Assembly (NCBI GenBank): GCA_902580945.1
Contig: CACHML010000007.1
Coordinates: forward strand, 1 to 64,000
Direction of reading: 5' to 3'
Origin: an uncultured Pelagibacteraceae bacterium
GTDB taxonomy: Bacteria; Pseudomonadota; Alphaproteobacteria; Pelagibacterales; Pelagibacteraceae
Length of the DNA stretch: 64,000 bases
The translations under genes were made by a program, and so were the position numbers. Positions within the stretch are counted from its first letter, which is position 1; each line of letters begins with the position of its first letter. The notes below the pieces were generated by a model. It saw nothing but the letters and a program-made list of their open reading frames with translations, made no database searches and was not told the origin of the DNA. Positions 1 through 64,000 of the stretch are shown here, piece by piece.

Positions 1-749
1 CATCAAATGCAAGTCATGGAGATATGGGTCAAATTACTTCAAACGATATAGTTGTATTAATTAGTTTAAGTGGAAAAAGTAATGAGCTTAAAAATATTAT
101 TGAATATGTATCAAGGAATAAAAATATAAAATTGATTGGCATAACATCAAAAAAAGAATCGGTTCTTTATAAAAACTCTGATGTAAAATTTTTATTACCC
201 ACTGTGAAGGAGGCAGGTCCAGATAATTTTATCCCAACTTCCTCTACTACAGTTCAAATTGCCCTTGGTGATGCAATTGCAATCACATGTATGCGATACA
301 AAAAATTTGGAAAATTAGATTTTAAAAAATTCCATCCCGGTGGCTCACTTGCAGTTCAATTAAAAACAGTTGAAGATTTAATGCTAGTGGGAAATAAAAT
401 ACCATTTGTAAAAGATAATATTGATATGAAAAAAGGATTAGAGAATATAACTAAAAAAGGACTTGGAGTATTGGTTATTAAAAATAATTATAAAAACACA
501 GTAGGAATTTTAACTGATGGTGACATAAAAAGGTTATCAACATCAAAAGCAAATTTCCACAGTTTAAAAATAAAAACAGTAATGAAAAAAAATCCAATTA
601 GTGTTGATAAAAATCTTCTAGCTGCTCAAGCATTATCAATTATGAATTCAAAAAAAATTACAAGTTTATGTGTACATAAAAATAATAATAAAAACAAAAC
701 TATTGGCTTTATTCATATTCATCATATCTTAAATGCAAACATTACCTAA
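1..749 (+). CDS. kdsD: Arabinose-5-phosphate isomerase, 3' part (truncated by window edge)
   Basis: Converts ribulose 5-phosphate to arabinose 5-phosphate, the first step toward the LPS sugar Kdo. The reading frame is open from the first bases: codons before the first ATG (position 24) read SNASHGD, matching the SIS-domain segment of KdsD/KpsF, so the real start lies upstream and position 24 is internal. Visible parts are the second half of the SIS domain (ISLSGKSNEL sugar-phosphate loop, FIPTSSTT, then the KFHPGGSLA segment) and two CBS domains filling the last ~120 residues. It is followed directly by lptC (stop at 747-749, ATG at 750), so it sits in an LPS synthesis/export operon. Family assignment is firm. 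Confidence 0.92.
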   Translation, partial: SNASHGDMGQITSNDIVVLISLSGKSNELKNIIEYVSRNKNIKLIGITSKKESVLYKNSDVKFLLPTVKEAGPDNFIPTSSTTVQIALGDAIAITCMRYKKFGKLDFKKFHPGGSLAVQLKTVEDLMLVGNKIPFVKDNIDMKKGLENITKKGLGVLVIKNNYKNTVGILTDGDIKRLSTSKANFHSLKIKTVMKKNPISVDKNLLAAQALSIMNSKKITSLCVHKNNNKNKTIGFIHIHHILNANIT

Positions 750-1604
750 ATGTCATTAAAGACCTCAATTCAAATTTTTATATTTTTTTTAATAATTTTA
801 ATTATTGGTGGAGTTTATTATAAATACTTTAACACTGAAAAAAAAATTGTTGAAGAAACGACACGATTAGAAGAAAGTAATTATAAGCAGATAAATGAGC
901 TTGAAAAAAAATTATCAGATTTAGAATTTAAAAATAAAGAATTAAACGATAAAATAAAGGATTTAAATGTTAAATCAAATGAGAAAAAATTAGCAAGTGA
1001 TAAAGACAATGACAACTCAAATGAGAAAAAATTAGTAAGTGATATAGGCAATGGCAACTCAAATAAAAAAAAAGAATTAGTTGTAGAGTCAAATCAAAAA
1101 GAAAATGTTGAAAATAAAAAAGAGATTGGAAAAAATAATATTGAAAATAATAAAAAATTAAAAAAAGATATAAAAAATTTAGTAAAAGATATTGAATATA
1201 TTTCTGTAGATCAAAAAGGAAACAAATTTTATCTTTTAGCTAATTCAGGAAAGTCAAATATTTATAATAACGATATCTTAGACCTTGAAAATGTGAGAGG
1301 AAAAATTACATCTGAAAAAAGGGATACAATTTATATTGTTTCAGACTTTGCGCAATACAATTCTGTAAATTTAAATTCAAAGTTTTATGAAAATGTAATA
1401 ATAAACTATCAAAACAAAAAAATAACCTGTTTGAATTTTGATATTAATATGGAAACAAATAAAGCTGTAGCCTATAACGATGTAATAATTACTGATCCGA
1501 ATTCAGTTATGAAAGCTGGAATAGTTGAATTTGACTTGAAAACTAAGGATATAGTGATAAATCCAGAAAGTACAACTACAGATATTACTGTTGTAACAAA
1601 TTAA
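750..1604 (+). CDS. lptC: LptC-like LPS export protein with low-complexity coiled coil
   Basis: Probable bitopic inner-membrane protein of the Lpt LPS-export bridge. Residues ~8-27 form one membrane helix; residues ~30-75 are a Lys/Glu coiled coil; ~75-150 is Asn/Lys-rich low complexity with a 14-residue repeat; the last ~130 residues are beta-rich and resemble the LptC periplasmic domain (for example SKFYENVIINY and AYNDVIITDPNS). At 284 aa it is longer than typical LptC (~190-220 aa) because of the low-complexity insert. It lies between kdsD and lptB, the usual neighbourhood, but no separate lptA lies between it and lptB. The stop overlaps the lptB start (TAATG). The LptC call rests on context plus the C-terminal pattern; an LptC/LptA-like hybrid cannot be excluded. 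Confidence 0.72.
   Translation: MSLKTSIQIFIFFLIILIIGGVYYKYFNTEKKIVEETTRLEESNYKQINELEKKLSDLEFKNKELNDKIKDLNVKSNEKKLASDKDNDNSNEKKLVSDIGNGNSNKKKELVVESNQKENVENKKEIGKNNIENNKKLKKDIKNLVKDIEYISVDQKGNKFYLLANSGKSNIYNNDILDLENVRGKITSEKRDTIYIVSDFAQYNSVNLNSKFYENVIINYQNKKITCLNFDINMETNKAVAYNDVIITDPNSVMKAGIVEFDLKTKDIVINPESTTTDITVVTN
975..1079 (+). repeat. 42-nt in-frame tandem repeat inside lptC
   Basis: Two near-identical 42-nt units (975-1016 and 1017-1058) begin TCAAATGAGAAAAAATTAG and are followed by a decaying third copy from 1059. They encode a 14-residue unit of the form SNEKKLxSDxxNxN within the linker between the membrane helix and the periplasmic domain. This looks like replication-slippage expansion in a flexible linker. 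Confidence 0.85.
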
Positions 1605-2380
1605 TGGCACTAATTAAAAAATTTAGAATAAAAAGCTTTAAAAAAGTTGAAAGCATTTTGAAATTAGAAAAAATTTCAATGTTCTATAATAAACGTCAAA
1701 TTTTAAATGACTTAAATCTAGAAATAAATAAACAGGAAATTTTAGGAATGCTAGGACCAAATGGTGTAGGAAAGTCTACAATTTTTCATATAATAACAGG
1801 CTTAAAAGATCCTAGTTATGGGAAAGTATTAATTAATGGAATTGATTGTACTAATATTCCTATTTATGAAAGGGCAACAAAATTTAAAATTGGATATGTG
1901 CCACAATATGGTGGATACATACAAGATCTGACTTTGTTAGAAAATTTAAGATTAGTAGGTGAAATTCACATTAAAGAAAAGGATCTGAGGAAAGAAAAAA
2001 TTGAAAAAGTAATTTCGCAATTTGAATTTGATCCTTTATTGAAAATTAAAGCAAAACATCTATCTGGAGGTCAAAAAAAAAAGCTTACAATCTCAATGAC
2101 ATTAATAAATGATCCTAGTATTCTTCTTTTAGATGAACCTTTTGCTGCATTAGATATTCTTACAATTAAAATGCTCCAAGAAATCATTGTAAATTTGCAA
2201 TCTATGGAAAAAATTACTGTAATTGTTTGTGATCATCAGGCTAGAGATTTACTAAGTTGTGTTGACAGGGCTATTGTTCTATCAAGTGGAAAAATTATTG
2301 CCTCAGGAAGTCCTGACGAAATAATAAAAGATACAAATGCTAGATCAGCTTATTTTGGTGATGAATTTAAAATAAATTAA
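1604..2380 (+). CDS. lptB: LPS export ABC transporter ATP-binding protein
   Basis: Cytoplasmic ATPase that powers LPS extraction by LptFG. Motifs: Walker A GPNGVGKST, Q-loop segment VPQYGGY, signature LSGGQKKK, Walker B ILLLDEPF and the switch histidine in VCDHQ. The match is good over the whole 258 aa, apart from a basic N-terminal extension of ~15 residues before the first beta strand (LKLEKISMFY). The signature has QKKK where enterobacterial LptB has ERRR. The ATG overlaps the lptC stop by one base. LptF and LptG are not in the window. Context (kdsD, lptC) separates it from other small ABC ATPases. Confidence 0.9.
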   Translation: MALIKKFRIKSFKKVESILKLEKISMFYNKRQILNDLNLEINKQEILGMLGPNGVGKSTIFHIITGLKDPSYGKVLINGIDCTNIPIYERATKFKIGYVPQYGGYIQDLTLLENLRLVGEIHIKEKDLRKEKIEKVISQFEFDPLLKIKAKHLSGGQKKKLTISMTLINDPSILLLDEPFAALDILTIKMLQEIIVNLQSMEKITVIVCDHQARDLLSCVDRAIVLSSGKIIASGSPDEIIKDTNARSAYFGDEFKIN

Positions 2381-2387
2381 TTCATTA

Positions 2388-3713
2388 ATGTCAAACCAAA
2401 TATTTATAAGTCAAAGAGTAGGAAGCTTCAAAAAGAAAATAAGAGTTGCTTCTGATAAAAGTATTTCTATAAGAACCATTCTCTTTGCATCTCAAGCTGT
2501 TGGAATGTCAAAAATATCAAATTTATTAGAGTCTGAAGATGTTTTAAATACATTAAAAACAGTGAAAAAACTTGGAATAAATTTTAAAAAAAAAAAAAAT
2601 ATTTATATTATTGAAGGATTTGGATTAAATAATTTTAAAATCACAAAGAATACAAAAATAGATGCTGGAAATTCTGGAACTTTAGCCAGACTTATACTAG
2701 GCATGCTAGTTAAAACCAAACATAAAGTAAAGCTCATTGGAGATAAAAGTTTATCTAAAAGAGATTTTTCTAGAGTTTTAAAACCTCTCAGACTTCTGGG
2801 TGTGAATGTAAAAAGTAAAAAAAATTTACTACCAATAGAAATATCAGGTACAGAATTTTTAAGACCAATTTCGTATGATGAAAACATTGGCAGTGCACAA
2901 GTCAAATCTTGTATTATATTAGCAGCATTAAACACTCCAGGAATTACACAAATAAATGCTAAAAATTCTAGAAATCACACAGAGCTAATGCTCAAATACT
3001 TAAAATATCCAATTAAAATTAAAAAATCAAATAATTATGATAAAATATCGATTAAAGGACTTCATCAATTTAAATCTTTCAATTATAAAGTTCCTGGTGA
3101 TATTAGTTCTGCAGCATTTTTTATTGTATTGACACTTCTTTCTGAAAAATCTGAAATGGTAATCAGAAATGTAAATGTAAACGAAAGTAGAGTTGGCATA
3201 ATTACAATATTGAATAAAATGGGTGCAGCGATAAAACTTAGAAATTCAGTTATTTATAACGGAGAAAAAATAGCGGACATACATGTAAAAACTAATAAGA
3301 ACCTTAAAGCAATCAACTGTCCATCAAAACTTAACAGCGCTGCAATAGACGAATTTTTAATTATATTTTTGGCTTGTGCAAAAGCAAAGGGGATTTCAAG
3401 GTTTAAAGATTTGGGTGAAATGAATAAAAAAGAATCTAAAAGACTCGACCTAGGTGTTCAATTTTTAAAGTTAATTGGTATTAAAGTTGAAAAATTTGGA
3501 AATAATATAAATATTTATGGAAACCCAAACCTCAGTTTAAAAGGCAATTTTGAGATTAAAAATTTTTTAAAAGACCACAGAATTTTTTTTCTTTCGTGTA
3601 TTGCGGCTCTTACTTTAGGTGGAAATTGGATAATTCATGACAAAGATTCGATAAATACTTCATTTCCAGATTTTTTAAAAATTTTAAAAAAATTGGGAGC
3701 ACAAATATATTGA
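2388..3713 (+). CDS. aroA: 3-phosphoshikimate 1-carboxyvinyltransferase (EPSP synthase)
   Basis: Sixth step of the shikimate pathway: joins shikimate 3-phosphate and PEP to give EPSP. Visible signatures are ASDKSISIR (substrate loop, normally PGDKSISHR), DAGNSGTLARL, SLSKRDFSRVLKPL, SAQVKSCIILAALNTPG, IDEFLIIFLA, KESKRL and KDHRIFFLS. Length 441 aa is normal. It starts 7 nt after lptB and its TGA overlaps the TTG start of cmk. The aroA-cmk-rpsA order is a common proteobacterial cluster. The companion genes aroK and aroB lie near 36 kb. Confidence 0.95.
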   Translation: MSNQIFISQRVGSFKKKIRVASDKSISIRTILFASQAVGMSKISNLLESEDVLNTLKTVKKLGINFKKKKNIYIIEGFGLNNFKITKNTKIDAGNSGTLARLILGMLVKTKHKVKLIGDKSLSKRDFSRVLKPLRLLGVNVKSKKNLLPIEISGTEFLRPISYDENIGSAQVKSCIILAALNTPGITQINAKNSRNHTELMLKYLKYPIKIKKSNNYDKISIKGLHQFKSFNYKVPGDISSAAFFIVLTLLSEKSEMVIRNVNVNESRVGIITILNKMGAAIKLRNSVIYNGEKIADIHVKTNKNLKAINCPSKLNSAAIDEFLIIFLACAKAKGISRFKDLGEMNKKESKRLDLGVQFLKLIGIKVEKFGNNINIYGNPNLSLKGNFEIKNFLKDHRIFFLSCIAALTLGGNWIIHDKDSINTSFPDFLKILKKLGAQIY

Positions 3714-4366
3714 GAAAAAGAAAAAATATTATTACTGTTGCAATTGACTCACCTGCTGCTGCTGGTGCTGGAACTCAATCATTGTTAATTGCAAAACATT
3801 ATAATTTATTCTATTTAGATACAGGAAAAATTTATAGGTACATAGGTAATCTAAAATTAAATAATAAAAAAAAATTTTCGTATTATTTTGTTAAAAAAAA
3901 AGTAAAAAATTTAAAAATAAGTTATTTAAAAAATCAAAAGCTTTTATCAAACGAGGTAGCTATAGCTGCTTCTAAGATAGCAAAAGATAAAAAAATAAGA
4001 GATATAGTTCATAAATTTCAAAAAAAATGTGCTTATCAACCACCTCAAAGATATAATGGATCAGTATTAGATGGAAGAGACATAATCACTGTTCAAATGA
4101 AAGACGCTATGTTTAAATTTTATATAACAGCAAGTGTTAAAACTAGAGCAAGAAGACGATTTGAAGAGTATAAAAATTTAAATAAAAAAATCACATACAA
4201 AGAAGTACTCAAAACCCTTAAAATTAGGGATAAATCTGACAAGGAACGAAAATATGGACCTCTTAAAAAAACAAAAGATTCTATCTTGATTAATACAACT
4301 AAATTAAGTAAGAAAGCCTGCTTTAAAATAATAAAAGCAATTATGGACAAAAAATTAAGTAATTAA
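3710..4366 (+). CDS. cmk: Cytidylate kinase, with P-loop lysine replaced by alanine
   Basis: Expected role: phosphorylation of CMP/dCMP by ATP. Assigned from the N-terminal IDSPAAAGAGT loop, the YLDTGKIYR segment after it, the DGRDI motif around residue 125, the LID-like RDKSDKERK segment, and its place between aroA and rpsA. The start is TTG, overlapping the aroA stop (TTGA), which fits the usual tight spacing. The Walker A loop reads SPAAAGAGT where the family has GPxGxGK[GS]T, so the normally invariant lysine is Ala at residue 20. Length 218 aa is normal. Activity cannot be judged from sequence; the identity as the Cmk orthologue is strong. Confidence 0.87.
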   Translation: MRKRKNIITVAIDSPAAAGAGTQSLLIAKHYNLFYLDTGKIYRYIGNLKLNNKKKFSYYFVKKKVKNLKISYLKNQKLLSNEVAIAASKIAKDKKIRDIVHKFQKKCAYQPPQRYNGSVLDGRDIITVQMKDAMFKFYITASVKTRARRRFEEYKNLNKKITYKEVLKTLKIRDKSDKERKYGPLKKTKDSILINTTKLSKKACFKIIKAIMDKKLSN

Positions 4367-6108
4367 TGGAAATTTATAAAGATCTATCATCACCAGCTAG
4401 TCAGCAATTTGAAAAACTGTTAAACGGCCAATTATCAAAAAATAAGATTGAAGAAGGAAAAATAATTGAGGGTAAAGTTACAAAAATAACTAGTAAATAT
4501 ATTTTTCTTTTCATACCTGGATTAAAAAGCGAGCCTGTAATTGATATTAACGAGATAAAAATGATTGGAATGGCTGATAATGTAAAGGAAGGAGATACAA
4601 TTTCAGTCCTACTTGAGAAAATTGAGGACAGAAATGGAGATGTTGTTGTTTCAGCTTTAAAAGCTCAGAAGATAAAGGGATGGAATAAATTAGTAAAATG
4701 TTATGAAAATAATGAGTTGATAAATGGAAAAATTACACAAAAAACTAAGGGTGGAGTTATTGTAGAACATCTAGAAACTGGTTCTCTAATGTTTTGTCCC
4801 GGATCTCAAATTTCTGACAAACCAGTAAAAAATATTGACCACTTAATTGGTGTTGAACAAAAGTTTGCTCTCATAAAATTAGATATGGTGAGAGGTAATA
4901 GTGTTGTGTCAAGAAGGCAGGTGGTATCCTCTAATAAAAAGGAGGATAAAGTTAAGATTATCCAGACACTTAAGGTGGGTGATGTAATTAAAGATGCTAT
5001 TGTAAAAGGCTATTCTTCATTTGGTTGCTTCTTCGAAGTTACTACATCAGAAGGTACGATTGATACACTATGTCATCTTCAAGAAATAAGTTATAGCAGA
5101 GTGAATCATCCCGATGAAATTTTTAATATTGGCGAAAAACATGATTTGAAGGTCATTTCAATAGACATGGAGAAATTGCAGGTTGGTTGTTCTATTAAGC
5201 AACTATCACCAGATCCCTTTGAGCATATATCAAATTATGAGATAGGAAAAGAATACTCAGTAAAAGTTGAAAAAATTACAGACTATGGATGCTTCTGCTC
5301 ACTTGAACCAGGCTTAAGCACTTTATTACATAGTTCAGAAATGAGTTGGACAAAAAAAAATGTTTCTCCAAAAAAAATGTTTAATGTTGGAGATAACATA
5401 AAATGTGTGATTACTGAAATTGATACCGAAAAAAGAAGAGTAGCTATATCTCATAAATTAACACAAGAAAACCCTTATTCAAAACTTGAGAGCAGTTATC
5501 CTGTTGGAAGCGAGATAGAGGGAGAGGTAAGTAATTTTAATGAGTATGCAATTTATTTAAAATTAGGTGATTTTGAAGTTGATGGTTTTTTGCACTCTAA
5601 CGATCTTTCATATACTGGCAAACCAGACGAGGAACTAAAAAAATACAAAAGAGGAGATAAAATTAAGGTAAAAATTCTTGAAATAAAAATAAATGAGCAA
5701 AAAGTAAGAGTAGGTCTGAAACAGCTACAAAAAGATCCCTTTGACTGGTTTAAAGATAAAAAAGTAAATGACCCAATTACGGTAAAAGTTATTTCATCCG
5801 ATAACAAAGGATTGTTTGTAAAACCAGAAGGATGTGAGGTTGAGGTATTAATAAAAAAATCACAAATTGCGATGAATACTAATGATGCAAGACCATCAAG
5901 ATTTGTAGGTGGAGAAAGGATAGACGCAGCAATAGCTGAATTAAATTTAGAGAAGAGGAAGGTCACTTTAAGTATTAAATTACTTGAAGAAATAATGAAT
6001 GCAAAAGCTATAAAAGAGCATTCAAGTCCTCTTAGTGGAAAAAATCTACCATTCTCATCTCTTTCAGAACAATTAGATGATAAACAAAAGAAAAAAGATA
6101 AAGAATAA
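4366..6108 (+). CDS. rpsA: 30S ribosomal protein S1
   Basis: mRNA-binding ribosomal protein. It contains successive S1 (OB-fold) repeats across 580 aa, recognisable by recurring G-x-V/I ... G-C-F-C/F-E-V ... L-H-x-S-E ... G-D-x-I-K ... V-x-I-S/G-x-K-Q patterns, for example FGCFFEV around 222, YGCFCSL around 308 and VRVGLKQLQKDPF around 445. The C-terminus is a Lys-rich tail. One-base overlap with cmk (TAATG), and 3 nt to ihfB. S1 matters in organisms like this one, where clear Shine-Dalgarno sequences are scarce; that link is inference. Confidence 0.95.
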   Translation: MEIYKDLSSPASQQFEKLLNGQLSKNKIEEGKIIEGKVTKITSKYIFLFIPGLKSEPVIDINEIKMIGMADNVKEGDTISVLLEKIEDRNGDVVVSALKAQKIKGWNKLVKCYENNELINGKITQKTKGGVIVEHLETGSLMFCPGSQISDKPVKNIDHLIGVEQKFALIKLDMVRGNSVVSRRQVVSSNKKEDKVKIIQTLKVGDVIKDAIVKGYSSFGCFFEVTTSEGTIDTLCHLQEISYSRVNHPDEIFNIGEKHDLKVISIDMEKLQVGCSIKQLSPDPFEHISNYEIGKEYSVKVEKITDYGCFCSLEPGLSTLLHSSEMSWTKKNVSPKKMFNVGDNIKCVITEIDTEKRRVAISHKLTQENPYSKLESSYPVGSEIEGEVSNFNEYAIYLKLGDFEVDGFLHSNDLSYTGKPDEELKKYKRGDKIKVKILEIKINEQKVRVGLKQLQKDPFDWFKDKKVNDPITVKVISSDNKGLFVKPEGCEVEVLIKKSQIAMNTNDARPSRFVGGERIDAAIAELNLEKRKVTLSIKLLEEIMNAKAIKEHSSPLSGKNLPFSSLSEQLDDKQKKKDKE

Positions 6109-6111
6109 AAA

Positions 6112-6402
6112 TTGTCAGTAGCAAAATCAGACTTAATAAAGGAATTTTCAAAAAACTATCCAAATTTTTTAAAAAAAGACCTTATCAAATTACTAGATAT
6201 AGTTATTTATGAGATACAACAGTCTTTAAAAAGAAATGAAAGAGTTGAATTAAGAGACTTATTCTCATTAGAGCCAAGAATTCAAAAAGCAAGGGTATCT
6301 CGAAACCCTAGAACAAGTGAGAAGCTAAATACCCCTGAAAAAAAAGCTATCCTTTTTAAAGTTTCTAAGGAATGGAATAAAAAAATTAATGAAAAAGAGT
6401 AA
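6112..6402 (+). CDS. ihfB: HU/IHF-family DNA-binding protein (IHF beta-like)
   Basis: Small nucleoid protein of 96 aa. The dimerisation helices (SVAKSDLIKEFSKNYP) and the beta-arm with RNPRTSEK (family RNPxTGE, whose proline intercalates into DNA) are visible, and it directly follows rpsA as ihfB does in many proteobacteria. The start is TTG, 3 nt after the rpsA stop. The usual GFGxF turn is RDLFSLEPR here, so the body of the protein is divergent. It overlaps pyrF by 14 nt. HU cannot be excluded from sequence alone; position favours IHF-beta. Confidence 0.8.
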   Translation: MSVAKSDLIKEFSKNYPNFLKKDLIKLLDIVIYEIQQSLKRNERVELRDLFSLEPRIQKARVSRNPRTSEKLNTPEKKAILFKVSKEWNKKINEKE

Positions 6403-7060
6403 AATATTCATAGCTTGTGACAGTACGAATATTAAAAAAATTAACGAAATTATCAAAAAAACTGAAAATTCAAAATTACAAGTTGGTTATAAGTTCGGAT
6501 TAGAATTTTTAAATTCTAAAAATGGTAGAAATTTTATCTATAAACTAAAAGATAAAATTACGTTTGGAGATTATAAATTTTCAGATATTCCAAATACCTG
6601 CGCCTCAGCTATAAGAGCTGTAAAGGACCTAAATTTTAATTATTTAACAATTCATATAAATTGTGGATTTGATGCTCTTAAAGCTGCCAAAGAGGTTTCA
6701 GGAAAAACAAAATTGATTGGTGTGACTGTTCTAACTTCTTTAGATAACAAGTCCTTAAAAAGGATCGGTTTTAACAATAATGTGAAGAATGCAGTACTGC
6801 AGCAAGCTAAGTTAGCTCATAAGGCAAAGCTAGATGCAATAGTGTGCAGTGCTCAAGAAGTAAAAATTGTAAAGAAAGTTTTTAAAAAAGAGATAATAAC
6901 ACCTGGTATAAGATTTAATTCTAAATCAAATGATCAAAAGAGGTTTATGACTCCAAAAGAGGCATTAAAAAATGGATCTGACTGGCTAGTGATTGGAAGA
7001 CCAATTACAAAAGGTAACATAAAAAATAATATTCAAAATTTAGTTAATCATTTGAAATAA
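6389..7060 (+). CDS. pyrF: Orotidine 5'-phosphate decarboxylase, with unusual active site
   Basis: Last step of UMP synthesis. The fold and signatures are clear: N-terminal IACDST, GDYKFSDIPNT (Asp61, Lys63 and Asp66 matching the catalytic D-x-K-x-x-D), GVTVLTS, CSAQE, TPGIR and IGRPIT. The other normally invariant lysine, in the family motif LKVG, is Gln31 (LQVGYKFG), and the HxxGG loop reads HINCG. Length 223 aa is normal. It overlaps ihfB by 14 nt and trpF by one base (TAATG), so it is translationally coupled. Orthology is well supported; the altered lysine raises a question about rate or chemistry. Confidence 0.87.
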   Translation: MKKSKIFIACDSTNIKKINEIIKKTENSKLQVGYKFGLEFLNSKNGRNFIYKLKDKITFGDYKFSDIPNTCASAIRAVKDLNFNYLTIHINCGFDALKAAKEVSGKTKLIGVTVLTSLDNKSLKRIGFNNNVKNAVLQQAKLAHKAKLDAIVCSAQEVKIVKKVFKKEIITPGIRFNSKSNDQKRFMTPKEALKNGSDWLVIGRPITKGNIKNNIQNLVNHLK

Positions 7061-7674
7061 TGGTTAAAGGAATTAAAATCTGTGGGATCTCAGATCTTGA
7101 GACTTTGAACTATATCATAAATCATAAATTTCCTCCTCAATTTATAGGTTTTATTACTAATTACAAAAAAAGTAAGAGATATGTTGATTATAATAGATTA
7201 AAAAAATTATTAAAAGTTGATAGAAAAAATTCAAATTTTGTATCAGTCCTTGTAAATCCACAATATGAAGAATTAGAAAAAATAAAATATTTAAATTTTG
7301 ATTTTTACCAACTGTATGATGTTAGTCCCGAAAAGACAAAACTTATTAAGAAAAAATATAATATAAAAATTATTACTGCCTTTACAATTAGTAGTCAAAG
7401 TGATGTAGAGAAATATAAAGATTATATAGGTATCGCTGATATGTTTCTTTTTGATGGAAAAGGTTACGAAAAATCAATAGGTTTCGATCATAAGTTATTA
7501 AATACAGTACCTAATAACTTAAACAAAATGATTGCTGGAAATATAAAAATAGATGATATTGCTAACTTTAAAAATAAAGATTTCTTTATAGACTTAAGTG
7601 GTGCATTAGAAGATAAAGAAGGCAAAAAAGATTTTGATAAAATTAATAAATTGCTAAATTTATTAAATCTATGA
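7060..7674 (+). CDS. trpF: Phosphoribosylanthranilate isomerase
   Basis: Tryptophan pathway TIM-barrel enzyme converting PRA to CdRP. The catalytic cysteine is in KICGIS near the N-terminus and the catalytic aspartate in FLFDGKG around residue 130; the C-terminal IDLSGALE corresponds to the family VDVSSGVE phosphate loop. QLYD replaces the family QLHG. 204 aa, normal. It overlaps pyrF (1 nt) and trpB (ATGA). No trpC, trpD, trpE or trpG is in this window. Confidence 0.88.
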   Translation: MVKGIKICGISDLETLNYIINHKFPPQFIGFITNYKKSKRYVDYNRLKKLLKVDRKNSNFVSVLVNPQYEELEKIKYLNFDFYQLYDVSPEKTKLIKKKYNIKIITAFTISSQSDVEKYKDYIGIADMFLFDGKGYEKSIGFDHKLLNTVPNNLNKMIAGNIKIDDIANFKNKDFFIDLSGALEDKEGKKDFDKINKLLNLLNL

Positions 7675-8915
7675 GATTAAAAAAAGGAATACCAGTAATA
7701 GATCAAGGAAACAAATTTGGTTTCTGGGGCGGAAAATTTGGTGGAAATTTTGTCCCTGAAACACTTAAAAGGCCTATTGAAGATTTAGAAATTCAATTTA
7801 ATAAATTAAAAAATGATAAAAAATTCATTTTCGAAAGAGATAAATATTTCAAAAATTGGATTGGTACACCCACAAGGTTTATAAAATTACATAACTTAAC
7901 AAAACACGTAAATGGTGCTCAGATCTGGTCAAAAGTTGTATCTGATGCAAATGGAGGTGCCCATAAGATATATAATGCTACAGTACATTGTTTACTAGCA
8001 AGAAGATCTGGAAAGAAAGTAATAATAGGTGATACTGGAGCTGGATATGCAGGTAAAATGTTGAGCATGGCAGCTAAGAAATTTGGATTAAAATGCAAAA
8101 TTTTTATGGGAGCAAAAGATATTGAACGTCAACAACCAAATGTTAGAGCAATGAAGAAAAACGGAGCAGATGTGATTCCCGTATACTCTGGAAGTCAAAC
8201 GCTTGTAGATGCCGTGTCTGAATGTATGAGATATTGGGTAGCAAATTGTGATACTACTGCAATGTGTGTAGGTAGCACGGTAGGACCAGCAATATTCGTA
8301 AGAATATGTGGTTGGAGTACGAGTCAAATTTCAAGAGAACTTAAAGTCCAACTCATTGAGAAGTTTGGTACTGTTCCAAAAAAACTCAAATTGTACAATT
8401 GCGTAGGCGGAGGTTCTTCAAGTTTTGGTTTTTGGAATGAATTTATGGATTACGATAAGAAACAAGTTGAATTTATCGGAGTTGAAGCTGGAGGGCCAGC
8501 TAAAAGCAAGAAACATGCTGCTCCTTTAACATATGGTTCTAAAATTGGCATACTTCATGGAGCAGCTCAATATGTTAATCAGAATAGCGATGGACAAATT
8601 GAAGAGACTGAGTCTATTTCCGCAGGTCTTGATTATCCTGGAATTTCTCCTTTACACTGTTTTTTAAAAGATACTAAGAGAGCAAGATACACCGCTGCTA
8701 GTGATGAAGAAGCTTTGAAAGCATATCAAATAGTCACAAAATACGAAAATTTAAGACCATCACTTGAACCAAGCCACGCCTTCTCGGTTGCATTAAAAGA
8801 GGCAAAAAAACTAAGCAAAGATACTATTGTAGTCATAAACAGTTGTGGAGATGCTTACAAAGATAAGAAAATTTTGGAAAAAAAATTAGGAAAAAAATAT
8901 GTTAAATCCAATTAG
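7671..8915 (+). CDS. trpB: Tryptophan synthase beta chain homologue with altered catalytic motifs
   Basis: PLP enzyme expected to condense indole and serine. The N-terminal FGFWGGKFGGNFVPETL, GGAHK with the PLP lysine (Lys99), MGAKDIERQ, VGGGSSSFG phosphate cup (245-251), SISAGLDYPG and EPSHA identify a TrpB1-type protein of normal length (414 aa). Several signatures differ. The catalytic glutamate (Salmonella E109, in ETGAGQHG) is Asp121 in DTGAGYAG. The KREDL strand before the lysine is gone (SKVVSDAN). GPHPYP is GPAIFVRI. The SGRGDKD loop that contacts PLP is NSCGDAYKD (390-398). It is coupled to trpF (ATGA) and overlaps trpA by 17 nt. Orthology by position is strong; function as a normal TrpB is less certain. 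Confidence 0.8.
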   Translation: MRLKKGIPVIDQGNKFGFWGGKFGGNFVPETLKRPIEDLEIQFNKLKNDKKFIFERDKYFKNWIGTPTRFIKLHNLTKHVNGAQIWSKVVSDANGGAHKIYNATVHCLLARRSGKKVIIGDTGAGYAGKMLSMAAKKFGLKCKIFMGAKDIERQQPNVRAMKKNGADVIPVYSGSQTLVDAVSECMRYWVANCDTTAMCVGSTVGPAIFVRICGWSTSQISRELKVQLIEKFGTVPKKLKLYNCVGGGSSSFGFWNEFMDYDKKQVEFIGVEAGGPAKSKKHAAPLTYGSKIGILHGAAQYVNQNSDGQIEETESISAGLDYPGISPLHCFLKDTKRARYTAASDEEALKAYQIVTKYENLRPSLEPSHAFSVALKEAKKLSKDTIVVINSCGDAYKDKKILEKKLGKKYVKSN

Positions 8916-9699
8916 TCAAGCTTTTAAAAAATCAAAAAAAGAGAACAGACCAGCTTTACTAACTTATACAGTCGCCGGTGATAGTTCAAAAAATCAATCT
9001 TTAGAAATACTAAAATCTGTATCAAAGCATGCTGATATATTGGAAGTTGGTGTTCCTCACAATACACCAGTTGCAGACGGTGGACAAATACAAACAAGTT
9101 CATATAGAGCAATCAAAAACGGTATTAAAATGAATGATATATTTAAAATCGTTAAAGATTTTAAAATTAGCAAATATTCTAAGCCAATTATACTTATGGG
9201 TTACTATAATATGATTTATCAGTTTGGCGAAAATAAATTTTTAAAAGAGTGCAAGAAATCTGGGGTGAATGGATTGATAGTCGTTGATTTACCTTGGCCA
9301 GAAAATAAAATATTTTCAAAAAAGTGTAAGAAAAGTTCAATTAACTTTATTCAATTATTATCGCCAACAACATCGTACAAAAGATTAAAGAGTATTACAA
9401 AAGACTCTCATGATATGATTTACTATATTAGTATGTTATCTACAACAGGAGGAAAGCTTAAAGTTTCACCAAAAAAAATTTTACAAAATTATAATAAAAT
9501 TAAAAATATCAGCCCAAAAAAAAATTGTGTAATTGGATTTGGGATAACCGAAAAAACTATATCAAAATTTAAAAGTGCTGATGGGCTAGTAGTTGGTAGT
9601 CAAATTTGCAAGGAAATTACTAGAAGTTTAAACAATAGACAAAATCCTGTCATAAATGTAAGTAAGATGGTTAATAAATTAAAAAAAAAAATATCATGA
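8899..9699 (+). CDS. trpA: Tryptophan synthase alpha chain
   Basis: TIM-barrel subunit that cleaves indole-3-glycerol phosphate. Glu49 (LEVGVP) and Asp60 (PVADGG) occur at the same numbers as the catalytic Glu49/Asp60 of the enteric enzyme; GFGI and GLVVGS near the C-terminus form the phosphate site. The loops that signal to the beta chain differ: FSDP is HNTP, and loop 6 (RSGVTG) reads LSTTGG. 266 aa, normal. It overlaps trpB by 17 nt and accD by 4 nt (ATGA). The alpha-chain catalytic pair is intact even though the partner trpB is atypical. Confidence 0.87.
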   Translation: MLNPISQAFKKSKKENRPALLTYTVAGDSSKNQSLEILKSVSKHADILEVGVPHNTPVADGGQIQTSSYRAIKNGIKMNDIFKIVKDFKISKYSKPIILMGYYNMIYQFGENKFLKECKKSGVNGLIVVDLPWPENKIFSKKCKKSSINFIQLLSPTTSYKRLKSITKDSHDMIYYISMLSTTGGKLKVSPKKILQNYNKIKNISPKKNCVIGFGITEKTISKFKSADGLVVGSQICKEITRSLNNRQNPVINVSKMVNKLKKKIS

Positions 9700-10631
9700 A
9701 TTGGCTCACAAAAGCGATAAATTTTGGAGAAAAAATAAAGAAGGTACTTAGAAAGAGACCTTCTAAGGTGGATATAGCTAATTCAAAGTGGATAGCTTGC
9801 TGTGGGAATTCACCCCAATTAAAATCAACAATATTTAATAAAGAACAGCTAAACACTTGCCCTAATTGCAATAAACATTATCCATTTACACCTAGAGAAA
9901 GGTTTGATCATTTTTTTGGAAAAAATAATTACGAGATAGTTAAAACTCCAGAACTTGCCGAGAATCCATTAAATTTTCCTGGTTATAAAGAAAAGCTCGA
10001 ACGAGGAAGAAATATAACAGGACATCATTGTGCTGTAATGGTTGCTCAAGGTGTGAGGAATGGAATTAAAGTTACTTCCTTCGCAATTGATAGTCGTTTT
10101 AATGGTGGTTCTATAAATGCTTCTGCTGGAGAAGCAATAGTGTATTGTTTTCAGAAAGCCATAGATGATCTTACGCCTGTTGTAGCTTGGAGCGAGGGCG
10201 GAGGCCAGGCTATGCAAGAGTCAAATATAGCATTACATTATATGGTAAAAACTGTTTTAGCAGCAAATACATTTAAAGATTCTACAAAATTACCGTTTAT
10301 AAATATTTATACAAATAAATGCTATGGAGGTATAACTGCAAGTTTTGCTGCTCCATCTATAGCAGATATTTGTTTTGCAGAACCATCTATGGTTGGTTTT
10401 GCGGGTCAACATATAGTAAAAAATCAGACACGTGAGGATTTGCCTGAAGGTTTTCAATCAAGCGCGGTTTTGGTTGAAAAAGGTATGTGTGATGGAGTAT
10501 TTAACAGAAAAGAAATAAATGAAAAAATAATTGGAATATTAAAAATATTGCTCAAGAAAAATTCTGAAATAAATTCAGAAAGTTTAAATGAAACTTCAGA
10601 AACTAATATCCAAACTAGAGAAGCATCATAA
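9696..10631 (+). CDS. accD: Acetyl-CoA carboxylase carboxyltransferase beta subunit, divergent
   Basis: Crotonase-fold subunit that, with AccA, transfers CO2 from biotin to acetyl-CoA to start fatty acid synthesis. Recognised by DPLxF-like NPLNFPGYKEKL, the FNGGSINASAGE segment, GGITASFA, IAEPxxxxGFAG-like FAEPSMVGFAG, and LPEGFQSSAVLVEKG. Position between trpA and folC is the standard accD locus. Oddities: the zinc ribbon reads CC-x18-CPNC (Cys35, 36, 55, 58) rather than CxxC-x15-CxxC, and the conserved SASGGARMQE is SEGGGQAMQE. 311 aa, normal. folC starts 44 nt before its stop. accA is not in the window. Confidence 0.85.
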   Translation: MNWLTKAINFGEKIKKVLRKRPSKVDIANSKWIACCGNSPQLKSTIFNKEQLNTCPNCNKHYPFTPRERFDHFFGKNNYEIVKTPELAENPLNFPGYKEKLERGRNITGHHCAVMVAQGVRNGIKVTSFAIDSRFNGGSINASAGEAIVYCFQKAIDDLTPVVAWSEGGGQAMQESNIALHYMVKTVLAANTFKDSTKLPFINIYTNKCYGGITASFAAPSIADICFAEPSMVGFAGQHIVKNQTREDLPEGFQSSAVLVEKGMCDGVFNRKEINEKIIGILKILLKKNSEINSESLNETSETNIQTREAS

Positions 10632-11853
10632 AAAAAAACTAGATTTATCTTTAGGAAGAACTTTTAACCTTTTAAAAAAGCTTGGTAATCCACAAGATAA
10701 ATTAAATAACATTATCACGGTTGTTGGAACTAATGCTAAAGCAAGCATGTGCTTTGGCATTAAGTCAATTCTAAACCAAGGTGGATATCAAACTAATCTT
10801 TACACCTCGCCCCACCTACTCTCTTATACAGAAAGATATATTTTTAATGATAAGGAAATCAATGAAGAAGATTTAATAGAATTACTGACTGATGTTGAAA
10901 AAACTTTAGGTGATGACAATGCAACATTATTTGAAATTTTAACTTGTGCATTTTTAAAACATGCTGAAAATTTCAAAGATAATATTAATATTATAGAAGC
11001 AGGATTATTTCATCAATTTGATAGTACAAATGTATTTAAGGAAAATTTAATGACACTCATTGGCGTCATTCACAATGACCATTTCCAGTGGCTTGAAAAT
11101 AAATCAATTGAAGGTGTAATATATGAAAAAACAACTAAGCTTTTAAACTCAAATATATTTATTAATAAACAAGTAAATAATGAAATAGTAAATAAAATAG
11201 AAAAATCATTGGAAAAAAATACATCCAATAAATATTTTTTTGGTAAAGATTTTAGTATTTCAAAGTCCAAAAATGGTTTGATTAAGTATCAAGATCAGTT
11301 AGGAGGATTAGTATTGCCTGAGCCAAGTATTCTTGGAGATCATCAGCTTTATAATATAAGTACCTCAATAGCTGCATCACGAAAAATATTTAATATAAAA
11401 GATAATGATATAATTAATGGTATTCAAAATATTTCACTCAAAGGAAGATTGGAAGAAATCAAAAATGGAAAGTTAAAAACGATTGCAGGCAACAATAGAT
11501 TAATTATTGACGGTGGTCATAATATAAGTGCAAGTTTTTCAATCGCAAATTGGATAAAAAACCAAACTCAAGAGGTAAATCTAATAGTTGGAATGATGAA
11601 AGATAAAGAACATATTGAATTTATTAAATCTTTTAGAAATATTGTTAATTCTATAACTCTGATTGATATTCCTAATCAAGAAGGTGCAATATCAAAAGAA
11701 GATTTGGAAAGTAAGATTAATGAACTAAATTTAAATATAAAAAAATCACAAAGCATTGAAAGTGCTATTAAATCATTGTCTAAAAAAGAAAATACAATAA
11801 CTGTTTGTGTAGGTTCGCTTTATCTTGCGGGAGAAATTCTAAAATTAAATTAG
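10588..11853 (+). CDS. folC: Folylpolyglutamate/dihydrofolate synthase, divergent
   Basis: Adds glutamate to folates (and to dihydropteroate). Mur-ligase-like ATP-grasping fold: P-loop GTNAKASM (47-54; family GTNGKGST, lysine retained), YTSPHL, TLFEILTCAF, AGLFHQFDSTN (family VGLGGRxDATN), NDHFQWL (family LDHxxxLG), DGGHN and VGMMKDKE. 421 aa is normal. The chosen ATG overlaps accD by 44 nt; a later start would cut into the conserved first helix, so the overlap is probably real. The 3' end overlaps the convergent trxA stop (TTAG, 11850-11853). Confidence 0.88.
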   Translation: MKLQKLISKLEKHHKKKLDLSLGRTFNLLKKLGNPQDKLNNIITVVGTNAKASMCFGIKSILNQGGYQTNLYTSPHLLSYTERYIFNDKEINEEDLIELLTDVEKTLGDDNATLFEILTCAFLKHAENFKDNINIIEAGLFHQFDSTNVFKENLMTLIGVIHNDHFQWLENKSIEGVIYEKTTKLLNSNIFINKQVNNEIVNKIEKSLEKNTSNKYFFGKDFSISKSKNGLIKYQDQLGGLVLPEPSILGDHQLYNISTSIAASRKIFNIKDNDIINGIQNISLKGRLEEIKNGKLKTIAGNNRLIIDGGHNISASFSIANWIKNQTQEVNLIVGMMKDKEHIEFIKSFRNIVNSITLIDIPNQEGAISKEDLESKINELNLNIKKSQSIESAIKSLSKKENTITVCVGSLYLAGEILKLN

Positions 11854-12170
11854 ATATTTTCTTTAATAAATGAAACAATATCACTTTTGGGTGTAGCACC
11901 AACTTTAGTAGCTTTTAACTCACCTCCTGAAAATAAGAGCATAGTAGGAATTCCTCTTATAGAATATCGCGTTGGAACGTTTGGTTGAGAGTCAATATCG
12001 TGTTTTGCGACTACAACTTCCTCAGCCATTTCATCAGAGATTTCCTCTAAAATAGGCCCCACCATTTTACAAGGTCCACACCACTCTGCCCAAAAATCCA
12101 CTAAAACTGGCTTGTCACTTTTTAGGACTTTTTCGTCAAAGTTTTCATCAGTTACATTTATTGTAGCCAT
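11850..12170 (-). CDS. trxA: Thioredoxin
   Basis: General disulfide reductant of the cytoplasm. 106 aa with the classic WAEWCGPCKM active site (two cysteines in CGPC), the buried Asp in VDFWAEW and the cis-proline in RGIPTMLLF. It stands alone between two other transcription units: its stop overlaps the convergent folC stop, and 67 nt separate its start from the end of the upstream exonuclease I gene. Confidence 0.96.
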   Translation of the reverse strand: MATINVTDENFDEKVLKSDKPVLVDFWAEWCGPCKMVGPILEEISDEMAEEVVVAKHDIDSQPNVPTRYSIRGIPTMLLFSGGELKATKVGATPKSDIVSFIKENI

Positions 12171-12237
12171 GAAATGGATATAGATTAATTTTGTATATAT
12201 TCAATAGGTAAAATTGAGATTAATTTAGATTTATACA

Positions 12238-13671
12238 TTAAACATTTTCATACTTTTTTTGAATTGACATTGCATAATTATTAAACTCATCCAAAAGGGC
12301 TAATTTTTCATTGTCGTTTTCATTAGTATATTTTTCTCTTAAAGTATCAATTTCATTATATAAAGTTGGAATAGTCCACCATTTTTCTTTTTTTTCACTC
12401 AGTATTCTTTTTGCTATATCTCTTCTGATTGATTTATAAATAGAGTCTGGAAGTATCTCCGGAGCTTCTTGAAAGATGATTTTTTTACCAAAACTTACCA
12501 ATCTATCATCGTCAAACTTATCTAATAAATTTAATTTTTCTTTCCATGGTGCATCATGCCAACTTGGAAACAAAGCGGTATCCTTATTTGATGTAAATTT
12601 TGTATAAATGCTCTCTTCTGCATATATATCTTCTTGCGATTTTGATTGCTCTTTTTCTTCTGCAACCTCACGAAGGGCAGTTAAAATATTTTGTGAAAAC
12701 TGTTCATTATTTTGAACAAATTCAGCTCTTTTTTTAATAACGTTTTTATCTAATTGTTTATACGGTTCAACATTCAAGCCATATTTTGCATCAATAATTA
12801 TTGGTGCTTTGTTTGATCTAACTGTTCTTAAAAACTTTGGAGTTTTTTTCATCTCGGTTTTTAATTCATTTATAGATTTATTAATCAGTGGTTGAATTTC
12901 TGTTCTAAGATCTATTGTATAATACCATCCTTGATAAATTGGATGCATACAATGTTTTGCATGTAGCGGTACAACTAAATGAAGCCTGGACTTTCCATAA
13001 TAATATTCGTTTAATGTTATAATCTCTCCTTTTTTTATAATAGTTTCAGTATTAGATTTATTTGCGGTGCTTAAAAAAGACTTCCAAGTATGTTCTTGTT
13101 TTTTTTTTACAATTTTCAAAACTTTTGCAGTAAGTTCTGCATCAGCTAGAGCGGAGTGAGCATCACTTGCGTCTATGCCTTGCATCTGAGCCAGAGATGC
13201 TAATTTAAAAACTGGGTTATTTTTTTCATTAATTTCAGTTTCTAAAACTGTTGGATCTACTGCATATGCAGCTCTTGCAATATTTATTCCATCATGTCTT
13301 GTATTTGGTGCGGAATTTGTCAAATAAGGATACCTAATACTTTTGAAAAATTCTTTTCTTATCATCTCCTCATCGAAATTTAGTGAACTCCACCCTAAGA
13401 AAATAGCAGGGCTCCATTTCTTAAAAATTTTTTCAACCTGCCCAAGCATTTGATAGTGACTTAGATTTGTTTGAGTAAGTTGTTTAATTGATGTCTTGTT
13501 AACTATTAAAGCTGCAGCTTGAAAAATCTCAGTTTCATGAAGTCTGCATCGAAGATTAAATCTATCTTTTTCTTTAAAGTTCTCGTCAAATAGTATTCCC
13601 CCAATTTCTATGATGCTACCAAAGTCAGTGCTAGCACTTGAAGATTCTATATCCCAGATTGCTAAATTCAT
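12238..13671 (-). CDS. sbcB: Exodeoxyribonuclease I (single-strand 3'-5' exonuclease)
   Basis: DEDDh-family exonuclease acting in recombination and mismatch repair. Exo I motif IWDIESSS near the N-terminus (Asp and Glu metal ligands), a second acidic motif in LGWSSLNFDEEM, and the ExoIII motif DAHSALADAE (His and Asp). The C-terminal ~280 residues correspond to the ExoI SH3-like and helical parts, so at 477 aa it matches full-length ExoI rather than an epsilon-type proofreading subunit. It overlaps rmuC by 4 nt and follows it in the same transcript. Confidence 0.88.
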   Translation of the reverse strand: MNLAIWDIESSSASTDFGSIIEIGGILFDENFKEKDRFNLRCRLHETEIFQAAALIVNKTSIKQLTQTNLSHYQMLGQVEKIFKKWSPAIFLGWSSLNFDEEMIRKEFFKSIRYPYLTNSAPNTRHDGINIARAAYAVDPTVLETEINEKNNPVFKLASLAQMQGIDASDAHSALADAELTAKVLKIVKKKQEHTWKSFLSTANKSNTETIIKKGEIITLNEYYYGKSRLHLVVPLHAKHCMHPIYQGWYYTIDLRTEIQPLINKSINELKTEMKKTPKFLRTVRSNKAPIIIDAKYGLNVEPYKQLDKNVIKKRAEFVQNNEQFSQNILTALREVAEEKEQSKSQEDIYAEESIYTKFTSNKDTALFPSWHDAPWKEKLNLLDKFDDDRLVSFGKKIIFQEAPEILPDSIYKSIRRDIAKRILSEKKEKWWTIPTLYNEIDTLREKYTNENDNEKLALLDEFNNYAMSIQKKYENV

Positions 13672-14735
13672 TGATTTATAAGGTCTTTTTTATCAAATTC
13701 TAGATCTTTAACTCTTTTAGCCCTATTAGTAATTGCATCTACCGATATTTGAAGTTTTCTAAAATCTTCTGTCAATTGTGTATTTCTTTTATCAATATTG
13801 CTAAATCTTTCAGAAAATCTAGTGATGTCTTCAAATATTTTGCTAAATTCTTTTTGAATAATATCGGCTTTTTCACTCATTTCCTTATTGTCAATAAATA
13901 GTCTGTATGTCTTTAAAAAACCAAAAATAGTATTAGGCGATACAATTATAACATTTTTAGTTCTTGCTTCTTCTGAAAAATTTCCTTTTGCCTCCATTAT
14001 GGCATTATAAACACCTTCGGATGCAACATACATAATTGCAAATGGAGCTGTCTCATTTTCTATGATATATTTTTCTGAAATATCCTTAATATGTTTTTTA
14101 ATATCATCTGAAAATAATTTTGCGTAATTTTTTTTTTGTTGTTCATCTTTCTCAGTGATTAGTTTTGTATAATTTTCCCAAGCAAATTTAGAGTCTATTG
14201 GAACACATTCATGAGCTTCTCCAAGATGTAAAAAACAGTCAACTCTTTTTCCATTTGATAAAGTATATTCCATATCGAAATACTTTTTACTTAAAACATC
14301 AGAGACAATTGTTTTTAAGGAATCATTTCCTAACCTTCCTCTAGTACCTTGATTGTTAAAAAGATTTTTAAAATCAATTACACTAGTTTTTATCTCATTA
14401 ATTTCTTCCTGTGCCTTATCAATCCTAGCCAATCTCTCATTTAAACCGCTCACTATCGACCTAATTTCTTTATCTGACTCATTTTGTTTTTGTGTAATTT
14501 TTTCTGATAAATCACTTTGTTTTTGCGTTATTTTTTCTGATAAATCACTTTGTTTTTCAGTGATTTTTTCAGTTAAAACAGAATTATTCTCAGCATTTTT
14601 TTCAATTAATTTTTCTATTTTTTCGGAAAGATTTTCATTACTTTGATTACTTTTAGCATGGTCAAGCCTTTTAATTACCAAAACAATTAGCACAACTAAG
14701 ACAGCAATAAATATTAATATAATATACTCCAACAT
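13668..14735 (-). CDS. rmuC: RmuC-family DNA recombination protein
   Basis: Membrane-anchored protein of the RmuC family (predicted restriction-like nuclease core; limits inversion at short repeats in E. coli). One N-terminal membrane helix (residues ~4-22), a long coiled coil (~30-120) containing 11-residue repeats, then the conserved RmuC core with LKTIVSDVLSKKYFD, VDCFLHL, PIDSKFAWENY and IIVSPNTIFGFLKTYR. 355 aa, at the short end for the family. Coupled to exonuclease I downstream. Confidence 0.88.
   Translation of the reverse strand: MLEYIILIFIAVLVVLIVLVIKRLDHAKSNQSNENLSEKIEKLIEKNAENNSVLTEKITEKQSDLSEKITQKQSDLSEKITQKQNESDKEIRSIVSGLNERLARIDKAQEEINEIKTSVIDFKNLFNNQGTRGRLGNDSLKTIVSDVLSKKYFDMEYTLSNGKRVDCFLHLGEAHECVPIDSKFAWENYTKLITEKDEQQKKNYAKLFSDDIKKHIKDISEKYIIENETAPFAIMYVASEGVYNAIMEAKGNFSEEARTKNVIIVSPNTIFGFLKTYRLFIDNKEMSEKADIIQKEFSKIFEDITRFSERFSNIDKRNTQLTEDFRKLQISVDAITNRAKRVKDLEFDKKDLINQ
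14485..14575 (-). repeat. 33-nt tandem repeat in the rmuC coiled coil
   Basis: About three 33-nt units with exact spacing between copies (the CTGATAAATCACTTTG core recurs at 33-nt intervals, near 14504 and 14537). They encode EKIT[EQ]KQSDLS repeats in the coiled-coil rod of RmuC. The 11-residue period keeps the helix in frame, so this looks like slippage tolerated by a rod. Confidence 0.85.
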
Positions 14736-14858
14736 ATTTTCTTTCTTAAGAATTGTTTTGATGGAATTTTAGAATTGATTTTTATCAGGAACTAAACACT
14801 TCGCATCTAAACAAGTAGCTTAATGTAATTTTCTTTTATATTTATTAATTGAGATTAG

Positions 14859-15545
14859 TCAAGAAATATTATTTAGTTCATAAAATTTTTTTACTCGTCC
14901 CATGAACAAGTTTTGATACATTTCAAGTTCAGCCCCTTCTATTTTAAATTCTTGAAACAATATGTCTTTAGTACATAAAAGAATTATACCTGCTTTCATC
15001 TTAGTGCCATGAACAACATCATGACCCAATGTGTAAGCGCCAAGTTGCAAAAAGTAATCTTGTATAAAATCTGATTTTTTTGGCTTATTAGCTTGCTTAA
15101 AATCTATACAAACGTCTACACCATTCATTTTAGCTAATAAATCTGCTGTGCCTGCGTACTGATCTGGATAATAAATAGTTTCCTCAATTCCATATATTTC
15201 CTCTAGCCTGCCATTTAGTCCTTTATCAATAATTTCTTTTGCCATTATTTTATGTTGCTCATTGGTCTCAAAAAAACTCTTATTTACTCTACCTCTAAGG
15301 AAATCCTCTATATATGAGTGCATTAACGTTCCTCTAGTAGAAGCCTCCGTTTTAATTCTGTTGGCTTCTTTTAAGCCTACTCTTTCTCTCCAATTTGCTA
15401 AAGCTGCTTTTTCTTCCTCTGATTTTGTTAGAGAAAGTATACTTGTTACTGATGGAAGTTTTGCCTCACCCAAAGAATATTTTCTGTGTCCATCTTCAAT
15501 AGATCTTGTTGACTTCGGATAATTAAATTTATTATTCCAACGCAT
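14859..15545 (-). CDS. PD-(D/E)XK exonuclease, MGME1-like
   Basis: Predicted single-strand DNA exonuclease of the RecB/MGME1 nuclease group. Order of motifs in 228 aa: PSVTSILS (31-38), RGTLMHSYIE with His76, GTADLLAKM with Asp135, VCIDFKQ with Asp148-x-Lys150, and QLGAY with Gln167. This His/Asp/D-x-K/Q arrangement and the PSVT start closely follow mitochondrial genome maintenance exonuclease 1 as I remember it. It is upstream of rmuC (123-nt gap) and 1 nt after hisG, so it may share the histidine transcript. No Cas genes are nearby and no cysteine cluster is evident, so it is not Cas4. Confidence 0.82.
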   Translation of the reverse strand: MRWNNKFNYPKSTRSIEDGHRKYSLGEAKLPSVTSILSLTKSEEEKAALANWRERVGLKEANRIKTEASTRGTLMHSYIEDFLRGRVNKSFFETNEQHKIMAKEIIDKGLNGRLEEIYGIEETIYYPDQYAGTADLLAKMNGVDVCIDFKQANKPKKSDFIQDYFLQLGAYTLGHDVVHGTKMKAGIILLCTKDILFQEFKIEGAELEMYQNLFMGRVKKFYELNNIS

Positions 15546-15546
15546 T

Positions 15547-16224
15547 TTATTTACTTAATAATTTTATAATATTTTGAATATTTTTTTTTTTAGATATTTT
15601 TTTAGAAGACATCAAACAGGCTTGCGATAGAAGTATTTCTCCATCCTTTAAAATTCTTAAATTGTTAGCTTTTAAAGTCTCTCCTGTACTGGTTATATCT
15701 GTTAAAATCTCAGATGAACCAGTAAATGGATATACCTCAGTTGCTCCAAGGGAAGGTACTAATTTAAATTGAGTCACTCCTCTTGAAAATAAAAATTCTT
15801 TGGTCAAGTTTGGATATTTTGTTGCAACTCTTAATCTACTTTTCTTTTTATCTTTAAAATCAAAAGATATTTCTTCTAAATCAGCAAGTGTTTGGACATC
15901 TATCCACTCGTCAGGAACAGCTACAACTAGGGTAGCATTTCCATAATTAAGTTTTTTATTAATGGTAACTTTATTTTGAATATTTAATTCAGATTCTTTT
16001 AATAAATCATAACCTGAAAATCCTATATCTAAAGATCCATCTCCTAATCTTTCTATAATTTCTCTTGCATGAAGATAAACTATTTTAATTTTCTTATTTC
16101 CTTTTATATATCCAAAAAGATCTCTTTCCCCTCTTTCTGATAAAATTTTTAAATTTTTATTTTTAAAAATACTTAAAGTGTCTTTTCTGAGTCTACCTTT
16201 GCTAGGGATGCCGATTTTAATCAT
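15547..16224 (-). CDS. hisG: ATP phosphoribosyltransferase, short form
   Basis: First step of histidine synthesis, joining ATP and PRPP. 225 aa, the short HisG type, which lacks the C-terminal regulatory ACT-like domain and needs HisZ. Features: IGIPSKGRLRKDTL at the N-terminus, DIGFSGYDLL, and the PRPP loop EILTDITSTGETLKANNL around 175-192. It overlaps hisZ by 8 nt, which fits assembly of a HisG-HisZ hetero-octamer (known for the family). Confidence 0.94.
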   Translation of the reverse strand: MIKIGIPSKGRLRKDTLSIFKNKNLKILSERGERDLFGYIKGNKKIKIVYLHAREIIERLGDGSLDIGFSGYDLLKESELNIQNKVTINKKLNYGNATLVVAVPDEWIDVQTLADLEEISFDFKDKKKSRLRVATKYPNLTKEFLFSRGVTQFKLVPSLGATEVYPFTGSSEILTDITSTGETLKANNLRILKDGEILLSQACLMSSKKISKKKNIQNIIKLLSK

Positions 16225-17266
16225 TTAAATTTATTGCACCTCCAACAGCTGGAACCTTTATTTTAGAACCTAAATCACTAATAAGATTGTCATAACGGCC
16301 ACCATTAACCTCAATTTTTTTTGATTTTATCTTTGTTTGAATTTTAAAAACCATTCCTGTGTAATATTCCAAATGTCTACCGAATGAAGATGAAAAATTT
16401 ACATTTAACTTTGAAACTTTATCTGTAGTTATTGGAAAATAATTCTTTCCAACGCTAAGATTTATTTTATTTTGTTTAAAAAAAGTATTTAGGGTAGCTG
16501 CTGCTTTACTCATAGAACATCTAATTTTTAAATAATCTCTAATAATTTTTGCAACATTTTGGCCTTTTATTTGTCTTCTAGGATCTTTAATTTTATTATC
16601 AAACCTTGATAAAATTTCGTTTAAAGTTCGACCTGCAATATTTCTATCTTGATTTTGTTTAAACATTTTCAAATATCTTTTTTTATCCAATTCAACAACT
16701 GTTTCGTCTACATCTGAGTTTGTCTCTAAACGTTTCAACAATTCATTAAAATAATTTTCTCTCCAAAAATGTCTTTGTAATCGAAGCCTCCATCTTTTTG
16801 GGATATCTAATTTATTTATCAATAGATGAAAAATTTCAACATTGCCAATTGTAATACTGCCAGTTTTATATCTAAATTTATTTATAACCTTAATACTTGT
16901 ATCTATGATTTTTTTGTCATCTCTTTTCTCATCTTTTGATCCTAAGATCTCAAAGCCAATTTGATCTCTAATAATTTTATCAGTTTTTTTTTGAACTTTT
17001 CTGAATGCTTGCCCGCTATAAAAAACTTTTGAAGATAGTTTTTTTTTTTGATTAAGATATTTAATACAAGACGCAACAGTTAAATCTGGTCTTAAACAAA
17101 TTTCTTTTCCATTCTGATCAATAAATGAAAAAATTAAACTCCTAAATGACTCACCAGATCTCTCAAGAATTAAATTAGTAGGTATTACTGTATCTAAATC
17201 GATATAATCAAATCCACTCGATTTTAAAGATTTAAGAATATTCTCAGATAAGTTTTTTGACTTCAT
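16217..17266 (-). CDS. hisZ: ATP phosphoribosyltransferase regulatory subunit
   Basis: HisRS-like protein without tRNA-charging function that activates and regulates short HisG. Class II synthetase-like core: LRPDLTVASCIKYL, VFYSGQAFRKVQ (motif 2-like), EILG and, near the end, SFGRHLEYYTGMVF and GGRYDNLISDLG. It lacks the anticodon-binding domain that HisS has; 349 aa is normal. It lies between hisS (23-nt overlap) and hisG (8-nt overlap). Confidence 0.9.
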   Translation of the reverse strand: MKSKNLSENILKSLKSSGFDYIDLDTVIPTNLILERSGESFRSLIFSFIDQNGKEICLRPDLTVASCIKYLNQKKKLSSKVFYSGQAFRKVQKKTDKIIRDQIGFEILGSKDEKRDDKKIIDTSIKVINKFRYKTGSITIGNVEIFHLLINKLDIPKRWRLRLQRHFWRENYFNELLKRLETNSDVDETVVELDKKRYLKMFKQNQDRNIAGRTLNEILSRFDNKIKDPRRQIKGQNVAKIIRDYLKIRCSMSKAAATLNTFFKQNKINLSVGKNYFPITTDKVSKLNVNFSSSFGRHLEYYTGMVFKIQTKIKSKKIEVNGGRYDNLISDLGSKIKVPAVGGAINLND

Positions 17267-18638
17267 TAATTAAATCTTTCTTTGAAAAAGTTTTATTATT
17301 CTCTCCCTTAACACCTTTTAAATTTTTAATTGTCACCGTATTATCTTTAAACTCATTTTCTCCGCAGATAATGGCAACTGGTAATTTGCGTTTATTTGCA
17401 AAAGTCAGCTGTTTACCAAGATTTTTTTTAGAATCTAAAAATATTTCAGCATTAATATTATTTTGTCTTAAGAGGTCTAAAATTTCGTAGTAATTTTTTA
17501 AATATTTTTGGTCCATTACACATACCAAAACAGGTTTTTGTTCATCTAATTTAATTTGATCCAATTGCATTAATGCAAACAAAAGTCTGTCCACACCAAA
17601 ACTTATACCTGTTCCTGGAATATCAACACCTTTAAATCTTGATATAAGCTTAGCGTACGCTCCTCCTGAGCAAATACTGCCAATATCTACTTCTTTGCCT
17701 TTGTTATTTGTAACTTTAAAATTTAAATTTGTTTCTACAATAAAATCAGAGTAATAAGCTAAACCTCTAACAATTGTGAAATTTGTTTTTACTTGATCTA
17801 AACTTGATCCATATCCAAGAACCACAAAAAATTCTTCCAACTCTTTTATTCCCTCTTGTGACAATGGATTTTTTAAACTTTGTCTCAATTCTTTTAAATC
17901 CTTTATTTTTAGATATTTTAATATTTGGTAAACTTGCTCATCATTTAAATCTGCACCTTTTGTGATAGCCCCACTAGTATCTTTTCGTTCTTTTCTTAAT
18001 AGATCTTCTACACCTTTTAACCCAAAACCAGGTTTATCAAGTTTATCAATTGCTCTAATAACTCTTAATTGCTTTTCATTGGATATTTTCAAATCATCTA
18101 ACAATCCCTGAACTATTTTTCTATTACTTACATTTATTGTAAATTGATCTTTCTTCAGTCCACATTCAAGTAATGTTGCTGAAATTAAGTTGCAAAGCTC
18201 TGCATTAGCCTGTGATGAGTTAACATTTCCAACAATATCAAAATCTGCTTGTAGAAATTCTCTATATCTTCCATTTCCTGCCTTTTCATTACGGAAAACA
18301 TTTTGGATGGCATACCTTTTATAAATTGACGGTAAATCTTGATTATTTTGAGCAACAAATCTTGCTAAGGGACTAGATAAATCATATCGAAGAGTAATAT
18401 TTTTATCTCCATCTTTAAATGAAAATACATCAGACATAGGGTTAGTTTCATCCTCTGCCAAAAATGATCCAATATTTTCACTAATCTCAAACGATGGGGT
18501 TTCTAGTGGCTCAGCACCAAACTTAATAAAAACATTCTCAATTGCCGATAAAAGCTTTTTTTTGAGAAGGAGTTTTTTATCCCAACGATCTTCAAACCCT
18601 GAGGGTAACCCAGGTATTAATTTATTTTCTTTCTTCAT
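17244..18638 (-). CDS. hisS: Histidyl-tRNA synthetase
   Basis: Charges tRNA-His. Class IIa core with motif 2 region VFRNEKAGNGRYREF, histidine loop IVRGLAYYSDFIVE, GGAYAKLI, motif 3 GISFGVDRL, and a C-terminal anticodon-binding domain (PVLVCVMDQKYL onward). 464 aa. The start codon is only 4 nt from the encoded CCA end of tRNA-His, so the two are almost certainly co-transcribed. The cognate tRNA has A73 and lacks G-1, as known in alphaproteobacteria with a matching HisRS type. Downstream it overlaps hisZ. Confidence 0.95.
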   Translation of the reverse strand: MKKENKLIPGLPSGFEDRWDKKLLLKKKLLSAIENVFIKFGAEPLETPSFEISENIGSFLAEDETNPMSDVFSFKDGDKNITLRYDLSSPLARFVAQNNQDLPSIYKRYAIQNVFRNEKAGNGRYREFLQADFDIVGNVNSSQANAELCNLISATLLECGLKKDQFTINVSNRKIVQGLLDDLKISNEKQLRVIRAIDKLDKPGFGLKGVEDLLRKERKDTSGAITKGADLNDEQVYQILKYLKIKDLKELRQSLKNPLSQEGIKELEEFFVVLGYGSSLDQVKTNFTIVRGLAYYSDFIVETNLNFKVTNNKGKEVDIGSICSGGAYAKLISRFKGVDIPGTGISFGVDRLLFALMQLDQIKLDEQKPVLVCVMDQKYLKNYYEILDLLRQNNINAEIFLDSKKNLGKQLTFANKRKLPVAIICGENEFKDNTVTIKNLKGVKGENNKTFSKKDLINEVKKLI

Positions 18639-18642
18639 CTTT

Positions 18643-18717
18643 TGGTACCCTGGCTTGGGATCGAACCAAAAATTTCAGTTCCACAAACTGACGTGATAAC
18701 CATTTCACCACCAGGGC
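18643..18717 (-). tRNA. tRNA-His (GUG), alphaproteobacterial type
   Basis: Full cloverleaf on the minus strand with encoded CCA. Acceptor GCCCTGG/CCAGGGT (G1 opposite U72), D stem GTGA/TCAC, anticodon stem TCAGT/ACTGA with loop TTGTGGA (anticodon GTG), 4-nt variable loop, and T loop TTCGATC. The discriminator is A73 and the preceding base is A, so there is no genome-encoded G-1. It lies immediately upstream of hisS. Confidence 0.95.
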
Positions 18718-18727
18718 TTATTGTTGT

Positions 18728-18733
18728 TTTATA
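18728..18733 (-). promoter_or_regulatory. Candidate -10 box for tRNA-His/hisS-hisZ-hisG
   Basis: Reading the minus strand, TATAAA lies about 10 nt before the tRNA-His 5' end, within AT-rich DNA. No good -35 hexamer is found at 17 nt; a TTGACT lies further upstream. Placement suits transcription starting just before the tRNA, but AT-rich sequence makes such matches common. Confidence 0.35.
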
Positions 18734-18852
18734 CTAATTAGAGTTAAATTTAAATTTATAAATAGTCAAATAGCTAGCTGCAAGCCAGCATGAAAATGAT
18801 GTCTTTTGTGAGATAAAAGAATGTAACTATTTTTATTCATGGAAGTTAGATA

Positions 18853-18924
18853 GCATTTTAAACTTAAAATGCAAGTATGTATTGTATAGGAATATTGATA
18901 ATTCTCTACCACATTCCTATACAA
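18853..18924. other. Two inverted repeats downstream of cspA
   Basis: The 227-bp gap between cspA and tRNA-His has no credible ORF but holds two perfect inverted repeats. One is 9-bp arms at 18853-18872 (GCATTTTAA / TTAAAATGC, 2-nt centre). The other is 12-bp arms at 18882-18893 and 18913-18924 (TTGTATAGGAAT / ATTCCTATACAA, 19-nt loop). On the cspA strand the 12-bp hairpin begins 20 nt after the cspA stop, but no strong U-run follows. It could be a weak terminator, a stabilising 3' UTR structure or a small RNA. Confidence 0.7.
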
Positions 18925-18944
18925 AATTTTAAATGAAATAAATT

Positions 18945-19157
18945 TTAAGATGTTTTCTTTAAATTTACAGCGCTAGGACCTTTATCTCCATCCTGAATTT
19001 CAAATTCTACAGCGTCGTTCTCATTCAAAAAACGAAGTCCTGCTTCACGAACTGCGCTTGCATGAACGAAACAATCTTTCTCTCCGTCTTCTCTTTCTAT
19101 AAATCCGTAGCCCTTCTTACCGTTGAACCACTTTACTTTGCCTTTTAATGTACTCAT
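18945..19157 (-). CDS. cspA: Cold-shock domain protein
   Basis: Single cold-shock domain (70 aa), an OB-fold RNA/DNA chaperone. RNP1 KGYGFIE and RNP2 DCFVHASAV are intact, preceded by [11 protein letters not shown]. It appears monocistronic: a candidate -10 box precedes it and structured sequence follows it. The predicted leader is short (~15-20 nt), unlike the long thermosensing leader of enteric cspA. Confidence 0.96.
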
Positions 19158-19179
19158 ACTTTTTGTTAACTCTTTCTTT

Positions 19180-19185
19180 ATTATA
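19180..19185 (-). promoter_or_regulatory. Candidate -10 box of cspA
   Basis: On the minus strand a consensus TATAAT lies 22 nt before the cspA ATG, implying a leader of ~15-20 nt. The hexamer at the expected -35 position is poor. Consensus match and position are good, but AT-rich background lowers confidence. Confidence 0.42.
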
Positions 19186-19274
19186 TTAAACTTAGCTAAA
19201 CTTCAGCTAGCGGGATAGTTATTAGATTTTAAAATTGAATGCAAGCTTTAATCAAGCGCACTTTTAACAGATTG

Positions 19275-19350
19275 TGGTGGCTTCGGCGGGACTCGAACCA
19301 GCGACACAAGCCTTTTCAGGGCTCTGCTCTACCAACTGAGCTACGAAGCC
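19275..19350 (-). tRNA. tRNA-Phe (GAA)
   Basis: Cloverleaf on the minus strand with encoded CCA: acceptor GGCTTCG/CGAAGCC with A73, D stem GCTC/GAGC, anticodon stem GAGCC/GGCTT with loop CTGAAAA (anticodon GAA), and T loop TTCGAGT. The T stem GCTGG/CCCGC has one U-C mismatch at its middle pair. It lies 5 nt after the infA stop, at the end of that operon. Confidence 0.95.
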
Positions 19351-19355
19351 ATTAT

Positions 19356-19571
19356 CTAAAATCTAAAAATAATTCTACCTTTTGTCAAATCATATGGGCT
19401 TACTTCACATGTAACATTGTCAGAATTTAAGATTCTGATTCTATTTTTTCTTAATTTTCCTGCAGTGTGTGCAGTAATTGTATGCCCATTTTCAAGTTTT
19501 ACCCTGAATTGCGCGTTCTTAAGAATTTCAATAACCTTTCCTTTAAATTCTAAAACATCTTGTTTTGCCAA
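19356..19571 (-). CDS. infA: Translation initiation factor IF-1
   Basis: 71-aa OB-fold factor that binds the ribosomal A site during initiation. The sequence [13 protein letters not shown]...[26 protein letters not shown]...[11 protein letters not shown] is nearly the family consensus. It is 2 nt after hisD and 5 nt before tRNA-Phe, near the end of the murA-hisD operon; infA close to hisD is a common alphaproteobacterial order. Confidence 0.97.
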
Positions 19572-19573
19572 AA

Positions 19574-20845
19574 TTATTTTCTCCTCATTCTAGATTTTAT
19601 ACTTAAAGCATGACCTTTTAATTCTTCATACTCTGCGAGATATGTAGCGTATTTTCCTATTTTCTCAACACCTTTTTTTGAAAGTGTTATAAGGCTAATT
19701 TTTTTGTAAAATTCACTTAGATTTAATCCTGATGAAAATTTAGCTGATGAGTTTGTAGGTAATACATGGTTTGTGCCCACAGCATAATCGCTTAATGCCA
19801 TCGGAGAATATTTACCAATACATATGCTTCCTGCATTAAAAATTTTATCTTTATATTTTTTATAATTCCTTACATTTATCTCTAAATGTTCAGGAGCTAT
19901 CTCATTAATTGCATCTATAATTTGCTTATCATTGTCCACTTTTAAAATCAGTCCATTATTTTTAATACTTTTTGTAGCAATACTAGCTCGTGGTATTTTT
20001 TTTAATTTAGAAATTAAATCTTTTTTAAAATTTTTAATTAAATTTGAGTCTTTAGTTATTAAAATACACTGAGAATTTATGTCATGTTCTGCTTGGCCAA
20101 TCATTGAAGTTGTAACTTCATTCAAATTAGTTTCAGCATCAGCTAATACTGTTATTTCAGATGGTCCAGCTATCATTCCCTCAATGCCAACATCTCCAAA
20201 AACTTGCCTTTTGGCACCAGCAACAAAAATATTTCCTGGACCAACAATTTTATTTACTTTTTGAATGTATGCTAAACTACCTATGGCTTGTGCACCTCCC
20301 ATAGAATAAATTTCTTTAATCTTTAATTTTTTTGCAGCATACAAAACTGCAGGATTTAATTTTCCATTATTTTTTGGATTCGCTAGAATAATTCTTTTGA
20401 CACCAGCAATTTTTGCAGGAATTGCATTCATTAATAATGTGGAGGGTAAATTTGCTGGGACATAAATTCCAACAGACTGAATTGGTACGTATTTATATTC
20501 AATTTTATTATTTAAATTATCTCTATATAAAATATTCTTAGCTTTCTGTTTTATGTGAAAATTAAATATTCTTTTATATGCAAAATCTATTGCCTTTTTA
20601 ATTTTTGGGTCTAGTGATTTGATTGAATTATTTATTTGGTCAAATCCGGGATTAATTTGAATATTATTACTAAATTTTTTTTCATATTTAATAAGACTTT
20701 TAATTTTATTTTTCTTAATATCGTTAATAATTTTAGATACTATGATGCTCTCTTTTTTTTTTACAGACCTTCTCTGGTCTAAAAAATTTTTTAAGTTATC
20801 TAAATAGTTTTTTTTATTACAATTAATTTGTTTTATCATTTGCAA
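19574..20845 (-). CDS. hisD: Histidinol dehydrogenase
   Basis: Last two steps of histidine synthesis: histidinol to histidine with two NAD+. Visible: [46 protein letters not shown], the zinc/catalytic region [10 protein letters not shown] and [13 protein letters not shown], and APEHLEINV. 423 aa, normal. The start overlaps the DUF2948 gene by 23 nt. It is separated from the hisG/hisZ/hisS locus only by infA, tRNA-Phe, cspA and tRNA-His. Confidence 0.95.
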
Positions 20846-21230
20846 ACTTTTGATCCTCTAATGTTACCTCTATTACTTCAGCAGAAAGAGTTATAATTTT
20901 ATTTTCTGAAAATAACATATTAATTTCAAAATTCTCGCCTTTCTTAAAAATATCAATTGTCAATAGTTCTAATAATAGATTGGGATTGTTTTGGTCAATA
21001 TTCTTGGATTTTGACGAATTAATAAATTCAAACTTTATAATACTATTTATTATTTTATTTTTATTTTCTTCCTCTTTACTGAATCTTGCTATTGATACCA
21101 AAAAAATATTATTTGAGGCTAAATACTTGACATCCTTAATATTGACCTTTCCTTCAGAACAGCAGGCTGAAATGATATGCAGGTCTTCTGGTGATTGGGC
21201 AATTATTTTTTTTAAATATTGATTTGCCAT
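20823..21230 (-). CDS. DUF2948 family protein
   Basis: 135-aa protein of unknown function. I assign it to DUF2948 from its position between murA and hisD, as in many alphaproteobacteria, and from segments such as SPEDLHIISACCSEGKVNIKDVKYL and [10 protein letters not shown]. No membrane segment or catalytic motif is visible. It overlaps murA by one base (TAATG) and hisD by 23 nt. Confidence 0.72.
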   Translation of the reverse strand: MANQYLKKIIAQSPEDLHIISACCSEGKVNIKDVKYLASNNIFLVSIARFSKEEENKNKIINSIIKFEFINSSKSKNIDQNNPNLLLELLTIDIFKKGENFEINMLFSENKIITLSAEVIEVTLEDQKFANDKTN

Positions 21231-22492
21231 TATTTAGCACGTTTTATATTCACACCAACTTTTTTAAGTTTATTTTCTATATTTTCATATCCTCTATCAA
21301 GATGATAGATTCTATTAATTGTGGACGTTCCTTTAGCAACCATTGCAGCTAAAACTAATGCAACTGAAGCTCTTAGGTCACTAGACATTAATTCAGCAGC
21401 TTTAAAATTTGTATCACCTAAAATTAAGGCTTTATTTTTTTTAATTATAATCTCTGCGCCTAATCTTCTCAATTCTGCTACATGCATAAATCTATTTTCA
21501 AAAATACTTTCAGTTATAGAACTTTTCCCTTTTGCTTTACATAGAAGAACCATGAATTGTGCTTGTAAATCTGTTGGAAATTTAGGATACTCTTTTGTTT
21601 CTAGATCACTTATATTTTTAATTTTTTTTGGACCTAATATATGAATTTGCTTTTTTCCTGTTTTAATCTTAGCTCCGACTTTCTTTAACAATGATAACTC
21701 TGTTTTAATTATTTTTGGGTCTAAATTGTTTATTTTTAAATTACCACCAGTCAAGCATGCTGCTACACAAAAAGTCCCTGTTTCTATTCTATCTGGCATT
21801 ACTGAATAACACGTGCTTTTTAAAGATTTAATCCCTTCAATCTTTAAAGTCCGCTTTCCTATAAATTTAATTTTTGCGCCTCCTGATTTTAAAAAATTAA
21901 TTAAATCAATTATTTCTGGTTCTATTGCACAGTTTCTAAGTGTGCTAGTTCCATTAGCTAGACATGAAGCAATAATTGTATTCTCAGTAGCTCCAACACT
22001 AATCTTAGAAAATCTAATTTTTGCCCCTTTAAGTTTTCCTTTCGTATTTGCATGTATATAACCCTTTTTAATATCGTAATTCATTCCTAGTTTTCTAAGT
22101 GCATTCAAATGATAATTAACTGGTCTTGCTCCAATTAGGCAACCACCAGGTAAGGAAGTAATAGACTTATGGTGCTTAGCAACAAGGGCACCCAAAACTA
22201 ATATTCCGGCTCTCATCGTTCTAACAAGTGAATATGAAGCAAAAAATTTTTGTTTTTTTTTCTTTGTAATTTTTATAATTTTTTTATCTTTACTAAATTT
22301 TATTATTGAGCCTAGAGATTTTAAAAGATTTATCATTGTATCTATATCTTTTACTCTAGGTAAATTTTTAATTACAACCTCCTTTTCAAATAAAATTGTT
22401 GATGCTAGAATTGGCAGGGCTGCATTTTTTGATCCTGAAATTGAAATTTCACCCTTTAATGTACTAGGGCCTTTAACAATAAATTTATCCAT
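21230..22492 (-). CDS. murA: UDP-N-acetylglucosamine 1-carboxyvinyltransferase
   Basis: First committed step of peptidoglycan synthesis, transferring enolpyruvate from PEP. It contains ISGSKNAALPIL (substrate lysine), LPGGCLIGARPVNYHL with the active-site Cys118 (the fosfomycin target position is Cys, not Asp), SVGATENTI, PDRIETGTF, PTDLQAQFMVL, and a C-terminal DLRASVALVLAAM. 420 aa, normal. Two nucleotides after dcd; overlaps DUF2948. Confidence 0.96.
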   Translation of the reverse strand: MDKFIVKGPSTLKGEISISGSKNAALPILASTILFEKEVVIKNLPRVKDIDTMINLLKSLGSIIKFSKDKKIIKITKKKKQKFFASYSLVRTMRAGILVLGALVAKHHKSITSLPGGCLIGARPVNYHLNALRKLGMNYDIKKGYIHANTKGKLKGAKIRFSKISVGATENTIIASCLANGTSTLRNCAIEPEIIDLINFLKSGGAKIKFIGKRTLKIEGIKSLKSTCYSVMPDRIETGTFCVAACLTGGNLKINNLDPKIIKTELSLLKKVGAKIKTGKKQIHILGPKKIKNISDLETKEYPKFPTDLQAQFMVLLCKAKGKSSITESIFENRFMHVAELRRLGAEIIIKKNKALILGDTNFKAAELMSSDLRASVALVLAAMVAKGTSTINRIYHLDRGYENIENKLKKVGVNIKRAK

Positions 22493-22494
22493 TA

Positions 22495-23049
22495 TTATAA
22501 TTTTGGAAGTGTAACTCCCTTTTGACCCTGATATTTACCGTTTCTATCAGCATATGAAACTAAAGGGTCTTCATTTCCTTTTATGAAAACAAATTGAGCA
22601 ACTCCCTCATTGGCATAAATTTTTGCTGGTAATGGTGTAGTATTTGAAAATTCTAAAGTCACATGTCCTTCCCAACCTGGCTCAAGAGGGGTAACATTAA
22701 CAATTATTCCACATCGCGCATATGTTGATTTCCCTAAACATATAACCAAAACATTTTTTGGAATTTTAAAATATTCTACTGTTCTTGCTAATACAAATGA
22801 ATTAGGTGGTATTATACATTCTGATGATTTTTTTGTAACAAAATTTGAAGATTTAAAATTTTTTGGGTCTACAATTTCAGAATTTACATTAGTAAAAATT
22901 TTAAACTCATCTGAAACTCTTGCGTCATAACCATAAGACGATACGCCAAATGATATTTTATCTCCTCTAATTTGTTTATCTTCAAATGGAGATATCATAT
23001 CATTATCTTTTGCCATTTGAATAATCCACTTATCAGATTGAACTGACAT
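22495..23049 (-). CDS. dcd: dCTP deaminase
   Basis: Deaminates dCTP to dUTP for dTTP supply. Motifs: [63 protein letters not shown] (catalytic Arg/Glu region) and GVAQFVFI. 184 aa, normal. The upstream 34-aa ORF ends in the TAATG shared with the dcd start. Confidence 0.95.
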
Positions 23050-23153
23050 TATTTATTTTTTTTCTTTGTTTTTTTTTGGAACTCTTTTCTTTTTTTTAAA
23101 TTTTTTCTTAAAGCAAGTTCAAGTTTACTAAGATTATTCTTTTTTGAACTCAT
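23049..23153 (-). CDS. Small basic protein (34 aa), coupled to dcd
   Basis: A short ORF starting ATG at 23153 and ending TAA at 23051-23049. It encodes a 34-residue Lys/Arg-rich peptide beginning [20 protein letters not shown]. The middle [18 protein letters not shown] is an amphipathic basic helix. The stop shares a base with the dcd start (TAATG), and the start is 3 nt from the preceding gene's stop, so the spacing supports a real gene. It resembles small basic alphaproteobacterial ORFs, but I cannot name a family. Confidence 0.6.
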
Positions 23154-23156
23154 GAT

Positions 23157-23354
23157 TTATTTTTTGTCGGGACTTGTGAGGTGATCGAGTGTTATGACTT
23201 GATCTATAGGAATAGTTTTGCTTTCTTCTATTTTAGTTGGGCCAGCCTTCACTTGCTTCTTTGCTCTTTTTTCCGCAAGTTTTTTCTCTCTCTTTGCTTT
23301 CTTTTCCATGAGCTTTGCATTTTTATTAGCTCCATAAGTGTAGTGAATTCCCAT
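23157..23354 (-). CDS. Small basic hypothetical protein (65 aa)
   Basis: Function unknown. It starts MGIHYTYGANKNAKLMEKKAK and continues as a Lys/Ala/Glu-rich helix to about residue 37, followed by a less charged tail ending ITLDHLTSPDKK. No signal peptide or membrane segment. It is the first gene of the operon leading into dcd-murA-DUF2948-hisD-infA. The plus-strand ORF across the same stretch is hydrophobic, unmotivated and reads against the operon, so the minus strand was chosen. Confidence 0.68.
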   Translation of the reverse strand: MGIHYTYGANKNAKLMEKKAKREKKLAEKRAKKQVKAGPTKIEESKTIPIDQVITLDHLTSPDKK

Positions 23355-23448
23355 AACATTTTCCTTTACTAGATATAACTCATTTTTTAAAAAAATTAAG
23401 GCAATAATTTGAAAAAATTAAATTTATACACTAATTTGAGTTAATTTT

Positions 23449-23522
23449 GCCCTTATAGTTAAATGGTATAACACATCCATGGTAAGGATGAGTTTCCAGT
23501 TCAATTCTGGGTAAGGGCACCA
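23449..23522 (+). tRNA. tRNA-Thr (GGU)
   Basis: Cloverleaf on the plus strand with encoded CCA: acceptor GCCCTTA/TAAGGGC with A73, D stem GTTA/TAAC, anticodon stem CATCC/GGATG with loop ATGGTAA (anticodon GGT), T loop TTCAATT. It is an isolated tRNA between the divergent 65-aa gene and the convergent TVP38 gene, whose stop lies only 2 nt past the CCA. Confidence 0.95.
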
Positions 23523-23524
23523 AT

Positions 23525-24244
23525 TTATTTTGTGTAATATTTTTTTTTAAATACAAATCCAATTAAAACTAAAATTATAATACCAAGAATTGGTAAATAA
23601 ATATCTGGAGTAAAAATTAGTTCAAGAATAGTTGGAACCTCAGAATTTTCTTCTAAAATCTTACTCAAACCTGCTCCAAGAGATGCACCAACAAATAATT
23701 GTGGGGTCATTCCAATTATTGATCCTAAAAAAAAGTTTCTAACTTTAACATTAAAAATTGTTGGTAAAATATTTGAAATAAAAAAAGGAATACCGCCAAT
23801 AAATCTATAAATAAGAAAAAAAATAAATTCATTCTTTTTAAACTTTTCAGTCAGATTACTAAAACGTGATGAAAATTTCTTCTCAACTAAATCTTTTAAA
23901 AAGTAATTAGCAAATAAATATAAGAATGTTGCACCAATAGATAATCCAAATACAATTAGTAAAGTTCCTAACCACTTTCCAAATATGAAACCACCAACTA
24001 AAAATACAGGTGATCCAAAACCTAATAAGAGAACCCATATTATAGTACCTAGTAAAAAAATAATACTTGATATAAAAATATTACTATTTTTAATTTCTTC
24101 CAAAGCATTTCTATTTTCTCTTATTAGCTCATAACTAGAAAAATCCTGAAATGAAAATTTACTAAAAAAAAACAACAAAAAAACAAATACTAACAAAATG
24201 TAAGCAGAGCCTAAAAATACTTTAATTTTTTTTTCTCTATTCAT
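23525..24244 (-). CDS. TVP38/TMEM64 (DedA-like, VTT domain) membrane protein
   Basis: 239-aa integral membrane protein with about five to six hydrophobic segments. The VTT-domain pattern is visible: GFGSPVFLVGGFIFGKWLGTLL, GLSIGATFLYLFANYFLKD, and the second half IYRFIGGIPFFISNILPTIFNVKVRNFFLGSIIGMTPQLFVGASLG. Family members act in lipid scrambling or transport; the substrate here is unknown. Monocistronic, convergent with tRNA-Thr and divergent from rpmH. Confidence 0.85.
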   Translation of the reverse strand: MNREKKIKVFLGSAYILLVFVFLLFFFSKFSFQDFSSYELIRENRNALEEIKNSNIFISSIIFLLGTIIWVLLLGFGSPVFLVGGFIFGKWLGTLLIVFGLSIGATFLYLFANYFLKDLVEKKFSSRFSNLTEKFKKNEFIFFLIYRFIGGIPFFISNILPTIFNVKVRNFFLGSIIGMTPQLFVGASLGAGLSKILEENSEVPTILELIFTPDIYLPILGIIILVLIGFVFKKKYYTK

Positions 24245-24327
24245 TGATTTTTTAACTTATTAAAAATCACTGTACTTATATACATATATTTGTATAACTA
24301 CCAAAATTTAACATTAATTTAACAACA

Positions 24328-24465
24328 ATGAAACGTACATATCAACCAAGTAATAGAAAAAGAAAAAAAGCTGTTGGCTTTAGAGCCAAAAGAAAAACTA
24401 AGGGTGGAAGAAAAGTATTAAAAAGAAGAAGGGCTAAAGGAAGAAAAAAATTAACAAACGCTTAA
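24328..24465 (+). CDS. rpmH: 50S ribosomal protein L34
   Basis: 45-aa basic ribosomal protein beginning [14 protein letters not shown] and containing [26 protein letters not shown]. Its TAA overlaps the rnpA ATG (TAATG). It opens the classic rpmH-rnpA-yidD-yidC run. The 83-bp gap upstream, divergent from the TVP38 gene, should hold its promoter; TATAAC at 24293-24298 is a possible -10 box. Confidence 0.97.
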
Positions 24466-24806
24466 TGAAAAAAAAGATTGTTAGCCTTTCTAAAAATGAG
24501 GACTTTAAGTCGATTCTTGATGGAAAAAAAATTTCTAATAAATATTTGACAATTTTCTTTAAAAAACTTTCAGATAAAAATACAAACAGATTAAATATTA
24601 GCTTTGTAGCCAAAAAAAAAATAGGAAATGCTGTTATTAGAAACAGAATTAAAAGAAGATTAAGAAATATAATGAATGATGCTTTAAAAACAATTAATAT
24701 TAATTTAAATTATTGCTATTTATTAATTGCAAGAATATCTGTTAACAATGATCCTTATGATAAAATAAAAATGGTAACACTTGAGGATTTTAAAAAGATT
24801 AAATGA
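24465..24806 (+). CDS. rnpA: Ribonuclease P protein component
   Basis: Protein cofactor of RNase P for tRNA 5' maturation. 113 aa with the family RNR signature NAVIRNRIKRRLRNIM near residue 62 and the N-terminal F-x-x-I/L region. Overlaps rpmH by one base and yidD by 4 nt (ATGA). The RNA subunit gene is not in this window. Confidence 0.94.
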   Translation: MKKKIVSLSKNEDFKSILDGKKISNKYLTIFFKKLSDKNTNRLNISFVAKKKIGNAVIRNRIKRRLRNIMNDALKTININLNYCYLLIARISVNNDPYDKIKMVTLEDFKKIK

Positions 24807-25045
24807 ATAAACTTATAAAATATTTAATGATCAAAACTATCAAATTATATCAAATAGTAATATCCCCATTTTTGGGAAACAACTGTAGATATCTTCCGAC
24901 ATGTTCAGATTATTTTATAGAAAATCTAAAAGAGTATGGGATTTTTAAAGGAAGTATTAACGGTTTCAAAAGAATTCTAAGTTGTCACCCTATAAAATTT
25001 TTAGGTGGTGGCGAAGGATTCGATCCTGTCAAAAAGAAAAAGTAG
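24803..25045 (+). CDS. yidD: Membrane protein insertion efficiency factor YidD
   Basis: 80-aa peripheral membrane protein: IKLYQIVISPFLGNNCRYLPTCSDYFIENLKEYGIF...GFKRILSCHP...GGEGFDPVKKK matches the family, including its three cysteines. It lies between rnpA and yidC, the standard place, with a 3-nt gap to yidC. Confidence 0.96.
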   Translation: MNKLIKYLMIKTIKLYQIVISPFLGNNCRYLPTCSDYFIENLKEYGIFKGSINGFKRILSCHPIKFLGGGEGFDPVKKKK

Positions 25046-25048
25046 TTT

Positions 25049-26731
25049 ATGGATACAAAAAATGTAATTGCGGCGATATCTTTGAGTGCAGCTGTCATAA
25101 TACTTTACAGTTTATTCTTTGCTCCCCCTGTTGTAGATCAAAAAAATATCTCAAATGATAAAAACACTTCTAGTCAAAATTCTTCATCAGATGCACCTTC
25201 ATTAGTTCAAGATGAGAAAATAATTAAGATTTCAAGAGGTGAAGCTTTGGAAGAGAATGAAAGAATTTTATTCGAAAATGATAAAATTAAAGGTTCAATT
25301 TCATTGATAGGTTCATCTATTGACGACTTAACCTTTAAGAACTACACAAACACTCTAAATGGAGATGATAATGTTGTATTGTTAAATCCTAAACAATCTG
25401 AAAATGGATACTATGTAGAAACTGGATGGGCAACAACTAATAAAAATATTGATCTACCAAATTCAAAAACATTATGGAAGATTGAAGGAAATAGGAAACT
25501 TACACCAAATTCCTCAATAAAATTAAGTTGGAAAAATAATCAGAATATCAAATTTATAAAAGAAATAAGTATTGATAATCAATATCTTTTCGACATTAAA
25601 CAAACTATAGAAAATAATTCAGATAAAACTTATAATTTCTATCCTTACGGTCAAATCATAAGAAACATAGCTCCAGAAGTAACAAATTTTTATATTTTGC
25701 ATGAAGGACTAATTGGTGTTTTTAACGATCAGTTAGTTGAAGAGGATTATGATGATATAGAGGAAAAAAAATACTCTATAAATGCGGATACTGGATGGCT
25801 GGGCATTACTGATAAATATTGGATTGCTAGTCTTATTCCAGAAAATGGAAAAAGTTTCAGGTCTGATTTTGATTATAAAAATAAATTTAGAGCAAATTTT
25901 ATAGAGACAGATGCAACTGAAATTGGTGCTAATGAAATAAAAACTAATTCTATCAGAGCAATAGTAGCAGCAAAAGAAGTAAACGTTATTGATGGATATG
26001 CTGAAACTGAAAACATTAGCAAGTTTGATTTGGCTATAGATTGGGGATGGTTCTACTTTATCGTTAAACCTTTATTTTTTGCAATTCAATATTTCTTTAA
26101 TCTTGCTGGAAATTTTGGAATAGCAATTATTATGATTACTGCTTGTATTAGACTAGTATTTTTTCCACTTGCTAATTACTCATTTAAATCAATGGCTAAA
26201 ATGAAAGTTCTCCAACCAGAGATGACAAGGCTCAAAGAGTTACACAAAGAGGACAAAATGAAACTTCAACAAGAGATGATGGCGCTTTACAAAAGAGAGA
26301 AAGTTAATCCAATAAGTGGGTGCCTTCCAATTTTCATACAAATTCCATTTTTCTTTGCCATCTATAAGGTTTTATTTGTAACTATTGAAATGAGACATCA
26401 GCCATTTTTTGGTTGGATAAAAGATTTAAGTGAAAGGGATCCTACTTCTATATTTAATTTGTTTGGTTTAATTCCATGGGACCCTCCTTCTTTTTTACTT
26501 ATTGGTGTTTGGCCGTGTTTAATGGGTGTTTCAATGTGGATGCAACAAAAACTAAATCCAACACCGCCTGATCCAGTCCAAGCAAAAATATTTATGTTTT
26601 TCCCTTTATTTTTAACAGTGATATTAGCTCCTTTCCCAGCTGGACTAGTCATTTACTGGACCATAAATAACATATTAACGATGGCTCAACAGTACATCAT
26701 CATTAAGAGAACGACTGTCAAAACCGTTTAA
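25049..26731 (+). CDS. yidC: Membrane protein insertase YidC
   Basis: Inserts and folds inner-membrane proteins, alone or with SecYEG. 560 aa: N-terminal helix (~6-25), Asn/Ser-rich linker, large periplasmic beta domain (~70-330), then the conserved five-helix core from ~345 (FNLAGNFGIAIIMITACIRLVFFPLANYSFKSMAKMK, with the functional arginine in TACIRL; CLPIFIQIPFFFAIYKVL; FPAGLVIYWTINNILTMAQQYII). It follows yidD. No engB lies between it and argB. Confidence 0.96.
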   Translation: MDTKNVIAAISLSAAVIILYSLFFAPPVVDQKNISNDKNTSSQNSSSDAPSLVQDEKIIKISRGEALEENERILFENDKIKGSISLIGSSIDDLTFKNYTNTLNGDDNVVLLNPKQSENGYYVETGWATTNKNIDLPNSKTLWKIEGNRKLTPNSSIKLSWKNNQNIKFIKEISIDNQYLFDIKQTIENNSDKTYNFYPYGQIIRNIAPEVTNFYILHEGLIGVFNDQLVEEDYDDIEEKKYSINADTGWLGITDKYWIASLIPENGKSFRSDFDYKNKFRANFIETDATEIGANEIKTNSIRAIVAAKEVNVIDGYAETENISKFDLAIDWGWFYFIVKPLFFAIQYFFNLAGNFGIAIIMITACIRLVFFPLANYSFKSMAKMKVLQPEMTRLKELHKEDKMKLQQEMMALYKREKVNPISGCLPIFIQIPFFFAIYKVLFVTIEMRHQPFFGWIKDLSERDPTSIFNLFGLIPWDPPSFLLIGVWPCLMGVSMWMQQKLNPTPPDPVQAKIFMFFPLFLTVILAPFPAGLVIYWTINNILTMAQQYIIIKRTTVKTV

Positions 26732-26733
26732 AA

Positions 26734-27582
26734 ATGGAAATAGAGAAAATTGTACCCAAAGACGGTCCTACAATCGATGAATTTAAAAAATACATAGATA
26801 AATATAAAGATCAATTAATTGTAATTAAATATGGGGGGAATGTTTTTATCGATAGGAATATCTTTAATAATTTTATTTCAGATATTAGTATTTTAAATAA
26901 ATTAGGTCTTTCTATAATTATAGTTCATGGTGGCGGGCCCAGAATTAAAAGAGAGTTAGATAAATCAAATATTCAATCAAAATTTATAAGAGGATTAAGA
27001 GTTACAGATGAAAAAATTATTAACATAGTTGAAAATGTCCTTATCGACTTTAATGAGGATATTGTAAATTCTTTAGTCGAAAAAGGTGCAAATGCAGTTT
27101 CTCTAAATACAAAGAAAAACAATGCTATAGAAGTTATTCCAGAAGCAGAGGAACTAGGATTTGTTGGTATTCCAAATAAAATAAATGTGGACATAATAAA
27201 AGATATAATCAAAATAAATGCAGTACCAATTATATCTCCCTTGGGTTTGGGAAAAAATAATAAAACATATAATATTAATGGAGATACAGCTGCGGGAGCT
27301 ATAGCAAAATCATTAAAATGTAGAAGATTATTATTAATGACCAATGTAGAAGGAGTTTTAAATAAAGAAAAAAAGCTTATCGAAGAGATAAGCTCTTCTG
27401 AAATTTTAGAAATGATTAATAATGAAACAATCACAGAGGGCATGATACCCAAAATAAATACATGCCTTGATGCAGTAATGAACGGGGTCACAGGAGTAGG
27501 AATCATAGATGGAAGAAAAAAACATTCAATTTTGTTCGAATTATTTTCAGACAAAGGTGCAGGAACATTAATAAGAAGATGA
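26734..27582 (+). CDS. argB: Acetylglutamate kinase
   Basis: Second step of arginine synthesis, phosphorylating N-acetylglutamate. Amino-acid-kinase fold: VIKYGGNVF (ATP lysine), IIVHGGGPRIKREL, GLRVTDE, NINGDTAAGAIAKSL, LLMTNVEGVLN, TEGMIPKINTCLDAVMNGV and a C-terminal GAGTLIRR. 282 aa; the N-terminus has the ~25-residue lead seen in many ArgB. Overlaps the next gene by 4 nt (ATGA). Confidence 0.94.
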   Translation: MEIEKIVPKDGPTIDEFKKYIDKYKDQLIVIKYGGNVFIDRNIFNNFISDISILNKLGLSIIIVHGGGPRIKRELDKSNIQSKFIRGLRVTDEKIINIVENVLIDFNEDIVNSLVEKGANAVSLNTKKNNAIEVIPEAEELGFVGIPNKINVDIIKDIIKINAVPIISPLGLGKNNKTYNINGDTAAGAIAKSLKCRRLLLMTNVEGVLNKEKKLIEEISSSEILEMINNETITEGMIPKINTCLDAVMNGVTGVGIIDGRKKHSILFELFSDKGAGTLIRR

Positions 27583-28241
27583 AGCATATAAAAAATATCT
27601 TATTCGATTGTGACGGTGTTCTTTATCAAGATCTAGAGGCAGTATTTGGTCAAGTAAGCAAAAGAATGACTCAGTATATTTCAAAAAAGTTAAAGATTGA
27701 TTTAAAAGAAGCAAAAGAGCTACAAACTAATTATTTTCACAAATACAACACAAGTCTGAACGGATTAATGATACACCATGATATTCCCCCGACAGAATTT
27801 TTACAATTTGTTCATGATATTGATCTATCTTTTATGGAGAAAGATATTATTTTAAGAGAAGAAATAAAAAAATTAGATCTAAGAAAATTTGTTTTTACCA
27901 ATGGGAGCAAGGAACATGTTAAAAATATTACTACACACTTAGGTATAGATGACTTATTTGATGACGTATTTGATATTGTTGATGCTGATTATCATCCAAA
28001 ACCTGCCGCAAAAGCATTCGATTTAATGGTTAAGAAATTTGATATTAGTCCAAAAGAGACAATTTATATTGAGGATATTGCTAAAAATTTGTCGATCGGA
28101 AAGGAAAGAGGAGCTACAACAGTTTGGTTAATCAATAACGAGTATTGGGGGAAAAAGGAATCTAACAAAGAGTATATTGACTACAAAATAGAAAATCTCT
28201 CTTTATTTTTAAAAGAAATAAGGTTATTAAAAAACTCGTAA
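27579..28241 (+). CDS. HAD-family pyrimidine 5'-nucleotidase
   Basis: Predicted phosphatase of the HAD-IA group related to yeast SDT1-type pyrimidine 5'-nucleotidases. Motif I FDCDGVLY (here DCDG rather than the more common D-x-D-x-T/L-L), motif [11 protein letters not shown], motif III lysine in HPKPAAKAF and motif [10 protein letters not shown]. 220 aa. The alphaproteobacterial order argB - this gene - dapD - dapE supports the family call. Precise substrate is inferred, not shown. Confidence 0.85.
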
Positions 28242-28245
28242 AATT

Positions 28246-29073
28246 ATGAGTGTAGAAAATATTATAAATGATGCTTGGGAAAATAGAGATCAAGTAAACC
28301 CGTCATCTGAACAGTTTCTTAAAGATACAATAAATCAAGTGATCGATGATTTAGATAGTGGAAGATCGAGAGTGGCTGAGAAAATAAATGGTGAGTGGGT
28401 AACTCATCAACATTTAAAAAAGGCGATCATGTTGAGTTTCAGATTGTATCCTATGGAAAATTTGAATGGTCCTTACAGTAGTTGGTATGATAAATCTCAT
28501 TTACTTAAAGGTAAAACAGCAGGATGGACAAAAGAAGATCATGAAAAAGCTGGTTTTAGAATGGTACCTAACTCTCCAGTAAGAAAAGGAAGTTTTGTAG
28601 GGAAAAATGCAGTTTTAATGCCATGCTACGTTAATATCGGCGCATATATTGATGAAGGTACAATGATTGATACATTTGCAAGAGCAGGAAGCTGCAGCCA
28701 AATAGGAAAAAATTGTCATATCTCTGCAGGATCAGGTGTGGGTGGTGTATTAGAACCTGCACAAGCACTTCCGACAATTATAGAAGATAATGTTTTTTTG
28801 GGTGCAATGTCTGAAGTTGTAGAGGGTGTAATTGTAGGAGAAGGATCGGTTCTAAGTATGGGAATGTACATTGGACAATCTACAAAAATTGTTAATAGAA
28901 AAACTGGTGAAATTACTTACGGAAAAATTCCTCCTTATTCAGTTGTGGTTCCAGGTTCACTTCCAGATAAAAATAATTCATCTGCGCCCTCTCTGTATTG
29001 TGCAGTAATAATCAAACAAGTTGATGAGAAAACCAGATCAAAAACTTCTATTAACGATCTCTTGAGAGAATAA
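28246..29073 (+). CDS. dapD: Tetrahydrodipicolinate N-succinyltransferase
   Basis: Lysine/diaminopimelate pathway step using succinyl-CoA. 275 aa with a helical N-domain ([10 protein letters not shown]), [20 protein letters not shown], and then the left-handed beta-helix hexapeptide repeats from ~105 ([55 protein letters not shown]). Closely followed by dapE, its pathway partner two steps later. Confidence 0.96.
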
Positions 29074-29078
29074 TTTAA

Positions 29079-30236
29079 ATGGCAATTATAAATGAATTAC
29101 AATTAGCAAAGGAGCTAATTAGATTTCCAACTGTAACTCCTAAAGATGCAGGAGTTATGAAATTTCTGGAAAGGAAGCTAAAAAAACTTGGATTTAAAAC
29201 TAAAATTCTTGAGTTTAAGGAAAAAGGAAGTGAACCAGTCAAAAACCTATATGCAAGATTAGGAAATCATGGTCCTAACTTTTGCTATGCAGGACATCTA
29301 GATGTTGTCCCTGCTGGAAATTTAAATGATTGGACAGTAAACCCATTTAAGCCATCAATTAAGAAAGGTCATTTAATTGGTAGAGGAGCAAATGATATGA
29401 AAAGCTCAATTGCTGCATTTGTGTCTGCTGTTAGTATTTTTGTTCAAAAAAATAGAGGATTTAAGGGATCTGTAAGTCTTTTGATTACTGGAGACGAGGA
29501 AGGTGTTGCTATTAATGGAACTAAAAAAGTTGTTGATTACTTAAAAAAGAGAAGAGAAAAAATAGATTTTTGCTTAGTTGGAGAGCCAACAAATCCAAAT
29601 AAATTAGGAGAAATGATAAAAATTGGGCGAAGAGGTAGCATGACTGGACGATTAACAATTACCGGTATACAAGGGCATGTAGCTTATCCTCATAGAGCAA
29701 ATAACCCTTCTACAACCATTGTAAAAATACTAAAGGAACTTAAAGATATAAAATTTGATAAAGGTACAAAAGATTTTCAACCTACAAACCTGGAAATTAC
29801 AAAGATTAATATACATAATATGGCTGATAATGTTATTCCTGACATTGCTTATGCTACATTTAATATAAGATTTAATAATAAGCATACTTCAAATTCAATC
29901 AAAAATATGATCGAAAAGATTTTGAAAAAAGTCTGCAATAAAACTAAATCTAAATATAAAATTGATTATGCTGTTTCAGGAGAGGCTTTTCTCACAAAGC
30001 CAAATCATACGACTTTTATGATACAAAAAATTATAAAAGAAATAACTAAAATAAAACCAAAACTGTCAACAACTGGGGGTACGTCAGACGCTAGATTTAT
30101 AAGAAAAATTGCTCCGTGTTTAGAATTTGGCTTGGTTGGAAAAACAATGCATAAAGTTGATGAAGCAGTTTCATTGACCGATTTGAAAAAATTAAGCTTA
30201 ATTTATTTAAATATTTTAAAACATTATTTTAAGTGA
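29079..30236 (+). CDS. dapE: Succinyl-diaminopimelate desuccinylase
   Basis: M20 zinc peptidase-fold enzyme that releases succinate from N-succinyl-LL-DAP. Metal ligands are visible in AGHLDVVP (His, Asp), GRGANDMKSSIAAF (Asp), GDEEG (Glu-Glu) and GTSDARF near the C-terminus. 385 aa, normal. The stop overlaps the GTG start of the following gene (GTGA), coupling this biosynthetic gene to an HDAC-like enzyme. Confidence 0.95.
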   Translation: MAIINELQLAKELIRFPTVTPKDAGVMKFLERKLKKLGFKTKILEFKEKGSEPVKNLYARLGNHGPNFCYAGHLDVVPAGNLNDWTVNPFKPSIKKGHLIGRGANDMKSSIAAFVSAVSIFVQKNRGFKGSVSLLITGDEEGVAINGTKKVVDYLKKRREKIDFCLVGEPTNPNKLGEMIKIGRRGSMTGRLTITGIQGHVAYPHRANNPSTTIVKILKELKDIKFDKGTKDFQPTNLEITKINIHNMADNVIPDIAYATFNIRFNNKHTSNSIKNMIEKILKKVCNKTKSKYKIDYAVSGEAFLTKPNHTTFMIQKIIKEITKIKPKLSTTGGTSDARFIRKIAPCLEFGLVGKTMHKVDEAVSLTDLKKLSLIYLNILKHYFK

Positions 30237-31162
30237 AGACTGGCCTTATAATATCAGATACCTATAAAAATCATGATACTGGAGATGGTCATCCAGAAAA
30301 AATTGATAGGGTTACTGCGGTAATTGAGAATTTTAAAAAAATAGATGACAAAAATCTAATATGGAAAAAACCAGCAAAATTTGATTTATCCCTTATCAAT
30401 AAAACTCATTCTGAGGATTATGTTAATCAAGTAGAAAAGTCATTTCCTAAAAAAGGTTTAGTATTTTTAGACGGAGATACAATCATTTCTCCTGGAAGTA
30501 AAGATGCAACAAAAGATGCAGTGGGCTCAATAATTGCAGCAATAGATGGAATAGAAAATAAAGAATTTAATAATGCATTTTGTGCTGTCAGACCACCTGG
30601 TCATCATGCTGAAAAAGACAAAGCTATGGGATTTTGTATTTATAATAATGTAGCTGTTGGTGCTAATTATTTAATTGAAAAATATAAATACAATAAAATT
30701 GCTATAATTGATTTTGATGTTCACCATGGCAATGGAACACAAGATATTTTTTACGATAACGAAAAAGTTTTATATATTTCAACTCACCAATACCCATACT
30801 ACCCAGGTTCAGGGTCGGAAAAAGAAAAAGGAAATTTTGATAATGTTTTAAATATTCCACTAAAAGCTGGGACGACCTCTGAAGAGTATTTAAATGCCTA
30901 CGAAATCGTTTTAAATAAATTAGACAAATTTAAACCAGAATTTATATTGTTTTCTGCGGGTTTTGACGCACATATTGATGATCCTTTAGCGCAACTCATG
31001 CTAAGTTCAGAGGATTTTTACAAAATTACTAAAAGAACCTTAGAGTGTTCAAAGTCTTATTGTAAAGGGAGAGTAGTTTCAATTCTTGAAGGAGGCTACG
31101 ATTTAAAAGCATTACAAAGCAGTTCCCAACGACACGTTGATGCATTAATAGAATTTAATTGA
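30233..31162 (+). CDS. Histone deacetylase-family (class II-like) deacetylase
   Basis: Zinc-dependent amidohydrolase of the arginase/deacetylase superfamily. Motifs: GHPEKIDRV at the N-terminus, RPPGHHAEKDKAMGFCIYNN (His-His pair), IDFDVHHGNGTQ around 158-169 (zinc Asp/His), FSAGFDAHIDDP (zinc Asp) and LEGGYDL (catalytic Tyr). 309 aa. The start is GTG, overlapping dapE. Substrate unknown: acetyl-lysine proteins, acetylpolyamines or another small amide are all possible for bacterial members. It is followed by a SET-domain gene 30 nt on. Confidence 0.92.
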   Translation: MKTGLIISDTYKNHDTGDGHPEKIDRVTAVIENFKKIDDKNLIWKKPAKFDLSLINKTHSEDYVNQVEKSFPKKGLVFLDGDTIISPGSKDATKDAVGSIIAAIDGIENKEFNNAFCAVRPPGHHAEKDKAMGFCIYNNVAVGANYLIEKYKYNKIAIIDFDVHHGNGTQDIFYDNEKVLYISTHQYPYYPGSGSEKEKGNFDNVLNIPLKAGTTSEEYLNAYEIVLNKLDKFKPEFILFSAGFDAHIDDPLAQLMLSSEDFYKITKRTLECSKSYCKGRVVSILEGGYDLKALQSSSQRHVDALIEFN

Positions 31163-31192
31163 TAATTTTTTTTTAATTAATAGTAAAGGAAT

Positions 31193-31666
31193 ATGAAACC
31201 ATACAAAATTAAAAAGTCAGACATAGATAAAAAAGGTAAAGGACTTTACGCTACACGGGATATAAAAGAGGGTGAGAAGATAATAGATTATATTGGAAAA
31301 TTAATTACAAAGAAACAAACAGAAGAGTCTGATAAATACGATAATAGTAAACCAATATATTTATTTACTATAAATAAAAAATATGATCTTGATGGAGACT
31401 TTCAATGGAATACAGCTGGACTAATAAATCATTCTTGTGAAAATAATTGCGATTATGACGGTAAAGGGCTCAAGATATGGGTTAAAGCAATTAAAGATAT
31501 AAAAAAAGGTGAGGAACTGACTTGTGACTATGGTTTTGGCTACGATAAAGATTACAAGCAATTTCCTTGTAAATGTAAATCAAAAAATTGTTGTGGCTAT
31601 ATTGTAAGAGCAGAGTCAAGGTGGAGAATTAACAAAAAATTCGCAATGAGTAATAAAAAAAATTAG
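31193..31666 (+). CDS. SET-domain protein-lysine methyltransferase
   Basis: 157-aa stand-alone SET domain. Seen: KGKGLYATRDIKEGEKIIDYIG (SAM-binding start), AGLINHSCENNC (NHSC pseudoknot motif), KGEELTCDYGFGY (catalytic Tyr) and a post-SET-like cysteine cluster CKCKSKNCCG that in eukaryotic enzymes binds zinc. No N-terminal targeting domain. The target protein is unknown. Same strand and probably same transcript as the HDAC-like gene; the stop overlaps the convergent truA stop (TTAG). Confidence 0.9.
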   Translation: MKPYKIKKSDIDKKGKGLYATRDIKEGEKIIDYIGKLITKKQTEESDKYDNSKPIYLFTINKKYDLDGDFQWNTAGLINHSCENNCDYDGKGLKIWVKAIKDIKKGEELTCDYGFGYDKDYKQFPCKCKSKNCCGYIVRAESRWRINKKFAMSNKKN

Positions 31667-32403
31667 TATTTAACTTTTACTAAATACAATCCCTCAGCAG
31701 GTGCAGGAGGTGCACACAGTTTTCGATTCTTCGCCTTAATAACATTCACAAATTTTTTAATTGACCATTTTTTTTCTCCAATAAATTTCAAACAACCCAC
31801 CATCGACCTTACTTGCTGTTTTAAAAATGATTGAGATCTAAATTCAAATTCAATTTTAGTTTTTAATTTTTTAATTTTTACTAATTTCATTAATTTTACA
31901 GGACTTTTTGCATTACATCCTGAAGCTCTAAATGACGAAAAATCATGAGTTCCAATTAATTTTTTTGCTCCCATTTTCATACTTTCAAAATCAAGTTTTT
32001 TTATAACAAACCATCCTCGATTATTTTGAATAATAGGCTTGGTTGATTGATTATAAATAATATACTTATACACTCTTTCTTTTGCTGAAAAGCGTGCGTG
32101 AAAATTTAAACTTTGTCTTTTAATTTTCAAAATAGCTATTTCGTTTTTATTAAGAAAATAATTAATAGAATATAAAAACTTTTTTAAATTTTTGATTTTA
32201 TTCATACAATCGAAATGTGCAGATTGTTCAATAGCATGAACGCCAGCATCTGTTCTTCCGGAACCAGTAACAATTATTTTTTCATCTAGAAGTTTTGAAA
32301 TCATTTTTTGAATTAATCCTTGAATGGTTTTGCCTTTTTTTTGAACTTGCCATCCTATAAAAGAGCTACCGACATACTCAATTAAAATTTGATAACGAAA
32401 CAT
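31663..32403 (-). CDS. truA: tRNA pseudouridine synthase A
   Basis: Modifies uridines 38-40 in tRNA anticodon stems. Catalytic Asp in GSGRTDAGVHA near residue 52, YVGSSFIGWQVQ at the N-terminus, HDFSSFRASGC, and FLKQQVRSMVGCL near the end. 246 aa, normal. Last gene of the def-fmt-truA run, 2 nt after fmt. Confidence 0.95.
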   Translation of the reverse strand: MFRYQILIEYVGSSFIGWQVQKKGKTIQGLIQKMISKLLDEKIIVTGSGRTDAGVHAIEQSAHFDCMNKIKNLKKFLYSINYFLNKNEIAILKIKRQSLNFHARFSAKERVYKYIIYNQSTKPIIQNNRGWFVIKKLDFESMKMGAKKLIGTHDFSSFRASGCNAKSPVKLMKLVKIKKLKTKIEFEFRSQSFLKQQVRSMVGCLKFIGEKKWSIKKFVNVIKAKNRKLCAPPAPAEGLYLVKVKY

Positions 32404-32405
32404 AT

Positions 32406-33326
32406 CTAATTCAAATTGGTACCCTTCTTTATTTGACTTCCTAGCAAAAACTCCCCGGTTTTTTGGACTTTTTTTCCTTGTCTTTGAATTTCAATTATTT
32501 TAATAGAATTTTCACCACAACCGATTTCTAAATTATCCGACAAAACGAAGCCTGCTTTTCCAGTATTAATTGATAATTCAGCTTTATGGATTTTATATCT
32601 TTCTCCTTGAAACTCAAACCATCCACCTGGATTGGGATATAAACCATTTATTTTTCCTATAATCTTTTTATTATTTTCTTGCCAAATTATTTTTCCTTCT
32701 TCTTTTTTGATTTTTTTTGCATATGAAGATTGACTATGATCTTGATCTTTGAATAAAGCTCTATTTTCTAAAATATTATCAATATTTTCTAAAATCTTTT
32801 CAGAAGCTAAATTGCTCAATCTTTTAGACAAATCTTCACTATTTTCATTATCTAATATGTTTATTCGATATTGATTGCAAACTGGACCTGTGTCTAAACC
32901 CTCATCCATCTTCATAATTGAAATTCCTGTTAAATTTTCATTATTCATAATGGCCCTTTGGATTGGGGCTGCACCTCGCAATTTTGGTAGAAGTGAGTAA
33001 TGGATGTTTATCCATCCAAATTTTGGCAATGCTAAGATATCTTTTTTTAAAATTTGACCATATGCAACAACTATACCTAAATCAATATTTTTACTTTTTA
33101 TAAATTTTTTTTCCTCAAGATTATCTAATTTTACTGGAGTTCTAACTGGAATATTCAATATTTCAGCCATGATATGAACAGGAGATTTATTTAATTTATG
33201 TCCTCTATTTGATGAAACAGGTGGCTGAGTATATACAATTTCAATGTTAAAACCATTTTGGTACAATGATTTCAATATTTGACCCGAAATACTGGGTGTA
33301 CCCATAAAAGCAATTTTTTGGCTCAT
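32406..33326 (-). CDS. fmt: Methionyl-tRNA formyltransferase
   Basis: Formylates initiator Met-tRNA. Formyltransferase core: FMGTPSISGQIL, VVAYGQILKKDILALPKFGWINIHYSLLPKLRGAAPIQRAI (Asn, His and the LRGAAPI signature), MDEGLDTGP; then the C-terminal tRNA-binding OB domain (NGLYPNPGGWFEF). 306 aa. Overlaps def by one base (TAATG); the def-fmt pairing is typical because deformylase undoes its product on nascent chains. Confidence 0.96.
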   Translation of the reverse strand: MSQKIAFMGTPSISGQILKSLYQNGFNIEIVYTQPPVSSNRGHKLNKSPVHIMAEILNIPVRTPVKLDNLEEKKFIKSKNIDLGIVVAYGQILKKDILALPKFGWINIHYSLLPKLRGAAPIQRAIMNNENLTGISIMKMDEGLDTGPVCNQYRINILDNENSEDLSKRLSNLASEKILENIDNILENRALFKDQDHSQSSYAKKIKKEEGKIIWQENNKKIIGKINGLYPNPGGWFEFQGERYKIHKAELSINTGKAGFVLSDNLEIGCGENSIKIIEIQRQGKKVQKTGEFLLGSQIKKGTNLN

Positions 33327-33847
33327 TAAACAATAATACGATCAGGATTATTTTTTTTCTTTGATAATTTTTTGACAATCATTGTTTTTTTTAATTTAGA
33401 TAAATAATCTATGAAAAGTATACCTTCAAGATGATCCATTTCATGTTGTATACAAGTTGCAAGAAGGCCATCAGCTTTTAAAATTTTATTTTCTCCATTA
33501 TAATCTAAATATTCTACCTCACAATATTTAGGTCTATCAACTTCGGCGAAATAATTGGGTACGGACAAACACCCTTCTTCATATGTTGTTTTTTCTTTGT
33601 CTTTATTTTTGATTATTGGATTAACAAAAAACAATGGATTTTTATTCCTATCCTTTGAAATATCCATAACTATAATTCTCTTTGGAATTCCTATTTGAAT
33701 TGCTGCCAAACCAATACCATTGGCCGCATACATTGTTTCTAACATGTCATCCATTAGCTTTCTTTCATCATCTCCTACAGATGACACAGGTTGTGAGACT
33801 TGTCTTAAAATTTTATTGGGTTCAGTTATAATAGTCTTTATGGTCAT
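33326..33847 (-). CDS. def: Peptide deformylase
   Basis: Metallo-enzyme removing the formyl group from nascent proteins. All three motifs are present: GIGLAAIQIG, EEGCLSVP (metal Cys) and QHEMDHLEGILF (HExxH-type His-Glu-His). 173 aa, normal. One-base overlap with fmt; 16 nt after the large exported protein gene. Confidence 0.97.
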   Translation of the reverse strand: MTIKTIITEPNKILRQVSQPVSSVGDDERKLMDDMLETMYAANGIGLAAIQIGIPKRIIVMDISKDRNKNPLFFVNPIIKNKDKEKTTYEEGCLSVPNYFAEVDRPKYCEVEYLDYNGENKILKADGLLATCIQHEMDHLEGILFIDYLSKLKKTMIVKKLSKKKNNPDRIIV

Positions 33848-33863
33848 TTTGGATAAGGGTATT

Positions 33864-35618
33864 TTAAACTTTTAATGGAAGAATTTCCAACAATAGTTCA
33901 TTTCTTAGACTAATAAATTTTGCTCTATTCATTATTTCAATAATATTATTTAGTGTTTCATTATCTAATTCGTTTAAATCTTTTTCTCCAATTATCTCAA
34001 CTAATTTCAGCAATATCATACCAGATTCTTTATTAGCTATCATTGTATCAATTTCTGGAGCTATTTTAGAGTTATATAAGGACAGCTCTTCAATAACATC
34101 TATTTTAATACCATCAGAGCTCAATGATTGTAATAACAATTCATCTTTAAAGTTGAATTTATAATTTTTATCTTTTTTCATTTTTGATAATAAGCTGTCG
34201 GTTATTTCTTGAGTTTTAATCAAACTATTTTTGTTAAGTAAGTAGTTTAATACTTTTGATTGATGAAAAATTTTATTATTAAACTTAACTTTATTTTTTT
34301 TATTATCGCCAGCAATTAAATTGTCTTGATAAAATGACAAATATTCTGAAGGAATTTGTTTTTTGTTTATTTTTTTAAGTATTTTTGAAAGTTCATCATC
34401 AAACGATTTTTTAAAATTTGACTGCTCGAAAGAATTTGACAATTTAGATAGAAATAAAAGTTTATATTCTATACTATTGGCTAGTAAAAACCTCTGATAT
34501 AATAGTGCTCTAACTTCATAGTCTGGTAAAATTTTTATTGTTTCTTCAAAATTTAATAATTGATTAAAATCGAATTTAATTTTTTTGTATAATTTTAATA
34601 AATCTTCCTCTTCGAAAATTCCCTCACTTGTTGCTTTCTCCAAAAAATTAGCCTGATCGATTTCACTAATATTCAAATCATTTAAATTTTTAAGTAAATT
34701 TGAATTAGATAAATATTTCCAAATAAATTCCTCGGAGTCTACTGATGGATAATATAAGAAATTTTTGTCTGTCTTATGAGACAAATGAAAAAAAAGAATA
34801 TTATCATCTGATAATATAAAATTATTTTCTTGGTAACCCATTAAAACTTCAAACTTTTTAACAAAAAATTCATTTAAAATTTCTAACTCAGTATTAAGAT
34901 CAAATAATAATTGTGCTTCATCTTTTTTATTCTGAGTTATCAAACAATAGATTTTGAAGTACATTAAATACTCATCCGTAATTAAGTTGAGAGTATCTAT
35001 TGCAGAACATGATTTTTCAATTTGATTTAATGATAAGTAATAATCAGAAACATGTTTGATTAGTTTTTCTTTATTTTTAATAGTAGAATTTTTTTTAATA
35101 AATTCTTCAACTAATTTTAAATCTTTTTTTTTAATTAAATGATCTAAGGTAAAATTTTCAAATTCTTCTACCGTGAAATTTTGGTCTGGCGCATACGAGT
35201 TTGTCAATAGAGCCACATCCATTATTCTTTCTGAGAAACTTGATAATTTTTTCGATTGTATGCTTTCAACTAATTTCTTAATTTTCAACCCGTCAGTGTT
35301 TGTCCACATTTCAAGATTTAGATCATTGTCGGCTGGATCAAGGAGCCCAGCTAATAATATGTTTGAACTTTCTAAATTTTGATTAACTAAAATATTTTCA
35401 TCAGCAAGTTTTATTGGGACATCTTGAAGTTTAGTTGTTTCTTGAGAGATTACAGTCTTATTATTTAATTGTTTATTGTTAATTTTTTTATTTTCAATTT
35501 CAGACCAAAATTCTTTTATCTCCTCTGCTTGCGAAGCTTGAACAAATATAAATAAATATAAGAAAATTAAAATTTCACTTAATAGTTTTAAAATTCTCAT
35601 TAGGTATAATTTTTTCAA
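33864..35618 (-). CDS. Large exported/periplasmic protein of unknown function
   Basis: 584 aa with an N-terminal hydrophobic segment (residues ~9-28) ending in ASQA|EE, a plausible signal peptidase site. The rest is hydrophilic, mostly helical and Leu/Lys/Asn/Glu-rich, with loosely repeated helical pairs that may be divergent TPR-like repeats; this is inference. No catalytic motif found. An internal Met at residue 7 is an alternative start. It lies between a small membrane protein (stop overlaps this start region) and def-fmt-truA, apparently in the same transcript. Real gene by length, codon usage and spacing; function unknown. Confidence 0.7.
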   Translation of the reverse strand: MKKLYLMRILKLLSEILIFLYLFIFVQASQAEEIKEFWSEIENKKINNKQLNNKTVISQETTKLQDVPIKLADENILVNQNLESSNILLAGLLDPADNDLNLEMWTNTDGLKIKKLVESIQSKKLSSFSERIMDVALLTNSYAPDQNFTVEEFENFTLDHLIKKKDLKLVEEFIKKNSTIKNKEKLIKHVSDYYLSLNQIEKSCSAIDTLNLITDEYLMYFKIYCLITQNKKDEAQLLFDLNTELEILNEFFVKKFEVLMGYQENNFILSDDNILFFHLSHKTDKNFLYYPSVDSEEFIWKYLSNSNLLKNLNDLNISEIDQANFLEKATSEGIFEEEDLLKLYKKIKFDFNQLLNFEETIKILPDYEVRALLYQRFLLANSIEYKLLFLSKLSNSFEQSNFKKSFDDELSKILKKINKKQIPSEYLSFYQDNLIAGDNKKNKVKFNNKIFHQSKVLNYLLNKNSLIKTQEITDSLLSKMKKDKNYKFNFKDELLLQSLSSDGIKIDVIEELSLYNSKIAPEIDTMIANKESGMILLKLVEIIGEKDLNELDNETLNNIIEIMNRAKFISLRNELLLEILPLKV

Positions 35619-35757
35619 TTTGTTTAAGGGGTGCAGGCAAATTAATTTGATTAATTAAAATAAAGCCAAAAATAATTATAAAAATAGTGATTGAAATTTT
35701 TAAAATTAAACCCAATCCGAAAATTTTACGTTTACTTGTATTTTTAGTAAATTGCAT
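35575..35757 (-). CDS. Small single-pass membrane protein (60 aa)
   Basis: Function unknown. From ATG at 35757: a basic N-terminus (MQFTKNTSKRKIFG), one membrane helix of about 22 residues, then a short tail with NLPAPLKQIEKIIPNENF. The frame stays open upstream to an ATG at 35832, but that would add 25 residues running into the aroK leader and past its start, so the inner ATG is preferred. It overlaps the start of the 584-aa exported protein by 44 nt and could act with it. Confidence 0.62.
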   Translation of the reverse strand: MQFTKNTSKRKIFGLGLILKISITIFIIIFGFILINQINLPAPLKQIEKIIPNENFKTIK

Positions 35758-35812
35758 ATATTTTAATAATTTCAAAATAAGACATATTTGTGTTTTTTCA
35801 ATATAGAAACTC

Positions 35813-36325
35813 ATGAAATCAAAAAAAAACATTGTATTAATTGGAATGATGGGTTCTGGAAAATCATTAATAGGTAAAATTTTATCAAAAAAATTAAATA
35901 TGAATTTTATAGATATAGATCAAATGATTGAGATGGATGAAAATATGAGTATTTCAGAAATTTTTAAAAAAAGGGACGAGAATTATTTTCGAAAAGTAGA
36001 AGAAAAAATATCTTTAAAATATCTTAAATTAGAAAATTCTGTAATTTCTCTAGGTGGAGGAGGATTTATTAATTCATCAATAAGAAAATTATGTCAAAAA
36101 ACATGTTTGTCCTTTTGGCTTAATTGGAAAAGTGAAACGATAATTAAAAGGATTTATAAAAGTAAAAAAAGACCATTAGTAATGAAACTTAATAAAATTC
36201 AAATTAATAATTTAATTAATGAGAGATCAAAAATTTATGAATTATCAAACTTTAAAGTTAATTGTGATAAGTTAGACAAAACAGAAATTATAAATAAAAT
36301 AAAAAATATTTATGAAAATAAATAA
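35813..36325 (+). CDS. aroK: Shikimate kinase
   Basis: Phosphorylates shikimate. P-loop GMMGSGKSLIGKIL, substrate residues in FIDIDQMIE (Asp) and YFRKVEE (Arg), the GGGGF loop, and the lid Arg in KRPLV. 170 aa, normal. It overlaps aroB by 14 nt, the standard aroK-aroB pair. Confidence 0.96.
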   Translation: MKSKKNIVLIGMMGSGKSLIGKILSKKLNMNFIDIDQMIEMDENMSISEIFKKRDENYFRKVEEKISLKYLKLENSVISLGGGGFINSSIRKLCQKTCLSFWLNWKSETIIKRIYKSKKRPLVMKLNKIQINNLINERSKIYELSNFKVNCDKLDKTEIINKIKNIYENK

Positions 36326-37415
36326 AATTAAAGTTAAAACAAACACAAAGAAATACTCAATTGTTATTGGAAGAAACATAATTAATAAAATAAATAAAAT
36401 TTTAAAAGAGAATAAATTGTCTTTTGAAAAATGTTTAATTATTACAGACAAAAATATTCCCAAAAAATATAAAAGACTTTTATTCAAAAAACTAAAATCA
36501 AAAAAACTTTATAAAATTGATATGATGGCAACAGAAAAAAGTAAAAATTATACAAATGTAGAGAGTATTCACGAGATATTATTTAAAAAAAGATTTAATA
36601 GGGATGACTGTGTCATTTCTTTTGGTGGAGGTATTATCGGAGATGTAGCTGGTTTTGCTTCAAGCACTTTTAAAAGGGGTATAAAGTTTATAAATATTCC
36701 ATCAACATTATTATCTCAAGTAGACTCGTCATTAGGTGGTAAAACTGGTGTAAATAATAAATTTGGAAAAAATTTAATCGGAAGTTTTTATCAACCAGAT
36801 TTGGTGATATCTGATATCAATATTTTAAGCTCTTTGCCCAAGAGAGAAATAATTTGTGGATATGCTGAAATATTAAAAAGTAGTATTATAGAAAACTATT
36901 ATAGCTTTCTTTTTCTTGATAATAATTTAGAAAAAATTTTAAATCTAAAATCACCTTTCATCGAAAGATCAATTATAAGAAGTTGCAACTTAAAAAAAAC
37001 AGTTGTGGAAAAAGATGAGAGGGAAAAAAATTTAAGAAAAGTTTTAAATTTAGGTCATACTTTTGCCCATGCATATGAGTCAACACTGGGTTATTCAAAA
37101 AAATTAAATCATGGAGAGGCTGTAATTCTAGGGATAAAAAGTGCTGCGGAATTTAGTTTTAAAGAAAAGATTTTGTCAAAACAAAAATTAAATATACTTT
37201 TAAATCATATTGATAAAATAGGTATGAGCACCAATATCAGTGAATTTTTTAAAAAAAGGGATGTTAAAAAGATTTTAAATTTTATGAAAAATGATAAAAA
37301 AAATAACTCAAGTAATATTAACTTGATCTTAATTAAAGATTTTGGAAAAATTAAAATAGATTTTCAGATTAAATCTTCAAATTTAAAGAAATATATACTT
37401 AGTAATTTAAGTTAA
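36312..37415 (+). CDS. aroB: 3-dehydroquinate synthase
   Basis: Second step of the shikimate pathway, zinc- and NAD-dependent. Visible: ITDKNIPKKY, SFGGGIIGDVAGFASSTFKRGIKFINIPSTLLSQVDSSLGGKTGVN, GYAEILKSSII (zinc Glu), LNLGHTFAHAYE (zinc His) and LNHGEAVILGI (zinc His). 367 aa. Its stop lies 9 nt into the convergent bolA gene. Confidence 0.96.
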   Translation: MKINKIKVKTNTKKYSIVIGRNIINKINKILKENKLSFEKCLIITDKNIPKKYKRLLFKKLKSKKLYKIDMMATEKSKNYTNVESIHEILFKKRFNRDDCVISFGGGIIGDVAGFASSTFKRGIKFINIPSTLLSQVDSSLGGKTGVNNKFGKNLIGSFYQPDLVISDINILSSLPKREIICGYAEILKSSIIENYYSFLFLDNNLEKILNLKSPFIERSIIRSCNLKKTVVEKDEREKNLRKVLNLGHTFAHAYESTLGYSKKLNHGEAVILGIKSAAEFSFKEKILSKQKLNILLNHIDKIGMSTNISEFFKKRDVKKILNFMKNDKKNNSSNINLILIKDFGKIKIDFQIKSSNLKKYILSNLS

Positions 37416-37667
37416 TTTTATTTGCAAGGAATGAATGTAGTTCTTAAGTTCATAATCCAAAATTTTATAAATAAACCTTGTGGAATATAATTTGTTTTTT
37501 TTTTCTAACTCAGGTGACTTTATATGCAATAAAATATGAAATTTACCTTTGGTATTAGATTTATGATTTATGTGAAGATAAGATTTATCTTCAACCTCAA
37601 CTTTTAAAATACAATCGTGCGACAAAATCTTTTTTTTAATAATTTCAATAAGTTGGTTAATATTCAT
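37407..37667 (-). CDS. BolA-family protein
   Basis: 86-aa BolA-fold protein. Pattern: I-x-x-I-I-x-K-K-I-L...ILKVEVEDKSYLHINHKSNTKGKFHILLHIKSPEL...RFIYKILDYELKNYIHSLQIKL. The family has a conserved H near the end (AHALSI), here IHSLQI. BolA proteins partner with monothiol glutaredoxins in iron-sulfur handling. It is divergent from the J-domain gene, with only 20 bp between start codons, an arrangement found in alphaproteobacteria. Confidence 0.87.
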   Translation of the reverse strand: MNINQLIEIIKKKILSHDCILKVEVEDKSYLHINHKSNTKGKFHILLHIKSPELEKKNKLYSTRFIYKILDYELKNYIHSLQIKLT

Positions 37668-37687
37668 AGTATAGGGTATTATATATC

Positions 37688-38221
37688 ATGAAAAATATTT
37701 GTGATTGGAATAATTGTCTTGAAGAAGGTCTGTACAAAGCACCTAAAGAGAGGGATAACAGCAAAAACTTCAGGCTATTATGTTTAAACCATGTTAAAGA
37801 ATTTAATAAAAATTGGAACTATTTCACAGGCATGTCTGATCAGCAAATAGTAGATTTTTTAAGGTCTGATATGACATGGCACAAACCTACACAAAGCTTT
37901 AGCTCCTCTGATAACTTTTTTAAAGTTCTATGGAGCAATGCACTAAAAGATGAAATGGATAAGTTTAAATTTAATAACGATTTTAATAATATGAATAAGT
38001 TTAAATTCAACAATAATGATATTAAAGCCTTTAATATATTGGGAGTTACTGTTGGTTTGAAGTGGGAGAAAATTCAAGAAAAATTTAAAAAGCTTGTCAA
38101 AAAATTTCACCCTGATATGAATTCTGGGAATAAAAAATTTGAAGACAAGCTAAAAGTAATAACTTTAGCTTATACTCAATTAAAAAACACATATAGGGAA
38201 AAAATTGACGCCAAATATTAA
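37688..38221 (+). CDS. J-domain (DnaJ-like) protein
   Basis: 177 aa. The C-terminal ~65 residues form a J domain (AFNILGVTVGLKWEKIQEKFKKLVKKFHPDMN, with the HPD tripeptide), while the N-terminal part (WNNCLEEGLYKAPKERDNSKNFRLLCLNHVKEFNKNWNYFTGMS) has a Cys/His pattern common to alphaproteobacterial members of this group. Asn/Lys/Phe repeats (KFKFNND/NMNKFKFNNND) lie between. It is not a full DnaJ. It overlaps cobS by 17 nt, so it probably works with the following AAA+ ATPase. Confidence 0.88.
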   Translation: MKNICDWNNCLEEGLYKAPKERDNSKNFRLLCLNHVKEFNKNWNYFTGMSDQQIVDFLRSDMTWHKPTQSFSSSDNFFKVLWSNALKDEMDKFKFNNDFNNMNKFKFNNNDIKAFNILGVTVGLKWEKIQEKFKKLVKKFHPDMNSGNKKFEDKLKVITLAYTQLKNTYREKIDAKY

Positions 38222-39179
38222 CAGTACGCCAGATATTAAGTTATCAATTAAACAAACCTTTGGTATTGAAAGTGATATGGAAGTAGATGCATTTTCTAAA
38301 TCAAGTGAGTATGTACCAGAGATAGATAAAACATATAAGTTTGATAAAGATACAACATTAGCTATTTTGTCAGGTTTCTCTTTTAATAAAAGAGTTCTGA
38401 TACAAGGATACCATGGTACGGGAAAATCAACTCACATAGAACAGATAGCTGCTAGATTAAACTGGCCCTGTATAAGAATTAATCTTGATAGTCATGTAAG
38501 CAGAATTGATTTAATAGGAAAAGACTCCATCGTGATAAAAGAAGGTAAACAGGTAACTGAATTTAAGGAGGGCATTCTTCCCTGGTCAATTCAAAACCCA
38601 GTAGCATTAGTTTTTGACGAATACGATGCTGGTAGACCAGATGTGATGTTTGTTATTCAAAGAGTACTTGAGTCAGAGGGAAGTTTTACGTTATTAGATA
38701 AAAATAAAGTCATTAAACAAAATAAGTATTTTAGACTTTTTGCAACAACTAATACTGTAGGCCTAGGCGATACAACAGGTTTGTATCATGGAACTCAACA
38801 GATAAATCAAGGTCAGATGGATAGATGGAATATTGTATCCACATTAAACTATCTTAGTTTAGAAAAAGAGATGGAAATAATAATAGGTAAAAATAAAAAT
38901 TTAAACAATTCTAAAGGGAAAGAACAAGTATCAAATATGATAAAAGTAGCTTCACTTACTAGAAAAGGATTTATGGCTGGCGATATATCAACTGTAATGA
39001 GTCCAAGGACAGTCTTGCATTGGGCTGAAAATTCAGAAATTTTCAAAGATATAGGATATGCATTTAGGGTTACATTTTTAAACAAATGCGACGATGCAGA
39101 AAAAAATACTATTGCTGAATATTATCAAAGATGTTTTGGCGAAGAACTGCCAGAGTCAATGATTAATATTCAAGTTTAA
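38205..39179 (+). CDS. cobS: CobS-like AAA+ ATPase
   Basis: MoxR/CobS-type AAA+ ATPase. Walker [10 protein letters not shown] (68-76), Walker B ALVFDEYD (134-141), sensor-1 [10 protein letters not shown], and an arginine in RTVLHWAEN. 324 aa, similar to cobaltochelatase CobS. The start is TTG inside the J-domain gene; it overlaps cobT by one base (TAATG). In aerobic B12 synthesis CobS acts with CobT and CobN; no cobN or other cob gene is in the window, so another role is plausible. Confidence 0.9.
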
Positions 39180-40972
39180 TGAATAGAGAAGATAATATAA
39201 AAGAAAAATTCAAACAAGCGCTGCAATCAACTTATAGAGTTATCTCAGATGATTATAAAGTTGACAGAAATAACAAAAAAGGTGAAAAAATTTATAGCGT
39301 TGGTGAAATAGATAATATTACTGATAAAAATCAGTTTAATAAATTAAGAGCAGAAACAGACTCTGAAGCATTAAAAAAAAGGTTTTCAGACAAAAAATTA
39401 CTAGCCAAAAATATTCCAAAAAATCCATCTTGTAGAAATCTTTACCAGCTTTCAGAAAAGGTTAGATATGAGTTGCTAGGTTCGGAAATGATGAAGGGAA
39501 TTTCAAAAAATTTTAAAGATAATTATAAATACAGGCTTCAATCTCTTGAACAAAAAAAAATTATGAAAAAAGAAGATACAAATATAATTGATGCTTTTGA
39601 AATTTATATGACAAACAAGTTTTTTAATCTGGAACTAAGTTCTGGAAATAAAGAAATTCTTCAATTTTGGGAAAATGATTTTAATAAGTCCATAGGCAAT
39701 CATTTGAAATTTTTAAAAGAAAATTTGGAAAATCAAGAGGTTTATAATAATAAATTTTCAGAAATTTTAGAAAGTATGGATATATTTGAAAATGATGACA
39801 CCACCGAAAAAGAAAATGATGAAAAAGATGATACCCAAGATCAAAATAATCCAAATAACAGTGAGGACGAAAACAATGAACAATCTAGCAAGTCAAGCGA
39901 GGATGAAAATATCACACAAGGTATGGATAGCAAGGATGATGTTAATGAGTTTAGACTTGATGATCAACTTGCCAATGAGAATAACGATGATATGGACTCA
40001 GAAAATGTGATCCAAAAAAAGAATTTAGGTATAAGTGATAAAGAATATAAAATATTTACTAAAGAGTTTGACGAAATTGCCAAAGCCGAAAGTTTAGAAA
40101 CTGCTGAGGAAATTCAAAAACTCAGAAAAAATTTAGACCAGCAACTTACTAGCTTTCAAGATTTAATTACAAAATTAGCGAACAAATTACAAAGACAATT
40201 AATGGCAAAACAAAATCGGTCTTGGGAATTTGATCTTGAAGAAGGGTTATTAGATAGTTCAAAGTTACCAAGGATTATTATTGATCCATACAATTCCTTA
40301 TCATTTAAAAAAGAAAAAGATTTAGACTTTAAAGATACAATAGTGACATTATTAATTGATAACTCTGGTTCAATGAGAGGAAGACCAATAACTATAGCGG
40401 CTATTTGTGCTGACATTTTATCTAGAACTTTAGAGAGATGTTCTGTCAAAGTAGAAATACTTGGATTTACAACAAAAAATTGGAAAGGTGGAAAAAGTAG
40501 ACAAGAATGGAATAAATTAGGAAAAACAAAAAATCCTGGAAGACTAAATGATCTTAGACATATAATTTACAAAAGCGCTGACTCTCATTGGAGACAATCA
40601 AAAAAGAATCTGGGATTAATGTTAAAAGAGGGATTGTTAAAAGAAAATATAGATGGAGAAGCCATTACATGGGCATTCAATAGACTTAAAAAAAGAAGAG
40701 AGGAAAGAAAAATACTAATGGTTATTTCTGATGGAGCGCCTGTAGATGATTCAACTTTATCGGTGAATTCAGGCGATTTTTTGGAAAAGAACTTAAAAAA
40801 AATTGTTAAATTTATTGAAACAAATAGCGAGATTGAAATATTAGCAATTGGTATTGGCCATGATGTATCTAGATATTATAAAAAAGCTATCAAAATTTCA
40901 GATGTACAAGAACTAGGTGATGTAATGATCGATCAATTGAGCGGTCTATTTGAAAATAAAAAACTTCACTAA
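39179..40972 (+). CDS. cobT: CobT-like VWA-domain protein
   Basis: 597-aa partner of CobS. N-terminal helical domain (~1-195), an acidic Asp/Glu/Asn-rich linker (~200-285), then a von Willebrand A domain with the MIDAS motif IDNSGSMRG (~393-401), CobT-specific [16 protein letters not shown], and [25 protein letters not shown]. Its 3' end overlaps the convergent RegB-like gene by 4 nt (CTAA). AAA+/VWA pairs typically remodel or metallate a client protein; the client here is unknown. Confidence 0.9.
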
Positions 40973-42246
40973 ATATTTTTTAAATCTTTATTTGACCATT
41001 CAATTTTGATTTCGCCGCCACCTCTTGTTTCTGAGTTTCTTATTAAAAGTTTAGCTTTATTTTTTTCTAACAAGGTTTTTCCTATAAATATCCCCAAACC
41101 AAGTCCTGCTCTGGACTTATTTTTAGATTGAAGTGACTTAATATATGGCTCTCCAATTTTCGTAAGTATATCTTTAGGAAAACCTGATCCATCATCTTCT
41201 ATTGATATTGTTGAATTTTCACTGTCACTAGTTATTGATATGAAGATATTTTTTTGTGAAAATTTATTTGCATTACCAATAAAATTTCTTATCCCATAAA
41301 CTATTTCAATCGATTTTGAAATTTCAAATGAATTATAATCTTGCTCTATATTAATAATAAAATTTTTATCTGATATCTCTTTAAAAGAATTGACTATTTC
41401 TTTTACATAATCATATAAACTTACATTTTTATCTATAAAATCATCCTCAACTACAGGGTTTAAAGATAACTTTTTTAATATTTCATTACATCTATCAACT
41501 TGGCTTACAAGCAATTCAATATCTTTTTTAAGATCTCTATTATTTTTAAAATTATTGTATAAGTCTTGAGATATAATCTTTATAGTAGATAACGGAGTGC
41601 CTAATGAATGAGCAGCAGCTGCGGCTTGCCCACCTAAAGATACCAATTCGTGCTCTTTAGAAATAACTTCCTGAATTTTATCTAATGCATCTTTTCTAAC
41701 TTTTGACTCATTTCCAAATGTTAAAGCAAAAAAACTCAGGAAAAGAAGTGCAATAATTAAAGCTAAAGGAACTGAATAATAATAGTAATTACTAAAAATA
41801 TATTCATTTAATGGTGAAGGTAATTCTTGATGATAAAAAGTAAGTAAAATAATTGAAGAGATTGTTAAAATTATTAATAAAATATTTGTTCTAATACTTA
41901 AGCTACTTGAGGCAAATATACTTGGTATAATCAAGAATAATGAGAATGGATTAATAGTACCACCAGTTAAATAAAGCAAAAAACTTAGTTGTAGAATATC
42001 AAGGGTAAGAAAAGTAAAAGATATTTTTTCTTGTAATTGATTTTTTTTAAAAAAATAAAATAAGAAAATGTTACTTAGAGCACCTACTAAAACTATGAAA
42101 TTTGCCAGTAAAAAATTAAATTCAAAATTTAATAAAAATGCGACAACATTTATAGTAATAAATTGACCTATTACACCAATCCACCTTAAATTGACGTATG
42201 TAATTTTGTTTAGATGCGATGATTTGGAATTTATGCTTAATTCCAT
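40969..42246 (-). CDS. regB: RegB/PrrB-type redox sensor histidine kinase
   Basis: 425 aa. About six membrane helices (residues ~20-175) carrying GGTINPF at 95-101, the quinone-binding heptapeptide of RegB. H-box [18 protein letters not shown] with His213, Cys253 in QVDRCNEIL exactly 40 residues later (matching His225/Cys265 of Rhodobacter RegB as I recall), then N box [14 protein letters not shown] boxes DDGSGFP and [10 protein letters not shown]. RegB senses quinone and thiol redox state and phosphorylates RegA. No regA is adjacent. It follows gyrB by 3 nt. Confidence 0.88.
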
Positions 42247-42249
42247 TAA

Positions 42250-44313
<2,064 letters not shown>

Positions 44314-44330
44314 TTAAAAGGAAGTAAGTA

Positions 44331-44339
44331 TTTATACCA
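44331..44339 (-). promoter_or_regulatory. Candidate extended -10 promoter of gyrB
   Basis: On the minus strand TGGTATAAA (extended -10 form TGnTATAAA) ends 24 nt before the gyrB ATG, giving a leader of ~15-20 nt. No clear -35 box, which extended -10 promoters can do without. AT-rich background makes this tentative. Confidence 0.4.
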
Positions 44340-44449
44340 TTTTTAAAATTTTAAATAAAATTTGTTTGAACCATAAGGCTAAATTAATTAACTATATCAA
44401 CAAAAATAATCGTTTTTTTTTAATAATTTTCTATTTAAATGTTTTGCTC

Positions 44450-44469
44450 GATAAAACCCACTTTTTATC
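44450..44469 (-). terminator. Weak hairpin after tRNA-Ser
   Basis: A 7-bp inverted repeat, GATAAAA / TTTTATC with a 6-nt loop, begins 8 nt after the CCA end of tRNA-Ser at the end of the long translation operon. It is all A-T but one pair, and no U-run follows, so it would be a poor intrinsic terminator; it may be chance in AT-rich DNA. Confidence 0.28.
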
Positions 44470-44476
44470 AAAATAA

Positions 44477-44566
44477 TGGCGGAGAGAATGGGATTCGAAC
44501 CCATGATAGAGTTTCCCCTATACACGCTTTCCAAGCGTGCGCCTTCAACCACTCGGCCACCTCTCC
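44477..44566 (-). tRNA. tRNA-Ser (GGA)
   Basis: Minus-strand type II tRNA with encoded CCA, 90 nt. Acceptor GGAGAGG/TCTCTCC, discriminator G, D arm GCCGAGTGGTTGAAGGC, anticodon stem with loop TTGGAAA (anticodon GGA), a long variable arm (ATAGGGGAAACTCTAT) and T loop TTCGAAT. It starts 1 nt after the lepA stop codon, so it is probably cut from the lepA mRNA. Confidence 0.96.
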
Positions 44567-44567
44567 A

Positions 44568-46379
44568 TTATTTTTCCTTAGAAATTTTAAGCACACCTAT
44601 AAAAGCTTCTTGTGGAATCTCTACTTTTCCAAATTGCTTAGCTCTAGCTTTACCTTTTTTTTGTTTTTCAAGTAATTTTCTTTTTCTATCAACTGCACCT
44701 CCTCCATGAATTTTTGTTAAAACATCTTTTTTAAAACCTTTAATTGTCTCTCTTGCAATAATCTTTCCTCCTATAGCTGCTTGAACTGGTATCATGAAAT
44801 TATGTCTAGGAATTAAATCTTTTAATTTTTCACAAACCTCCCTTCCAGTTTTTTGAGCAAAGTCTTTATGAATCATCATTGCCAAGGCATCCACGGGTTC
44901 ACTGTTTACAAGTATATTCATTTTAACAAGATCCCCTTCTCTATGTCCTATTATTTCATAATCAAAACTAGCGTAACCACTTGTCATAGATTTTAATCTG
45001 TCATTAAAATCAAATACTACTTCATTTAATGGTATTTCATAATTTAAAACGGCTCTATTACCGGAATAACTAAGATTTTTTTGAATTCCTCTTTTATCTT
45101 GGCATATTTTTATTATTGGTCCAAGAAACTGATCTGGAGTAATTATTGTAGCTTTAATCCATGGCTCTTCAATAAATTTTATCAAAGTTGGATCTGGTAA
45201 ACTCGATGGATTTTGCAAGTCTTTTACTTCACCACTGTTCAAATGGATTTTATAAACTACGCCTGGAGTTGTAGTAAGTAAGTTAATGTCAAATTCTCTT
45301 TCAAGTCTCTCCGTAACAATTTCTAAATGTAACAAACCCAAAAAACCACATCTAAAACCCAAACCTAATGCAGAGGAAGACTCGGCCTCAAAAGAAAAAC
45401 TAGAGTCATTTAATTTAAGTTTAGCTAAACCATCTTTTAACTTTTGATATTCAGAACTATCTACAGGAAATAATCCACAAAAAACCACTGGCTTACTTGG
45501 TTTAAAGCCTGGAAGTATATCTGTTAATGGTTTTGAAGCATCACAAATTGTATCTCCAACCTTTGTTTCAGATAAAACTTTTATTCCAGTTGTTATAAAT
45601 CCAATTTCTCCTGAATTAAGTTCGTCAATATCCTTTGGTTTTGGCGTAAAAACACCAACTTTTTCAACAAAATACTCTTTGTTAGAAGACATCATTTTAA
45701 TTTTCATATTATTTTTTATTTTCCCATCAATTACTCTTACTAAAATTACTACCCCAAGATAAGTGTCATACCAACTATCTACTAATAAACACTTTAATTT
45801 TTCATCTTTTTCACCTTTGGGTCCAGGTAGTGTTTGAATAATTTGCTCCAAAATGTCTTCAATACCCTCACCTGTTTTACCTGAACATGGCACAGCATTT
45901 GAAGTATCTATTCCAATAACGTCTTCAATTTGTTTATTTGTTCTATCTATGTCAGATGCAGGTAAATCAATTTTATTTAAAACTGGAATAATTTCATGGT
46001 TAGTATCTAATGCTTGATAGACATTTGCTAAAGTTTGAGCCTCTACACCTTGTGTGCTATCTACAATTAATATTGATCCTTCGCAGGCATACAAAGACCT
46101 GCTAACCTCATAACTGAAGTCAACATGTCCTGGGGTATCTATAATATTAAGAATATAATTTTTTCCATCTTTGGATTTATAATTTAATTTAACTGTTTGA
46201 GCTTTAATTGTTATACCTCTCTCTCTTTCAATATCCATTGAGTCAAGGACTTGAGCCTTCATTTCTCTATCTGTTAATCCACCACATCTATGTATTATTC
46301 TATCTGCTATTGTAGATTTGCCATGATCAATATGAGCAATAATTGCAAAGTTTCTTATGTTATCAATTTCAGTAGACAT
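44568..46379 (-). CDS. lepA: Elongation factor 4 (LepA)
   Basis: Ribosome back-translocating GTPase. G1 [10 protein letters not shown]3 DTPGHVDF, G4 NKID, effector GITIKAQT, and the LepA-specific C-terminal domain ending in [42 protein letters not shown]. 603 aa, normal. It is immediately downstream of pheT and upstream of tRNA-Ser on one strand. Confidence 0.97.
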
Positions 46380-48788
46380 TTAGGATCTAATTTTAGCGCC
46401 TGACTTAGATTCAACAGTTGAAATAATTAATTTATTAATTTTTTCAAGATCATTTTCTTCTAATGTTTTTTCAGATGATTGAATTGTAACATTGAGAGCT
46501 ATCGATTTTTTTCCATCTGGAATATTTTCACCTTCATAAATATCAAAAATTTTAATTGATCTTATTAGATTTTTATCTATTGAAGATATGATTTCTATTA
46601 AATCCTGTGCTTTGTAATTTTTATCTACAACAAAAGCATAATCTCTCTCTGATTTTTGATAATCTGAGTATTCAAAGTTTAGTTTTTGATCCTTTAGCTT
46701 TATTTTCGTATCTTTTAAATAATCGAGATAAATTTCAAAACCAACTACTCCTTCAGTTTTTATATCTAGCTTCTTAACAATATTTGGATGAAGTTCTCCA
46801 AAATATGCAACAGGATCAATATCATCCTTATCTAGATAAACTGAACCAGATTTTCCTGGGTGATAGTAAGAAGGAGATTTATCTCTAATAAAAAAACTTT
46901 GTTTGTCATATCCAGCTTCCATTAATGTTTGAATTAAATCTTTTTTCACATCAAAAATATCAACCGATCTATCTTTTTCATTCCAATTTAATCTTGAAAT
47001 TTTTCCCGATTTTATTGCACCTATTACTGTCAACTGTTCTCCAGGCTGTTTATTTTTGAAAATTGGTCCAATTTCAAAAAACGAAATGTCTTTAAATCCT
47101 CTATCTAAATTTTTCTTTAAATAAAAAGCTAAATTTGAAAAAATTGAATTTCTTAAAACATCTAAATCTGAGCTTATGGGGTTTACTATTTTTATTTCTT
47201 TTAAATTTTCTTTAAAAAAATTATTTATTCTTGAATCTGTGAATGACCAAGTAATAGTCTCTAAATAACCTTTTGATGCTACAGAACGTTGTAAAAAATG
47301 AAAAAGTTTTTGCTGTTTATTTAATGTGTCTTTTAATCTATTTTTCTTTGGCTCTATAGTTTCAATATTTTCATATCCTTTAATTCTAACAACTTCTTCA
47401 ACTATATCTATCGGTTGACTTATGTCAGGCCTCCAAGAAGGAACCTTTAGGTTTAATTCTGATTTCTTTTTTGAAACCTCGAAACCTAGATCTTTCAAAA
47501 TTTTTATGATTTCATTTTCTTTTACTTTAAAACCTGTAATCTTTTCGAATAACGATGTATTAAATTTTATTTCTATTTTTTTATATTGTTTAATTTTTTG
47601 AATATCAAATTTACTAATCTTTCCTCCACAAATTTCAGATATTAGTTGAGAGGCTTTTTGTAAGCCAAGTTCTACTGATTGATGGTCAATTCCTCTTTCA
47701 AATCTAAATTTAGCATCGGTATCAATGTTAAGTAATTTTGAGGTTTTTCTAATTGATCTTGGTATAAAGTATGCAGACTCCAATAAAATATTTTTAGTTT
47801 CTAACTCAGTACCAGAACGTATTCCTCCAATTACCCCTCCTAAGCCTAACACACCAGATTGGTCAGATATAACACACATTCCATCATCTAATTTATATTC
47901 CTTGTTATCTAGAGCCTCAAAAGTTTCACCTTTTTTTGAGTTTCTTACTATAATTTCTTCATCAATTTTATCTGCATCATATGCATGTAGAGGTCTATTT
48001 AAATCTAACATGACATAATTGGTAATATCTACAATTGCTGAAATTGGTTTTTGACCAAGAGTTTCAATTTTTTCTTTTAACCATTTTGGGCTTTCTTTAT
48101 TAGTTACTCCTTTTATGAGACAACTCGCAAAGATTGTACATCCTTGATTTTTATCTTTTGTAATTGAAACTTTAATATTTTGTGATCCATCTTTCTTGAT
48201 GTTTTTATGTGAAATACTTTTTAATTTACCAGCTCCTGCTGCAGCTAAATCTCTAGCTATTCCTCTCACCCCTAAACAGTCAGGTCGATTTGGGGTTATT
48301 GATAAATCAACAACCTTTTCAGTATTATTTTTAAAAAAATTGTTACCTATCTTGTCTAAATAATTGCTTGGTTTTAGCTCTGTTATCCCCTCACTTTCGT
48401 CTGATAATTTTAATTCTGACTCCGAACATAGCATTCCATATGAAGTCACTCCTCTAATCTTACTGACTGTAAGTTTCATATTATTTTTTGGAATTACTGA
48501 TCCAGGAGCAGCATAAACTGTTAAAAGATCTTTTTTAGCGTTTGGCGCTCCACAAACAACTTTAACAATTTTTTTTTTCCCTATATCAACATCACATACC
48601 CTAAGTCTATCTGCATTTGGATGTTGTTCAGCATTTATAATTTTTGCCACTTTAAAATTATCCAAATCAGAGCTGATATTTTCAAAACTTTCAACTTCAA
48701 GTCCAATATCTGTCAATTTATCAATAATCTGAGTATCTTTATGTTTGGTTTCAAGATGTTCCTTTAACCAACTCATTGTAAATTTCAT
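46380..48788 (-). CDS. pheT: Phenylalanyl-tRNA synthetase beta subunit
   Basis: Large subunit of the (alpha-beta)2 PheRS. N-terminal tRNA-binding OB domain ([24 protein letters not shown]), B3/B4 editing region ([25 protein letters not shown]), B5 and class II-like core, C-terminal ferredoxin-like anticodon-binding domain ([19 protein letters not shown]). 802 aa, normal. Overlaps pheS by 4 nt. Confidence 0.96.
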
Positions 48789-49852
48789 CTGCTTAGACCT
48801 CTATAATTTGATGGAACGTCTAATGGATCAAACCCAAAATGATTAAGCCATCTGTAGTCAGTCTCAAAAAAAGCTCTTAAATCATTTATGCCGTATTTCA
48901 ACATTCCAAGTCTATCAATTCCAATACCAAAAGCATAACCTTGGTATTTATCTGGATTTACATTTACATTTTTCAGGACATTTGGATGTACCATTCCACA
49001 ACCAAGAATTTCTAACCATTTATCTCCCTCACCAATAACTATTTTTCCATCCTTTAACTCGTAACCAATATCAACTTCTGCAGATGGTTCAGTAAAAGGA
49101 AAATGACTAGGTCTAAATCTCATTTTAATTTTGTCGACTTCAAAAAAAGATTTTATGAAGTAATTCAAACAGCCTTTTAAATGACCCATATTTATATCTT
49201 TATCAATATGAAGGCCCTCAACTTGGTGAAACATTGGTGAATGTGTTTGATCACTATCAGATCTATATGTTCTTCCAGGAGCTATAATCTTAAATGGAGG
49301 TTTTCCATTCAACATTGTCCTGACTTGCACAGGAGACGTATGAGTTCTTAATAATATTTCTTTATTATTATCTAAATAAAAAGTGTCATGCATATCTCTT
49401 GCTGGATGATTATCAGGAGTATTTAATGCAGTAAAATTATAATGCTCATTCTCTACATCTGGCCCTTCTTCTACACTAAAACCTATTTCAGAAAATATTG
49501 AAGATATCTCATCAATAACTTGCGAGACAGGATGAATTTTTCCTTGTTTTATTTCTCTCTCAGGTAAAGTTACATCTAATTTTTCATTCTCAAGTTTAGA
49601 GTTAATTTCTTTAATTTCAATTTCTTGAAGTTTGGAATTTATTTTTTCTTGAAGTTGCTCTTTTATTGAATTTAAATCTGAAGCAAATTTTTTTCTTTCA
49701 TCATTGGGTAATGAGCCTAATGTTTTAAAAGAATTAGAAATTTGTCCATTTTTACCAAACAATTCTGTTTTTATTTGATTTACACTTTCTATGTCTAAAT
49801 CGTTATCTAATTTATTTAAATATTCATCTTTGATTTTTTTAATATCGGACAT
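48785..49852 (-). CDS. pheS: Phenylalanyl-tRNA synthetase alpha subunit
   Basis: Catalytic subunit. N-terminal coiled coil (~1-90), then class II motifs: [25 protein letters not shown] (motif 2 area), [37 protein letters not shown] and motif 3 [18 protein letters not shown]. 355 aa. It is 43 nt after rplT, continuing the infC-rpmI-rplT-pheST order common across bacteria. Confidence 0.96.
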
Positions 49853-49895
49853 ATTCGTAGAATATTTGTTAACTCTAGAAAAACAACAATGAAAA

Positions 49896-50252
49896 TTAGT
49901 TTAATGCTGCTTGAGCTTTTTTAACTATAGTTTTAAATGCTTCTGGATTGTCATACGCTATTTCAGCAAGTATTTTTCTATCTATTTTAATACCTGTTTT
50001 GCTAAGGCCATTTATAAATTTAGAATATGTTAAACCTTCAGATCTTACTCCCGCATTAATTCTTTGAATCCAAAGTGACTTAAAATCTCTTTTTTTGTTT
50101 CTTCTATCTCTATAAGCATACTGCAAAGCTTTTTCCATTGCCTGTCTAGCAACTCTTATCGTATTTTTCCTTCTGCCCCACTGTCCCTTAACAGCTTTTA
50201 ATACTTTTTTATGTTTAGCTCTACTTGTTACGCCTCTCTTTACTCTAGCCAT
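49896..50252 (-). CDS. rplT: 50S ribosomal protein L20
   Basis: 118-aa basic ribosomal protein: [19 protein letters not shown]...[26 protein letters not shown]...[24 protein letters not shown]. Full match to the family. One nucleotide after rpmI. In several bacteria L20 represses its own operon through the mRNA; no such structure was identified here. Confidence 0.97.
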
Positions 50253-50253
50253 T

Positions 50254-50460
50254 TTATCCTCTTAAGTTATAAGGCATATAAGATTTCACAATTTTACCAT
50301 CTTGTTTTGACATTACCGTAGTGCCTCTTTGTTTTCTTATCTGTGAGTTAGTTCTTTTAATCATACCATGTCTCTTACCAGCTTGAGCAGTGATTACCTT
50401 TCCTCTAGCAGATATTTTAAATCTTTTTTTTGCTGAACTTTTTGTTTTTAATTTAGGCAT
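50254..50460 (-). CDS. rpmI: 50S ribosomal protein L35
   Basis: 68 aa: [22 protein letters not shown]...[23 protein letters not shown] matches L35. It lies between infC (55-nt gap) and rplT. Confidence 0.97.
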
Positions 50461-50515
50461 AATTTTTTGTGGGGTTATACAAATATTAATATTAATTTAC
50501 AACCAGAAATAAGGC

Positions 50516-51061
50516 TTATAAAGGCTGGATAACCATAATCATTTGTTTACCATCAAATTTAGGCTGAAGCTCAACTCTTCCAACGGTCTCCATATCCTGT
50601 TTGATCTTATCCATTAACTCATTTCCTAAGCTTGAATGCTGTAATTCTCTTCCTTTAAATCTTATTGTAAATTTAACCTTATCTCCCTTAGCGATAAATT
50701 TTTGAGCGTTTTTTATTTTAAAAGTATAATCATGTACTTCAGTTACAGGTCTTAACTTAATTTCTTTTAACTCAATCTTTTTTTGCTTTTTCTTTGCTTT
50801 ATTTGCTTTTTTTTGAGCATCATATTTATATTTTCCCATATCCATAATTTTGCATACAGGAGGTTTTGCATTCGGAGCAATTTCAATTAAATCTAAACCC
50901 TCCTCTTTTGCTCTATTAATTGCATCTTGCAAATTAAGAATACCTAAATTTTCTCCGTTACTTGTAATAACCTGTACATCTTGAGAAGTTATTCTTTGGT
51001 TAGTTCTAGGGCCTTTAGGTTTAGTTCTTTTCTGGAAATAGTTTTGTTTAAAATCTGCCAC
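50516..51061 (-). CDS. infC: Translation initiation factor IF-3
   Basis: 181 aa with N-domain (GPRTNQRITSQDVQVITSNGENLGILNLQDAINRAKEEGLDLIEIAPNAKPPVCKIMDMGKYKY) and C-domain (KEIKLRPVTEVHDYTFKIKNAQKFIAKGDKVKFTIRFKGRE). The start is GTG, directly abutting the thrS TAA with no gap. Many infC genes use AUU and autoregulate; here GTG is the only start compatible with a full N-domain lead. Confidence 0.96.
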   Translation of the reverse strand: MADFKQNYFQKRTKPKGPRTNQRITSQDVQVITSNGENLGILNLQDAINRAKEEGLDLIEIAPNAKPPVCKIMDMGKYKYDAQKKANKAKKKQKKIELKEIKLRPVTEVHDYTFKIKNAQKFIAKGDKVKFTIRFKGRELQHSSLGNELMDKIKQDMETVGRVELQPKFDGKQMIMVIQPL

Positions 51062-52978
51062 TTAAATTGAAGGTGCTTTGTTTAGAGCAGTATATTTTTT
51101 TAAGAATTCTTTTAATTCCATAGTTTCTTGTTTTTTAGAATCCAATCTTCTAATAGTTACTGTGTTACTGTCAACTTCTTTTTTTCCACATATTAGTAGC
51201 ATTGGGACTTTAGTTAATGAATGTTCTCTAATTTTATAATTTAAATTATGATTTTTTAAATCAACTTCAGAACTCAGACCAACTTTTTTTAATTCATTAT
51301 TTACCCCTTTTGCATATTCATCAAAATCACTTGAAATAGGTATAACAATAGTTTGAACTGGGCAAAGCCAGAACGGTAATTTTCCAGAGTAATTTTCAAT
51401 TAAAATTCCTATAAATCTTTCTAATGATCCAAATAAAGCTCTATGTAGCATAACTGGAACTTTTTTATTTCCATCACTATCTATAAATGATGCGCCTAAC
51501 CTGCCTGGTAAGTTTAAATCAACTTGTAAGGTACCACATTGCCAATCTCTACCGATTGCATCTCTTAAAACAAATTCTATTTTAGGACCATAAAAAGCAC
51601 CTTCACCTTTATTTACAGAGTATTCTAATTTTGTTGCTTTTATAGCCTCCAATAACGCTGCTTCTGATTTGTCCCAAACTTTATCATCCCCAACTCTTAA
51701 GTCTGGCCGATCAGAATATTTCAAAATTACATCTTCAAATCCTAGATCTTTATAAATTTCCAAAATTAAATTTGTCACGCTCAAACATTCTTCAGTGATT
51801 TGCTCTTCTGTACAAAAAATATGTGCATCATCTTGAGTGAATGCTCTTACACGTAATAATCCGTGAAGAGCTCCAGAGGGTTCATATCTATGAACCTTTC
51901 CAAATTCTGACATTTTCAATGGTAAATCCCTATAACTTTTTAAACCTTGATTAAAGACCTGAACGCAACCAGGACAATTCATTGGTTTTATAGCAAATAC
52001 TTTTTCATCAGGTGTTGTGGAAGTATACATATTTGCACCAAATTTTTCCCAATGGCCAGACTTCTCCCATAGTGATCGATCTAATATTTCTGGAGTATTT
52101 ATTTCCTGATATCCTGCAGTTTCTTGCTTCATTCTCATATAAGAAATAAGTTTCTGAAATAAGTTCCATCCTTTTTGATGCCAAAATACTGATCCAGGAC
52201 TCTCTTCTCTGAAATGAAACAGATCCATTTCTTTACCAATTTTTCTATGGTCTCTCTTTTCTGCTTCTTCGATTCTTGTTAAATAATCGTTTAACTCTTT
52301 TTGAGTGGACCAACTGGTGCCGTAAACTCTTTGTAACATTTCATTATTTGAATCTCCTCTCCAATAAGCACCAGAGACTTTTGTTAATTTAAAATATTTT
52401 CCAATTTTACCAGTTGAAGTTAAGTGGGGACCTCTGCATAAATCATGCCAATCACCATGGAAATACAAAGATACTTCTTCGCCCTCTGGAATGCTCTCTA
52501 TTATTTCTGCTTTATATATTTCTCCCTTTTTTTTAAAATGTTCAATAGCATCATTCCTTTTCCAAATTTCTCTGTAAGTTTTTTCGTCTCTATCTACAAT
52601 TTCTCTCATTTTATTCTCTATTTTTTCTAGATCTTCAGAAGTAAAAGGTTCCTTTCTAGCAAAATCATAATAAAATCCATCTTCAATAACAGGACCTATT
52701 GTAACCTGTGTGCCAGGAAACAATTCTTGAACTGCCATAGCTAATATATGTGCAGTATCATGCCTTATAGTTTCCAATCCCTCTTTATCTTTTGATGTAA
52801 ATATCTTAATTGAGCAGTCTTTTGAAATATTGTGATTTAAATCTTTTAATTCTCCATCAACACTGATTAATAATGCCTGCTTTGATAAAGATTTACTAAT
52901 TTTTTCAGCAACCTCAAAACCTGAAATACTTTTTTCAAAATTTATTTTTTTTCCGTCTGGTAATGTAATATTTGGCAT
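51062..52978 (-). CDS. thrS: Threonyl-tRNA synthetase
   Basis: 638 aa: TGS domain (1-60), editing domain with HDTAHILAMAVQELFP and CRGPHL, class II core (LFHFREESPGSVFWHQKGW, PMNCPGCVQVF with the zinc Cys, FGKVHRYEPSGALHGLLRVRAFTQDDAHIF, GRDWQCGTLQVDLNLPGRL, HRALFGSLERFIGILIE) and anticodon-binding domain (LPFWLCPVQTIVIPI). Followed directly by infC; the start shares a base with the stop of the upstream glycosyltransferase gene (TAATG). Confidence 0.97.
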   Translation of the reverse strand: MPNITLPDGKKINFEKSISGFEVAEKISKSLSKQALLISVDGELKDLNHNISKDCSIKIFTSKDKEGLETIRHDTAHILAMAVQELFPGTQVTIGPVIEDGFYYDFARKEPFTSEDLEKIENKMREIVDRDEKTYREIWKRNDAIEHFKKKGEIYKAEIIESIPEGEEVSLYFHGDWHDLCRGPHLTSTGKIGKYFKLTKVSGAYWRGDSNNEMLQRVYGTSWSTQKELNDYLTRIEEAEKRDHRKIGKEMDLFHFREESPGSVFWHQKGWNLFQKLISYMRMKQETAGYQEINTPEILDRSLWEKSGHWEKFGANMYTSTTPDEKVFAIKPMNCPGCVQVFNQGLKSYRDLPLKMSEFGKVHRYEPSGALHGLLRVRAFTQDDAHIFCTEEQITEECLSVTNLILEIYKDLGFEDVILKYSDRPDLRVGDDKVWDKSEAALLEAIKATKLEYSVNKGEGAFYGPKIEFVLRDAIGRDWQCGTLQVDLNLPGRLGASFIDSDGNKKVPVMLHRALFGSLERFIGILIENYSGKLPFWLCPVQTIVIPISSDFDEYAKGVNNELKKVGLSSEVDLKNHNLNYKIREHSLTKVPMLLICGKKEVDSNTVTIRRLDSKKQETMELKEFLKKYTALNKAPSI

Positions 52979-54132
52979 TAATTAAATAGTTTTTTGTACT
53001 CTGAATAAGTAGAAAAACACATTTTTTCAACATTAAATTTCTTTACGGCATTTTCTCTTCCAAAATTACCCATTTTCGAAAGTTCATTAGTATCAAAGTT
53101 CATTGCTTGTATAATTTTTTTTGATAAATCATCAGAGTTACCTGCTTCAAACAATATTCCAGATTTTCCATCAATAACTGTCTCATTTGATCCACCAATA
53201 TTACTGGCAAGAATTAATTTTTGCATAGATTGAGCCTCTACTGCAACTCTACCAAATGCTTCAGGTTCAATTGATGTGGAGACAACAATGTCAGATATTT
53301 TGTAAGCTAATGGCATATTTTTACAGTGGTCTATAAATCTAATTTGTTTAGTAAGTCTATATTGTTCAACAAGTCTAATTAATTTTTTTCTATATAGATC
53401 TCTACCTTGGTCATTACCCAAAATTACAGCAATAAAAGAGTCATTACCTAGCTGAATATTTACTTTACTTAATGCTTCTAAAAACATCTCTTGCCCCTTC
53501 CAAGCAGTAAGTCTTCCTGGTAACAAAATTATTTTTTTTCCAACTATCAAGCCCCATGACTTAAATAATTTATCTTCATCAGTTTCTAATGTAGTGGAAG
53601 AGTCAAAATAATCAGTATTTATGCCTCTAAATATAGAGAGCAATTTTTTTTTATCTGAGAGATATTCTGCATAGTTTTCTTTGATATGTGAAAAAATAAA
53701 GTTAGATCCAGCAATAATTAAATCTGATCTAACCATAACCGAGTTATAAAGTTTTTTTAATTTACTTTTAAAGTTATATGTTCCATGAAAAGTTGTAACA
53801 AACTTTCTTCTTGTAATTTTTGTTGCAATTAAACATGACCATGCAGGTGCTCTACTTCTAGCATGAACAATATTTATCCCATTTATTAAAATTATTGCAG
53901 AAATAATTAGTGAATTTATAAAAATGAGTATAGGATTTTTTGAGTGAACAGGAAGTTTTATGAGTTTGACTTTTTTTCTGTCTATGTATTGTAGGAGTTC
54001 ACCACCACTAGTAATGAGATATGATCCAACATTATTTTCTGGCAAATAATGTGCAATGTCGTAACAACCGGTTTCCGCGCCACCGTAACCTAATTTAGGA
54101 ATTACCTGTAGTACTTTCAATTTAGACTGCAT
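52978..54132 (-). CDS. GT4-family glycosyltransferase
   Basis: 384-aa retaining glycosyltransferase with GT-B fold. N-domain KVLQVIPKLGYGGAETGCYDIAHYL, HARSRAPAW, VTTFHGTYN; C-domain LLPGRLTAWKGQEMFLEAL and the donor-binding IEPEAFGRVAVEAQSMQKLILASNIGG (E-x7-E pattern). Probably an LPS or surface glycan enzyme; acceptor and sugar are unknown. It is coupled to thrS by a one-base overlap, so it may be the first gene of the translation operon. Confidence 0.9.
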   Translation of the reverse strand: MQSKLKVLQVIPKLGYGGAETGCYDIAHYLPENNVGSYLITSGGELLQYIDRKKVKLIKLPVHSKNPILIFINSLIISAIILINGINIVHARSRAPAWSCLIATKITRRKFVTTFHGTYNFKSKLKKLYNSVMVRSDLIIAGSNFIFSHIKENYAEYLSDKKKLLSIFRGINTDYFDSSTTLETDEDKLFKSWGLIVGKKIILLPGRLTAWKGQEMFLEALSKVNIQLGNDSFIAVILGNDQGRDLYRKKLIRLVEQYRLTKQIRFIDHCKNMPLAYKISDIVVSTSIEPEAFGRVAVEAQSMQKLILASNIGGSNETVIDGKSGILFEAGNSDDLSKKIIQAMNFDTNELSKMGNFGRENAVKKFNVEKMCFSTYSEYKKLFN

Positions 54133-54171
54133 GTGATAATAATATATACCTAGTCAATATGATTACTTTAT

Positions 54172-54933
54172 ATGAAAAAAAATAAATTTCTAAGAATTTC
54201 TAAATCTAAAAAACTAAGATATATCGCAAATAATTATAAGAAAAATCTCTACATAGTTTTTTTGCCAGGCTTTGCATCAGATATAGATGGGGACAAACCT
54301 AAAAAATTTTTAAACTTTAGCATTAAAAATAAATTAGGGTTTTTAGCGTTAGAATATTTTGGTCATGGAAGGTCTTCAGGTGAGTTTATAAAAGGTAATA
54401 TTACAAAATGGTCAAATGACGCTAAGACTGCAATTAATAAAATAGTAAAAAAAAATGATTTTATTCTAATTGGCTCCAGTATGGGTGGATGGATTTCGAT
54501 GATAATGCACAGATATTTTAGTTCTCAAATTAAAGGCTTCCTTGGTATTGGATCTGCGCCTGAGTTTCTTACAAGAATTATGTGGAAAAAATTTCCAAAA
54601 AAAACAAAGGATGAAATAATCAAAAAGGGAATATCTAAAATTAAAAATGGCGATTATGAATACTTAATTACTAAACAGCTTATTTTTGATGGAAAAAAAG
54701 CTACAAATAAAGTTCTTAATAAAAAATTAAATAACACCATCCCTGTCACAATGGTTCACGGACAAAAAGATGAGGTAGTACCAGTAAAATACTCAAGAAT
54801 GGTTTTAAAAACTTTTCCTAAAGCAGATAAAAAGCTTCTAATAATAAAGAATGGAGATCATAGTCTCTCCTCAAGTAAAAATTTAATTATAATTTGTAAA
54901 GAACTACAAAAAATAATTGAAAAAATTAACTAG
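54172..54933 (+). CDS. Alpha/beta hydrolase, ABHD10-like
   Basis: 253-aa serine hydrolase. Oxyanion segment VFLPGFASDIDGDK, EYFGHGRSSGEF, nucleophile elbow IGSSMGGWIS (Ser in GSSMG), acid in HGQKDEVVPV and the histidine in NGDHSLSS. The pattern, especially FLPGF...GHGRSSG...W..D...GSSMGGW, resembles mitochondrial ABHD10 (acyl-protein thioesterase/esterase) as I remember it. Substrate unknown. Single plus-strand gene, 39 bp from the divergent glycosyltransferase; its 3' end overlaps gltB by 8 nt. Confidence 0.86.
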   Translation: MKKNKFLRISKSKKLRYIANNYKKNLYIVFLPGFASDIDGDKPKKFLNFSIKNKLGFLALEYFGHGRSSGEFIKGNITKWSNDAKTAINKIVKKNDFILIGSSMGGWISMIMHRYFSSQIKGFLGIGSAPEFLTRIMWKKFPKKTKDEIIKKGISKIKNGDYEYLITKQLIFDGKKATNKVLNKKLNNTIPVTMVHGQKDEVVPVKYSRMVLKTFPKADKKLLIIKNGDHSLSSSKNLIIICKELQKIIEKIN

Positions 54934-57900
54934 CTTTACCTACAATACTTTTATTAGTAATTGGATTTTCAAGCTTATCTATCATTTCTTTAGGGCAAAC
55001 TTGTAAAAAATTATTTACCTCCATATCAAAATTTTCGAGTATATTTTTAGAAACATTTGATGCTGTTTCTTGATAATGTTTTGAGATTAGTTCCTTTAAC
55101 TTATTTTTCCAAAACTCTGTCTCGGGTGTTTGCCAAATAATTGTCTCTGGATTTGCTTTTTTTGTAAATTCATTTTTAGGATCATATACAAAAGCCATTC
55201 CACCTGTCATACCTGCTCCAAAATTATCTCCAACATCACCTAATATTACAATTGAACCTCCTGTCATATACTCACATCCATTTGAGTCACAACCTTCAAC
55301 TACCGCAGTTGCTCCTGAGTTTCTTACTGCAAATCTTTCGCCCGCTTGTCCTGCTGCTAATAAAGTTCCCGATGTTGCTCCATATAAGACTGTATTTCCT
55401 ATAATAGTATTTTCGTTTGAGACTAAATTACTTTCCTCAGTAAGTTTAACTATTACAGATGCACCTGATAAACCTTTGGCAACATAATCATTAGCATCTC
55501 CTTTTAAGATTAATTTAAGTCCTTTAATCCCAAATGCACCAAATGATTGTCCAGCTGATCCCTTAAAATTGAGTGAAAAAGTATTTTCCTCTAATTTATT
55601 ATTTCCAAATTTTTTATATAAATGATAAGAAATTCTTGTGCCTACTGCTCTATCAGTATTTTTTATTTCATATGTTTTATCTAACGGAGAATTATTATCT
55701 ATTAAGTTTTCTACCTCTGGCCAAATTTTTTGATCCAATGTATCTGGAACCTCATTAATTATAGGTTTCTCACAATACCTTTTATTTTTACCAGGGTCAG
55801 CTTGTACAAATAAAGGATTTAAATCTAAATCATCCAAATTTGGTGATCCTTTACTCACTTGTCTTAATAAGTCGGTTCTACCAATGACCTCATTAAGAGA
55901 CTTAAAGCCTAAACTTGCTAGAATTTCTCTTACTTCTTCAGCTATAAAAGAAAATAAGTTTACTACTTTATCTGGTGTACCGGTAAATTTTTTCCTAAGT
56001 TCATCATCTTGAGTACAAACACCGACTGGACAAGTGTTAGAGTGACATTGTCTTACCATAATACATCCCATTGCAACTAGCGCTGTAGTAGCTACACCAA
56101 ACTCTTCTGCGCCCATCATTGCTGCCATAACTACATCTCTTCCAGTTTTAATTCCTCCATCCGTTCTCAGGGTAACAAGGTGTCGTAGTTTATTTAAAGT
56201 CAAAACTTGGTTTGCTTCTGTTAATCCCATTTCCCATGGAATACCAACATATTTAACGCTTGTTTGAGGAGTAGCCCCTGTTCCACCATTATGACCAGAT
56301 ATTAAAATGATATCAGCTTTTGCTTTAGCAACTCCTGCAGCGATAGTTCCTATTCCAGATGAGGCTACTAATTTTACACCAACTCTTGCCTTTGGGTTAA
56401 TTTGTTTTAAATCATAAATTAGCTGTGCGAGATCTTCGATTGAGTAAATATCATGATGCGGAGGCGGTGAAATTAAAGTTACTCCTGGAGTAGAGTGTCT
56501 TAATTTAGCTATTTCTTCTGTAACCTTAAAACCAGGTAGTTGACCTCCTTCACCAGGCTTTGCACCTTGAGCAATCTTAATTTCAATTTCATTACAATTA
56601 TTTAAATAATTTATAGTTACTCCAAATCTTGCAGATGCTATTTGTTTTACTCTTGAATTAGCGCTATCTCCATTTTCTAAAACTTTAAATCTCTTTTCAT
56701 CCTCTCCACCTTCACCGCTACAAGAAGCTCCTTTTATCCTATTCATGCCCATAGCAAGCGTTTCATGAGCTTCTTTTGATAAAGCACCATGAGACATACT
56801 TCCACTTCCAAATCTTTTCATAATTTCACTTATTGGTTCAACTTCGTCAATTGCTATTGCTTCTTGATTTTTAAAGTCAATTAAATCTCTTAAATTAATT
56901 GGTTTTAAACCATAGATTCCTTTGGTGTATTTTTTATAAGTATCATAAGAATTTGATCCAACTGCAGCTTGTAAAAGATGAATTAATTTTCCTTGATATT
57001 GGTGAGTTTCTCCATTTTTTCTATATCTATAAATTCCACCTATGGGTAAAATATTTGAATGAATGTCAAAAGCATCCTTATGTATACCTCTAATCTTTTT
57101 TTCTATACCACTTAATCCAATTCCAGAAATTTTAGATATTACACCTGGAAAATAATCTTTAACAATTGTTCTACTTAGTCCTACAGTTTCAAAATTACAT
57201 CCTCCTCTATATGAACTTAAAACAGAAATACCCATCTTTGACATTATTTTTAACAGGCCAAAGTTTACAGATTTAATATACCTACTCACACATTCATCAA
57301 AAGAAAATTTACCAAAAAGTTTTTTGGAATGTCTTTGAAATAGACTATCGAATGCAAGATAAGGATTTACAGTTGTTGCTCCAACACCTATAAGTGTAGC
57401 AAATGAGTGTGTATCAAGAGCATCTCCTGTTTGAACATTGATAGAAACATATCCTCTTAGGCCTAATTTAATTAAATGAGTGTTTATTGCTCCAATACAT
57501 AAAAGCATTGGCATTGGCAGACTTGTTTCGGATATATTTCTGTCTGACAAAATAAGTTGTGTTACACCTTCTCTGACTGCTTTCTCTGCATCCCTTTTTA
57601 ATTTATCAATTGAATTTTCTAGTGTTTCGTCTTTGTTGAATATACAATTTAAAATTCTATAATTATCACCAAAGTACTTTACAAATTTTTCAAACTGATT
57701 GTTTGAAAGGATAGGACTGTCTAAAACATAAATATTTTCCTCGGTAAGATCTGAAAAATCTAGAATGTTACCCAAATTTCCAAACCTAGTTTTTAAACTC
57801 ATAACCTTATTTTCTCTTAAAGAGTCAATTGGAGGATTTGTTACTTGACTAAAGTTCTGTCTAAAAAAATGATAAAGAGGCCTATATTTGTCAGATAATA

Positions 57901-59422
57901 CAGCAAGAGGTGTATCATCACCCATGGATCCAGTTGCTTCTTTGGCGTCTTCAGCCATAGGATGAAGGATTAGTTCTAAATCCTCAAGGCTATAGCCAAA
58001 ACAGTGTTGTATTTTTTTCAAATCAGAGCCTGAATACTGGTTTTTTTCATTTTCTATTGGAAATTTTTTATCAAGATCAATGATCTGGTTGTTAAACTTT
58101 TTAAATTCTTTTGCTAAATAATTCTTAATCGCATTGTTTGTATAAACTTTTCCTTTTTCAATTCTAACACCCAATATTTCACCAGGGCCAAGTCTTCCCT
58201 TCGAAACAATTTTCTTTTCGTTTAAATCAATCATACCCGTTTCAGATCCAGCAAACAAAAGTTTGTCTCTTGTAACAGTATATCTTAGTGGTCTTAGACC
58301 ATTTCTGTCACTTCCAACAATTACCCACTCATTGTCTGTAGCAGCAACAGCAGCGGGTCCATCCCAAGGTTCCATGGTACTATTTAAAAAATTGAACAAT
58401 TGTTGATGATCTTTTGGCAAAACTTTACTTTTTTTTGACCACGCATCTGGAATTAACATAAGTTTTGCTAAAGGTGCTGAATGACCGGAAATATTTAGTA
58501 ATTCAAAAACATTGTCTAATGATGCAGAGTCAGAATTTCCAGCAGGAATAACCGGTTTCAAATTTTCCATATCATCAAACAATGGACTAAACATTTCTTC
58601 TTGGTGTATATTCATCCAATTAACGTTACCTTTAAGTGTATTTATTTCACCATTATGAGCGATAGCTCTAAACGGTTGAGCTAAATCCCAGCTTGGTGCT
58701 GTATTAGTTGAAAACCTCTGATGAAAAATTGCATATCTAGAAATAAAACGTTCATCTTTTAAATCTGTGTAAAAGTCTGACAAAGCTTCTGCAAGAAACA
58801 TTCCTTTGTAAATAATTGATTTTGAACTAAATGAGCAAACATAAAAATTATTTAATTGATTTTTTAAAGCTTCTTTTTCAATTTTTCTTCTTGTCTCGTA
58901 TAATATTCTCTCTAAATCTTTGCCAATAATTGATTTATCATTATGTGTAAACAAAACTTGAGTAATTTCAGGCCTTGTTAATTCAGCTTTTTCACCAAGT
59001 ACAGATGGATCAACCGGAACTTGTCTCCATCCATATATATTAAAATTCTTTTTTGTAAGTTCACTCTCTACTATTGTTCTACATTTCTCTTGACCACCAA
59101 AATCGTTCCTTGGAAGAAAGATCATTCCTACACATAAATCTGAATTATCGTGTTTGTGACCAGTAATTTCTATTTTCTCTGCAAAAAAATCTTTGGGTAT
59201 CTCAATATGTATTCCTGCTCCATCACCTGTTTTTCCATCAGCGTCAATAGCACCCCTATGCCAAACAGCTTTCAAAGCTTCAATTCCATATTCAACTACT
59301 TTTCTTGATTTTAGACCCTCAGTTGAAGCTACAAGACCTACTCCACATGCATCATGTTCCATTTTTTCATCATAAACATGATTTTTTTTTAATAATTCAC
59401 GATTTTTTTTTTGAATATCCAT
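54926..59422 (-). CDS. gltB: Glutamate synthase (NADPH) large subunit
   Basis: 1498-aa alpha subunit of GOGAT: glutamine plus 2-oxoglutarate to two glutamates, the main ammonia-assimilation outlet with GlnA. Class II amidotransferase domain with the nucleophile Cys in [13 protein letters not shown]; central domain; FMN/synthase domain ([46 protein letters not shown]), the 3Fe-4S cysteines in [21 protein letters not shown], and C-terminal beta-helix repeats ([38 protein letters not shown]). Overlaps gltD by one base. Confidence 0.97.
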   Translation of the reverse strand: [1498 protein letters not shown]

Positions 59423-60855
59423 TATGCAACTTTCATTTTTTGTTTTGATTGAAGAAAACTTTCGATTGAAGTTGCTGCATCTCTTCCATCTTTAATAGCC
59501 CATACAACTAATGATGCTCCTCGGACAATATCTCCTGCCGCAAATACACCAGGAATACTTGTTTCTAAGGTATCAAAGTCAGCCTTAATAGTTCCCCATT
59601 GTGAAACTTTTAATCTTGGCTCTTGAAAAAGAATAGGTAAGTCCTCTGGATCAAATCCTAGAGACTTAATGACTAAATCTGCTTTTATTTCAAATTCAGA
59701 ATTTTCTTCTACAACTGGTTTTCTTCTTCCACTCTCATCTGGGTCAGTTAATTTCATTTTATCCACTATAATACTCTTAACTTTATTGGATCCTTTAAAT
59801 TCTTTTGGATTACTCAACCAAATAAATTCCACACCTTCTTCCTCTGCATTTCCTACTTCTCTAGCAGACCCAGGCATGTTTTCTCTATCCCTTCTGTATA
59901 AACATTTTACAGATTTAGCTTTTTGTCGAACTGATGTCCTTACACAATCCATTGCTGTGTCTCCTCCACCAATAACTACAACATCTTTTCCTTCAGCATT
60001 AAGTGTACCGTTGTCAAACATTTCAACTTTATCACCCAAGCCTTTTTTATTTGATGCTGTTAGGAATTCCATTGCAGGAAAAATATTGCTTAAGTCATTT
60101 CCTGGTAAATTTACTTCTCTTGGTTTGTAAACACCTGTAGAAATTAAGATTGCATCATGTTTTGATTGTAACTCTTTTAGGGTAGAGTCTTTGCCAACTT
60201 CAAAATTGTTTACAAAGTTTATTCCTCCATCTTTTAGAAGTTTAATTCTTCTTTCAACTACATGTTTCTCTAATTTGAAGTTTGGAATTCCATAAATAAG
60301 TAATCCACCAGCTCTATCATATCTGTCATATATTGTTACTTGATATCCTTTTTTTCGAAGCTCTTCTCCGCAAGCTAACCCTGCAGGTCCTGCACCTATA
60401 ATCCCAACACTTTGTTCATTTTCAATTTTTACTTTTATTGGTTTAACCCATCCATTTTCCCATGCCTTGTCAGTTAGATATTTTTCAATTGATCCTATAG
60501 TAACAGTTCCATGCCCTGACTGTTCTATTACACAATTCCCTTCACATAGTCTGTCCTGAGGACAAATTCTTCCACATACTTCTGGCATATTATTTGTGCT
60601 TTGTGATAAGTGATATGCCTCTTCATACCTTCCTTCTGCAGTGAGTTTCAACCAATCTGGAATATTATTGCTTAAAGGACAATGAACCTGACAAAAAGGG
60701 ACGCCACACTGTGAACATCTACTAGACTGCTCTTTAGCTCTATCATGTATAAATTCTTGATATATCTCGCCGAAATCCTCTTTTCTCTGTGATTTATCTC
60801 TTTTAGGTGGATTTTGTTGACCTATATCTACAAATTGAAGCATTTTATTTGTCAT
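59422..60855 (-). CDS. gltD: Glutamate synthase small subunit
   Basis: 477-aa beta subunit that takes electrons from NADPH to GltB. N-terminal iron-sulfur cysteines SRCSQCGVPFCQVHCPL and CGRICPQDRLCEGNCV, FAD site VGIIGAGPAGLACGEELRKKGYQVTIYDR, NADPH site VVVIGGGDTAMDCVRTS, C-terminal GVFAAGDIVRGASLVVWAIKDGRDAA. First gene of the gltD-gltB transcript. ATG at 60855; Met5 is a possible alternative start. No Shine-Dalgarno is visible upstream. Confidence 0.96.
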   Translation of the reverse strand: MTNKMLQFVDIGQQNPPKRDKSQRKEDFGEIYQEFIHDRAKEQSSRCSQCGVPFCQVHCPLSNNIPDWLKLTAEGRYEEAYHLSQSTNNMPEVCGRICPQDRLCEGNCVIEQSGHGTVTIGSIEKYLTDKAWENGWVKPIKVKIENEQSVGIIGAGPAGLACGEELRKKGYQVTIYDRYDRAGGLLIYGIPNFKLEKHVVERRIKLLKDGGINFVNNFEVGKDSTLKELQSKHDAILISTGVYKPREVNLPGNDLSNIFPAMEFLTASNKKGLGDKVEMFDNGTLNAEGKDVVVIGGGDTAMDCVRTSVRQKAKSVKCLYRRDRENMPGSAREVGNAEEEGVEFIWLSNPKEFKGSNKVKSIIVDKMKLTDPDESGRRKPVVEENSEFEIKADLVIKSLGFDPEDLPILFQEPRLKVSQWGTIKADFDTLETSIPGVFAAGDIVRGASLVVWAIKDGRDAATSIESFLQSKQKMKVA

Positions 60856-61032
60856 CGGAGTCGGCTTATATACGAATTTTAAATACCTATAAAGTATAAC
60901 TAGGTAATATATTCTGACATATATTTTTAAAAAACCGCGTTTTTTCTCATTTTTCTCAAATTTGCATAGTAGCTATGCGTAATAGTAATTGCCTTATTTA
61001 AGTAATCTTTTAACTATCTATTCAATTCTCAA
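60856..61032. promoter_or_regulatory. Divergent gltD / uppP intergenic region with small palindromes
   Basis: 177 bp between the divergent starts, without an ORF. It holds two short perfect hairpins: AAAAAAC-cgc-GTTTTTT (60929-60945) and GCATAG-tag-CTATGC (60964-60978). The first is followed by no further gene on either strand, so neither looks like a conventional terminator; they could be operator sites or part of the leaders. Candidate -10 sites are too many in this AT-rich DNA to choose one. Confidence 0.45.
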
Positions 61033-61800
61033 ATGATTTCAAAATATATAGAAACATCAATATTAGCATTCATTCAAGGAGTTGCTGAGTTTATCCCCGT
61101 AAGTTCCTCTGCTCATCTCATTATAATTTCAAAGGTTTCTAATTTTAATGTTAGCTCTCTTCAATTAGATATAAGCCTCCATTTAGGGTCGCTTTTAGCA
61201 ATTATTTTTTATTTTAGAAAAGATTTATTAAATATAACCAAAAATAAATCTTTATTCCTTTTGATAGTTTTAGGATCAATTCCATTAATTATTATTGGCT
61301 ACTTTTTTTATTCATCTGGTCTAATTGAAAATTTTAGAAATTTAAAAGTGATAGCTTGGACTACATTAATATTTGGAATATTATTGTTTATTGCTGACAG
61401 ATCTACAATTAAAAATAAAATTAATGATAATTTAAATCTTAAAAATATTTTACTAATAGGTATTTTTCAAATATTGGCTATTATTCCTGGAGTTAGTAGA
61501 TCTGGAATTATAATTACTACATCAAGATTTTTAAATTTTGATAGAGTAGATTCTTCTAAAATATCCTTTTACTTATCCATACCTGCATTAGCTGGAGCAA
61601 GTGTACTAAGCATGAAAGATATTGTTAGTACAAATATAGATATGAATTTTTTGTTTATATTTGCAGTATTATTATCATTTGTTTTTTCTTATTTAACAAT
61701 AAAATATTTTTTGATTTATGTAAGAAATTTTAATTTAAACCTTTTTGTTTATTACAGAACATTTCTTGCATTAATTCTTTTTGTAATTGCATATTCTTAA
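61033..61800 (+). CDS. uppP: Undecaprenyl-diphosphatase
   Basis: Recycles the lipid carrier for peptidoglycan and LPS by dephosphorylating C55-PP. 255-aa membrane protein of ~7-8 helices with the family motifs GVAEFIPVSSSAHL near residue 16 and IPGVSRSGIIITTSRFL around 150-166 (catalytic Glu, Ser, Arg). Single-gene plus-strand unit; its stop overlaps the convergent transporter stop (TTAA). Confidence 0.95.
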   Translation: MISKYIETSILAFIQGVAEFIPVSSSAHLIIISKVSNFNVSSLQLDISLHLGSLLAIIFYFRKDLLNITKNKSLFLLIVLGSIPLIIIGYFFYSSGLIENFRNLKVIAWTTLIFGILLFIADRSTIKNKINDNLNLKNILLIGIFQILAIIPGVSRSGIIITTSRFLNFDRVDSSKISFYLSIPALAGASVLSMKDIVSTNIDMNFLFIFAVLLSFVFSYLTIKYFLIYVRNFNLNLFVYYRTFLALILFVIAYS

Positions 61801-62681
61801 GTTTTGGTGCTTGGAGAAATTTGAGAAGAAATTACAGCAACCAATATTAAAAAACATCCAATCATATTATTCGTAGTTAAAAACTGATTAAGAATTATCC
61901 ATCCAGCAATTGCTGCAAACACTCCCTCTAAAGAATAAATAATTGCAGCAGGTGCCTCTTCTATATTTTTTTGTGCAAACATTTGTAACGTAAAGGCTAT
62001 TCCACCTGATAATGCGCCAGCATAAAGTATTGAACTACTTTCCAATAAAATTTTAGAAATATTAATTTCCTCAAATGCGTATGAAAAAATTATTGAGAGC
62101 GTTGCCACAAATAAAGCCTGTAATGCTGCATAGAACATTGGAATATCAAATTCTTCCATGAATTTACCTGCAAAAATTATGTGCAATGCCCAAAATACGG
62201 AACATAAAATAACTAAACCGTCACCTAACATTATTTCTGAGTTGGAAAAATCACTTAGGAGATATACACCTAAAACACAAAGACCAATTGCAGGCCAAAT
62301 GCTCCAATGGACTTTTTTTGAGTAAATAAAAAATAATAAAATTGGAACTATGGGAACATAAAATACTGTAAAAAATGCAGCATTTGCAATATTAGTGTAT
62401 TGAAGTGCGGCTTGTTGTAAAAAAGTTCCTAAGAAAAGTGAAACTCCCATAAAAACTAAATATTTTATAAAAAGTTTTGATTTTGAGAGTATCTCTACCC
62501 TAATTTTCTTTCTTTCAAAGAGTAACGCTAGCGGTAAAATAGTTAAAAATCCTACAACAAATCTTGCTGAATTAAATGTTAAAGGACCGATGTTGTCCAT
62601 ACCGGTATCTTGTGCAATAAATGCTGTACCCCAGATAAAAGTTGTAACTAGTGCGCAGATCATTGAAAGAGATTTTGTCAT
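61797..62681 (-). CDS. DMT-superfamily (EamA) transporter
   Basis: 294 aa with ten predicted membrane helices in two EamA repeats: residues ~5-140 (WGTAFIAQDTGMDNIGPLTFNSARFVVGF) and ~150-290 (LVILCSVFWALHIIFAGKF; GGIAFTLQMFAQKNIEEAPAAIIYSLEGVFAAIAGWIILNQ). Likely an efflux or uptake carrier for small metabolites; substrate unknown. It is 22 nt downstream of the dioxygenase gene on the same strand and may share its transcript. Confidence 0.9.
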   Translation of the reverse strand: MTKSLSMICALVTTFIWGTAFIAQDTGMDNIGPLTFNSARFVVGFLTILPLALLFERKKIRVEILSKSKLFIKYLVFMGVSLFLGTFLQQAALQYTNIANAAFFTVFYVPIVPILLFFIYSKKVHWSIWPAIGLCVLGVYLLSDFSNSEIMLGDGLVILCSVFWALHIIFAGKFMEEFDIPMFYAALQALFVATLSIIFSYAFEEINISKILLESSSILYAGALSGGIAFTLQMFAQKNIEEAPAAIIYSLEGVFAAIAGWIILNQFLTTNNMIGCFLILVAVISSQISPSTKT

Positions 62682-62703
62682 TTTATTAAATTAAATTATT
62701 AAA

Positions 62704-63804
62704 TTAATTTATTCCGTTCATCTTACAAGAACTATCAAAATCTTCTTTGTTAATATAACATCCAGACATTTTTCTTACTCCACTAAATGATCCTCTTCCA
62801 TGAAGTATTCGCCAATTATTAAATATTAAAAGCTCTCCAGGTTTTAGTATATGTCTCCATTGGTAATCTTTATTATTAGCAAGTAGATCAAATTTTTTAA
62901 TAGCTTCATAAAACTTTAAAGTTAAATCCTTTTCAAATCTAAACGGTGCTCGATCGTAATTGTTAAAACTCACTTGAGTAATTTCTTTATTTTTATTTAA
63001 TTTAAATATTGGTCTTTCAGCTTCTAGAAAAACTCCATCACCAATATAATTACCCTTTACATTTATTTTTGTAAGCAAATCATACATTTGCGGATCTTCT
63101 TTTTTGATTGTTTCAGCAATCTTTAATCCATCAACCATTATTGACTCACCACCCTTCGCATCATAATCACAACATAATAATAATTGTAACCCTGGAGCAT
63201 CATTACTATATGTCGAGTCTGTATGTGGTCTTAACTCTTCTTGAGTATAAGCGCTGTCAGCCTTATTTTCGTCAGACTCAAAACTCCACAGTCCTCCGAA
63301 TATAGAATTTCTTACATATCCAATTTTATTAGCAATTTTTTCAACACATTTTAAATTTGTTTCGCAATTTCTAATTACTAAAAAACCATAAGTATGTAGA
63401 CTTTTTAAAAAGTTTTTAAATCCATCATTTGATAAGATAGAATTATAATCTACAAATATCTCTTGGTGAATTTCATTTGATCCCCAAATTTTTAATTTTG
63501 ATTTTGTTTCTCTTTTTTTATCAATTTTGTTATTGATTAGAAATTCAAATGAATATTGGACTGGCTTTTCTAGATCAGGCCAAGCAATGCTCAAATATTT
63601 GCCATTTTCTAATATTTGAGCGTTTTTTATTTTTAAATTTAGATCTAAAGATGCTGTAAAAGTCTTTCTTTGACTAGACCTTTTATCCCAATTTTGCTCA
63701 TCTTTTGCATGATCTCTCAACCAGATATTTGGAAAAATTTCTGAGTTTTCTCCACTAAAATGGACTTGAAGATCATCTGGTAATATATCAATTTTTGTAA
63801 TCAT
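62704..63804 (-). CDS. Gamma-butyrobetaine/trimethyllysine dioxygenase-like Fe(II)/2OG oxygenase
   Basis: 366 aa. N-terminal DUF971-like domain ([11 protein letters not shown], ~22-32, without the zinc cysteines of the human enzymes), then a TauD-type double-stranded beta helix with the iron motif HTDSTYS (His, Asp around 194-196) and the distal His in [11 protein letters not shown] (~336-346), followed by the 2OG arginine region. This architecture is that of carnitine-pathway hydroxylases (gamma-butyrobetaine or trimethyllysine dioxygenase); which substrate is used cannot be told. The ATG overlaps the stop of the E2 gene (ATGA). Confidence 0.85.
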
Positions 63805-64000
63805 TTACTTAGGTTGTAAGCAAAATTTGCTCCTAAATTATCTTTTAATTCATTATTAAATTTTGCAGCCTCAGCTCCGTCTATAATTCGATGATCATAT
63901 GAGAGTGATAAAGGTAACATAGTTCTTGGAACAAATTTTCCATCTATAAATACCTGTTTTTTATAGCTTCTGCCAATTCCAAGGATTGCAACTTCAGGAA
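63801..64000 (-). CDS. 2-oxoacid dehydrogenase E2 (dihydrolipoamide acyltransferase), C-terminal end
   Basis: Only the last ~65 codons are in the window; the gene continues beyond 64000. The translated end reads [14 protein letters not shown]...[26 protein letters not shown], containing the acyltransferase catalytic motif DHRxxDG (His and Asp) of E2 subunits, most like the pyruvate dehydrogenase E2. The TGA overlaps the dioxygenase start, so the two are translationally coupled. Which complex it serves cannot be settled from this fragment. Confidence 0.88.

Follow-up and report, generated by a model that had tools for sequence, protein, structure and literature searches.

The window analyzed here, 64,000 nucleotides of DNA from an uncultured Pelagibacteraceae bacterium, contains a gene that resembles trpB, which encodes the beta subunit of tryptophan synthase, and in which several catalytic signatures are replaced. 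The original prediction offered two readings, a TrpB remodeled in this lineage or a protein that has gained a different beta-replacement or elimination activity, and the question is which of them the locus and its relatives support. The gene is a single open frame, intact and of normal length as predicted, and it adjoins trpF at its 5′ end and trpA at its 3′ end, overlapping both (Table 1). It aligns over its full length with the TrpB1 enzymes of Salmonella, E. coli, and Pyrococcus furiosus at 32–46% identity, and the solved structures nearest to it in sequence are those of tryptophan synthase beta chains. Profile searches place it slightly short of the TIGR00263 cut-off of 392 bits. Since scores of 598–658 bits are reached by 45 matches from 44 other genomes of the class, the deviation of the window TrpB is not due to chance; two additional second-copy TrpBs in class genomes reach 518 and 415 bits, the latter being partial. 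The cut-off is passed by 67 of 296 genomes of the order, including G348 with 403.5 bits. The score of the window TrpB against TIGR01415 (TrpB2-like) is 95 bits, far from that model's cut-off of 518.85.

Table 1. Genes and codons of the tryptophan synthase locus in the window, with counts over distinct main-type and canonical sequences (Salmonella residue numbers in brackets)
Feature	Coordinates	Strand	Evidence
pyrF, upstream neighbor	6389..7060	+	TIGR01740 127.5 bits; gene order same in relatives
trpF, 4-base overlap with trpB	7060..7674	+	PF00697 74.5 bits
trpB, main SAR11 type, 414 aa	7671..8915	+	TIGR00263 384 bits, NF010376 390 bits, both below cut-offs; fold match of predicted model to TrpB, Z 41.7
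Lys99 codon (Schiff-base Lys87)	7965..7967	+	K in 129/129 main-type, 30/30 canonical
Asp121 codon (Glu109)	8031..8033	+	D in 129/129 main-type; E in 30/30 canonical
Tyr126-Ala127 codons (Gln114-His115, carboxylate-binding loop)	8046..8051	+	Y in 128/129, M in 1/129; A in 129/129; canonical Q, H in 30/30
Arg153 codon (Arg141), kept	8127..8129	+	R in 129/129
Val179 codon (Lys167, alphaAsp56 contact)	8205..8207	+	V in 129/129; K in 30/30 canonical
Asp321 codon (Asp305), kept	8631..8633	+	D in 129/129
Cys392 codon (Ser377), ordinary in Alphaproteobacteria	8844..8846	+	C in 129/129 main-type, 22/30 canonical; S in 8/30
trpA, partner subunit, 17-base overlap with trpB	8899..9699	+	TIGR00262 205 bits, cut-off 102; alphaGlu49, alphaAsp60 kept
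alphaThr56 codon (alphaAsp56, loop L2)	9064..9066	+	D in 28/28 canonical; T in 112, A in 14, C in 1 of 127 distinct main-type TrpAs
accD, downstream neighbor	9696..10631	+	TIGR00515 174.5 bits, below cut-off 317; gene order same in relatives

Residues were compared by alignment column between 129 distinct TrpBs of the main type in SAR11 (the marine order Pelagibacterales), obtained from 143 loci, and 30 canonical alphaproteobacterial TrpBs; because the best 80 of 577 relatives were taken, the main-type set leans toward the neighbors of the window genome. Residue numbers are those of Salmonella, transferred by alignment, and the correspondence of named residues to these numbers is consistent with the passages cited below. 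As predicted, Lys99 of the window TrpB is kept and Asp121 follows exactly 22 residues on, aligned with Lys87 and Glu109, and the motifs DTGAGYAG, GPAIFVRI, and NSCGDAYKD are all present. The KRED strand, which had been described as absent, is instead substituted, the alignment being gap-free (KVVSDANGGAHK vs. KREDLNHTGAHK), and a strand is present at 84–88 of the predicted model. The deviation claimed for the NSCGD region stands in part: most canonical enzymes also have Cys at Ser377, which makes it ordinary, so only the change from RGD to DAY is genuine there.

Most of the catalytic set is retained, as His86, Lys87, Thr110–Gly113, Arg141, Asn145, Gly232–Ser235, Asp305, and Glu350 are invariant in all 129 main-type sequences; the invariant residues include the PLP Schiff-base lysine and the phosphate-binding GGGS, and the Arg141–Asp305 pair is intact. 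Position 109 still bears a carboxylate, as Asp rather than Glu, so that a definition based on Glu would miss it; Glu109 is invariant in the canonical TrpBs and also occurs in the HIMB5-like and G017-like types described below. Further changes of the main type are Asn236 to Ser, Gln114 to Tyr, Arg148 to Ala or Ser (one Glu), HPYP to xIFV, xVFV, or a near variant and, in the window genome, KRED to KVVS; in the deep member G043, position 114 is Met and Arg148 is retained. The role described for Glu109 in passages of PMC9512447 is to activate N1 of indole, and Gln114 and Arg148 are described there as bonding with Asn145 in the closed state. Across the 177 columns in which a single residue makes up at least 95% of the canonical TrpBs, 89 are fixed to the identical residue in both sets, and the canonical residue has gone from all 129 main-type sequences in 47. 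The COMM domain shows no excess of replaced columns (14/51 vs. 33/126, p = 0.85), which indicates that the remodeling extends beyond the alpha contact; enrichment at 88–135 (p = 0.029) and 202–221 (p = 0.001) carries little weight as these ranges were chosen post hoc. Conservation of Asp121 in relatives, which had been proposed as a check, is complete in the main type, although by itself it cannot tell a remodeled TrpB from a different activity.

An AlphaFold model of the window TrpB reached a pLDDT of 72 with three divergent alignment rows (42 with 12 near-identical rows), with weak stretches at 1–27, 276–303, and 310–326. Fold searching with this predicted model, which is of moderate quality, gives a TrpB fold (Z 41.7 to TrpB chains, with an rmsd of 2.9 over 362 aligned residues), and the 50 rows listed in each fold search are all TrpBs.

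The best 80 of the 577 relatives are 89–96% identical to the window TrpB and are recorded as Pelagibacteraceae or Pelagibacterales. Matches at 1e-105 were found in five of 385 genomes drawn across the class, all five belonging to Pelagibacterales, which indicates a trait of the lineage and not an oddity of a single genome. A TrpB-family match is present in 277 of 296 order genomes at least 85% complete, a few of these matches being fragments or perhaps TrpB2 only. Seven of these 296 genomes have the HIMB5-like type and three the G017-like type, G050 and G039 represent further types, and the types of the remaining genomes were read in part; some genomes, including G012, G039, G043, and G050, appear twice in the tables. 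Among the 152 order genomes with a completeness of 90% or more, seven lack a TrpB match, and three of these, retried at 1e-10, still gave none. A search of the source genome (1.23 Mb, 31 contigs, 91.9% complete) yielded no second TrpB, its sole other match (28% identical) being a diaminopropionate ammonia-lyase. The complete genomes G348 (1,308,759 bases) and G141 (1,456,888 bases) both carry the main type and have one TrpB-family match each at 1e-20. Some SAR11 genomes carry a separate TrpB2-like gene, which scored 540 bits in the one checked. Phage records contained no SAR11-type TrpB (20 records matched, best 42% identity) and relatives of the A1 profile were confirmed in 0 of 58 stretches of viral contigs; for want of a SAR11-type match in these records and contigs, a viral origin of the SAR11-type TrpB was rejected. 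Three canonical-like TrpBs were seen in viral contigs and served only as alignment rows.

The partner subunit has changed as well. Glu49 of TrpA is kept in all tabulated loci and Asp60 nearly throughout; the exceptions, all with Glu, are the HIMB5-like type, G043, and a single canonical row. The canonical residues lost in the 127 distinct main-type TrpAs, in a site table of proteins longer than 230 aa, include Phe54, Asp56, Met58, and Pro62 in loop L2 and Gly181 in loop L6, both of which are loops in contact with TrpB. According to section 4.2 of PMC6608616, alphaAsp56 contacts a lysine of the COMM domain and betaSer178 bonds with alphaGly181; the same section describes the alphaAsp56–lysine contact as absent from some TrpAB structures and unobserved in that of Francisella. 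In our comparison, alpha56 is acidic if and only if beta167 is Lys, in 180 of 180 loci with both residues readable; this count left out L002 (not a TrpB), L125 and L148 (no TrpA found), and L119 (partial). The 143 main-type loci combine Thr, Ala, or Cys at alpha56 with Val at beta167, and the 30 loci of canonical type, two of them from one genome of the SAR11 order (G039), combine Asp with Lys. Glu occurs with Lys in four HIMB5-like loci from three genomes and in the two loci of the single genome G050, and Thr with Leu in one G017-like locus. A second count over 18 loci of the genus gave the same rule (18/18), with seven main-type (Thr/Val), seven HIMB5-like (Glu/Lys), and four G017-like (Thr/Leu) loci. 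Both ends of the alphaAsp56–betaLys167 contact have thus been lost in SAR11. Because the trees place this co-change on about two independent losses, it is suggestive and no proof. The contact is regulatory and not family-defining.

Within the genus, three trpB–trpA pairs use one operon slot, their TrpBs being mutually 27–40% identical. In the 18 loci, selected partly for the rare type (11/18), trpB and trpA clusters share the same members in 18 of 18 genomes (7, 7, and 4), whereas pyrF, accD, and folC, each of which exists as divergent alleles, partition differently. The single-linkage thresholds behind these clusters were set by eye (48% for trpF, 55% for trpA, and 60% for the others), and clustering by average linkage reproduces the trpB/trpA agreement with either k = 3 or k = 4. 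The adjusted Rand index at k = 3 and k = 4 is 1.00 and 1.00 for trpB/trpA, 0.16 and 0.25 for trpF/trpB, −0.01 and 0.06 for trpA/accD, and 0.34 and 0.64 for accD/folC, which are partly co-moving. At k = 2 it falls to −0.00 for trpB/trpA, because each gene merges different clusters first, and is 0.50 for trpF/trpB. Between G300 and G348, identity is 83% for rpsA, 77% for pyrF, 57% for trpF, 37% for trpB, 29% for trpA, 79% for accD, and 67% for folC. The TrpB and TrpA trees, both made by a quick method with a long-branch warning and hence used for types and not for deep order, each bring the sequences of the main, HIMB5-like, and G017-like types together in one group per type. Rank correlations of pairwise identities are no closer for trpB/trpA (0.45) than for trpF/trpB (0.48), so the lock between trpB and trpA concerns types and not finer distances. 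Joint movement of trpB and trpA fits subunits that match their own partner only, with linkage contributing; linkage is not the whole story, as trpF and accD are equally adjacent yet do not follow.

These data bear on the strongest alternative, which denies co-adaptation while being compatible with tryptophan synthase function, namely that the gene has drifted at an accelerated rate in a streamlined, AT-rich genome and that TrpA has changed along with it through linkage only. The low scores of the neighbors (174.5 bits against a cut-off of 317 for accD, and trpF below its NCBIfam cut-offs), the divergent alleles of pyrF, accD, and folC, and the matching rank correlations speak for such drift. 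We nevertheless consider it unlikely, since many of the replaced residues are themselves fixed across the main-type sequences and the full agreement of trpB with trpA at three and four clusters is not shared by the pairs trpF/trpB and trpA/accD.

The enzyme might also be a bifunctional or relaxed tryptophan synthase that accepts an extra nucleophile or amino-acid substrate, perhaps in connection with scarce serine, which would be compatible with a co-remodeled tryptophan synthase. SAR11 bacteria are described in passages of PMC6775983 as lacking canonical serine and glycine synthesis, and some of the changes fall within the serine-carboxylate loop. The two other pairs of the same genus, however, have different loops (GAGQH, and GASMN or GASMH) and presumably the same serine supply, and we regard this extension as rather improbable.

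The rest of the pathway bears on a more radical departure. Another contig of the source genome carries trpG, trpD, and trpC together with a trpE truncated where the contig ends, and among 12 genomes tested all have a trpE-family match (10 above cut-off) and all have trpC; a missing trp gene or a lost catalytic residue of TrpA was looked for and none was found. Going by the title of the paper on it, AMS1 is reportedly a defined medium. SAR11 cells were kept in AMS1 with pyruvate, glycine, and methionine, where tryptophan is not listed, according to passages of PMC6775983, a figure of which names the strain HTCC7211. The second reading of the original prediction, in which TrpB has left tryptophan synthesis for a different PLP-dependent beta-replacement or elimination and tryptophan is taken from outside, can draw on the Asp at Glu109, the Tyr-Ala for Gln-His in the carboxylate loop, and the Ser for Asn236. 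The Salmonella betaE109D enzyme is also said, in the title of Brzovic et al. 1992, a study cited by PMC9512447, to have altered activity and substrate specificity. Against this reading stand the single TrpB of two complete genomes that keep the other trp genes, the adjacent, co-changed trpA that retains the catalytic Glu49 and Asp60, the growth in medium without listed tryptophan, and the two other TrpB/TrpA pairs that fill the same slot in close relatives, which implies the same job. We found no positive evidence for such an activity and hold it to be very improbable.

The trpB gene is under purifying selection: omega against the nearest relative, whose synonymous divergence is unsaturated, is 0.041, and it spans 0.019–0.041 across the six closest relatives and 0.107–0.159 across four more distant ones; for trpA it is 0.055–0.232. 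A decaying gene or an assembly artifact, to which the TIGR00263 score below the family cut-off and the in-frame stop that interrupts the match in a few listed relatives might point, has next to no probability and is refuted by conservation, given the intact frame, the low omega, the fixed Asp121, and the occurrence of the best 80 of 577 relatives in named contigs.

We conclude, with a probability of roughly 90%, that the window trpB probably encodes the beta subunit of a working, co-remodeled tryptophan synthase, a strongly derived branch of TrpB1 present in most Pelagibacterales. This remodeled TrpB, the first reading of the original prediction, is supported by its spread across the order, its position as sole TrpB in two complete genomes, the complete pathway, purifying selection, and the change in the TrpA loop; with fold, lysine, and pathway role kept, an unusual form of an enzyme already known is more likely than a new activity. 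TrpA, with Glu49 and Asp60 kept, would free indole from indole-3-glycerol phosphate, and TrpB, with PLP on Lys99, would convert serine to aminoacrylate and join it to indole, presumably with channeling between the subunits. Asp121 may stand in for Glu109 as the acid that activates N1 of indole. The Arg153–Asp321 pair, retained as the counterpart of Arg141–Asp305, would stabilize the closed beta state, while two residues of the closed-state network are changed, Gln114 to Tyr and Arg148 to Ala or Ser. With the alphaAsp56–betaLys167 contact replaced at both ends (Thr, Ala, or Cys with Val), SAR11 subunits should fit each other and fit canonical partners poorly, and such a poor fit would account for mixed combinations of trpB and trpA types never having been found. 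More tentatively, and at less than even odds, an enzyme without the textbook alpha–beta contact and Glu109 may have a different coupling and acid-base set-up, possibly with altered specificity for the nucleophile or serine, and may form, together with the two other remodeled pairs, a set of mutually incompatible alpha–beta cassettes circulating through one operon slot in bacteria that are the most abundant of the ocean.

Tryptophan synthase is a textbook case of allosteric coupling and channeling, known largely from point mutants of enteric enzymes. SAR11 bacteria offer natural enzymes in which Glu109, Lys167, Gln114, and alphaAsp56, which are considered important, were replaced and the replacements then fixed, as well as two re-wired pairs in close relatives. 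Subunit swaps between the SAR11 pairs would be a direct test of the ways in which communication between alpha and beta can be re-established, and amino-acid biocatalysis could profit from the natural Asp109 state.

A search mostly confined to journals readable without subscription found no paper describing these residue replacements, the accompanying change in TrpA, or the trpBA exchange. A deviant SAR11 TrpB cluster has been known since 2008, and the TrpA co-change and pair exchange appear to be new. In the passages concerned, Kagan et al. 2008 (PMC2395257) describe SAR11-like trpB as a distinct, early-splitting cluster inside trpB_1, nearer to trpB_1 than to trpB_2, and judge the single trpB of Pelagibacter ubique to be necessarily functional; those passages give no residues, TrpA change, or exchange of trpBA pairs. 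With TrpB2 and TrpB-like proteins (TIGR01415, COG1350) the window TrpB scores as a relative only. The Salmonella betaE109D enzyme (Brzovic et al. 1992) has the same change from Glu to Asp, as a single change in an otherwise canonical enzyme. With TrpB1 (TIGR00263) the window TrpB shares the PLP lysine, GGGS, Thr110–Gly113, Arg141, Asp305, Glu350, and the operon with trpA, and it differs from TrpB1 in having Asp for Glu109, Tyr-Ala for Gln114-His115, Val for Lys167, xIFV (xVFV in some relatives) for HPYP, Ser for Asn236, and KVVS for KRED.

The HIMB5-like and G017-like TrpBs, which belong to two of the three trpB-trpA pair types sharing one operon slot in the genus, carry different substitutions (residues in Salmonella TrpB numbering). 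In the HIMB5-like TrpB, Glu109, Gln114, Arg141, and Lys167 are retained and Asp305 is absent, being replaced by Gln in four of seven genomes and by Thr in the other three. The alteration in this enzyme thus affects a different part of the allosteric network. Its top match among 398 phylum genomes shares 51% identity. The G017-like pair is strongly divergent, its TrpB showing 33–40% identity with those of other Alphaproteobacteria. All four TrpBs of this type carry Met114, Lys141, and Leu167, and no close relative was identified among the 142 class genomes searched.

Loci of two divergent pair types (coordinates refer to each locus itself)
Feature	Locus with coordinates	Further loci	Occurrence
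HIMB5-like TrpB	L112, 4819-6009	L113, L257-L261	7 genomes
G017-like TrpB/TrpA pair	L114, 4857-6107	L262-L264	4 loci

An additional TrpB2-like gene (open frames of 454–493 aa) was identified in 18 of 28 SAR11 genomes searched (L297 and 17 others), a set in which many genomes were picked for having two matches; one of these genes was confirmed with the TrpB2-like model TIGR01415 (540 bits). No TrpB-family match at 1e-10 was detected in three genomes that are 95–96% complete (G264, G302, and G304), which may reflect either assembly gaps or true tryptophan auxotrophy. In the complete genome G136, the match to indole-glycerol-phosphate synthase (C1:930231-930997) is divided between two overlapping open frames.

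For AccD of the window (9696-10631), the model score is 174.5 bits, with the cut-off at 317. Where a zinc-ribbon CxxC would be expected, it has two adjacent Cys residues, a feature seen in 15 of 18 genus AccDs (itself included). Across window positions 6389-11853 and the matching region of 17 further genus genomes, pyrF, accD, and folC occur as multiple deeply diverged alleles. These form three, six, and four clusters, respectively, among the 18 genomes, with memberships differing between genes; this run of housekeeping genes therefore looks like a recombination hot spot.

Follow-up and report, generated by a model that had tools for sequence, protein, structure and literature searches.

What kind of nuclease is encoded next to the repair genes of a SAR11 chromosome, and does it bear on the origin of the mitochondrial exonuclease MGME1? 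The window analysed here, a stretch of 64,000 nucleotides from an uncultured Pelagibacteraceae bacterium, contains an ORF at positions 14859-15545, hereafter X, that runs from ATG to stop and encodes 228 amino acids. The original prediction had placed an MGME1-like nuclease at exactly these coordinates, with the strand unstated, and near RmuC and exonuclease I. Both the ORF, which lies on the minus strand, and the two neighbours were confirmed. The gene order in the window is hisG-X-rmuC-exonuclease I (sbcB)-trxA, as follows.

15547..16224, minus strand: hisG, immediately upstream; X begins one base past the hisG stop codon.
14859..15545, minus strand: X, gene for a predicted MGME1-type / PHROG 298 exonuclease of 228 amino acids (ORF, profile and fold matches).
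13668..14735, minus strand: rmuC, predicted nuclease and cluster neighbour (PF02646, E 2.7e-49).
12238..13671, minus strand: exonuclease I (sbcB), 3'-5' ssDNA exonuclease (PF08411, E 5.5e-17; PF00929, E 6e-5), overlapping rmuC by 4 bases.
11850..12170, minus strand: thioredoxin (trxA), at the far end of a conserved rmuC-sbcB-trxA block.

X is not a chance ORF, because its dN/dS is 0.04-0.10 (versus relatives 76-97% identical), it is carried by 148 of the 159 genomes of its genus, and a single-sequence search of the PDB retrieves human MGME1 at E 1.6e-6. Judged from this conservation, it is a functional gene under purifying selection. It is present in a single copy in its own genome, and Pelagibacteraceae (SAR11) genome records carry proteins 96-98% identical to it. 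No CRISPR-type genes were seen among the ORFs around X in the window, and no phage structural gene stands beside it.

Profile and fold comparisons were used to assign the protein to a family. The PHROG 298 'exonuclease' profile matches X over its full length (residues 6-224, E 1e-46); membership of this family is characterized by such a match and a stand-alone size of about 230 amino acids, both of which X has, together with the signature S-x-T, W, G-x-x-x-H, E, G-x-x-D, D-x-K, Q-x-x-x-Y. The Pfam PDDEXK_1 match is below its cut-off, and a search of NCBIfam with X gave no match. In the PDB, a profile of SAR11 and phage members retrieves MGME1 at E 7e-25 and, with a limit of E 1, just one further entry, a yeast protein at 0.02 that is not a nuclease match; for a second family profile, MGME1 (E 5e-20) is the sole entry up to E 10. 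The AlphaFold2 model of X (64 sequences; pLDDT 94.7, pTM 0.90) matches DNA-bound MGME1 structures with Z 21.6-21.8 and 1.9-2.5 A over 187-194 residues, versus Z 13.7 for RecE, 12.2 for Cas4 and 11.9 for AddA. Foldseek with the same model gives MGME1 at E 3e-12, followed by a gap from 1e-10 to 3e-5, with RecE, Cas4 and AddA at 3e-5 or worse. Thus, profiles and the predicted structure confirm the anticipated likeness of X to MGME1, which exceeds that to RecB, AddA or Cas4. The assignment is made because of profile and fold and not because of motif order, on which the original prediction had relied: the five motifs do occur in X in the expected order, but this order by itself is not specific to MGME1, since four of the five are common to RecB-type nucleases, the H, D, DxK and QhxxY motifs being general to these enzymes (PMC6237815).

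Comparison of X with the known nucleases revealed shared and distinguishing features. Human MGME1 has the same fold (Z 21.8 over about 190 residues), catalytic residues, ssDNA-contact residues and Trp152; however, the two proteins are about 20% identical, and X lacks the mitochondrial targeting region and does not keep Phe173. The RecB/AddA nuclease domains share motifs Ia, I-III and IV with X, but reach only Z of about 8-12, are missing from the PDB matches of the family profile, and are fused to an SF1 helicase in AddAB/RecBCD, whereas X is a stand-alone ORF. Cas4 and RecE-type nucleases possess the same PD-(D/E)XK core (Z about 12-14), but no partner of the CRISPR or recombinase kind is found beside X. 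Cas4 also has a four-cysteine iron-sulphur site, whereas X contains only two cysteines (146 and 191).

The catalytic and ssDNA-contact residues of MGME1, taken from its structures (PMC6237815), were compared with an alignment of about 168 sequences (70 SAR11, 80 viral and 18 phage), in which their counterparts are invariant or nearly so. The catalytic residues His180, Glu223, Asp238, Asp251 and Lys253 correspond to H76, E121, D135, D148 and K150 of X, and the ssDNA-contact residues Ser132, Thr134, Gln271 and Tyr275 correspond to S32, T34, Q167 and Y171. Their positions in the window are listed below.

15444..15455, minus strand: PSVT (31-34), counterparts of the backbone-binding Ser132 and Thr134; retained by the SAR11 and marine viral sequences and by most of those from phages.
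15390..15392, minus strand: Trp52, counterpart of MGME1 Trp152; invariant in 168/168 sequences.
15318..15335, minus strand: RGTLMH (71-76), motif Ia, with His76 for His180; His invariant.
15183..15185, minus strand: Glu121 for Glu223, motif I; invariant.
15141..15152, minus strand: GTAD (132-135), with Asp135 for Asp238; Asp invariant.
15096..15107, minus strand: IDFK (147-150), with Asp148 and Lys150 for Asp251 and Lys253; invariant bar one undetermined residue in locus L233.
15033..15047, minus strand: QLGAY (167-171), motif IV, with Gln167 and Tyr171 for Gln271 and Tyr275; invariant.

The aromatic pin of MGME1, formed by Trp152 and Phe173, is half kept in X: the tryptophan is present as W52, whereas the Phe173 position is occupied by Ser69 in X and by Ser/Thr/Ala, rarely Leu/Gly/Cys, family-wide. 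Phe173 is half of the pin that opens duplexes, and the F173A variant of MGME1 retains ssDNA cleavage but is weakened on duplex-containing DNA (PMC6237815). By analogy with this variant, X, which has no Phe at this position, would be expected to be more strictly ssDNA-directed than MGME1.

The relatives of X were sought in phages and in bacteria. A tblastn search with X matched 912 phage records, of which pelagiphages HTVC023P and 023Pt are the best (42-43%), and at least 597 viral contigs, a count obtained with alignment A2 as the query, encode relatives of up to 52% identity. X as a single sequence gave no match among the viral contigs, nor did a scan with alignment A1 or a search of the genome contigs with a jumbo-phage query give any. 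On several viral contigs the gene is adjacent to a phage polymerase, endonuclease VII or terminase, and on none of the 80 viral contigs examined were the host neighbours of X present. The family is essentially viral. Its known members in PHROG 298 include pelagiphages HTVC023P, 023Pt and HTVC027P, cyanophage gp232, and jumbo phages 121Q, RaK2 and PA5oct, and they resemble X in the full-length match, size and motifs; the SAR11 copies branch inside them. The phage genes lie beside replication and packaging genes, whereas X is chromosomal, fixed in one genus and linked to exonuclease I and RmuC.

Outside viruses, the gene is confined to a narrow range of genomes. Among the 247 genomes sampled from the order, X is present in 148 of 159 from one genus but is missing from all 88 that belong to other genera, apart from a fragment beside exonuclease I on a 3.4 kb contig (L101) of a genome from another family of the order (G087), which is probably contamination. 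At E 1e-10, only one of 398 Pseudomonadota genomes, the window's own, has the family. The PHROG 298 matches in the class sample (385 genomes) are nearly all frames of about 1,000-1,400 amino acids, which we rejected as close relatives of X and which are probably AddA-type; the stand-alone exception (G495, locus L034, 286 amino acids, E 6e-21) is a weak match. A distant homologue (28%) encoded on a Scytonema plasmid (L314:3908-4672) is a rare copy outside phages and SAR11; it was left out of the final tree after long branches had joined.

In that tree, the copies of X from SAR11 group in a single clade (100/99) nested in the marine-phage radiation; the marine clade around it, which comprises viral contigs and HTVC phages (98/92), lies within broader phage diversity. 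Most likely, as far as sequences can tell, the ancestor of one SAR11 genus captured X from a marine phage. The tree is unrooted, and the direction from phage to SAR11 is taken from this nesting together with the rmuC-sbcB-trxA block that sister genera have without X.

The original prediction had considered X informative through the mitochondrial ancestry of SAR11, that is, as a gene inherited from an alphaproteobacterial ancestor and sister to mitochondrial MGME1. Such an origin would agree with the scores of human MGME1, which is as close to SAR11 X as to any phage group (64.3 bits against the SAR11 profile and 64.5 bits against the marine-virus profile, followed by 58 for jumbo phages, 53 for cyanophages and 32 for Kuttervirus/Pootjesvirus types). 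Nor does the AU test reject a union of MGME1 with SAR11, which costs 0.2 log units (p-AU 0.47), a value obtained with one eukaryotic row on a very long branch of 3.5-5.2 changes per column, human MGME1 being the sole eukaryotic sequence in the tree. However, X is absent from all other sampled Pseudomonadota and from the sister SAR11 genera, a stand-alone X is absent from nearly all 385 genomes of the class, the SAR11 copies nest in phages, and SAR11 is not counted among the relatives of mitochondria (PMC3264578). Vertical alphaproteobacterial origin was rejected by this distribution across the order, class and Pseudomonadota samples, and we consider it very improbable. The original prediction had named as its refutation a tree with X among phage exonucleases or Cas4 and away from MGME1, and the tree built here answers to this by half: X falls firmly with phage exonucleases, but MGME1 belongs to the same family and more than one branch point for it is compatible with the data (p-AU 0.47). 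The phage genes that are its nearest relatives might also suggest that X is a prophage remnant or a recent phage insertion with no host function; we give this hardly any credence, since X is kept mostly at one syntenic site across the genus, its active site is intact, its dN/dS is low and the adjacent genes include no phage structural gene.

Judged by sequence profile and modelled fold, MGME1 itself is an enzyme of the phage-exonuclease type, and passage through SAR11 is not indicated. Tentatively, and with rather less than even confidence, we suggest that MGME1 and SAR11 X represent independent captures from one phage exonuclease family. Pol gamma and the mitochondrial RNA polymerase are phage-like. 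If the captures were independent, MGME1 would join these two and Twinkle among the components of mitochondrial replication that derive from phages, and SAR11 would offer a living bacterial example of the same phage exonuclease capture. The resemblance of Twinkle to phage T7 gp4 is described in a published account (PMC9860392). Within the openly accessible literature searched, no work tying MGME1 to phage exonucleases came up, and such work may exist elsewhere. In place of a tempting but unsupported link between SAR11 and mitochondria, the data provide a testable link between MGME1 and phage exonucleases, grouping a human disease enzyme with a large phage family, a copy of which is fixed in one of Earth's most abundant groups of bacteria. 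What is new here is the cellular, domesticated member of an already known phage family, and X and its phage relatives could serve as bacterial and phage models for MGME1-type catalysis.

The genomic context of X in the genus bears on its function. The usual gene order is rmuC-X-sbcB-trxA, and that of the window is X-rmuC-sbcB-trxA. X adjoins sbcB or lies one gene away from it in 40 of 40 loci, also where sbcB is very divergent and encoded on the opposite strand. The exonuclease I model PF08411 matched 8 of the 9 X-positive genomes sampled, against 3 of 11 without X (p 0.01), a weak result, as divergent exonuclease I escapes the model. The genus (g1, including the window genome G000) is unusually poor in end-processing nucleases: (i) exonuclease VII is found in 0 of its 159 genomes versus 52 of 88 outside, (ii) RecJ is found in 26 of 159 versus 80 of 88, and (iii) a search of 7 members of the genus and 5 genomes of sister genera yielded no AddAB, the AddA matches, those in the window's own genome included, being of UvrD size only. 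Genomes with RecJ are found mainly on the deep branches of the X tree, which fits a scenario where X was gained first and RecJ was lost later. No anticorrelation between X and RecJ is seen among members of the genus (RecJ in 2 of 11 X-negative versus 24 of 148 X-positive genomes, p = 1), and 9 X-negative genomes appear to have neither; strict substitution of X for RecJ within the genus was rejected for lack of association. Since there is no such anticorrelation and a single between-genus contrast, a wider substitution of X for RecJ or exonuclease VII is put forward as a possibility only.

We consider it probable that X is a domesticated phage exonuclease that works with exonuclease I on ssDNA ends in this nuclease-poor genus. 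The basis for this proposal is the family, the fold, the conserved active site, the phage-nested phylogeny, the linkage to exonuclease I and RmuC, and the absence of other nucleases; from these we infer the substrate, polarity and cellular role of X and its possible substitution for RecJ and exonuclease VII. X would be a metal-dependent PD-(D/E)XK exonuclease of the MGME1 / PHROG 298 type, encoded by a captured marine-phage gene fixed in the SAR11 chromosome beside exonuclease I and RmuC. Most likely, ssDNA would be threaded under a helical arch and nucleotides removed at its end. MGME1 degrades ssDNA bidirectionally and faster from the 5' end (PMC11551736), and X probably shares this preference; the literature searched contained no biochemical data on members of PHROG 298. 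With a 5' bias, X would complement exonuclease I, which acts 3'-5', wherever ssDNA tails have to be trimmed in repair, recombination or replication. The genus has lost exonuclease VII and, for the most part, RecJ, and no AddAB was found in the genomes tested. X may hint at how streamlined genomes replace lost repair nucleases.

Two other roles were weighed against this one. As the main alternative, X, RmuC and exonuclease I could form a defence-associated module, where the captured exonuclease would destroy phage DNA, either incoming or already cleaved, in a step that follows restriction-type systems: clusters away from trxA adjoin Pbe, Mza-like or DISARM genes, the PADLOC RT-associated RmuC and SbcB models match the neighbours of X, and members of a single genus differ in having RmuC, unrelated versions of it or DUF2130 at this place. 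This seems unlikely, as the window, like most genomes, has the cluster flanked by his genes and trxA and free of defence genes, a prevalence of 93% is high for a defence gene, rmuC-sbcB-trxA is retained in sister genera, and islands gather unrelated genes. Simple island residence is a further possibility. X as part of a known defence system was rejected, PADLOC yielding only a weak Cas4 match for it (E 0.002). A 5'-flap or primer-processing nuclease acting in replication rather than recombination, as MGME1 does with Pol gamma, is a still more doubtful role for X. MGME1 processes flaps (PMC4222359), and in pelagiphages the neighbourhood of X includes a family A DNA polymerase along with endonuclease VII, but SAR11 X is linked to exonuclease I and RmuC and not to polA, and the Phe173 pin that aids MGME1 on duplex-containing DNA is replaced by Ser/Thr/Ala in the X family. 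Trimming of ssDNA ends together with exonuclease I remains the reading that we prefer.

The X locus varies within the genus. The clusters adjoining defence genes belong to four deep-branching genomes: X-ExoI(-RmuC) is next to PbeA/PbeC in L081:7979-12217, to MzaB/MzaC-like genes in L084:7889-12310 and L088:190-6476 (the latter also with a methyltransferase), and to DrmA/DrmB and a methyl-directed restriction enzyme in L085:6699-12999. The RmuC versions at the locus are only about 25% identical (window 13668-14735; L077:5324-6421; L113:6755-8035), and one genome has a DUF2130 protein instead of RmuC, which suggests repeated replacement of this gene. In L082, L083:4945-6390 and L084:5095-6558, the exonuclease I beside X is very divergent and encoded on the opposite strand; in L083, it adjoins a Peptidase_S24 (repressor-like) ORF.
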